From Verrucomicrobiota bacterium (GTDB taxonomy: Bacteria; Verrucomicrobiota; Verrucomicrobiia; Opitutales; Opitutaceae): DNA of 32,903 nt. Location of the stretch: contig JAPLTN010000064.1 of assembly GCA_026398135.1 (NCBI GenBank), positions 1 through 32,903 of the forward strand, given 5' to 3'. Position numbers and translations under genes: made by a program. The notes under the pieces are model-generated. The model worked only from the letters and a program-made list of their open reading frames with translations, was not told the DNA's origin and searched no databases. Positions 1-32,903 of the stretch are shown in pieces; the first letter of the stretch is position 1; the number at the start of each line of letters is the position of its first letter.

Positions 1-124
1 CGATGTGGACGTGGCGGAGGAGTCCACGCAGCTAGCCAGATGGAATACCCTGGTGCAGGCAGGAACCGCGATGCTTTCACAAGCCAACGGATCCTCCCAA
101 ACCGCGCTTCGACTCCTGTCGTAA
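1..124 (+). CDS. Flagellin, C-terminal end only (cut by window edge)
   Basis: The frame beginning at base 2 is open from the left edge to a TAA at 122-124 and encodes 40 residues. They contain VAEESTQLARWNTLVQAGTA followed by MLSQANGSSQTALRLLS. This matches the conserved flagellin D0 C-terminal helix, which packs in the core of the flagellar filament and usually reads like ...ARxNILxQAGxAMLAQANxxxQxxLxLL. The rest of the gene lies outside the window. A strong terminator follows about 40 bases downstream, so this is the end of a transcription unit. The host is therefore probably flagellated. The family call rests on only 40 residues, but they are the most diagnostic ones. Confidence 0.9.
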   Translation, partial: DVDVAEESTQLARWNTLVQAGTAMLSQANGSSQTALRLLS

Positions 125-162
125 GCCGGTTTGGTCCAAGTCACCTGATCAGGTTCCCTTGG

Positions 163-192
163 AACCCCGTCCGCCTCAAGCGGACGGGGTTT
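163..192 (+). terminator. Intrinsic terminator after flagellin
   Basis: CCCCGTCCGC (165-174) and GCGGACGGGG (180-189) form a perfect 10-bp GC-rich stem with the 5-base loop CTCAA, followed by TTT. The flanking AA (163-164) and TT (190-191) extend the stem. It lies 40 bases after the flagellin stop and before the cyclase start. Confidence 0.88.
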
Positions 193-270
193 CCTCGTAC
201 TAAGGAGGGCGTGAACCGGCATTTCCGCCCCTTTCTGCAATTGCACTGAAAGAGCCGGATCCTCATTTGC

Positions 271-2586
271 TTGGGTGTGCTTTCCCTTCGCTCGCTCCGT
301 TCCAACTTGTGGCTTTATCTCAGCCTGCTGGCGATCTGCCTGGTTTGGCTTTTATTGGACCAATTCAACGCCTTGCGACCGCTCAGGAATCTGGAGGAGG
401 ATATGCGTTTCCGGCTGCGCGGTCCGATCGAGGCGCCGGTGAATTTGGTCTATGTCGATATCGACACGAAGGCGATCAACCAACTCGGCAGTTTCCCTTG
501 GGATCGGGCGATTTTTGCCCGGGCGTGCGAACTTTTGCTGACGCGTGGCGGGGCCAAGGCGGTTGGCATCGACGTGGTGTTTTCCGAGGCGGGCGTGCCC
601 AATCTGGTGGACCGCGCGCGGCTCGATGAGGGGCATTTCTATTTCGGGCGTTATCTGCTGCGCGGGATCAGTCCTTATGAGAACGCCAAGCCAGCGGCCA
701 AGCCCGCGCCATCGGTGGTGCTGGCGGCGAGTTACGCCGGCGGGGTGCAGACCGACTTGCAGACCGGCGAGTCTCGCGCGCGTCCCTTGCCTTTGGTGAT
801 CCATGGGCCGGGCGAGGATGCGCCGGAGATGCCGGAGTGGGATTTTGGCGGTATTATTTACAGTCCGCCCTTGGTTGGGGTGATCGATACCGAGGCGGGC
901 GAGACGCGCCGGGTGCCGATTTATGCGCCGGTAAAAGGCCGTAATTATTTGCACATGGCGTTAGAACTTTCCCGGCTATCCCTCGGTTTGGCGCCGGAGG
1001 ATGTGAAGATCGGTCGCGACCGGATCGACTTGGTTTCCCCCACTGCGGGAGTGCTTCGATCCATCCCCCTGAATCAACAGCAGTGGGTGGATATCAACTG
1101 GTTTTCCCCTTGGGTGGACGATGCGCGGAATCGCCGCGTGAGCATCGCCGATATCACGCAACTCGCCCAAGTAGCGGCTTCGGGAAATGCGAAGGGGCTG
1201 AAAGAGGTGGATGAGTATTTCGCGGATGATTATTTCAAGGATGCCGTGGTCTTGATCGGCCCGGTGGATCCGCTGTTACAGGATTTGGCCCCGACTCCGT
1301 TCGACCGGGTGCCGGCTCCCAAGGTAAGCGTGCACGGCAATATGGTGAAGACCCTGCTTTCGGGGCGTTTCATACGCCGACCGCCTGAGTGGATGACGCC
1401 GGCGATAACCCTGGGATTGAGTGCGCTGGTGGTCGGGCTTTTCCTGGTCGTGGAAGGGCGGAGAAACGCGTTGTGGCGGGGCTTGGCGATTGTGATTTTG
1501 ATCGGCTATGTGGCGGGTGGCCAGTGGGTTTTCAGTCGTTTTGATCTGCTACTGCCCATGATCGTGCCGGTGGGCGCGGCCTTGAGTGCGACGTTTATCG
1601 GCGGGGCGGCGCAGTTGGTTTTGGAGCAGAAGCAGAAGAGCCGGATCAAGGGTTTGTTCGGCGCGTATCTGGCACCTTCGGTGGTGGCGCAGATGGTCGA
1701 TTCGGGGCAGGAGCCGACGCTCGGCGGGGTGGAGGAAAACATCACCGCTTACTTCAGCGACATCGAGTCGTTCTCCTCGTTTTCCGAGGTGTTGAGTCCG
1801 AGGCAACTGGTTGAGTTGATGAACGAGTATCTGACCGCGTGCACCGACATCGTGCAGGCGGAGGGCGGCACCTTGGACAAGTATATCGGCGACGCCTTGG
1901 TGGCGATGTATGGCGCGCCGCTGGCCTTGCCCAATCATGCGCACCACGCGTGCGTGGCGGCCTTGCGGGTGCAGCGCCGTTGCGGCGAGTTGCGCGAGAA
2001 GTGGCGGCACGAGGCGGCGAGCAAGGGCTGGCCCGACATCGTGTTCCGGCTGCGCACTCGCGTGGGGTTGAACACTGGCCGCGCGGTGGTGGGCAACATG
2101 GGCAGCGCCTCGCGTTTTAGTTACACGATGATGGGCGATACGGTGAATCTGGCCGCGCGCATGGAGTCGGGGGCCAAGGCGTGGGGCGTGATCACGATGT
2201 GCGCGGAGGCAACCTGGCGGGAGTGCCGCGCGGTGGCTCCGGACGCGGTGGTGTTTCGTCCGCTTGGGCGGGTGGTGGTGAAAGGGCGCAAGGCCCCGGA
2301 GCCGATTTTTGAGTTGGTGGGCCTTCCTGAAGACGTGACGGATCGCACCCGCGAGTGTCTCGCGCGATTCGAGGCGGGTTTGGCCAAGTATTATGCGCAG
2401 GATTGGGTGGGGGCGCTGGCGGACTTCGAGGCGGCGGCGGCATTGGAGCCCAACCAGCCTGAGCCTGGCAGCGCGAAGGCTGAGGGCTACAATCCTTCCT
2501 TGGTTTACCAGCAGAGAGTGCGCGCCATGCAGGCCCGTCCGCCGGGGCCGGGCTGGGATGGGGCTTACGTGATGGACAGCAAGTAG
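271..2586 (+). CDS. CHASE2-domain class III adenylate/guanylate cyclase
   Basis: A 771-residue membrane-bound cyclase. An N-terminal hydrophobic segment (about 10-30) is followed by a CHASE2 extracytoplasmic sensor region (about 35-360, with VYVDIDTKAI and the later VVLIGP). Three membrane helices follow (about 373-395, 403-420, 426-450), then a cytoplasmic cyclase domain (about 485-660). Metal-binding aspartates are visible in FSDIE (D497) and DKYIGD (D541), and the transition-state pair N626/R630 in GDTVNLAARME. Purine-selecting positions read K537 and T619, a pattern seen in bacterial adenylate cyclases, so cAMP is the more likely product. A roughly 100-residue helical tail follows. The TTG at 271 is the first usable start after an in-frame stop at 247; no strong ribosome site is seen. 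The signal sensed is unknown. Confidence 0.9.
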   Translation: MGVLSLRSLRSNLWLYLSLLAICLVWLLLDQFNALRPLRNLEEDMRFRLRGPIEAPVNLVYVDIDTKAINQLGSFPWDRAIFARACELLLTRGGAKAVGIDVVFSEAGVPNLVDRARLDEGHFYFGRYLLRGISPYENAKPAAKPAPSVVLAASYAGGVQTDLQTGESRARPLPLVIHGPGEDAPEMPEWDFGGIIYSPPLVGVIDTEAGETRRVPIYAPVKGRNYLHMALELSRLSLGLAPEDVKIGRDRIDLVSPTAGVLRSIPLNQQQWVDINWFSPWVDDARNRRVSIADITQLAQVAASGNAKGLKEVDEYFADDYFKDAVVLIGPVDPLLQDLAPTPFDRVPAPKVSVHGNMVKTLLSGRFIRRPPEWMTPAITLGLSALVVGLFLVVEGRRNALWRGLAIVILIGYVAGGQWVFSRFDLLLPMIVPVGAALSATFIGGAAQLVLEQKQKSRIKGLFGAYLAPSVVAQMVDSGQEPTLGGVEENITAYFSDIESFSSFSEVLSPRQLVELMNEYLTACTDIVQAEGGTLDKYIGDALVAMYGAPLALPNHAHHACVAALRVQRRCGELREKWRHEAASKGWPDIVFRLRTRVGLNTGRAVVGNMGSASRFSYTMMGDTVNLAARMESGAKAWGVITMCAEATWRECRAVAPDAVVFRPLGRVVVKGRKAPEPIFELVGLPEDVTDRTRECLARFEAGLAKYYAQDWVGALADFEAAAALEPNQPEPGSAKAEGYNPSLVYQQRVRAMQARPPGPGWDGAYVMDSK

Positions 2587-2599
2587 GCGGCGGTCCGGC

Positions 2600-2632
2600 G
2601 GATCGCGCTGGCGAGGGGCGCGATCCTTTGTT
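2600..2632 (+). terminator. Probable intrinsic terminator after the cyclase gene
   Basis: GGATCGCGC (2600-2608) pairs perfectly with GCGCGATCC (2618-2626) around a 9-base loop and is followed by TTTGTT. It begins 14 bases after the cyclase stop. The T-run is short and interrupted, so termination strength is uncertain. Confidence 0.65.
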
Positions 2633-2666
2633 CCGATATACGATTACGTTGTGGTGAAAATAGGAA

Positions 2667-2755
2667 TTGGCCGGGGACGGCCAACGCCACACCACGCAAG
2701 AGATGCCAATAAGATGTGTCCTGGATGCTGCATTGGCCGTCCCGGCCAATGCAGC
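2667..2755. repeat. Two palindromic TTGGCCG...CGGCCAA elements
   Basis: Two hairpin-forming palindromes lie 50 bases apart. The first (2667-2684) has arms TTGGCCG/CGGCCAA around GGGA. The second (2727-2755) has perfect 13-bp arms GCTGCATTGGCCG/CGGCCAATGCAGC around TCC. The first, read on the minus strand, is identical over 18 bases to a copy at 31062-31079. The second starts 17 bases beyond the esterase stop and could help end that minus-strand transcript, but no T-run follows on that strand. They look like dispersed REP-type elements. Confidence 0.6.
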
Positions 2756-2771
2756 TAAAGATGAAAACGTC

Positions 2772-4304
2772 TCAGAGCGGTCCGGTGCGGAAGGGCGAGG
2801 CGGGCAGGCCGGCGGCGTTGAACAGGTTAACATCCGGCACGTTGGCCCAGCCGTAGCGGGCTTCCACGGGCTTGCTGATCGTTTCGGCATGGAGCACGAC
2901 GGTGTCGCCTACGACTTCAGCTTGGGCGGGAACGAAGGTTTTGCCGTCGGCGGAGAGGGTGAAGCCGCGCAGCGGGCCGTCCTTGGCCACGAGGCCGCCG
3001 CCGAGGTGATCGAAGGCAAGCGTGACCTTGGAGCCGACCACGGTGGCGGAGCGGTAAACGGGGCCGGAGTAATCCAGTTTTTCGCCGTAGGCGAGGGCGC
3101 GGGCGGCGAGGGCGAGGCGGACGCCGACGGGTTCCTTGCGGGCGGGATGGATGTCGTTGGCGTCGCCTGCGTCGGTGGTGACGACCATGGCGGTATTGGG
3201 GGTGGTGCGCCAGGCGTGAAGCTGGGCGTCGCGGATTTCGGGCGGCTGGCCGTTGAAGGGTGCGATTTGCACAAACAGGAAGGGGAACTCGCCCTGGCCC
3301 CATTGGGCGCGCCAGTCGCGGATGAGGGCGGGAAACAGGGTGCGGTAGGCCTCGGCGCGTTTGGCGTTGGATTCGCCCTGATACCAGATGACCCCGCGCA
3401 AGGCGTAGGGCTGGAGCGGTACGATCATGCCTTGGTAGAGCGAGGAGGGACGGTTCGCGGAGAGTCGCGGGTCGCCCGGGGCGGAGGGTCTGGCGGGAGC
3501 GGGTTTGCCGGCGGCTTTGGCGACGGCGGCCTTTTCCTCCCAGGTTTTGAGCAGGGCGGGTTCGTCGGCTTTGAACTTCGCGAGGGCGGCCTCATAATCG
3601 ACGATGGCTTTTTCCTGGGCGGCGAGCGTTTCGGGGAAGTCGGCGTCGAGCACATCGCGGCGCATCCAGGCTTCGGCGGGCGTGCCTCCCCAGGAAGAAT
3701 TAATGAGGCCGACCGCGACGTTCAGTTTTCGCTGGAGATCGCGGGCGAAGTAGTAGCCGACGGCGGTGAAATTGACCGAGGTTTGCGGAGAGCAGACATC
3801 CCACTTTCCGGTGGTGGCGGTGCGCGGAGTATCGGACGGGGTGCGGGCGACGTAGAAGTGGCGGATTTGCGGGTAATTGGCCGAGGCGGCCTCCTGTTCC
3901 CAGTTTTCCAGCGGCTTCTGGTTTTTGTTGAGGCCGAGCTTGCGATCCATGTTGGACTGGCCGGAACAAACCCAGACTTCGCCGAGCCAGATGTCGGTGC
4001 GTTCGACACGGTTTTTGCCCTCAAACACAAGCGAGTAGGGGCCGCCGGCGGGTTGGGCGGGCAGGCGAACGGACCAATTGCCTTTGGCATCGGCGGTGGT
4101 GCTTTCGGCGATTAATCCACCCAGACGCACGGTGACTTTTTCTCCGGGTTCGGCCTGGCCCCAGACAGGGATGGGCTTGTCGCGTTGGAGCACGGCGTGG
4201 TCGGCGAACAAAGCGTTGGGTATGACGTCGGCACGTAAAGCGGCGGCGGTCGCGATCAGGGCTGGGAGCAGAGCGTAACGAAGGCAGCGGAGGCGTGAGA
4301 TCAT
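2772..4304 (-). CDS. Exported sialate O-acetylesterase-type SGNH hydrolase
   Basis: A 510-residue secreted carbohydrate esterase of the sialate 9-O-acetylesterase family, which removes acetyl groups from sugars on glycans. Residues 1-25 form a signal peptide (basic start MISRLR, hydrophobic core, LRA/D cleavage region). A beta-sandwich-like region (about 28-105) precedes the catalytic domain. The nucleophile lies in SGQSNM (S117), WYQGESN is at about 308-313, and the DxxH-type dyad is DANDIHP (about 381-387). The ATG at 4304 was chosen because it opens the signal peptide; an in-frame TTG at 4397 would add 31 unlikely residues. Acetylxylan or other acetylated polysaccharides are equally possible substrates. 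It is transcribed divergently from menC, which seems unrelated in function. Confidence 0.88.
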   Translation of the reverse strand: MISRLRCLRYALLPALIATAAALRADVIPNALFADHAVLQRDKPIPVWGQAEPGEKVTVRLGGLIAESTTADAKGNWSVRLPAQPAGGPYSLVFEGKNRVERTDIWLGEVWVCSGQSNMDRKLGLNKNQKPLENWEQEAASANYPQIRHFYVARTPSDTPRTATTGKWDVCSPQTSVNFTAVGYYFARDLQRKLNVAVGLINSSWGGTPAEAWMRRDVLDADFPETLAAQEKAIVDYEAALAKFKADEPALLKTWEEKAAVAKAAGKPAPARPSAPGDPRLSANRPSSLYQGMIVPLQPYALRGVIWYQGESNAKRAEAYRTLFPALIRDWRAQWGQGEFPFLFVQIAPFNGQPPEIRDAQLHAWRTTPNTAMVVTTDAGDANDIHPARKEPVGVRLALAARALAYGEKLDYSGPVYRSATVVGSKVTLAFDHLGGGLVAKDGPLRGFTLSADGKTFVPAQAEVVGDTVVLHAETISKPVEARYGWANVPDVNLFNAAGLPASPFRTGPL

Positions 4305-4307
4305 AGC

Positions 4308-4329
4308 GGGTTGGGGTGGGCGGGGGGGG
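4308..4329 (+). other. G-quadruplex-type G-run cluster
   Basis: Runs of 3, 4, 3 and 8 guanines separated by 1-2 bases lie 4 bases upstream of the esterase start codon. They fit the four-run quadruplex pattern. The esterase mRNA leader carries the C-rich complement, which leaves no room for a Shine-Dalgarno site. Confidence 0.5.
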
Positions 4330-4500
4330 GCTAAAGAGATCGTAGCGTGTATGATCGGCGGAAGCTGGACAACCTGGAGTGTCTTTAGTTTTCGCAAACA
4401 TTTTCATGAAATTGCCAAGGCGATGGCGAACTGAGGGAGTCACCTCGAACGATTGACGCGCAGAGCAGTCGGCGGATGGTGACAGTGCTGCGTACATTTT

Positions 4501-5586
4501 ATGTGGAAAATCGACTATCGCCCCTACCATCTGCCCTTTCGGGCAGTGGTGCGCACGGCGCACGGATCTTGGGCGGAGCGGGAAGGTTTTTTGCTCAGGA
4601 TGAGTGCGCTGGGCGAGCATGCCGGTGCGACGGGCAATTCGGCGGGCTGGGGCGAAGTGGCGCCGATTCCGTGGTTCGGGACGGAGACTTGGGCGGAGGC
4701 GGGAACTGCGCTGGCGGGCTTGCGGGGCGAGGCGCGGGATTTGGCGGATGCGCTGGCCCGGGTGCCTGGCGAATACGGGTGCGTGCGGGCCGGGCTGGCG
4801 GCGGCGTGGGCGGGTCTGGGCGGGGGCGACGGCGAGGCAGACGCAGGCGGGGGCGGAGCAGAAACGGTGAAATTTTTGCCGGTGGCGGGTTTGTTGCCGG
4901 CGGGGCGCGCCGTGCTGGCGGCTGTTGTGGGTCGGCTGGAGTCGGGTTTCAGGACGTTTAAATGGAAAGTCGGGGTGGGGGACGCGGCGGATGAGCTACG
5001 AATTTTGGATGATTTGCTCGGGGAATTACCCGCCGGAGCGAAGCTGCGACTGGATGCCAATGGGGCGTGGGACCGTCGGGTGGCGGAGCGCTGGCTGGCG
5101 GCGGCGGCGGAGCGTCCGGCCATCGAGTATATCGAGCAGCCGATCGGGCCGGAGGCGCGCGGGGCGGAGGATACTTTGCGCGGTTTGGCGGAGGATTATC
5201 CGGTGGCGATCGCGCTGGATGAATCGCTGAGCGGGGCGCGTGATGTGGAGCGCTGGCTGGCGGCGGACTGGCGCGGGGTGTGGGTGTTGAAACCGTCTTT
5301 GCTGGGGGAACCCGGCCCGGTGCTGGCGCGGTTGGCGCGGGCGGAGGCGGATGTGGTTTTCGGCTCGGCGCTGGAAACGGTGGTCGGGGCGCGGGCGGGG
5401 CTGGCGCTGGCTTTTGCGTGGGAGGAACGCCGGGCCAAACCGGCGGCGGAGCGGCGCGCGCTCGGCCACGGGGTGTGGCCGCTGTTTGCCGAGGCGCGGG
5501 CGAATGCGCCGACGAGCGGGCCCTTCGTGCGGCGCGAGGACTGGGAACGAATCGACGCGGAGGCCCTGTGGAACGCGTTGAGTTGA
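4501..5586 (+). CDS. menC: o-Succinylbenzoate synthase
   Basis: A 361-residue enolase-superfamily enzyme that dehydrates SHCHC to o-succinylbenzoate in menaquinone synthesis. Barrel motifs are in order: the catalytic KxK in FKWKVG (K154, K156), metal ligands D185 (LRLDANGAW), E212 (IEYIEQPI) and D240 (IALDES), and the second catalytic lysine K264 (WVLKPSLLG). An N-terminal capping domain precedes them. Length is normal for MenC. Other muconate-lactonizing subgroup members share these residues; the overlapping menE downstream settles the assignment. The ATG at 4501 has no good Shine-Dalgarno site. Confidence 0.93.
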   Translation: MWKIDYRPYHLPFRAVVRTAHGSWAEREGFLLRMSALGEHAGATGNSAGWGEVAPIPWFGTETWAEAGTALAGLRGEARDLADALARVPGEYGCVRAGLAAAWAGLGGGDGEADAGGGGAETVKFLPVAGLLPAGRAVLAAVVGRLESGFRTFKWKVGVGDAADELRILDDLLGELPAGAKLRLDANGAWDRRVAERWLAAAAERPAIEYIEQPIGPEARGAEDTLRGLAEDYPVAIALDESLSGARDVERWLAADWRGVWVLKPSLLGEPGPVLARLARAEADVVFGSALETVVGARAGLALAFAWEERRAKPAAERRALGHGVWPLFAEARANAPTSGPFVRREDWERIDAEALWNALS

Positions 5587-6737
5587 TCAAACGACTGAGG
5601 GCGTGGGCCGGGGCTGCGCTGGTGGAGCGCGGCGGGGCGGTGTTTTTGCTCGATCCCGGCTGGGGCGAACGTGAACGCGCGCAATGGGCGGCCTTGGCGG
5701 AGCGCACGCCGCCGGACTGGGATGGGCGCGAAGGGTGGCTGTGCATCGCCACCGGAGGTTCTTCGGGCGCGATGAAGCTGGCCCGGCACGATGAACGCAC
5801 CCTGGGCGCGGCGGTGGCGGGCTTCAGCGCGCACTACGGGGTAACGCGGGTGGATGCGACGGGGGTGTTGCCGCCGTGGCACGTGAGCGGGTTGATGGCG
5901 TGGGCGCGTTGCGCGTGGACCGGGGGCGTTTACGAGGCGCTGGATTGGAAGGCGGTGGAGACGGGCGCGGTGCCGCAGCGGGCGGAGGGCGGATTTTTAT
6001 CACTGGTGCCGACGCAGCTGGCGCGACTGCTGGGCAAGGCGGAGACGGAGCGGTGGCTGAGAAGTTTCGCGGCGGTGTTTGTGGGCGGCGGCCCGGTCGG
6101 TGGGGATTTATTGGCGCGGGCGCGGGCGGCGCGGGTGCCGGTGGTGTTGAGTTATGGCATGACAGAGACGGCGGCGATGGTGGTGGCGCAGCGGACGGGC
6201 GGGTTTTGGGGCGGCGATGATTCCTGCGGAGAGGTGATGCCGCAGGTGCGGTTGCGGCTGGATGGCGAGGGGCGGATTTGGGTGGCGGGTGAGAGCTTGT
6301 TTCGCGGGTATTGGCCCGAGACGCGCACCGCCGGCGAGTGGCGCACGGACGATCTTGGCGAACTGGCGGCGGGCGGCGGATTGCGGGTGTTGGGGCGGGC
6401 GGATGCTTTGTTTATCAGCGGCGGGGAAAAGGTGAACCCGGCCGAGGTCGAGATGGTGTTGCGCGAAGTGGCGGGCGCAGTCTTGGCCGACGTGGTGGCG
6501 GTGGGTGTGCCGCATGCGGAATGGGGCAACGAGACGGTGGCGCTGTATCCGGTGGCGGAGCAGGAGGCGAAGTGGGACGAAGACGCGGTGCGAGCGGAAG
6601 TGGCGGCGCGTTTGGCGGCGGCCAAGCGGCCCAAGCGCTACGTGGCGGTGCCGGCGGCGGAATGGCCGAGGAACGCGCAGGGCAAGGTCAACCGCGCGGC
6701 GCTTGCGGACTTGGCAAGACGAGCCGGGCGGGGTTAA
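5568..6737 (+). CDS. menE: o-Succinylbenzoate-CoA ligase
   Basis: A 389-residue ANL-superfamily acyl-CoA ligase that adenylates o-succinylbenzoate and passes it to CoA, the step after MenC. Motifs: the phosphate loop TGGSSGAMK (62-70), LSYGMTE (194-200), WRTDDLGEL, GRADALFISGGEKVNPAEVE in the hinge and C-terminal domain, and the adenylation lysine K373 in NAQGKVN. It is shorter at the N-terminus than many MenE proteins (about 450 residues), but all core motifs are present. The GTG at 5568 is preferred because GGAGG lies at 5559-5563; it overlaps menC by 19 bases. A TTG at 5583 would give a 4-base overlap but has no ribosome site. The overlap implies translational coupling. Confidence 0.92.
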   Translation: MERVELIKRLRAWAGAALVERGGAVFLLDPGWGERERAQWAALAERTPPDWDGREGWLCIATGGSSGAMKLARHDERTLGAAVAGFSAHYGVTRVDATGVLPPWHVSGLMAWARCAWTGGVYEALDWKAVETGAVPQRAEGGFLSLVPTQLARLLGKAETERWLRSFAAVFVGGGPVGGDLLARARAARVPVVLSYGMTETAAMVVAQRTGGFWGGDDSCGEVMPQVRLRLDGEGRIWVAGESLFRGYWPETRTAGEWRTDDLGELAAGGGLRVLGRADALFISGGEKVNPAEVEMVLREVAGAVLADVVAVGVPHAEWGNETVALYPVAEQEAKWDEDAVRAEVAARLAAAKRPKRYVAVPAAEWPRNAQGKVNRAALADLARRAGRG

Positions 6738-6744
6738 GTGCGTC

Positions 6745-7251
6745 ATGGAGTTAAGCAACCTTGAGCAAATCTTCGGGGCCTTGAACGACGCGCAGGTGAA
6801 CTACCTCGTAGTCGGCGGTCTCGCGGTGATTGCCCATGGGTATGTGCGTTACACGAATGACTTGGATCTGGTGTTGGCGCTTGATGAAGCCAACGTTCGT
6901 CGCGCTATGGAGGCGTTAAAGTTATTGGGGTATAAGGCGAAAGTGCCGGTCGATCCGGTGGAGTTTGCCAACCCCCTTACTCGGGCGAGTTGGGTGCGTG
7001 ACAAGCAGATGGTGGTGTTTCAGCTCGTGAGCGAGCGTTTCAAGCGCGAGCCCATTGACGTATTTGTCCGCGAACCGTTCGACGTGACGAATGAGCTGCT
7101 GGCTTGTGAGTGGCTGGCGGTGGGGCCGACATTGAAAATACCGGTGGTTTCCAAGCGGGTTTTACTGGCGATGAAGCGCGAGGCTTCGCGTCCGAAGGAC
7201 TTGTTGGACATCGAGTATTTGGAGAAACTGAAAGGGCTTACCGGTGAATAA
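6745..7251 (+). CDS. Nucleotidyltransferase-fold protein (toxin-type / DUF6036-like)
   Basis: A 168-residue protein with the minimal polymerase-beta nucleotidyltransferase signature: VVGGLAVIAHG (from about residue 22), then RYTNDLDLVL with the metal-binding pair D39/D41. Later parts (PIDVFVREPFD, VSKRVLLAMKREASRPKDLLDIEYL) match the stand-alone families grouped with AbiEii-like or DUF6036 nucleotidyltransferases, in which the final R-x-K-D-x-x-D motif is typical. Such proteins are often one half of toxin-antitoxin-like pairs; substrate and target are unknown here. The ATG lies 7 bases after the menE stop, so it may be read through from menE. A small gene overlaps its 3' end. Confidence 0.8.
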   Translation: MELSNLEQIFGALNDAQVNYLVVGGLAVIAHGYVRYTNDLDLVLALDEANVRRAMEALKLLGYKAKVPVDPVEFANPLTRASWVRDKQMVVFQLVSERFKREPIDVFVREPFDVTNELLACEWLAVGPTLKIPVVSKRVLLAMKREASRPKDLLDIEYLEKLKGLTGE

Positions 7252-7453
7252 ATTTGCGGACGAAAACTGGCAGTGCGGGGGCTGGAATGATCACGAACAG
7301 GGGCAGCTCCTGTCGGGCTCGTCGCTAAGCTTTCGCGAGCGACTGTTGTGGTTGCAGGATGCAGACCGTTTGGCGGCGGAGCTGGAAACCAAGCGGCCTT
7401 GGGTGGATGGCGACGGTGCCGTCCATACGCCGCGCGGTGCGGCGAAGAAGTGA
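7244..7453 (+). CDS. Small partner protein of the nucleotidyltransferase
   Basis: A 69-residue protein with a GTG start, overlapping the nucleotidyltransferase stop by 8 bases, which suggests translational coupling. The middle, SFRERLLWLQDADRLAAELE, is a predicted amphipathic helix. Small proteins with an ERLxWLxxAxRLA-like helix are often found next to nucleotidyltransferase genes, from memory of such neighbourhoods. I do not recognise a named family. A role as antitoxin or substrate adaptor is inference from the arrangement. The polar ends appear disordered. It converges on the thioesterase gene with a 9-base gap. Confidence 0.65.
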   Translation: MNKFADENWQCGGWNDHEQGQLLSGSSLSFRERLLWLQDADRLAAELETKRPWVDGDGAVHTPRGAAKK

Positions 7454-7462
7454 CGCACTGAG

Positions 7463-7870
7463 TTACTGCGTTTCGAGCCAGGCGGAGATGGCGGGCGGGA
7501 GCGGCTGGCGCTCGCGGGTGGTGGAGGAGATGCACACGTGCTCGGTGCGGGCGACGGCGGCGCGTTTGTCGGCGGTGCCGGTTTTCCAGAGCACGTAATC
7601 AAGGGCGAAGCTGTTTTCGGTCAGGCGGGTGGCGGTCAGATCGACGCGGATTTTGTCTCCGCAGAGCAAGGGGCGGAGGTAGCTGGCCTCGCTTTTGGCG
7701 ATGGGGATGACGACGCCGTGGTCGGCGAAAAACGTGGCGAGCGGGATGCCGGCGGCAGCCAGGGCCTCCTCGTAGGCTTCGTGGCAAATGGAGAGGTAGC
7801 GGGCGAAGAACACCACCCCGGCGGCGTCGGTGTCGGGAAAGTGAATGGTGCGGGCGTAGGAGAAGGCCAT
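7463..7870 (-). CDS. Probable 1,4-dihydroxy-2-naphthoyl-CoA thioesterase (hotdog fold)
   Basis: A 135-residue 4-hydroxybenzoyl-CoA thioesterase-family protein. The signature FPDTDAAGVVFFARYL holds the catalytic aspartate (D15) at the head of the central hotdog helix. The RPLLCGDKIRVDL and ARTEHVCIS strands are also typical. Length is normal. Because it lies just beyond menC-menE, the likely substrate is DHNA-CoA, the hydrolysis step before prenylation in menaquinone synthesis; YbgC-like acyl-CoA thioesterases look similar, so the substrate is inference. The ATG at 7870 starts the conserved domain. An in-frame ATG at 7906 would only translate a repetitive intergenic sequence. Confidence 0.8.
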   Translation of the reverse strand: MAFSYARTIHFPDTDAAGVVFFARYLSICHEAYEEALAAAGIPLATFFADHGVVIPIAKSEASYLRPLLCGDKIRVDLTATRLTENSFALDYVLWKTGTADKRAAVARTEHVCISSTTRERQPLPPAISAWLETQ

Positions 7871-7880
7871 GCCGCAGGAA

Positions 7881-7916
7881 TGGAATGTCGAATGACCAAT
7901 GTCCAATGACCAATGG
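7881..7916. repeat. Short AATGNCNAATGNCC-type tandem repeat
   Basis: The stretch is built from repeated AATGTCGAATGACC / AATGTCCAATGACC units of about 14 bases. It occupies the gap between the thioesterase and polX, which are divergent. It explains the apparent upstream extension of the thioesterase frame. Confidence 0.6.
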
Positions 7917-7993
7917 CGGAAAACACTTGGGGTAACATTTTAAATCGTGGCGCGGGAGGTTGACGTGGCTTGGGCGCCGGGTGCGCTGGTGGC

Positions 7994-9778
7994 ATGACGA
8001 AACACGAGATCGCCGAAGTGCTGGAAGAGATCGGGGTGCTGCTGGAATTGCAGGGGGAAAACCCGTTCAAGACGCGCGCTTATCAGAACGGGGCGCGGGC
8101 CTTGGAGGCGATGGAGGCGAACGAATTTGCCGCGCGCATGGCGGCGGGGACGCTGGGGGAGTTGAAGGGCTTCGGCGAAGCGCTGGTGGACAAGATCGGC
8201 AAGCTGCACGCGACGGGCCGGCTGGAGTTTTACGACAAACTTCGGGCGCAGATTCCGGACGGGGTGATCGCATTGCTGGAGGTCCCGGGGCTGGGGCCGA
8301 AAAAGATCAAGGCCCTGCGCGAGCAACTCGGGGTGGAGTCGCCGGAGGCCTTGGCCGAGGCGTGCAGGGCGGGGCGGGTGGCGGAGCTGGCCGGCTTCGG
8401 GCAGAAAACGCAGACGAAAATCCTGGAGGGCCTGGCCAATCGCGAAGCTTACGGGAAACGGCATCGTTGGTGGGATGCGCGGGCGGTGGCGGAGCCGATC
8501 GTGCATGCGTTGCGTTTGCTGGCTGGGGTGCGGCGGGCGGAGGCGGCGGGCTCGTTGCGGAGGAATTTGGAGACGGTCGGCGACCTGGATTTCATCGTCG
8601 CGGCCGATGCGACGGCGGCGGAACGCATCACGGGCTGGTTTTGCGCGCAGCCGGACGTGAAGGAGGTGACGGCGCGGGGCGAGACCAAGGCGAGCGTGCG
8701 TTTCGCGAGCGGGTTGCAGGCGGATCTGCGCATCGTGCCGGAGGCGCAGTTCGCTTTTGCGCTGCATCATTTCACGGGCTCAAAAGACCACAATGTGGCG
8801 ATGCGGCAGCGGGCCTTGGCGCGCGGGATGTCGCTTTCGGAGTGGGGTCTCGTGCCGGAGGCAGGAGAGGGCACGGCCAAGGAAAAGGCGGAGCGCGGAG
8901 AGAGTGTGGTGGCGGCGGACGAGGCGGAATTATTTGCCCGGTTGGAGTTGGAGTTTATCCCGCCCGAGTTGCGTGAGGGGCTGGGAGAAATCGAGATCGC
9001 GGAGGCGGCGCGGGCGCACGGGGTGGCTTTGCCGCGCCTGGTGGAGCTGGCGGATCTGCGGGGGGCGTTTCACAATCATACGACCGAATCGGACGGGAAG
9101 AACTCGCTGGTGGAGATGGCGCAGGCGGCGGAGGCTTTGGGTTGGGAATATCTCGGCATCGCGGACCACTCCAAATCGTCGGTGCAGGCGCGCGGGTTGG
9201 ACGAGGAGCGGCTGGCGGCGCAGGTCGCGACGATACGGGCGTTTAACGCCAGCGGACGCTGCCGCACGCGACTGCTGGCCGGGGTGGAGTGCGACATCCT
9301 GCCGGATGGGCGGCTGGATTACTCGGATGAGGCGTTTGCGTCGCTGGGTTTGGATTACGTGGTGGTGTCGGTGCACAGTGCGTTTACCCAGAGCGAGGAC
9401 GAGATGACGCGGCGCATCGTGCGCGCGATCGAGCATCCGCGCACGACCATGCTGGGGCATGCGACGGGACGGATTCTTTTGCGACGCGAAGGCTACAAGG
9501 TGGATCTGGCCCGGGTGGTCGATGCGGCAATCGCTTGCCGCGTGGTCATCGAATTAAACGCGCATCCCTCGCGGCTGGACATGGATTGGCGGCTGTGGCG
9601 GCGGGCGGCGGAGCGCGGGCTGATGTGCGCGATCAATCCCGATGCGCACGACACCTCGGGTTTGCGCCATGTGGAGGCCGGGGTGCGGGTGGCGCGCAAG
9701 GGCTGGTTGCAAGCGGACAAGGTGCTTAACACCCGGGATTTGGCGGGGGTGCTGCAGTGGTTTACCGCCAGGCGCTGA
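7994..9778 (+). CDS. polX: Family X DNA polymerase / 3'-5' exonuclease with PHP domain
   Basis: A 594-residue bacterial PolX, which fills short gaps in base-excision repair and trims 3' ends. An N-terminal helical domain (1-80) is followed by helix-hairpin-helix motifs ([28 protein letters not shown]). The polymerase palm contains GSLRR...DLDFIV with its DxD metal pair and ADLRIVP with the third aspartate. The C-terminal PHP phosphoesterase domain from about residue 355 shows metal ligands in [47 protein letters not shown] and INPDAHD. All catalytic motifs are intact. The ATG at 7994 fits the family N-terminus [14 protein letters not shown]; an upstream in-frame start adds only 8 residues. 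Confidence 0.95.
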
Positions 9779-9850
9779 TGGCAACGGCGCATAGTGTGGC
9801 AATGTCCGCTCGCAATCGGCGGAAGCGGTCTTTGTAATCTGCGGTTCGTT

Positions 9851-10426
9851 ATGTCTTCCCCCTTGTATATCGTCGGTGCGGTGGTGCTTTGGTTTTTCCC
9901 GCTGTGGGCGTTTCGTGCGCCGAAGTCCCGTTTGGGCGGCTTTGATCAACGCGACTGGCCGACGGGGCGTAATCTTGTGTTTACGGTTGTGGATGTTTTG
10001 CGGGCTTCGGTTGGCGGTTGGTTGATGGCGCGGGGCTTGGTCGGGCTGCCGAATTGGCCGTTCGGGGTGGCGTGGATGTCGGAGGCCTGGCTGGCTTTGG
10101 TGCTCGGTCTGGCGCTGACGGCGCAGGCGTTTTACTGGCATACGGAGGACTATTTGCAGGCCCCGGTGGCTTTCTTGATCGGTGCGCTGTCGGCCATTGT
10201 GCACCCGTTTGTATTGATCTTGGGTTTGCCTTTGGCGGTCGGTGCGGCGCTGGCGATCCGGGCGTGGTCGGCGTGTTTTGTCGGGGCGAGCGTGGGTTTG
10301 ATTGCGATCGGCATGGTGGTGACTGCCCAAGACTGGCGGCGCACAGTGTTGCTGGGCGCGGCGGTCAATCTGCCAGTTCTGGCCTCAATGCTGGCTGGGC
10401 GCCACCTCGGCGGGGCGCGCAAATAG
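9851..10426 (+). CDS. Unrecognised integral membrane protein
   Basis: A 191-residue hydrophobic protein with about five to six predicted membrane segments (LYIVGAVVLWFFPLWAF; LMARGLVGLP region; WLALVLGLALTAQAFYW; VAFLIGALSAIVHPFVLILGL; FVGASVGLIAIGMVV; VLLGAAVNLPVLASMLAG). Loops are short, including FRAPKSRLGGFDQRDWPTGRN after the first helix. No catalytic motif or family was recognised. The ATG at 9851 opens directly on the first membrane helix. It follows polX by 72 bases and precedes another small membrane protein by 59 bases, so the three could share a transcript. Function unknown. Confidence 0.75.
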   Translation: MSSPLYIVGAVVLWFFPLWAFRAPKSRLGGFDQRDWPTGRNLVFTVVDVLRASVGGWLMARGLVGLPNWPFGVAWMSEAWLALVLGLALTAQAFYWHTEDYLQAPVAFLIGALSAIVHPFVLILGLPLAVGAALAIRAWSACFVGASVGLIAIGMVVTAQDWRRTVLLGAAVNLPVLASMLAGRHLGGARK

Positions 10427-10485
10427 GCCTTTGAAATTATTGCTCGACGCGACGTTTGGGCATCCTGAGGTATATTGGCAATAAT

Positions 10486-11100
10486 ATGGTCATTTCTTGG
10501 TTTTCTTTAATGGGTGCTCTGCTGTTCGGCTTTTTGCCCGCACGGTTACTGATAAACAGCGAGTGCCGGTATTTTGACTTTGAGCAGCTGCGGACGCGTT
10601 TACTCACCAAGCCGGAGGATAAGCGTAAACGTCGGCGCTGGTGGAAGCTTCCCTTGGTTTGGATCGATCCGGTGCGCGGTTATGTGGTTTCGACTTTGTT
10701 GAGTCAGGCCTTTGATCTGGAAGGGAAGCCGGATTTCATAACGCGGCAGCTTCCGCTGGTGCTCACGTTTCTAATTTTGGCCGGCGTGGTATTTACGCAA
10801 ACGCTTGGAAGGAAGGATGAAAACGAGTCTTTTTCGCCCGCTGGTTTTATGGCGGGCCTGATTCTCGGTTTAGTGCCTTGGATGGTGGCGGTGCCGACCT
10901 TGTTGATTGGTCTGACCGTGACGATGGCGATGAATATGTATGCGGTTGGTTATTTGTCGGCGGCGGTGTTTATGGGTGGGCTTGGTTTCGCCTTTGGGGT
11001 CGGGAAAACGCAGTCGGCGGCTTACGCGATCTTGGTGGCCGCGCCCGCGTTGATCAGCTGGTTCCGACGCACCAAGCTGGTTACGCCAGTGCGATGCTGA
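10486..11100 (+). CDS. Unrecognised integral membrane protein
   Basis: A 204-residue protein with a first membrane helix (WFSLMGALLFGFLPARLLI), a basic soluble loop (RLLTKPEDKRKRRRWWKLPLVWIDPVRGY), then about four further helices (LVLTFLILAGVVFTQTL; AGFMAGLILGLVPWMVAVPTLLIGL; AVGYLSAAVFMGGLGFAFGVG; AAYAILVAAPALISWF). No family was recognised. The ATG at 10486 was chosen over a TTG at 10456 because it starts nearer the first helix. Its last 79 bases overlap the 3' end of the convergent WYL regulator gene. The last predicted helix lies largely in that overlap. Confidence 0.72.
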   Translation: MVISWFSLMGALLFGFLPARLLINSECRYFDFEQLRTRLLTKPEDKRKRRRWWKLPLVWIDPVRGYVVSTLLSQAFDLEGKPDFITRQLPLVLTFLILAGVVFTQTLGRKDENESFSPAGFMAGLILGLVPWMVAVPTLLIGLTVTMAMNMYAVGYLSAAVFMGGLGFAFGVGKTQSAAYAILVAAPALISWFRRTKLVTPVRC

Positions 11101-12128
11101 GGAAAGCGGCGCAGGCTCAGGGTGAGCGGTTTCTTTTCGCTGGTGCTGTAGAGCTGGCGGGCTTGCTCCAGGGCTTGGCGGCATTCGGTGCGGAGTTCGG
11201 GCGGGGCGAGGGCCTCGGCATCCGGCCCCCAGCTTAGCACCCATTGGCGGACTTCAGCCAAGGCTCCGAGGCGCAAGCGTAGTTCCAGTCCGCCGTCGGG
11301 CAGGGCGATGAGCTCTTGGGTGTCGTGCCACTCGCGCTCGCGCACCCGGTCCGCCACCTGGGCGGAGAAACGGATGCGGATGGCGTGGCGGGCCTCGCCG
11401 CTCAGGACGCCGAGGGCGTGGGCAAAGAAAGTTTCGGGGGAAAAACCGGCCGGGCGCTCGAAGCGGCGGGCCAGCACGGTGACCTCGCTCATGCGCCCGA
11501 GGGCGAAGGTTTGCACGCGGGCTTTTTTCACGTCTTCGGCGACGAGATACCAGAGGTTGTCGCGATTCGATAAGTGGTAGGGACGCAGGCGGCGCGGGGT
11601 GGGGTCGCGTTCGCCGGGCTTGCGGTAAATGAGGCTGAGTTCGCGGCGGGCGGTCACGCCTTTGCTGACGGCTTTGAACACCTCGGGGTCCACCCGACCG
11701 AGGCCGAGGTGTTTGAACGAGACCGCGTCGGCCGGGGGCAGGCCGTCGAAGGTCACTTGATCGCGCAGCCCGGCGGCGAGTTTGTCGAAGGTGCCCTGGA
11801 GTTGCCGGTAGAGCGGCGTGCCTTGGTAGGGCTTGAGCGCCTGGCGGGCTACGGCCAGGGCAAAAACCTCGCCCTCGGTGACTTGCAGGGTGGGAAATGC
11901 CTGTACGGGGCGGGTGTAGCGGTAGGCTCCGAGGGCGCGGTCGAACTCGATGGGCAGTTCCAGGTCGTCGCGCATGGCGGCGATGTCGCGCACCACGGTT
12001 TTGCGGCAGACACCGAGCTCGGCCCCGAGGGTGGCGCAGGTGACGAAGCGGCCGCGTTGCAGCGCCTCGTGGATGACGTGCAGGCGGCGGACGGAGAAAC
12101 GGGATTTGAGACCGGCGAAATCAGGCAT
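11022..12128 (-). CDS. WYL-domain transcriptional regulator with N-terminal winged helix
   Basis: A 368-residue regulator. A DeoR-type winged helix-turn-helix (about 10-75: ...ATLGAELGVCRKTVVRDIAAM then LPIEFDRALGAYRY) is followed by a linker, a WYL sensor domain (about 160-240: LSLIYRKPGERDPTPRRLRPYHLSNRDNLWYLVAEDV, then VQTFALGRMSEV) and a C-terminal extension domain (WCX-like, ending near QARQLY). WYL domains bind nucleic acids or nucleotide ligands in several phage-defence, CRISPR and DNA-damage regulators. About 37 residues trail beyond the usual end and overlap the convergent membrane-protein gene. A perfect inverted repeat 27 bases upstream of its ATG suggests control of itself and of the divergent gene. 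Confidence 0.88.
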   Translation of the reverse strand: MPDFAGLKSRFSVRRLHVIHEALQRGRFVTCATLGAELGVCRKTVVRDIAAMRDDLELPIEFDRALGAYRYTRPVQAFPTLQVTEGEVFALAVARQALKPYQGTPLYRQLQGTFDKLAAGLRDQVTFDGLPPADAVSFKHLGLGRVDPEVFKAVSKGVTARRELSLIYRKPGERDPTPRRLRPYHLSNRDNLWYLVAEDVKKARVQTFALGRMSEVTVLARRFERPAGFSPETFFAHALGVLSGEARHAIRIRFSAQVADRVREREWHDTQELIALPDGGLELRLRLGALAEVRQWVLSWGPDAEALAPPELRTECRQALEQARQLYSTSEKKPLTLSLRRFPQHRTGVTSLVRRNQLINAGAATKIA

Positions 12129-12154
12129 GCGGAAAATCTCAAAGAATTTTTTGC

Positions 12155-12175
12155 CTGGGACAAGCTGTGTCCCAG
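12155..12175. promoter_or_regulatory. Candidate operator for the WYL regulator
   Basis: A perfect 8-bp inverted repeat, CTGGGACA-N5-TGTCCCAG, lies in the 68-base gap between the divergent WYL regulator and the 210-residue protein gene. Symmetry and spacing suit a dimeric winged-helix protein. It overlaps where the -35 region of the rightward promoter would lie. Binding by this regulator is inference. Confidence 0.6.
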
Positions 12176-12183
12176 CGGGGTGC

Positions 12184-12190
12184 TATAAAT
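12184..12190 (+). promoter_or_regulatory. Candidate -10 element for the 210-residue protein gene
   Basis: TATAAAT lies 6 bases before the ATG at 12197. Transcription would then start at or next to the start codon, which would make the message leaderless and fits the lack of a Shine-Dalgarno site. No good -35 hexamer is seen at the usual distance; the inverted repeat occupies that place. Confidence 0.45.
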
Positions 12191-12196
12191 ACGGAC

Positions 12197-12829
12197 ATGA
12201 AATCCCGCGCCAAATCCGTCACGAAGTCTGCCAGTGTGCGTTCGGCCAAGCTGAAGCTGGTCGCCGCCGAGGTGTCGCCCGAGTTGTCCTGGTCCAGTCT
12301 GGGGCGCTCCTACCGAGTCGGGGTCTGGCCGGAGCCGGTGTTTATGCGCACCAACCGGGAGGGGGCATGGGAGGCCTATGCGCCTGACCCCGAGGCGGAC
12401 GAGTTTGCGGCGGCGGCGGTGCTGCTGGGGGCGCGGGAGTGGGCGAGGTATCTGGATTTCGCGCCGACGGAAGTGGCTGCGTTTATGGCGGGGTTTGGGG
12501 GCGGAAAACTGGAGGCGTGGGCGGTGTTGACCCAGTGCCCGGAGTTGCTCCCGGTGTTGGCGGAGGCACCGGCTCTGGCGTCGTTTTTGGCCGGACACGT
12601 TTCGCTGCTGGGGGCAGAGGGGCCGCGTTGGGCGGAGATCCGGGCGGTTTACGAGCGGGGCGGTCACTGGGCGCTGCTCGATTGGCTGGGGCTTCCGGCG
12701 ACGCATAAGGGCTGGGAAGCGTTGCGGGGCCTGCAAACGCCGGAGATCGCCCGGAAGGATTTGCTGCAATGCCGGGCGCGGCTCTGGGCGGTGCCGGGGG
12801 CCCGGCTATCGCACGCGCTGGCGGCGTAA
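12197..12829 (+). CDS. Unrecognised soluble protein divergent from WYL regulator
   Basis: A 210-residue protein that I do not recognise. The first 25 or so residues are basic and Ser/Lys-rich (MKSRAKSVTKSASVRSAK), probably disordered. The rest is alanine- and tryptophan-rich and predicted mainly helical (EFAAAAVLLGAREWARYL; EAWAVLTQCPELLPVLAEAP; WALLDWLGLPATHKGWEAL). No membrane segment, signal peptide or catalytic motif is evident. The ATG at 12197 was chosen because an upstream GTG (12167) falls inside the candidate operator. The head-to-head arrangement with a WYL regulator suggests that the regulator controls it. Codon use and GC content look like those of the neighbours. Confidence 0.72.
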   Translation: MKSRAKSVTKSASVRSAKLKLVAAEVSPELSWSSLGRSYRVGVWPEPVFMRTNREGAWEAYAPDPEADEFAAAAVLLGAREWARYLDFAPTEVAAFMAGFGGGKLEAWAVLTQCPELLPVLAEAPALASFLAGHVSLLGAEGPRWAEIRAVYERGGHWALLDWLGLPATHKGWEALRGLQTPEIARKDLLQCRARLWAVPGARLSHALAA

Positions 12830-12862
12830 GGGAGGGAGCGGCGGGAGTGGTGGCGTTCAGAA

Positions 12863-13336
12863 TCAGGGTTCGCCGAGGGGCTTAAAGTGCTCGTCTAACA
12901 AACGCAGCAGGAGGACCGCTCCTCGGCCATCCGCTCGGAATTCTCCGTAGCGGGCGGCGGCGTAAGTGTCGCCTTTGCCTTCGGGAAAGAACCAGGCGTC
13001 GGTGCCGATCCGCACCCGGCCTTGGCGTAATCGGTAATCGACCAAAAGCTGCCCCGGCGAAAGCGGTGTGCCGTTGTCTAATCGGACCAGTTGGGCCACG
13101 CCCTTGGCGTCCGGGGCCAGTACCAGCCGGCCATCCTGTTCCGGATTACCCAAGTCTCGCTCCAAGGCGTAGGCCAAGGCCATGTAGTCGCCCTGCATCA
13201 GACTGCGGGGATCGCGGGGGGCGAGGGCGAGTATCACCGGAGTGCCGGAGGCGAGCTGGCGTTCTCGCAGGTAAATCGCGGCATTGGCGGCGATCAGCAC
13301 GAGCAGGCCGCCGAGGATGAGAATGCATTTACGCAT
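12863..13336 (-). CDS. GDYXXLXY-domain membrane-anchored protein
   Basis: A 157-residue protein with one N-terminal membrane helix (ILILGGLLVLIAANAAIYL). The family-defining motif QGDYMALAY follows at about residues 48-56, then a conserved GTDAWFFPEGKGDTYAAARYGEFR region that gives the extracytoplasmic domain. The GDYXXLXY family has no established function. It is nearly always encoded next to DUF2157/DUF4401 membrane proteins, as here: its start overlaps the upstream gene by 8 bases, so the two are translationally coupled and probably form a complex. Confidence 0.88.
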   Translation of the reverse strand: MRKCILILGGLLVLIAANAAIYLRERQLASGTPVILALAPRDPRSLMQGDYMALAYALERDLGNPEQDGRLVLAPDAKGVAQLVRLDNGTPLSPGQLLVDYRLRQGRVRIGTDAWFFPEGKGDTYAAARYGEFRADGRGAVLLLRLLDEHFKPLGEP

Positions 13337-15371
13337 AGGCGTACTCCCGGGCCCAAGTCCGACGTAAAATGAACCACAGGCTCAGCGCAGCGAAGCCCAT
13401 GCCTGCCAGTCCTGCGCCCTTCACCACCAGCGGCGTGGCGTAATCCAACTGGTAATGCGCCCAGATCAGGCCAAGCAGGGTCAAGACACCCAGTCCCAGA
13501 AACGGCGTGTCCAATTCCTCAAGCGCGACGAGGATGATCGCAAGCGCGACGGAGGCTCCGGGAACCACCAGGCCCAAGCTCGCGGGCACTGCCGCCGCCG
13601 CCATCAGCCAGGCACGACGTTTTTGCGGGGCCGGGGCGTTTCGTAGCACAAGGGCAGCAACTCCCAGAATGGCGAGAAATTCGAGGATGGATCCGATGGT
13701 GATGAGACCGGGGGTCGCTCCGCTGCTCCACCGGGATTCCATCCGGGTGGCGAGGAAACATCCTGCCCAGCCCGCCAGGAGGCCACGGCTTAGCGGTCGG
13801 GCGAGGGTTCTCCAGCGCGCTTGGGCCGGGGGTGTCAGCAGTAACGCTGCAATCCCTAAAGCTACTGGTCCTGTTGAGAGGGCAAAATGATTGGTATGGA
13901 TGAGTTGGCTGATCAGCGCCCCGCTGGCAATGCCTGCGCACCATCCACGGTGTGTCGGGGCTGGCGCGGCGAAAAAGAGTGCCATGGCCACGGCGGCGCT
14001 CACGAAAGCTGCGGTGGGCCAGCTGAGGTTCATGCCCATCATCCCGACCATCACCGCGCCTTGGCCGGCCAGACTGAGGGCCAGAGCGAACTGGTTGCCG
14101 ATTACTCCGGTGGACTGTCGAAGGGTCAGGACATTTGCGGCGCATAGTACCAGACCTAAACCCAAAAGAATGCCCTCGTTTTGCGCCGCAAAGCCCACGG
14201 GAATCGCCAGGGCAATCATGAGTAACAGCGCCCCCAGCCAGCCCCCCGCGCCTTGGAGCAATCGTAGCGGCCAGGGATCCGTGGCGGTGTCTTCCGCGGG
14301 AGCATCCCCCGTGGCTAGGCCGACTGCCACCAGTTGTTCCCAAGTGCCTGGGTGGGTCGAGCGGGTGGGGCTTGGTTTGGCGTGTTGAGGTGGAATTTGT
14401 GCGACTTCCCGGCTGACCGAACGAAGCCAAATGCCTGCGGTGGCGGTCAGGGCCGTGATTAATAAACCCGTTAACAAGAAGCCGAAGAAATTCTCCTGCC
14501 CAAGGATAGCTCGACCGGTTCCGCTCGTGATGACCACGATCACGGCCAGGCAACCCGCAGACAGTAGGACCAGGTCTATATTCTGTCGTCGGTAGGCCCG
14601 AAAGCCGACCGCGAGGAGTATGGGAAAGGGCAGAAGTTCCAGCACCGAACTGGCTTCCCGTCCAAAAATAACCGCCAGCACCAGCATCGTGGCGGTCCAT
14701 AGCGAAGCCAAGGCGGGCACGCGTATGGCCCAGCGAACATTCATCCAGTCCAGGCGCTTGGCCAGAAATTCCCACGTTGGCAGAACAACGCTGTTCAGTC
14801 CCAAGAGGAACCAGAACAGGCCCATATCCCCCAGCATGCGCCAAGGGTGTTCGTCCCAAGCCAGGCCGATGGTGGTGTTGGCGAGAATCACGCCTAGCAG
14901 CACCAGTAGCGCACTGCGGGCGATGCCGATCCATGGACTGATGAGCATGAGCCAGGCGGCGAACAACTGCCAGGGATCCGCTCCTGTTTGGTAGGTCTGG
15001 CCGATTAGCGCCAGCAGAGGGCCGACAGCCACCGCCGCCCAGATCACGCCGGCCTTGCCTGGTCGCGAATCCAAGCCCTGCCACCAAGCGATAGCCACGC
15101 CGAGCACCACCGCACCCTGCGCCAAGGCGAACCGTGTGGGACGGCCCATACCGTCCCAATTAGCGGCGATGAAAAGCACCAGACCGGCTAGAGCCAGAAG
15201 CACGCCCAAGCCCAGAAGCAGACGATCCAGATTTCGCCTCCAGTCCTCGGGACGAGGCTGTCCCGCCACCGTGATCAAGGCCGCCTGCGCGTGATCCGGA
15301 TTCAGCCGACCGGCTGCGATCCAGTCCAGCACCCGGCGTCTGGCTTGAGGATCGGGGGCGGTGGTTTCCAT
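13329..15371 (-). CDS. DUF2157/DUF4401 polytopic membrane protein
   Basis: A 680-residue membrane protein with about 18-20 predicted helices. The N-terminus has a short cytoplasmic DUF2157 head (RRVLDWIAAGRLNPDHAQAAL) followed by LLLGLGVLLALAGLVLFIAA and NWDGM, typical of DUF2157. The C-terminal half matches DUF4401-like sequence. A cytoplasmic Pro/Thr-rich loop near residues 325-350 separates the halves. Function is unknown in the family. TAAGGA lies about 10 bases before the ATG, one of the better ribosome sites in the window. It forms an operon with the overlapping GDYXXLXY gene. Confidence 0.87.
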   Translation of the reverse strand: METTAPDPQARRRVLDWIAAGRLNPDHAQAALITVAGQPRPEDWRRNLDRLLLGLGVLLALAGLVLFIAANWDGMGRPTRFALAQGAVVLGVAIAWWQGLDSRPGKAGVIWAAVAVGPLLALIGQTYQTGADPWQLFAAWLMLISPWIGIARSALLVLLGVILANTTIGLAWDEHPWRMLGDMGLFWFLLGLNSVVLPTWEFLAKRLDWMNVRWAIRVPALASLWTATMLVLAVIFGREASSVLELLPFPILLAVGFRAYRRQNIDLVLLSAGCLAVIVVITSGTGRAILGQENFFGFLLTGLLITALTATAGIWLRSVSREVAQIPPQHAKPSPTRSTHPGTWEQLVAVGLATGDAPAEDTATDPWPLRLLQGAGGWLGALLLMIALAIPVGFAAQNEGILLGLGLVLCAANVLTLRQSTGVIGNQFALALSLAGQGAVMVGMMGMNLSWPTAAFVSAAVAMALFFAAPAPTHRGWCAGIASGALISQLIHTNHFALSTGPVALGIAALLLTPPAQARWRTLARPLSRGLLAGWAGCFLATRMESRWSSGATPGLITIGSILEFLAILGVAALVLRNAPAPQKRRAWLMAAAAVPASLGLVVPGASVALAIILVALEELDTPFLGLGVLTLLGLIWAHYQLDYATPLVVKGAGLAGMGFAALSLWFILRRTWAREYAYA

Positions 15372-15514
15372 CGTCGAACTGTCCTTACTTCATTTTGTGC
15401 GGTCAATTACCGATCACCTCAGCTTCCGGCTTAGTTACCCTTATGCCGGTTGCAGGCTGGGAGGCGTTTTTGGTTCGTGCCACCGGCGCGGGCATGGCTT
15501 GAAGTGCGGCACGA

Positions 15515-17758
15515 ATGACTGTCGGCGTTCATCCTCTCGCGGGTTTTGACAAGCTTCTGCACTACAAGGTGCCGGAGACGCTGCGCGCCACCGTGCAGGT
15601 CGGCTCTTTGGTGCGTATCCCGATCGTGAACCGGTTTCACCTCGGCATCGTGGCGGAGTTTTCCGCGCCGAAGGATTTTCCGGTGGAGCGCTGCAAACCG
15701 CTCGCGGGTTTGGTTTACCCGTTTCCAGCCTTGCCGCCGGATTTGCTGAGTCTGGCCAAGTGGATGAGCGCCTACTACGCTGCGCCGCTCGACAGTATTA
15801 TCGAAACCATGTTGCCGGCGGCGGTGCGCAAGGCGGCGGCCTTGAAACAGGAAAAGCTTTTGGCGGTGGCGCGCCCGCTCGATGCAGTGGAGGCGGCGGC
15901 CCTGGCCAAACGCGCCCCGGCGCAGGCCAAGGTGTATGCGTTTCTCGGCAGCCAGCCGAGGCCGGTTTTGAAGTCGTTGGTGTTGGACCGGCTGGCGGTG
16001 TCGGCGGCGGCGATCAGCGGGCTGGTGACGCGCGGGTTGATCCGCGAGGAATCGCGGCGGGTGGAGCGCATCGCCTACGCGGACGACCATGCGGCGGGCG
16101 AGCATGTGGCGGCGCAACCGCACCGGCTAAACGCGGAGCAGCAGGCGGCGGTGGATGGGCTGGGCGCGGCGCTGGCGACGGGGAAGTTTGGCGTGCAACT
16201 GCTTTTTGGCGTCACCGGTTCGGGGAAAACCGAGGTGTATTTGCGTGCGATTCAGGACGCGCTGGCGGCGGGCGGCGGGGTGGCGTTTTTGGTGCCCGAG
16301 GTGGCGCTCACGCCGCAGACCACGGCGCGGCTGCGGTCGCGGCTGGAGGCCATCGCGCCCGATCATCGCGTGGTGGTGTGGCATAGTTCGCTGAGCGAGG
16401 GGGAGCGGCTGGACGGCTGGCTGGCGCTGGCCACGGGCGAGGCGCGGGTGGTGGTGGGGGCGCGGTCGGCGGTGTTCGCACCGGTGCGCGACCTGCGGCT
16501 GATCGTGGTCGATGAGGAGCACGAGCCCGCCTACAAACAGGACGAGACGCCGCGTTACCATGGACGGGATACGGCCATCATGCGGGCCAAGCTGGCGGGG
16601 GCGCTTTGCGTGCTGGGTTCGGCCACGCCTTCGCTCGAAACCTGGGCCAATGCGCGCAGCGGCAAATACGGGCAACTCACCCTGACGCAGCGGATCGACG
16701 ACCGGAAGCTGCCCTTCATCGACATCGTGGACATGCGGGTGGAGGCGATGCGGCAGCGGGGCGGCGGGGTGACGCTTTCGCGGCGGCTGGTGGACGGCAT
16801 GCACGCGCGGCTGGCGAAGAAGGAACAGACGATTTTGTTCATCAACCGGCGCGGCTATTCGTCGGCCATGCAGTGCCGCAAGTGCGGGCATGTGGAGGAG
16901 TGTCCGCATTGCAGCGTGAGCATGACCTACCACCGCACGGACGAGACGCTGCGGTGTCATTTGTGCGGGCATCAGCGGAATGCCCCGGCGCGGTGCCCGA
17001 GCTGTGCCTCGCCGGAGATCAAGTGGCGCGGCACGGGCACGCAGCGGGTGGAGGAGTCGGTGAGGCGGGTGCTGCCCAAGGCGCGGATTGAGCGCATCGA
17101 CACCGACACGATGTCGAAAAAAAACCGCTTCCGCGAAGTGCTGGCGGCGTTTCGGGCGGGGAAAATCGACATACTGATCGGCACCCAGATGATCGCCAAG
17201 GGGCTGGATTTCCCGAACGTGACGCTGGTCGGGCTGGTGGATGCCGACCTGTCGATGCACGTGCCGGATTTTCGGGCGACGGAGCGCACGTTTCAGTTGT
17301 TGGTGCAGGTGGCGGGGCGGTCGGGACGGGGCGACCGGGCGGGGGAGGTGGTGGTGCAGACTTTTACGCCGGAGGCGGGGGCGATCCAGTTTTCGCGTCA
17401 TGCGGATTTCGTGGGTTTCGCGACGACGGAGCTGAAGGTGCGCAACGATTTCGGGTATCCGCCGGCGCGGCATTTGTTGCACCACCTCTTCCGCGGGCCG
17501 AACCCGGAGAAGCTGCGTTTTTACGCCGAGCAGTGGAAGAAACGGGTCGAAGAGGCGCTGGGGACTAAGGTGGCGTTGATGGGGCCGGCGGCGTCGCCGA
17601 TTGAGAAGATTCAGGACGAGTACCGCTGGCAGCTTTGGTATTTTTGCAACGCGCCCGTGACCGGGATCGTGGCGGAGATCACGCGCTTGCGGGCGATCTT
17701 CGAGTGGCCGGACGACATGATCCAGGTGCTGGACGTGGATCCGGTGAATTTGTGCTGA
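15515..17758 (+). CDS. priA: Primosomal protein N' (replication restart helicase)
   Basis: A 747-residue superfamily 2 helicase that recognises stalled forks and reloads the replisome. An N-terminal DNA-binding domain (1-105: VGVHPLAGFDKLLHYKVP) is followed by a winged helix and the helicase core: Walker A GVTGSGKT (about 231), DEEH box VVDEEHEPAYKQDE with YHGRD (about 332), and GSATPS. Eight cysteines in CRKC, CPHC, CHLC and CPSC pairs (about 455-500) bind two zinc ions. Motifs IGTQMIAKGLDFPNV and QVAGRSGRGDRAG follow, then the C-terminal domain. It is full length with all motifs intact. It is transcribed divergently from the DUF2157 operon and convergently with hisC. Confidence 0.97.
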   Translation: MTVGVHPLAGFDKLLHYKVPETLRATVQVGSLVRIPIVNRFHLGIVAEFSAPKDFPVERCKPLAGLVYPFPALPPDLLSLAKWMSAYYAAPLDSIIETMLPAAVRKAAALKQEKLLAVARPLDAVEAAALAKRAPAQAKVYAFLGSQPRPVLKSLVLDRLAVSAAAISGLVTRGLIREESRRVERIAYADDHAAGEHVAAQPHRLNAEQQAAVDGLGAALATGKFGVQLLFGVTGSGKTEVYLRAIQDALAAGGGVAFLVPEVALTPQTTARLRSRLEAIAPDHRVVVWHSSLSEGERLDGWLALATGEARVVVGARSAVFAPVRDLRLIVVDEEHEPAYKQDETPRYHGRDTAIMRAKLAGALCVLGSATPSLETWANARSGKYGQLTLTQRIDDRKLPFIDIVDMRVEAMRQRGGGVTLSRRLVDGMHARLAKKEQTILFINRRGYSSAMQCRKCGHVEECPHCSVSMTYHRTDETLRCHLCGHQRNAPARCPSCASPEIKWRGTGTQRVEESVRRVLPKARIERIDTDTMSKKNRFREVLAAFRAGKIDILIGTQMIAKGLDFPNVTLVGLVDADLSMHVPDFRATERTFQLLVQVAGRSGRGDRAGEVVVQTFTPEAGAIQFSRHADFVGFATTELKVRNDFGYPPARHLLHHLFRGPNPEKLRFYAEQWKKRVEEALGTKVALMGPAASPIEKIQDEYRWQLWYFCNAPVTGIVAEITRLRAIFEWPDDMIQVLDVDPVNLC

Positions 17759-17773
17759 ACGCGCGACCCCGCC

Positions 17774-18883
17774 CTACATTTTACAGGCCAGCCAGTCCTG
17801 GATGGCGGTGTGCACGGCGAGCATGTCGTCGTCGGTGCCGATGCTGATGCGCAGGAAACTGGCGGTGAGCGGGTGCGACGGGAAGGCGCGCACCAGAATG
17901 CGGCGGGACAGGAAAAACTCGTAGAGGGATTTGGCCACCGCCGGGCCGGTTTCGCCGCGCGCGTTTTTGGGTTCGGTGAAGAGGAAGTTGGTCTGGCTCT
18001 CGTAGGTGAACCAGCCGAGCTTGCCGGTGAGTTCGCCCTGCCAGTAATCGCGGGTGCGGATGATTTTCCCGATGATGCCGGCGTAGTAGTCGCCGTCGGA
18101 AAGGGCGGCGTGGGCGCCGGCCTGGCTGAGGCGGTTGACGTTGTAGCTGTCGCGCACGCGGTCGAGCAGGTCGATGACTTCGGGGTTAGCGAGGCAGTAG
18201 CCGACGCGCAGACCGGCGAGGCCCTGGGCCTTGGAGAGGGAGCGGGTGATAACGAGACGCGGGTGGGCGGCGAGCAGGGCGATGGCGTTTTCCCGGGCGA
18301 AGGGGGCGTAGGTTTCGTCGAGGACGAGGATGCCGGGAAAGCGGGCGAGCAGGGCGGCGATTTCGGTGTTGGGGAACGCGACGCCGGTGGGGGCGTTGGG
18401 CGAGGTGAGGAAGCAGGCGCGGGCGGGGGTGGCGGCGAGGGCTTCGACGGGCAGCTTCATCGAGCGGTCAAAGGGCACGGCGGCGCAGCGTCCGTCCTGA
18501 ATGGCGACGAGCACCGGGTAGAGCGAGTAGCTGGGCAGGGTGAAGGACGTGGGCGCGTCGGGACCGCCGAAGACGCGGACCAGGAGGTTGAGGACGTCGT
18601 CGGAGCCGTTGCCGACGAGTACGTTTTGTCCGGTGAGGCCGTGGCCGTGGAGTCGGGCGATGAGCTGGCGCAGCGGGGCGGCTTTGGGGTTGGGGTAGAG
18701 GCGGAGTTTTTCGCCGGAGTCGGCGAGTTCGGTCTGGATGGCGGCGGCGGCGCGGGGGCTGGGCGGGTAGGGGCACTCGTTGGTGTTAAGCTTGATCCAG
18801 CCCGGCTCGGTGGGTTGGAGGCCGGGGGTGTAGGCGTGCATCGCCGCGACGTGCGGCAGGGCGAGTTCGAGGGGGGACGGCAT
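17774..18883 (-). CDS. hisC: Histidinol-phosphate aminotransferase
   Basis: A 369-residue fold-type I PLP enzyme that converts imidazole-acetol phosphate and glutamate to histidinol phosphate. Visible: KLNTNECPYPPSP at the N-terminus, GNGSDDVL, SPNAPTG (N163), VLDETYAPF (D189, Y192), the PLP lysine K218 in SLSKAQGLAGLR, and the terminal RISIGTDDDM with the carboxylate-binding arginine. The ATG at 18883 fits the family; the in-frame upstream start at 18928 would translate a heptad tandem repeat. No Shine-Dalgarno site is visible. It lies 72 bases downstream of hisD on the same strand, so translation is probably from a shared his transcript. Confidence 0.94.
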   Translation of the reverse strand: MPSPLELALPHVAAMHAYTPGLQPTEPGWIKLNTNECPYPPSPRAAAAIQTELADSGEKLRLYPNPKAAPLRQLIARLHGHGLTGQNVLVGNGSDDVLNLLVRVFGGPDAPTSFTLPSYSLYPVLVAIQDGRCAAVPFDRSMKLPVEALAATPARACFLTSPNAPTGVAFPNTEIAALLARFPGILVLDETYAPFARENAIALLAAHPRLVITRSLSKAQGLAGLRVGYCLANPEVIDLLDRVRDSYNVNRLSQAGAHAALSDGDYYAGIIGKIIRTRDYWQGELTGKLGWFTYESQTNFLFTEPKNARGETGPAVAKSLYEFFLSRRILVRAFPSHPLTASFLRISIGTDDDMLAVHTAIQDWLACKM

Positions 18884-18884
18884 A

Positions 18885-18919
18885 AGAGCGAGGAGCACGG
18901 AGCTGGGAGCGGGGAGCGA
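18885..18919. repeat. Five 7-bp tandem units (GGAGCNN)
   Basis: Units AGAGCGA, GGAGCAC, GGAGCTG, GGAGCGG and GGAGCGA lie head to tail in the hisD-hisC gap, ending one base before the hisC start codon. On the hisC message they read as GCTCC repeats and replace any normal ribosome site. Confidence 0.7.
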
Positions 18920-18920
18920 C

Positions 18921-18941
18921 GGCCTCACGCGAGGTGAGGCC
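18921..18941. repeat. Hairpin in the hisD-hisC gap
   Basis: GGCCTCAC (18921-18928) and GTGAGGCC (18934-18941) form a perfect 8-bp stem with the 5-base loop GCGAG. There is no T-run on either side, so it is more likely an mRNA-stabilising hairpin or repeat remnant than a terminator. Confidence 0.5.
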
Positions 18942-18955
18942 CTGCGGGCGGCGGC

Positions 18956-20251
18956 TTAGAGTGCGCGGATTTTTACGCTGCGACCGTGGGCGTCGAGGCG
19001 TTCCATGGCGGCGAAGGCGGCGACGACGGGGGCGGCTTTCTTGATCGAGAGTTTGTCGTATTTGATGACGCTGGTGCGACGTTGGAAATCGGCGATGCGC
19101 AAGCCGCTGAAGAAACGACCCGCGCCGCCGGTGGGCAGTACGTGGCTGGGTCCGGCGGTAAAGTCGCCGACGGCGGTCGGGGTGTGGTTGCCGAGCATGA
19201 TGGCTCCGGCGGTGGTGATGGTGGTGAGCAGGGTCTTTTGGAGGGACTCCTTGACCATGAGTTCGAGGTGCTCGGGGGCCACGTAGTTGGCGGCGCGGGC
19301 GATGTCGTCGGCAGTTTTGGCGACGATGCCGATGAAGCCGGTGGCGAGGACCTTGGCGATTTTCTCGGCGCGGGTGACGAACTTGAGCTGGGCGGTGATT
19401 TCGGAGCGCACGGCCTCGAGGATGGCAGCGTCGGAGGCGACGAGGTAAACTTTTTCGCGGCCCGAGCCGTGCTCGGCTTGGGCGAGGATATCGGCGGCGG
19501 CGAAGGCGAGGTCGGCGGTGTCGTCCACCACGACCATGACCTCGCTGGGACCGGGCAGGGAATCGACACCCACGGTGCCGAAGACCTGGCGCTTGGCTTC
19601 GCAAACGTAGGCGTTGCCGGGGCCGAAGATTTTATCGACGGCGGGGATGCTCAGGGTGCCGAAGGCGGCGGCGGCGATGGCCTGCACGCCGCCGACGCAG
19701 TAGATCTCGTCGATGCCGACGAGGTGCAGGGCGGCGAGGGTGGCGTCGGCGACTTTTCCGGAGGGGTTGGAAGGGGTGAAAACGGCGATCTCGGGGCAGC
19801 CGGCGAGCTTGGCCAAGGTGGCGGTCATGAGCACGGTGGAGACGAGGGGAACCTCGCCGCCGGGCACGTAGAGGCCGACGCGGCGGATGGGGTAAAAGTT
19901 TTCCCCTACCAGAGCGCCATGGGGGTTTTTCGCCGACCAGTTTTTCGGCAGGGATTTGGCGTGGAAGTCGATGATGGATTCGTGGGCGGCCTTGAGGGAT
20001 TTGAGGTCGGCGGCGGGCAGACGTTTGGCGGCGGCGGCGATATCGGCCGGCTTGATGCGGAAGTCGCGGGCGCGGAGTTTGGCTCCGTCGAACTTGGCGG
20101 CGTAGTAACCGACGGCCTCATCGCCCCGGTGACGAACGTCGGCGATGATGGCGGCCACGGCTTCGTATATCTCCTTGGGAACAGTGGCGCCGCGGCAGAA
20201 AGCGGCGATTTCGGATTCGAAGGTCTTGGAGGCAGACTGGAGGACGCGCAC
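18956..20251 (-). CDS. hisD: Histidinol dehydrogenase
   Basis: A 431-residue zinc enzyme that oxidises histidinol to histidine in two NAD-dependent steps. Motifs: VGLYVPGGEVPLVSTVLM, VGGVQAIAAAAFGT, DKIFGPGNAYVCEAKR, DSLPGPSEVMVV, ILAQAEHGS with zinc-binding Gln/His, the catalytic glutamate-histidine pair in VAPEHLEL, and TAGPSHVLPTGGAGRF. The end of the frame carries the family tail LDAHGRSVKIR. No ATG occurs near the family start; GTG at 20251 gives normal length (VRVLQSASKTFESE). A farther in-frame start at 20398 would add 49 residues without family resemblance. Shine-Dalgarno is absent at either choice. hisC follows 72 bases downstream. Confidence 0.94.
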   Translation of the reverse strand: MRVLQSASKTFESEIAAFCRGATVPKEIYEAVAAIIADVRHRGDEAVGYYAAKFDGAKLRARDFRIKPADIAAAAKRLPAADLKSLKAAHESIIDFHAKSLPKNWSAKNPHGALVGENFYPIRRVGLYVPGGEVPLVSTVLMTATLAKLAGCPEIAVFTPSNPSGKVADATLAALHLVGIDEIYCVGGVQAIAAAAFGTLSIPAVDKIFGPGNAYVCEAKRQVFGTVGVDSLPGPSEVMVVVDDTADLAFAAADILAQAEHGSGREKVYLVASDAAILEAVRSEITAQLKFVTRAEKIAKVLATGFIGIVAKTADDIARAANYVAPEHLELMVKESLQKTLLTTITTAGAIMLGNHTPTAVGDFTAGPSHVLPTGGAGRFFSGLRIADFQRRTSVIKYDKLSIKKAAPVVAAFAAMERLDAHGRSVKIRAL

Positions 20252-20389
20252 GGGGAGAGGTCGGATGAACGGTTGGAAAGGATCTAAGCGGGAATGGTGT
20301 GTGTGACACTCTGACCGACGGGGCGCGAGTCGGGATTTTGGCGAACCACAGCTCCGCAGCACTCCTGCTCCAATCCTAGGTTTTCCTGC

Positions 20390-20430
20390 CTCCGACACAA
20401 AGTAACCTATTAGGTTACTTGGCGTCGGAG
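20390..20430. repeat. Long imperfect palindrome upstream of hisD
   Basis: Outer arms CTCCGAC/GTCGGAG (20390-20396, 20424-20430) and inner arms AAGTAACCTA/TAGGTTACTT (20400-20409, 20411-20420) are separated by 3x3-base internal loops. As RNA it would form a 7-bp plus 8-bp stem with a TATTA-type loop. It lies about 140 bases upstream of the hisD start. No T-run follows. It could be an operator, a leader structure or a repeat element. Confidence 0.6.
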
Positions 20431-20576
20431 ACGGCTCCGTCTGAGGACCGTCATAAGGCGGAATGGTGGGCGGCGGGATCGGACGCGGACGCCGGAGCGA
20501 GCACGGGAGAGGAGGAAGACGAAGTGCTCAAGGGTCCAAGTTGGAGCCAGGGGCCGAAGTAGCGACGCATTCGGGC

Positions 20577-20611
20577 AAATAAAAAACCGCGTCTCTTTGG
20601 AGAGGCGCGGT
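20577..20611 (-). terminator. Orphan intrinsic terminator on the minus strand
   Basis: Read on the minus strand, ACCGCGCCTCT and AGAGACGCGGT form an 11-bp stem (one G-U pair) with a 4-base loop, followed by TTTTTATTT. It has the full structure of a strong terminator, yet no minus-strand gene lies between it and the plus-strand gene starting at 20816. It may end a small RNA or act as an attenuator in the hisD leader. Confidence 0.75.
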
Positions 20612-20815
20612 CGGGTGAATGATCGTAGAGCGGGCGGGGTTTTACACTGAGCGGGCGTTGATGGGTTTTGGTATAGGGCGGATCAAGCAAGGGGCTATTA
20701 TTGGAAATATCGGGATTTGCCGAGAATATGCTTAAGTTAGCCAGCGAGCGTGACGAGGTGGCGTGTCGCCGATCGCGCTAAAAGTTCCGCGTGCGCCCGG
20801 TGAAAACTTTAACAT

Positions 20816-21685
20816 ATGAAGCCATTATCGAAACTCCCGGTTAACGTAATTAAGCATGCGGGCGTGGTCCTGTTCTTGATTTTTGCCGCAACAGGCAAAG
20901 CCGCGATTGAGATAGATCCGGTGTCTTGGGGCCTGACTCCGGGTGCTACGTTTCGGCTCGTGGTGGTGACCAATGGGACCACCGCCGCTACAAGCTCGAA
21001 TGTAGCATTTTACGATAATTTTGTGAACACCCAGGGTTTGAGCGGGATTACCTATCGCGGAGGGGCACTGAGCTGGCAGGCAATCGCGGGCACCGCCACC
21101 TCGAATCCGGCTAGTGATGGCACGCGCTACAGTGCATCCGCCAATGCGACTCCTATTTACAATCTCGCTGGCCTGGCCGTTTCCACGACGACAGCGGGGC
21201 AACAGTTTTGGCGGACCAGTGGCTATAACCAGCATCTTAACACCATGGATCGGACCATCGATGGCGGAGGCAACCTCGCTTCGGTCGGGGGTTCCGCTTA
21301 CGTGTGGACGGGTTACGATTGGGACGGGGCGCCGGGTACAGCGAATAACTACGGCGGCGCCCCGTTCTACATGTCGATGGGGACCGTTTCGGCTACCTTG
21401 GGGACGAGTGCGAGTTACCAAAAATTGACTTACGATTCACAAACGTTTCAGCCGAATGGCACGATCAGCAGCACTTTATACCCTTTGTATGGGCGAACGG
21501 GCGCGACGGCTAACGGCTGGTCGGCAGCGGGGGATGATTTACCTCTGGAAACAGTGCAACGGATGTTTGCGATGTCTGAGTTGATCACGGTGACGGCCAT
21601 TCCCGAACCGGCGAATTACGGCACTTTGGCCATACTGTTTACCGGTGGAGCTGTCGCTCTGCGGCGCAGGCGGCCCGTAGACTAG
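20816..21685 (+). CDS. PEP-CTERM-tagged exported protein
   Basis: A 289-residue secreted protein. The N-terminus has a signal peptide (VIKHAGVVLFLIFAATGKAA, cleavage near 28-30). The mature part is rich in Gly, Ser, Thr and Asn (NGTTAATSSNVAFYDN; GGSAYVWTGYDWDG), typical of extracellular proteins. The C-terminus is a sorting tag: IPEPANYG, a hydrophobic helix (TLAILFTGGAVAL), then RRRR. PEP-CTERM tags are processed by the exosortase system and direct proteins to the surface or exopolysaccharide. The mature domain resembles surface proteins with a DUF1554-like look, but I cannot name its function. No exosortase gene is in the window. It stands alone, convergent with rmuC. Confidence 0.85.
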   Translation: MKPLSKLPVNVIKHAGVVLFLIFAATGKAAIEIDPVSWGLTPGATFRLVVVTNGTTAATSSNVAFYDNFVNTQGLSGITYRGGALSWQAIAGTATSNPASDGTRYSASANATPIYNLAGLAVSTTTAGQQFWRTSGYNQHLNTMDRTIDGGGNLASVGGSAYVWTGYDWDGAPGTANNYGGAPFYMSMGTVSATLGTSASYQKLTYDSQTFQPNGTISSTLYPLYGRTGATANGWSAAGDDLPLETVQRMFAMSELITVTAIPEPANYGTLAILFTGGAVALRRRRPVD

Positions 21686-21706
21686 TCCAGACTGCCAAAG
21701 CACAAA

Positions 21707-23047
21707 TTAACCGCGTTTGGCGATTTCGCGGGGCGCGAGGTCGGCGGCGGGGAGGGCGGCGGGGAGGTCCTTGTTGCCCTTGGCCCCGAGTTCGGCGAGG
21801 CGGCGGCCGGAGGGGAGGACGCGGGTTTCCAGGGTGCTGAGGGCGGCGTTGTAACTCTTGGCGGCGGTATCGAGCGCGGGGCCGATTTTGCCAAGGTGTT
21901 CGGTGAAGCCGCAGACGCGGTCGTAGAGTTCGCGGGCCTGGGCGGTGATTTCGGCGGCGTTTTGCGCGGCCGTCTCCTGACGCCAGCCGTAAGCGGCGGC
22001 CTTGAGCAGGGCGATGAGGGTGGCGGGGGTGGCGAGCAGGACTTTTTTGAGGATGGCGCGTTCGAGCAGCTCGGGGTCGGCGGAGAGCGCGCCGGCGAGA
22101 AATTGGTCGCCGGGCAGGAAAAGCACGACGAACTCGGGCGAAGGTTGAAATTGTTCCCAGTAGGCTTTGGCGCCGAGGGCGTTGACGTGGGCAGAGACCT
22201 TGGCGGCGTGCTCGGCCATTTTCAGCGCGCGGGTGGCTTCGTCGGGCGCGGTGGCGGCGTCGCGGTAGGCTTCGTTGGGGGCTTTGGCATCGACGACGAT
22301 GCGCTGGCCGGCGGGGAGGCGGACGACAAGATCGGGGCGGAGACGGGCGGGGGAGTCACCGGCGGTGGTGACGGATGTTTGCTCGGTGAAATCGCAGTAG
22401 TCGGTCATGCCGGCCAGTTCGACGACGCGGCGGAGTTGGAGCTCGCCCCAGGTGCCGGCGGTGGTGGTGGAGCGGAGGGCGGTGGAGAGGCGGGCGGTCT
22501 CGTTTTGGAGGGTGGCCTGGCTCTGGGAGAGGGTTTGCAGTTGCTGGGCGAGGGCGGCGGCGGATTCCGCGCGGGTTTTGTCGAAGGCGGTGATCTTGGC
22601 TTCGACCTGGGTGAGGGTTTCGCGGAGGGGTTTGACGAGGGCGTCGATGGCGAGCTGTCGTTTTTCGAGGTCGCCGTCGGCGAGTTGGCGGGTCTCGCCG
22701 AGGGTCTGTTTGGCGAGGTCGAGGAAGGCGGCGTTGTTGGCCTGGAGGGCGGCGGCGGAGAGGGCTTTGAATTCGTTGGCGGAGCGTTCGTGGGCGGTGG
22801 TGAGGGCGGCGATTTTTTCGGCGGCGGTGGCGCGTTCGGAGGCAAGCGCGGTCAGGGCGGAGGCGAGCGCGGCACGGTCGGTGTCGAGTTTCAGGCGAGC
22901 CTCGGCAAGTTCAGCCTGGAGGCGGAGGATTTCGGTCTCGCGAGCGGAAATTCGCTCGCCGAGCGCGTCTGCACGGCCGCGAAGGGCCAGCCAGGAAAAG
23001 AGACCACCGAGGACGACACTGACTAGGGCGATGAAGAGTTCGGTCAT
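21707..23047 (-). CDS. rmuC: DNA recombination protein RmuC
   Basis: A 446-residue protein. One N-terminal membrane helix (LFIALVSVVLGGLFSWLAL) is followed by a long coiled coil (about 30-200, Ala/Glu/Leu-rich), then the RmuC nuclease-like domain: GTWGELQLRRVVELAGM, DFTEQTSV, LRPDLVVRLPAGQRIVVDAKAP, FVVLFLPGDQFLAGAL, LLATPATLIALLKAAAYGWRQE. RmuC limits inversions at short inverted repeats in E. coli and has a PD-(D/E)XK-like fold; the D...DAK residues are present here. Length is normal. It is monocistronic, convergent with the PEP-CTERM gene by a 21-base gap. Confidence 0.94.
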   Translation of the reverse strand: MTELFIALVSVVLGGLFSWLALRGRADALGERISARETEILRLQAELAEARLKLDTDRAALASALTALASERATAAEKIAALTTAHERSANEFKALSAAALQANNAAFLDLAKQTLGETRQLADGDLEKRQLAIDALVKPLRETLTQVEAKITAFDKTRAESAAALAQQLQTLSQSQATLQNETARLSTALRSTTTAGTWGELQLRRVVELAGMTDYCDFTEQTSVTTAGDSPARLRPDLVVRLPAGQRIVVDAKAPNEAYRDAATAPDEATRALKMAEHAAKVSAHVNALGAKAYWEQFQPSPEFVVLFLPGDQFLAGALSADPELLERAILKKVLLATPATLIALLKAAAYGWRQETAAQNAAEITAQARELYDRVCGFTEHLGKIGPALDTAAKSYNAALSTLETRVLPSGRRLAELGAKGNKDLPAALPAADLAPREIAKRG

Positions 23048-23206
23048 GAAAAACTTTTAATTAAAACAGGCGGGGCTTTTGAGGGTGGAGCGAACGCATT
23101 TAAAGCCGCCGGATTTATGCAGGGCTAGCGCAGAGCTTGGGTCAAACCGTCCTGCCGGTTCGTTTTTACCGCACAAGGGATGGGCCGCAATCGGGCGCGC
23201 ACATGA

Positions 23207-23238
23207 AAAAACGCGGCCCGTTGCGGGGCCGCGTTTTT
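23207..23238 (-). terminator. Strong intrinsic terminator after fructose-bisphosphate aldolase
   Basis: AAAAACGCGGCCC (23207-23219) and GGGCCGCGTTTTT (23226-23238) form a perfect 13-bp stem with a 6-base loop, including A/T tracts on both sides. It lies 23 bases beyond the aldolase stop. The symmetry would let it work in both directions. Confidence 0.9.
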
Positions 23239-23261
23239 GAGTTGGCTGGAGCTGATGCGTA

Positions 23262-24212
23262 TTATTTGCCGAGGCTCTTGCGCAGATCTTCGAGCTGGCC
23301 GGCGCTGCCCAGCAGCACGTTGCGGCTGGCGATGAACTTCGCGTATTCGGCGATGAAAATCTTGCCGGGCGGACGGAAGTCGAACTCGGAGGGCTTGTCG
23401 CGGAAGAACTCGCGGTGAACGCGGGTCCAGACCAGGCGGCCGTCGGTGTCGATGTTGATCTTGGTGACGCCGAGCTTGGCGGCGGGCAGGTATTCGTTGA
23501 CGTCCACGCCCATGGAGCCGGCTATGGTGCCGCCGGCGGCGTTGATGCGGGCCACCTCGTCTTGCGGGACGGAGCTGGAGCCGTGCATAACGAGCGGGAA
23601 GCCGTTCATGCGGGCCTTGATCTTCTCGAGGACGTCGAAGTGGAGGGACTGTTTGCCCTTGAACTTGAAGGCGCCGTGCGAGGTTCCGATGGCGCAGGCG
23701 AGGGAATCGCAGCCGGTCTGTTTGACGAACTCTTCGGCCTCGGCCGGGTCGGTGAGGCAGGAGTGGCCTTCCTCGACGACGATGTCTTCTTCGACGCCGC
23801 CGAGCATGCCGAGCTCGGCTTCGACGGAGATGCCCTTGGCGTGGGCGCGGTCCACGACACGTTTGGTGATTTCGACGTTCTTATCGAAGGGATCGTGGGA
23901 GGCGTCGATCATCACGGAGCTGAAGAAACCGGAATCGATGCAATCGTAGCAGGTCTGCTCGTCACCGTGGTCGAGATGCACGGCGAAAATCGCCTCGGGG
24001 AAAATCTCGCCGGCGGAACGGATGATGGCCTCGAGCATGCGCTTGTCGGTGTAATTACGCGCGCCCTTGGAAATCTGGATGATGAAGGGGGCCTGGGAGT
24101 CGATGGCACCCTTGAACAGGCCCATGGCTTGCTCGGCGTTGTTGATGTTGTAAGCGCCGACGGCGTATTTTCCGTAAGCGTGTTTGAAGAGTTGAGCGGT
24201 GGTAACGATCAT
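23262..24212 (-). CDS. fba: Class II fructose-1,6-bisphosphate aldolase
   Basis: A 316-residue zinc-dependent aldolase that cleaves fructose-1,6-bisphosphate to two triose phosphates in glycolysis and condenses them in gluconeogenesis. Motifs: the catalytic aspartate D81 and zinc ligand H82 in AVHLDHGDEQTC, VEAELGMLGGVEED, zinc-binding histidines in GTSHGAFKF and VMHGSSS, and phosphate-binding NIDTDGR. The ATG at 24212 (MIVTTAQLFKHAYGKYAVGAYN) fits the family; the in-frame TTG at 24242 adds only 10 residues. It is followed by a strong terminator, so it is probably a single-gene unit. Confidence 0.95.
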   Translation of the reverse strand: MIVTTAQLFKHAYGKYAVGAYNINNAEQAMGLFKGAIDSQAPFIIQISKGARNYTDKRMLEAIIRSAGEIFPEAIFAVHLDHGDEQTCYDCIDSGFFSSVMIDASHDPFDKNVEITKRVVDRAHAKGISVEAELGMLGGVEEDIVVEEGHSCLTDPAEAEEFVKQTGCDSLACAIGTSHGAFKFKGKQSLHFDVLEKIKARMNGFPLVMHGSSSVPQDEVARINAAGGTIAGSMGVDVNEYLPAAKLGVTKINIDTDGRLVWTRVHREFFRDKPSEFDFRPPGKIFIAEYAKFIASRNVLLGSAGQLEDLRKSLGK

Positions 24213-24338
24213 GGTGGTGTAGTATCTAAACGGAACGGCCAAGCTACGGGTGCGGGAAAGTTTCGGGCAAGGGTATTGTGCGCGCGTGGATTGCGGGAAG
24301 TGGCGCGCGGTTTGGCCAAAGGGGAACGGCTGCTGAAA

Positions 24339-25247
24339 TCAGTTGCTCGCCGCTTCGCGGGCTGCGCGCATTTTGGCTTCGAGGGTCTGGCGGGCCTGCT
24401 GTTCGCTTTGCAGTTTTTTCAAGTCGGCCAGCTGGCTGGCCGTGAGCACGCCGGCGGCTTGGGTGAGGGTGGCATCGGTGATGAGCACGCTGCGGCCGGA
24501 AGGGGTGCCGGTTTCGGCCAGGATGCGGGTGAGTTGCCGGGTCTGGCCATCGTTCAGGGGCAGGCCGGTGTAGTTGAGTTTTTGGGTGAGTTCGTTGACC
24601 AGGGCTCGCTGGGGGCCGGTCTCGGTGTAGGTGGCCAGGGCTTGGGCGACGGAATCGCCGAAGGTGGTTTTGATGTTGGCATCCACCTCCGCCTGAAGGG
24701 TGTTGGCGAGTTGGCGGAGCTGGTCGCGGTTTTCGCGCGGGTTCATGCCCTGGCTGGCGGCGCTGGCAAAAACTTCGCGGGCGGCGGACTCGCGTTCGAC
24801 CAAAAGGGTTTTCAGGGCGGCCAGTTTTTCGGGCGGTAGATTGAGTTGTTTAAACAAGGCGCTGTAACGGGCGTCGAGCCGGGCTTCCTGGTCGATTTTC
24901 CAGGCGGCGGCGAACTCGGGATCCTTGAGCAATTCACCCATCTGGGCGGCGAAGCGGGCGCCGCCGGGACGGTCGCCCCGATTGAAGGGCGGGACGCCTT
25001 CGGGACGTTCGGGAGGTGCGGCGGGCGGGGTGTTGTCCTCGGGGGCAGGTGGATTCGGTGCCGCGGCCGGGGGCGGTGTGAGCGGAGTGGGCGCGGAAGA
25101 AGCTGTATAAGCGCTGCGTTTGACCTGCAAGGACGGGGCGGCGAGGGCGGCCGCGAGTTGTTGCCGGGCGCGAACCGCGACGGCGACGGCGCTTACCGAG
25201 ATGCAGAGCAGGATGATAATCAGGTAGTTTTGCAGGCGGTTGGGCAT
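24339..25247 (-). CDS. Unrecognised membrane-anchored, proline-rich helical protein
   Basis: A 302-residue protein not recognised by name. The N-terminal membrane helix (LIIILLCISVSAVAVAV) acts as an anchor or uncleaved signal. A Pro/Ala-rich linker follows (about 50-95, for example PTPLTPPPAAAPNPPAPED). The remaining 200 residues are predicted helical and charged (LPPEKLAALKTLLVERESAAREVF; LTASQLADLKKLQSEQQARQTLEAKMRAAREA). This layout recalls Spy/CpxP-like periplasmic helical proteins with LTxxQ-type motifs, but similarity is too weak to assign. It stands between the exporter pair and the aldolase on the same strand, with no clear link. Confidence 0.7.
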   Translation of the reverse strand: MPNRLQNYLIIILLCISVSAVAVAVRARQQLAAALAAPSLQVKRSAYTASSAPTPLTPPPAAAPNPPAPEDNTPPAAPPERPEGVPPFNRGDRPGGARFAAQMGELLKDPEFAAAWKIDQEARLDARYSALFKQLNLPPEKLAALKTLLVERESAAREVFASAASQGMNPRENRDQLRQLANTLQAEVDANIKTTFGDSVAQALATYTETGPQRALVNELTQKLNYTGLPLNDGQTRQLTRILAETGTPSGRSVLITDATLTQAAGVLTASQLADLKKLQSEQQARQTLEAKMRAAREAASN

Positions 25248-25333
25248 GGGGCGGGAAAGGGGAAATGCACTTACTCAGACGGGGTAAAAGGAGCCGGGTT
25301 ACCCATCGGTTTCCCCGTCGCAGGTTGGGTTGA

Positions 25334-25801
25334 TCAAACGACAGGCCGCCGCCGGTAAATAAGGAGTCCGGGTAGAGCGAGTCCCACCGCCAGGGCGCTG
25401 ATGATAAAAAAAGCGCGCAGGCCGTTGTCCACGGCGGTGCGCAGGAGTTCGGGGGTGAAGCCTTTGCGCTCGATCTCGACCAGGGCGAGCAGGGCGGTGA
25501 ACGCATAGACGCCGGGGATCATGGGGATCATCGCCGCCACGGTGAAAACCTTGGGGTGGGCGCGCCATTTCTGCGCCCAGTAAACGCCGATCATGCTCAC
25601 CACCGCCGCGGCAATCAAGGTGGCCCACTCGATGGGAACCGGACCGATTTTGTAGAGGCTGAAACGCAAGCTGTGGCCAATCGCGCCGGCGAGGGCGCAG
25701 TATTTGAGCGCGGTCTTCGGCACGTTGAAAATCATGGCGAAGCCGACCGCCGGAATGGCGGCCAGTCCGAAGTCCTGTAGCAGGAGAAGGAAGGTGTTCA
25801 T
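25334..25801 (-). CDS. YjjB/ThrE C-terminal-type exporter subunit
   Basis: A 155-residue membrane protein with about four to five helices (LLLLQDFGLAAIPAVGFAMIF; ALAGAIGHSLRFSL; TLIAAAVVSMIGVYWA; VAAMIPMIPGVYAFTALLAL; AFFIISALAVGLALPGLLI). The IPMIPGVYAF motif is diagnostic of the ThrE_2 (YjjB) family. In E. coli YjjP and YjjB together export succinate; in Corynebacterium a fused ThrE exports threonine and serine. Here the two halves are separate genes overlapping by 4 bases (ATGA), so they are coupled subunits. Substrate is not deducible. Confidence 0.88.
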   Translation of the reverse strand: MNTFLLLLQDFGLAAIPAVGFAMIFNVPKTALKYCALAGAIGHSLRFSLYKIGPVPIEWATLIAAAVVSMIGVYWAQKWRAHPKVFTVAAMIPMIPGVYAFTALLALVEIERKGFTPELLRTAVDNGLRAFFIISALAVGLALPGLLIYRRRPVV

Positions 25802-26607
25802 AACCAGGTCCAGGCGTCCCAAACGGTCATGGCCAGCACGATGCCGGTGCAGCAGGCGAGCAGGAGCAACACGGCCATGACGCCGCGCGAGATACCGGTG
25901 TTGATGTAGCCTTTGACCATGTCGGACATGGCGTTGATCAGCGGGAAACCGGGCACGAAAAGCAAAACGCAGGCCGACATCGCGACCTTGGGACTGTCCA
26001 CCCAGCCGTGGATGACGCCTTGGGCGGCGATCGAGGTGGCGATGAAGGCCGCCGCCGCGAAGTTGACCAAAGGGTTGAAATGCAGGGAGGCCAGATACTG
26101 CCGGACCTGCATGGCGACGGCGCTGGCCAGGAAGGTGATGAGGTAGGTTGCGGCATCGGCTTCGGCATCTCGCGCCAGCAGGCCCAGCCGGGCAAACGCG
26201 GCGCAGGACAGGCCCACCATCACCGAGACCAGCCAGCGCGGGTAACGAAACGGGGTGATCGCATCGAGACGTGCGGATACGCCCGCAGCATCGAGCTTAC
26301 CCTCTTCCGCCAGAAGCATCGTGCGCTGCACCTCGGTGACCACGTGCATGTTGATGCCGCGATCCTGGTTTCTTCTGACCGTCGTATCGCACCGACCGCG
26401 GCGGAAAGTGGAGAGGGTAAAGCCATTGGCCATGAGTGCCATTTCCACTCCGTCCATGCCCAGTGCCAGGCCGAGGCGGCGGGTGATGGATTCCACCAAG
26501 GCGCACTCCGCGCTGTGCTGCAAAAGCATGCCACCGACCCGTGCGCAAAGGTTGGTGACGTCGCGCTGGTGGGTTTCTGGGCAATTAATGTCCGGCGTCG
26601 TTACCAT
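25798..26607 (-). CDS. YjjP/ThrE N-terminal-type exporter subunit
   Basis: A 269-residue protein of the ThrE (YjjP, DUF1212) family. A soluble N-terminal part (1-120: LCARVGGMLLQHSAECALVESITRRLGLALGMDGVEMALMANGFT cut by charged loops) precedes about five membrane helices, including LVSVMVGLSCAAFARLGLL, ADAATYLITFLASAVAM, FAAAAFIATSIAAQG, ACVLLFVPGFPLINAMSD and VMAVLLLLACCTGIVLAM. VPGFPLINAMSDM is the family signature. ATG 26607 has AAGGGGGA just upstream, which supports this start over one 39 codons earlier. It forms an operon with the yjjB-type gene. Confidence 0.88.
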   Translation of the reverse strand: MVTTPDINCPETHQRDVTNLCARVGGMLLQHSAECALVESITRRLGLALGMDGVEMALMANGFTLSTFRRGRCDTTVRRNQDRGINMHVVTEVQRTMLLAEEGKLDAAGVSARLDAITPFRYPRWLVSVMVGLSCAAFARLGLLARDAEADAATYLITFLASAVAMQVRQYLASLHFNPLVNFAAAAFIATSIAAQGVIHGWVDSPKVAMSACVLLFVPGFPLINAMSDMVKGYINTGISRGVMAVLLLLACCTGIVLAMTVWDAWTWL

Positions 26608-26861
26608 GGGGTCCCCCTTGTAAACGGAGTGTTGCTTAACCTCGGGTTTATTGCCGCCAGAGGAGTGGCCGGGTAGGTGTGAGTCCAGATCATGCGCGCA
26701 GCTTAGGTTGGACCCAGCCGACACGCTCTGCGTTTTTTGGCAAACCGAGATAATCCCTTACCTCATCATGCGCGCCCGAAAGTAAGCAAACACTGCGCAT
26801 GAGTTATCAGAATCCGCCACGCCGAGCCTGGCGGCTTTCGGTAAAATGACGGGCCATTCCC

Positions 26862-28109
26862 ATGCGGACCCACACCTCGACAAGTTTTCTGACGATCTGT
26901 TCACTCCTCGCCGGATTCAGCGCTGCGGCCGCCCCTGCTCCTGCGACCGCAACGGCTAAATCACCGTATGAACTGAGCCTTTCCGGCTCGTTGGGCTACG
27001 ATGATGATTTGTATCTGGTTGATACCGGTCTGTTAAAAAACACCGGTTCCGCGCTTACCACCGTTTCCGCCAAAATCTCCGCCAGATTCGCCTCCGGTGT
27101 CACGCTGACCTACACCCCGACCGTCAGCACCTTTTGGGACGAGAGCAAAGAGGACAACGTCAAGCATCTGCTTGCCGCCGCCTGGACCCAGAAACTCGAC
27201 GCCTTCAGCGTTAACGCCGCCGCCGAGTTTGCCCTCGTTGATGGAGACAGCCGGGGAGTGAACTATGGGGTATGCGGCAGTGCTTTCTCCACCGCCGCGC
27301 CGCGTGAGCGTCGTGACCAGTGGCAAAACAAGTCCGATCTGGCCCTGCGTTACGACACTGCGGCGGGCTTCGTCCGCGGGGTCGGTAAACTTCAGTATTG
27401 GGATATGCTCACCGCCGCCGCTGGCACCGCCAATTATGTTGATCGCTACGATATCCAGGGCGGACTGGATTTCGGCCGGAGCTTTGCCAAGGGCGGGCCC
27501 GAATGCTATCTCGGTTATCGCAAGGGATACCAGTTTCAGGATAACGATTTTAACCCCGCGTCGCGGAAAAACGCCTCCAATCGCTACGACCGCTATCTGG
27601 TCGGCGCGGAGGGTAAACTGCGGGCCGGTCTCAAGCTGAATGCGCAGGCCGGCTGGGCTATTCATGACTATGCGGATTCCGCCCTGGTTTATGCCGGCAC
27701 CCATCGCGAGGAAGGTCTCTACACCGACGTCGCACTTACGTGGACGGTAAATCCCAACGACGAACTCCAATTCAAAACCGCGCAGGGCCGGACCTTCTCG
27801 TCCACGGGCACGAACAGCGTCCTCGTCTCCTCATATCAAGTGGCTTGGAAGCACACCCTCAACAAACAGTGGAGCACCCACCTGACCGGTCGTCTGTCGG
27901 AAGCGGAGTATGCCCCCGCCGCGCGCGACGACTTGGATTACGCGGCTATTTTGGGTGTCACTTATAACGTAAACGCAAAGCTCAGCAGCACCTTGACCGC
28001 GTCGCAGGACCTGGGCTTGAACAACCACAACGCGATCAGCGGCGTTACCGAACAAAATCGCGAGTTTAAGCGGGCGTTCGTTTCCCTCGCCGCGAACTGG
28101 AAGCTCTAA
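26862..28109 (+). CDS. Predicted outer-membrane beta-barrel protein
   Basis: A 415-residue exported protein. The signal peptide covers about residues 1-24 (SFLTICSLLAGFSAAAA), followed by a short Ala/Pro/Thr linker. The mature chain is a series of alternating beta strands with aromatic girdle residues (YELSLSGSLGYDDDLYLV; GVTLTYTPTVSTFWDE; LYTDVALTWTVNP; AFVSLAANWKL). The last strand ends in a hydrophobic residue as outer-membrane barrels do, although leucine rather than phenylalanine. It resembles putative beta-barrel porin-2-type proteins of verrucomicrobia. Substrate unknown. A 6-bp hairpin (26814-26834) lies just upstream of the start codon. It is divergent from the exporter pair. Confidence 0.8.
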   Translation: MRTHTSTSFLTICSLLAGFSAAAAPAPATATAKSPYELSLSGSLGYDDDLYLVDTGLLKNTGSALTTVSAKISARFASGVTLTYTPTVSTFWDESKEDNVKHLLAAAWTQKLDAFSVNAAAEFALVDGDSRGVNYGVCGSAFSTAAPRERRDQWQNKSDLALRYDTAAGFVRGVGKLQYWDMLTAAAGTANYVDRYDIQGGLDFGRSFAKGGPECYLGYRKGYQFQDNDFNPASRKNASNRYDRYLVGAEGKLRAGLKLNAQAGWAIHDYADSALVYAGTHREEGLYTDVALTWTVNPNDELQFKTAQGRTFSSTGTNSVLVSSYQVAWKHTLNKQWSTHLTGRLSEAEYAPAARDDLDYAAILGVTYNVNAKLSSTLTASQDLGLNNHNAISGVTEQNREFKRAFVSLAANWKL

Positions 28110-28150
28110 GTGTCCAGGCGCGAAAGGGGAGTACCCGGCTTGGGTGCGAC

Positions 28151-28882
28151 TCAGCTCAAGCCCAGCACGTCCTGCATGTCATAAACGCCCGCCGGGCGAG
28201 TGACGACCCACTGCGCGGCGCGGACCGCGCCCCGCGCGAAGATGCCGCGGTCGGAGGCTTTGTGGGTCAGCTCCAGGCGTTCGCCGAGCGCGGCAAACAT
28301 CACGGTGTGGTCGCCGACCACGTCGCCGCCGCGCAGGGCGTGGATGCCGACCTCGGTGTCGGTCCGTTCTCCGGTGATGCCTTCGCGGCCGTGGCGCAGG
28401 GCGTCGGGCCCGAGTTTGCGTTCTTCGAGGATGATTTCGAGCAGGCGGGCGGCGGTGCCGCTGGGCGCGTCTTTTTTGAAGCGGTGATGCATCTCGATCA
28501 CCTCGGCGTCGTAATCACGGCCCAGCACGGCGGAGGCGCGGCGGGTAAGGGCAAAGAGCAGGTTCACGCCGACCGAGTAGTTGCCCGACCAGACGCAGGG
28601 GATTCTGGCCGCCTCGACCAGCAGCTGTTTTTTATCCTCGGCGCCGTGGCCGGTGGTGCCGATCACAAGGGCTTTGTTCAAGCGCACGCAGTGGGCGATC
28701 ACCTCGGCGGTGGCGCGGTGCGAGCTGAAGTCGATGACGACATCGGCCCGGGCGATGCCGGCCGCGAGGTCATCGCCGGCGTCGAGCGTGGCGACGAGCT
28801 GGGCCCCGGCTTCTTGAACGGCGGCGATGTTGGCCTGGCCCATGCGGCCTTTGGCTCCGATTACGGCGATGGCGAGTGGCAT
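28151..28882 (-). CDS. dapB: 4-Hydroxy-tetrahydrodipicolinate reductase
   Basis: A 243-residue NAD(P)H-dependent reductase of lysine and diaminopimelate synthesis. The nucleotide-binding loop GAKGRMGQ is at about 9-16, then VVIDFSSHRAT, GTTGHGAEDK, SGNYSVGVNLLF, the catalytic EMHHRFKKDAPSGTA (His-His and Lys), and RGGDVVGDHTVMF. Length is normal. The ATG at 28882 begins the Rossmann fold; an earlier in-frame start adds 11 residues that overlap dapA. It lies 7 bases after dapA in the same operon. Confidence 0.95.
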   Translation of the reverse strand: MPLAIAVIGAKGRMGQANIAAVQEAGAQLVATLDAGDDLAAGIARADVVIDFSSHRATAEVIAHCVRLNKALVIGTTGHGAEDKKQLLVEAARIPCVWSGNYSVGVNLLFALTRRASAVLGRDYDAEVIEMHHRFKKDAPSGTAARLLEIILEERKLGPDALRHGREGITGERTDTEVGIHALRGGDVVGDHTVMFAALGERLELTHKASDRGIFARGAVRAAQWVVTRPAGVYDMQDVLGLS

Positions 28883-28889
28883 AGGCGGA

Positions 28890-29792
28890 TTACTTCCTGG
28901 CTTTTTTAACTTCAAAGGCGGCCAGCGCGGCGAGGAGCGTGGTCGTGGTGGCTTGAGTGAGTTCGCTCAAGGGCGAGCGGACCTCGGCCGAGCCGATGAG
29001 GCCGGCGCGTTGCAGGGCGAATTTAACCGGTACCGGATTCGGTTCCAAAAAGAGCGACTTGAACATCGGGTAAAGGCGGCGATGGACGACGGCCGCCTTC
29101 CCGAACTCGTCGGCCAGCGCGAGCTCGACCAGTTGCCCGACCTGCCTGGGCAACAGGTTGGAGGCGACGCTGATCACGCCCTCGGCACCGACCGCCATAA
29201 ACGGCAGGGTGAGGGAGTCGTCGCCGCTCAGCACGGTGATGTCCTTGCCCATCGCCTGCTTGAACTGGTCCACGCGATCCACCGAGCCGCCGGCCTCCTT
29301 GATGTGGCGCACATGGGGATACTTGGCGCGCAGGCGCTCGACCACGCCGACGCTGATCTCGATGCCGCAACGACCGGGGATGGAGTAGAGGATGATCGGC
29401 TTGTCGGTGGCTTCTGCCACGGCGGAGAAGTAGCCGAAAACCCCTTCTTGCGAGGGTTTGTTGTAATAAGGCGCGACCACGAGCAGGGCGTCGGCCCCGG
29501 CGGCGGTGGCTTCGGCGGTGAGCTGCACCGCTTCGGCGGTGGAGTTGGAGCCGGTGCCGGCAATAACGGGGACGCGGCCGCGGGCCGCCGCCACCGTGGC
29601 ACGGATGACTTCCAGGTGTTCGTCGTGCGTGAGGGTGGGGGATTCGCCGGTGGTGCCGACCGGCACGAGGCCGTCTATGCCCGCCTTGATCTGGTGCTCC
29701 ACGAGCCTGGCCAGATCGTCATAGGCGACGGCCTGCTTGCGGAAAGGAGTTACGAGGGCGGTGATGGTGCCGGTGAGGGGGCGCTTTTTCAT
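28890..29792 (-). CDS. dapA: 4-Hydroxy-tetrahydrodipicolinate synthase
   Basis: A 300-residue TIM-barrel aldolase that condenses pyruvate with aspartate semialdehyde. Active-site residues are visible: the Thr-Thr pair T47/T48 in GTTGESPT, Y136 and R141 in LYSIPGRCG, and the Schiff-base lysine K165 in HIKEAGGS. GTGSNST and VVAPYYNKPSQEG are also typical. It is the first gene of the dapA-dapB pair and divergent from the pilus ATPase gene by 81 bases. There is no clear Shine-Dalgarno site before the ATG. Confidence 0.95.
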   Translation of the reverse strand: MKKRPLTGTITALVTPFRKQAVAYDDLARLVEHQIKAGIDGLVPVGTTGESPTLTHDEHLEVIRATVAAARGRVPVIAGTGSNSTAEAVQLTAEATAAGADALLVVAPYYNKPSQEGVFGYFSAVAEATDKPIILYSIPGRCGIEISVGVVERLRAKYPHVRHIKEAGGSVDRVDQFKQAMGKDITVLSGDDSLTLPFMAVGAEGVISVASNLLPRQVGQLVELALADEFGKAAVVHRRLYPMFKSLFLEPNPVPVKFALQRAGLIGSAEVRSPLSELTQATTTTLLAALAAFEVKKARK

Positions 29793-29873
29793 GCGGATGG
29801 GTAAAACGATACCTTGCGCGGCATGGCATGGTGAAAATAGTCGGGCGCAACGTTATTCCCGAACTCGCGCCGC

Positions 29874-30962
29874 ATGACCCCGCATACCGAACTCTTTAAC
29901 GATTTGCTCAAGCTCGCGGTCGATTCCGGGGCGAGCGATATTGTGATCAAATCCAACCGCCCCGGCTACGTGCGCCTGTCCGGCCGCTTAAAGCCGGTGG
30001 ACATGGAGCCGATTCAGCCCCACGAGGCGGAGGCCTTTGTCGAGGAACACGTGCCCAAGGTCTTTGCTAAAAACTGGATCGATTACGGGCAGGCGGATTT
30101 CGCCTATTCTTCGCCCGAGGTCGGCCGTTTTCGCGTCAATGCCTTCCATCAGCGCGGGACCGTGAGCTTGGTGTTTCGTCATATCAAATCCGTTGCGCCC
30201 ACCTTTGAACAACTCGGTTTGGACTCCGCCCCTTTGCTCGATTTGGCAAAGTCGAAAGACGGCATTCTGCTGATTTGCGGCGCCACCGGCTCGGGCAAGA
30301 GCTCGACCCTGGCGGCGATGCTTAACTGGATTAACCAGAACCTCGACCGCCACATCATCACCTTGGAGGACCCGATCGAATTCACCTTTCAGGACGACAA
30401 ATCGGTTTTTCAGCAACGCGAGATCGGCCTGGATGTGCCGGACTTCGCCCTGGCGATCAAGGCCGTGCTCCGTCAAAACCCCGACATCATCCTCATCGGC
30501 GAAATGCGCGACCGCGAGACCTTCGAGACCGCGATCTCGGCGGCGGAAACCGGCCACCTGGTGCTCTCGACCATGCACGCCGGCACGGTGTCGCAGGCGC
30601 TGACCCGCCTGTTCGAGTTTTTCCCGCCTGAGCAGCAGTTGCTGGCCCGGCGCCAGATCGCCAGTTCGCTGCGCGGCTTCGTGTGTCAAAAACTCATCCC
30701 TGCGCTCGAAGGCGGCGGGCGCGTGCCCTGCAACGAAATCCTCGCCGCCGACAGCACGGTGCGAAACCTCATCCTGGAAGGCCAGAACGAGAAGGTACAA
30801 GGCCTGCTCGAATCCGGCGCGGACTCGGGCACTTTCTCGTTTAACAAGGACATCTACCGGCTGATCAAAGCGGGCAAAGTCAGCAAGGCCGACGGCCTGC
30901 GCTTCTCGCCGAATCCGCAGGCGCTGGAGATGAACCTCAAGGGTATCTTCCTGAAGAGTTAA
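29874..30962 (+). CDS. PilT/PilU-type pilus retraction ATPase
   Basis: A 362-residue type IV pilus twitching-motility ATPase. An N-terminal PAS-like domain (GASDIVIKSNRPGYVRLSGRL) is followed by the RecA-like core: Walker A GATGSGKSST (about 136-145), the Asp-box region TLEDPIEF, Walker B IILIGEMRD (about 205-213), and the His box TGHLVLSTMHAG. A PilT-type helical tail follows. The ending (FSFNKDIYRLIKAGKVSKADGLRFSPNPQAL) is longer than in typical PilT and recalls PilU, so I leave the symbol open. It powers disassembly of pili at the inner membrane. The other pilus genes are not in the window. Confidence 0.92.
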   Translation: MTPHTELFNDLLKLAVDSGASDIVIKSNRPGYVRLSGRLKPVDMEPIQPHEAEAFVEEHVPKVFAKNWIDYGQADFAYSSPEVGRFRVNAFHQRGTVSLVFRHIKSVAPTFEQLGLDSAPLLDLAKSKDGILLICGATGSGKSSTLAAMLNWINQNLDRHIITLEDPIEFTFQDDKSVFQQREIGLDVPDFALAIKAVLRQNPDIILIGEMRDRETFETAISAAETGHLVLSTMHAGTVSQALTRLFEFFPPEQQLLARRQIASSLRGFVCQKLIPALEGGGRVPCNEILAADSTVRNLILEGQNEKVQGLLESGADSGTFSFNKDIYRLIKAGKVSKADGLRFSPNPQALEMNLKGIFLKS

Positions 30963-31061
30963 CCCTATTTGCTAGACTGCGCCGAAAGCCCCCGGAGATT
31001 GGCCTGCGACACCCAACGCCACACTTTTCCACGGGCAAATCGGCCTGTTTCTTTTGTAGTG

Positions 31062-31079
31062 TTGGCCGTCCCCGGCCAA
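31062..31079 (+). repeat. Palindrome TTGGCCG-TCCC-CGGCCAA
   Basis: It is identical over 18 bases to the element at 2667-2684 read on the opposite strand. A run of A residues follows. Downstream of the pilus ATPase it may act as a transcript-end hairpin. Confidence 0.65.
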
Positions 31080-31094
31080 AAAACGGTTAAGCCT

Positions 31095-31233
31095 AAAAAA
31101 AGCAGTTGAACCACAGATTCCACAGATAGACACGGATTATCAAGGCATTATAGAACTCACTATGCTCACCCTGCGGGTGAGTTTTTATTTATAGGTATCT
31201 GATCCGTAACTGCCTTTATCCGAGCTCTCCGTG
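31095..31233. repeat. 139-bp dispersed repeat, copy A
   Basis: It matches 32735-32873 with 7 mismatches in 139 bases and no gaps (about 95%). It is bounded by imperfect inverted ends AACCACAGA (31109-31117) and TCCGTGGTT (31228-31236), which makes it look like a small non-autonomous element. An intrinsic terminator lies inside. No reading frame is convincing. Confidence 0.85.
31165..31186 (+). terminator. Intrinsic terminator inside repeat copy A
   Basis: CTCACCC and GGGTGAG form a perfect 7-bp stem around TGC, followed by TTTTT. Upstream AACTCAC can compete for the same arm. It probably ends transcription from the pilus ATPase gene. Confidence 0.75.
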
Positions 31234-31331
31234 GTTAATTCCTACTGCCGGATTCAGGTTAAGCGCACACCCGGTGGAAACTCCTCCACAACGTTTGATC
31301 ACGTAGAACCAGACCGACGCTTCAGCCGCTA

Positions 31332-32567
31332 TTACGCCCCGAAGAACTTCACCACTTTGTGCATGGCGGCGGCGAAGGCCGCCACTTCGGCCTCGGTATT
31401 GTAGAGGTAAAAACTCGCCCGCGCGGTGCTGGGCAGACCGAGTTTTTTCATCAACGGCATGTTGCAATGGTGGCCGCCGCGCAGGGCCACGCCTTGCTGG
31501 TCGGCGAATGTCACCACGTCGTGGGCGTGAATGTCTTTAAAGGCGAAACTGACCAGTCCGGCGCGGGGCGAGCCCAGGCGCGGACCGAGGATGCGGATGC
31601 CGGGCAGCCCGGCGATGGCCGCATGCGCCAGCGCGGCGAGGTGATGGTCGTGCGCGGCGATGGCGGGACGGCCGATGCCGTCGAGATAATCGCAGGCCGT
31701 GGCGAGGGCGATGGCGTCGGCGATGTTGGGCGTGCCGGCCTCGAAGCGTTCGGGCGCGGGTTTCCAGGTGGAGCCGCTGAACTCCACGTTTTCGATCATG
31801 CCGCCGCCGCCCCGCCAGGGAGGCATGGCATCGAGCAGCGCGCGGCGGCCGTAGAGCGCGCCGATGCCGGTGGGGCCGCACATTTTATGACCCGAGAAGG
31901 CGAGGAAATCGCACCCGAGGGCCTGCACGTCGAGGGCTTCGTGGCCGATGGATTGGGCGGCGTCGATCAGGGTCAAGGCACCGACCGCCCGGGCGCGGCG
32001 GCAGAGCTCGGCGGCGGGATTGAGGATGCCGAGGGTGTTGGACTGATGGGTGAAGGCGAAAAGCTTAACCTGCGGAGTGAGGAATTCGTCGAGCCGGTCG
32101 AGATCCAGGCCGTGCTCGGCGTCGTCCCCCGCGACAGGCAGGAAGCGCAGGGTGGCTCCGGTGCGGGCGGCGGCGAGTTGCCAGGGCACGAGGTTGGAGT
32201 GGTGCTCCATCTCGGTGAGCAGGATGGCGTCGCCGGGGCGCAGGTTGGCCGTCGCCCAAGTCTGGGCCACGAGGTTGATCGAGTCGGTGGTGCCGGCGGT
32301 AAAAACGAGTTCGGCGGGGTCGGCCGCGCCGATGAAACGGGCCAGCCGGGCGCGGGCGTGCTCGAAGGCGTCGGTGGCGCGCATGGAGAGCGCGTGCAGG
32401 CCGCGATGCACGTTGGCATTGTCCCGCTCGTAAAAAGAGGAAAGGGCGGCGATGACCTGCCGGGGTTTTTGGGCGGTGGCCGCGCTATCGAGATAGATCA
32501 GCGGTTTGCCCCCGACCTGTTGGTCGAGAACGGGGAAATCGGAACGGGTAGCTTGGCCGGGACGCAT
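31332..32567 (-). CDS. SufS-type cysteine desulfurase
   Basis: A 411-residue group II cysteine desulfurase that takes sulfur from cysteine for Fe-S clusters. Visible: YLDSAATAQKPRQVI at the N-terminus, NVHRG, FTAGTTDSINLVA, TEMEHHSNLVPW, VDAAQ-type IDAAQSIGH, the PLP lysine K228 in FSGHKM, GGGGMIENV, and the catalytic cysteine C368 in RGGHHCNMPLM. Position and motif match SufS/CsdA rather than IscS. The ATG at 32567 fits the family; an in-frame extension to 32690 has no family resemblance. No sufBCD, sufE or sufU gene is adjacent. The gene is flanked by two copies of a 139-bp repeat. Confidence 0.93.
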   Translation of the reverse strand: MRPGQATRSDFPVLDQQVGGKPLIYLDSAATAQKPRQVIAALSSFYERDNANVHRGLHALSMRATDAFEHARARLARFIGAADPAELVFTAGTTDSINLVAQTWATANLRPGDAILLTEMEHHSNLVPWQLAAARTGATLRFLPVAGDDAEHGLDLDRLDEFLTPQVKLFAFTHQSNTLGILNPAAELCRRARAVGALTLIDAAQSIGHEALDVQALGCDFLAFSGHKMCGPTGIGALYGRRALLDAMPPWRGGGGMIENVEFSGSTWKPAPERFEAGTPNIADAIALATACDYLDGIGRPAIAAHDHHLAALAHAAIAGLPGIRILGPRLGSPRAGLVSFAFKDIHAHDVVTFADQQGVALRGGHHCNMPLMKKLGLPSTARASFYLYNTEAEVAAFAAAMHKVVKFFGA

Positions 32568-32734
32568 AGGCGGGCAATCAACGAAGAGCAGGCGGGTTTG
32601 TCCAACGGAATGGCCGGGGGATTTTTTGCAGCGGGAGAACCGCCGCCGGATCACATTTCCCCGCAACTTTGGGTTTGGCACCCCAGGCACGCTTTAAAAT
32701 AACAAGTGTTACATCCCAAGGTTAACCTGAGCCA

Positions 32735-32873
32735 AAAAAAAGCAGTTGAACCACAGATTCCACAGAGAGACACGGATTATCAAGGCATTAGAGAACTCAC
32801 TATGCTCACCCTGCGGGTGAGTTTTTGTTCATGGATATCTGATCCGTAACTGCCTTTATCCGTGCTCTCCGTG
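32735..32873. repeat. 139-bp dispersed repeat, copy B
   Basis: Same orientation as copy A (31095-31233), 1.64 kb away on the other side of the desulfurase gene. The left end AACCACAGA is kept (32749-32757), while the right end diverges after CTCCGTG. Its internal terminator is intact. Confidence 0.85.
32805..32826 (+). terminator. Intrinsic terminator inside repeat copy B
   Basis: CTCACCC-TGC-GGGTGAG followed by TTTTT, identical to the copy A terminator. No plus-strand gene lies immediately upstream, so here it is probably just carried by the repeat. Confidence 0.6.
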
Positions 32874-32903
32874 ATGGTATGCGTTCAATCCGAAAGGAAC
32901 AAA

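Follow-up and report, generated by a model that had tools for sequence, protein, structure and literature searches.

The closest described relatives of the regulator reported here are DriD and PafBC, both of which are WYL-family proteins activated by single-stranded DNA (ssDNA). DriD, from Caulobacter crescentus, is a DNA-damage activator that turns on didA, bapE, recJ and dnaG, as well as an operon divergent from its own gene. PafBC acts in mycobacteria by sigma adaptation: it supports RNA polymerase at promoters without a normal -35, which have a promoter motif around -26. The protein is heterodimeric, and a single element is read by one of its subunits. Other members of the family, BrxR and CapW, act at phage-defence loci and are repressors released by ligand. 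In a separate context, the ssrA tag, which ends in LAA, is recognised by ClpXP.

One DriD study (PMC12340889) gives the consensus site as ATACGAC-N7-GTCGTAT; the bound protein covers a poor -35 and always keeps the same distance to the -10. The same source describes the driD control region as bidirectional, with DriD activating the divergent operon. In the open-access literature searched, nothing was found on the control of DNA damage by WYL proteins in Opitutaceae.

The DNA analysed here, referred to as the window, comprises 32,903 nucleotides from a Verrucomicrobiota bacterium of the family Opitutaceae; it forms contig 25 of a draft genome that totals 3.39 Mb and is split into 117 contigs. 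A WYL gene and a gene for a 210-residue protein diverge from a short control region, which contains an inverted repeat (Table 1). Several features resemble those of DriD. The regulator is an HTH-WYL-WCX protein, and its control region is common to a divergent gene. The inverted site has a GAC-N7-GTC core (here GGGAC-N7-GTCCC), lying over a non-consensus -35 and at a fixed distance from the -10, and DNA-repair genes are among the putative targets in relatives of the window. In contrast to DriD, the outer letters of the site are GGGAC and not ACGAC, the phylum is another one, the two proteins are only ~22% identical, and the neighbouring target is of an unrelated protein family, carries an LAA tail and is probably translated from a leaderless mRNA.

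Table 1. Features of the divergent locus (positions in the window)
Feature	Position	Strand	Basis
WYL-family regulator gene, 368 aa	11022..12128	-	Pfam HTH_11, WYL, WCX over cut-offs; nearest solved proteins DriD, then PafBC
Divergent control region, 68 bp	12129..12196	.	Sequence
T-run directly upstream of the dyad	12147..12152	+	Sequence; TTTT at most 14 nt upstream of the dyad in 49/69 loci
Candidate operator dyad, CTGGGACA-N5-TGTCCCAG	12155..12175	.	Sequence; conserved core TGGGACA-N5-TGTCCCA at 12156-12174
-35 position, CAAGCT, without consensus, mid-dyad	12161..12166	+	Spacing from the -10; consensus scan
-10-like hexamer TATAAA, 9 nt past the 19-bp dyad core	12184..12189	+	Sequence; TAnnnT in relatives
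Putative 210-aa target gene, ATG 22 nt past the dyad core	12197..12829	+	ORF; start codon at 21-24 nt in 69/69
Codons for C-terminal ALAA, ssrA-like tail	12815..12826	+	AA invariant in 40-row alignment; AA ends in 69/69

PafBC shares membership of the WYL family with the window's regulator. Unlike the PafBC heterodimer with its single element, however, the locus combines a symmetric dyad with one WYL gene: of the eight ORFs scanned around it, one encodes a WYL domain, and a second, PafBC-style subunit gene is absent. The placing of a WYL regulator beside its target recalls SiwR, as far as the accessible part of its description goes, as well as BrxR and CapW. Unlike the phage-defence loci at which BrxR and CapW act, this locus gave no phage-defence gene when five of its proteins were searched with PADLOC, where the matches (WYL models and a Cas3c model) fell on the WYL protein alone.

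The three domains of the WYL protein, HTH_11, WYL and WCX, all exceed the Pfam cut-offs, with the HTH at the N-terminus. In a phmmer search, its nearest PDB relatives were DriD-type proteins (E 2e-11 to 4e-11), followed by PafBC (2e-9 to 5e-9). Foldseek, used with a model of modest quality (pTM 0.43) that gave low TM-scores of 0.2-0.4 on the query, ranked DriD at the top (1.7e-16), with PafBC close behind (8e-15) and then CapW and BrxR. The protein has 368 residues, and most of the 62 ortholog ORFs have 327-333; the part of the gene encoding its extra tail (11022-11100) overlaps the 3' end of a convergent ORF at 10456-11100. Another gene near WYL encodes a PolX-type DNA polymerase (family X, PHP domain included, 7970-9778). 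On the other side, a GDYXXLXY protein and an adjacent DUF2157/DUF4401 membrane protein (12863-15371) converge on the 210-residue gene.

Conservation of the cassette in Opitutaceae

The first-pass annotation had described a perfect dyad in a 68-base divergent gap and had called it the only one there, and all of this held on re-reading. The arms, which enclose the spacer AGCTG, are exactly as it gave them. The gap separates the WYL start codon, which ends at 12128 on the minus strand, from the ATG of the 210-residue ORF, and the dyad is the sole perfect inverted repeat of at least 6 bp that is wholly inside it. In each of the five other inverted-repeat pairs listed, one arm is partly or wholly outside the gap. 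With up to three mismatches allowed, the window contained a single match to the dyad, compared with a match in 5 of 100 shuffles (mean 0.05). The complete 3.39-Mb draft contained no second site at two or fewer mismatches. Its next best sites are eight in number, each with three mismatches, and TAnnnT at promoter spacing is absent from all eight.

Matches to the 210-residue protein, 72 in all, came from 71 of the 200 Opitutaceae genomes. Seventy loci were kept; a 33% fragment in G082 (E 1e-3) and a contig-edge fragment in G192 were dropped, although G192 is still counted as a cassette genome in the nuclease and LexA comparisons below. Directly upstream of the gene, TGGGACA-N5-TGTCCCA is present at 10 or more of its 14 letters in 69 of the 70 loci, with best scores of 14 in 27 loci, 13 in 34, 12 in four, 11 in three, 10 in one and 8 in one. 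A divergent WYL homologue lies within 900 nt of the gene in 66 of the 70. Scores of 13-14 were reached in 61 of the 70 real loci versus none of 1,400 dinucleotide shuffles and none of 617 control windows, for which the highest values were 12 (two shuffles) and 10 (control windows). Across the family, the strict pattern is present in 61 of 200 genomes versus 7 for a reversed control pattern. The first-pass annotation had staked its operator on conservation in orthologous gaps, and the dyad is retained there even though the partner proteins are only 34-47% identical to that of the window. The WYL gene, the dyad and the 210-residue gene are a conserved cassette in Opitutaceae, with the dyad at its centre.

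Within the dyad, the outermost C...G pair seen in the window is variable among relatives. One position of the left arm varies between A (59% of the loci) and C (39%), and the right arm does not change to match. The 5-nt spacer is conserved as well, reading AGCAA in 25 of 69 loci and GCCAA in 15 of 69. This uncompensated position and the conserved spacer letters argue for a protein site rather than an RNA stem.

Four loci have no neighbouring WYL gene. In G043, the target keeps its dyad and the closest WYL gene is on another contig; in G106, a genome that is 68% complete, no WYL was found; the third is the second copy in G006, near a contig end. The fourth, G164, is the locus in which the dyad is absent. 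Here, transposase-like ORFs, read as istA/istB, lie upstream of the 210-residue homologue (L087), and the genome gave no WYL match at E 1e-50. The two copies of the gene in G006 (L110 and L103) are each behind a dyad. Nine other genomes drawn from the genus of the window have neither the partner gene nor a strict dyad. In a phylum-wide draw, the partner family was present in 15 of 288 genomes, of which 11 are Opitutaceae and four gave weak matches, three of them at E 8e-10 to 2e-12.

Twenty further WYL loci were also compared. In eight of these, a related, GGACA-N5-TGTCC-like dyad abuts or overlaps the WYL start codon (11-12 of 14 letters or, in L230, a weaker dyad beside a 13/14 site), and the other 12 have none. 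Because of these eight, this group of WYL proteins seems to read GGACA-N5-TGTCC. Taken with the counts of divergent WYL genes and of dyads given above, the comparison supports the earlier proposal that the locus holds a regulator, its candidate operator and a putative target. Repair genes follow no general pattern next to WYL in the 20 loci: a Y-family polymerase ORF comes after the WYL gene of L230 (G001:C4), which has two dyad-like sites upstream of it, and an exonuclease-like ORF, a tentative reading, comes after that of L242.

Promoter anatomy and other genes behind the dyad

The dyad had been said to lie where the rightward -35 should be. This agrees with the spacing in the window, since a 17-nt spacer counted from TATAAA places the -35 in the middle of the dyad. 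A consensus scan found no sigma-70 promoter. Across the orthologous loci, TAnnnT follows the dyad core after 9-10 nt in 67 of 69, compared with 10 of 980 control positions. L071 and the window are the two that differ; the TATAAA of the window is in the same place and ends in A. An in-frame ATG or GTG is found 21-24 nt past the dyad in every one of the 69 loci. Among the 67, the start codon follows the -10 after 6 nt (48 loci), 7 nt (17 loci) or 9 nt (two loci). The transcription start is thus expected on or beside the start codon, so that the mRNA of the 210-residue gene is probably leaderless, with the ATG as its first base. In the opposite direction, 34 of 66 loci have 23-29 nt between the dyad and the start codon of the WYL gene (27 nt in the window), and in the others the distance is greater.

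The same module is found in front of other genes. A PD-(D/E)XK nuclease of ~820 aa (PF12705), for which AddB-like is used here as an interpretive label, had matches in 101 of the 200 genomes. Of the 50 cassette genomes with this gene, 48 had its upstream region read (G111 and G143, in which it is broken or split, were left out), as did 22 of 51 others; G027 was dropped for having no N-terminal match. A dyad of 12-13/14 with TAnnnT at the usual spacing precedes the nuclease gene in 8 of the 48 cassette genomes (G073, G095, G192, G119, G180, G136, G049 and G034), a count that includes G049 and G073, which had prompted the test, versus none of the 22 others. Regions with a best dyad of 10/14 (G031, G038, G108 and G173) were counted as negative, and the site is absent in 40 of the 48. 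The window's own genome had no AddB-like match at E 1e-60.

Small proteins of ~61-66 aa are encoded behind the dyad at nine loci in eight genomes. Four of these loci were found via the dyad (G081, G065, G095 and G054) and five via protein similarity (G182, G021, a second copy in G081, G104 and G194). At all five loci found by similarity, the dyad scores 11-13/14, TAnnnT is present, and the start codon comes 21-22 nt past the dyad. The T-run upstream of the dyad also recurs at small-protein sites such as L221 and L121. The similarity search gave 12 matches, comprising the query, one locus known from the dyad, the five new ones and five that were judged unrelated, as they lack the common tail or start and have best dyads of 7-10. 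The window's own genome yielded no homologue of the small proteins.

Strict dyads away from the cassette number 14. Four precede the small-protein family, and three (G083, G049 at 3963776 and G108:C180) have a correctly placed -10 without a recurring gene. The remaining seven look like chance or single cases and include a Y-family polymerase gene in G099. This polymerase was rejected as a regulon member: its site scores 14/14 in G099, but no more than 10/14 in the other 29 top homologues, four of which are from cassette genomes. Eight further non-cassette sites comprise two at AddB-like genes, two in G108 with a -10 and four without a -10. The two in G108, L222 (G108:C349) and L223 (G108:C224), have 13/14 dyads, a -10 and near-leaderless starts, and precede a 459-aa von Willebrand A-like ORF and a small membrane-protein-like ORF, respectively.

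The presence of dyad sites at other genes points to a trans-acting factor. As the window's own genome has no second site, no small-protein homologue and no AddB-like match by these searches, the link to DNA repair comes from its relatives only. LexA is present in the window's genome, and a WYL switch there would therefore be a second pathway. Family-wide, LexA was found in 53 of 70 cassette genomes versus 74 of 130 others (Fisher p 0.009); since cassette genomes carry it more often, the system does not appear to be a general replacement of SOS. Among the eight genomes with the AddB module, LexA was not found (E 1e-3) in five, versus 17 of the 70 cassette genomes overall.

The partner protein and its C-terminal tail

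The structural model of the 210-residue protein (pLDDT 88.7) is confident for the body and of low confidence at residues 206-210. Searches of Pfam, NCBIfam, PADLOC, PHROGs and PDB sequences gave no convincing family match for the window's protein, and neither did a Pfam scan of all 40 aligned members of its family. At the level of fold, no convincing match was found in the PDB, using Foldseek and VIA-align on 578 Foldseek candidates, or among viral folds. A distant relative is L261 (G356), a 509-aa PcfJ-like protein (PF14284) from Verrucomicrobiota, which aligns with the 210-residue protein ahead of its PcfJ domain. This link is thin, with a profile match at 8e-10 and a 92-aa alignment at 27% identity, and the PcfJ domain is present in L261 only, being found in none of the 40 family members.

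The C-terminus of the partner family is uniform. All 69 complete proteins end in AA and 51 of them in LAA; the background, 214 long ATG ORFs of the same loci taken from all six frames and including some that are not genes, has nine AA and five LAA ends. The tail comes after a variable linker, and its AA is invariant in the alignment. The G164 partner also ends in LAA. Among the small proteins, AA is found at the end of all nine and LAA at the end of five. These termini resemble those of ssrA-tagged substrates of ClpXP, which suggests that the partner proteins are short-lived effectors.

A proposed activator and its alternatives

We consider it fairly likely that the dyad serves the adjacent WYL protein as its operator, and that this protein is a DriD-like activator which switches on a new, short-lived effector upon DNA damage. 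Here, a WYL homodimer would be activated by the ssDNA that arises on DNA damage and would bind to GGGAC-N7-GTCCC over the -35 position. The bound dimer would hold sigma-70 RNA polymerase at a promoter with a -10 but without a -35, and the 210-residue gene would thereby be switched on and transcribed as a leaderless mRNA. Activation, as opposed to another mode of control, is suggested by the fixed spacing between dyad and -10, by the missing -35 and by the relationship to DriD. The (A)LAA tail would then deliver the effector to ClpXP-type proteolysis, and the response would stop once the signal stops. The same dyad, 27 bp from the WYL start codon, may also set the expression of the WYL gene. 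As to the role of the effector, we would guess at a damage checkpoint protein or one that helps in repair.

The same dyad could also serve a repressor. In this case, the WYL protein would block both divergent promoters, that of the 210-residue gene and its own, until a ligand binds. The overlap of the dyad with the rightward -35 position would suit such a function, as would its short distance from the WYL start codon in about half of the loci and the related dyads at the start codons of the eight further WYL genes, which is a typical place for autorepression. However, no usable -35 is seen, though a repressed promoter would be expected to have one, and a repressor does not need the near-constant spacing between dyad and -10 that is also kept at the AddB-like and small-protein promoters. 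In the fold search, the known repressors BrxR and CapW came after both DriD and PafBC. Repression is therefore held to be unlikely. Lower still, at a small probability, stands a different and unlinked regulator that reads the dyad while the WYL gene is merely a neighbour. G043, with its dyad and its WYL gene on separate contigs, and G106, where no WYL was found, would fit with this; the divergent WYL gene at nearly all of the loci does not, and the sole target without a dyad, that of G164, is in a genome without a WYL match. Related dyads at the starts of other WYL genes and a GAC-N7-GTC geometry that is also that of DriD likewise tie the site to the WYL protein.

Two further readings do without a regulator. 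As a perfect inverted repeat with G+C-rich arms, the dyad might form a stem in nucleic acid and act as a terminator, an attenuator or an mRNA hairpin. Yet the sequence scan gave no terminator-like site, and the start codons come so soon after the dyad, with the -10 in between, that the dyad is predicted to be outside the rightward transcript. The left-arm change from A to C, which leaves the right arm as it was, indicates that sequence and not pairing has been kept, and a stem is accordingly very improbable. The least probable reading, close to nil, is that the dyad is a chance occurrence or a repeat element without function. The single occurrence in its own genome at two or fewer mismatches and the chance-like half of the strict non-cassette sites are in its favour, but it is already contradicted by conservation: the dyad is kept between strongly diverged proteins, the shuffles and control windows are far below the real loci, and the strict pattern greatly outnumbers its reversed control.

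Beyond the locus, the preferred reading of a DriD-like activator leads to a wider proposal, which is put forward tentatively and which we rate as somewhat more doubtful than not. It holds that Opitutaceae have a second DNA-damage response, run by an ssDNA-sensing WYL activator of the DriD type. This activator would control at least two unnamed families of LAA-tailed, rapidly destroyed effectors made from leaderless mRNAs, one family having no detected match among solved structures. The response would mostly stand beside LexA, in some genomes it would apparently act without it, and in several lineages it would have recruited a repair nuclease.

If this is true, the DriD type of SOS-independent damage control would extend to Verrucomicrobiota. 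The module would also provide an operator and promoter code from which targets can be predicted, namely the dyad, an interval of 9-10 nt, a -10 and a leaderless start. In addition, there would be two new families of effectors with degron tails, one without a detected structural match. Finally, the spread of the site to the AddB-like nuclease, with most of those cases in genomes where LexA was not found, would offer an example in which the rewiring of damage regulons could be studied.
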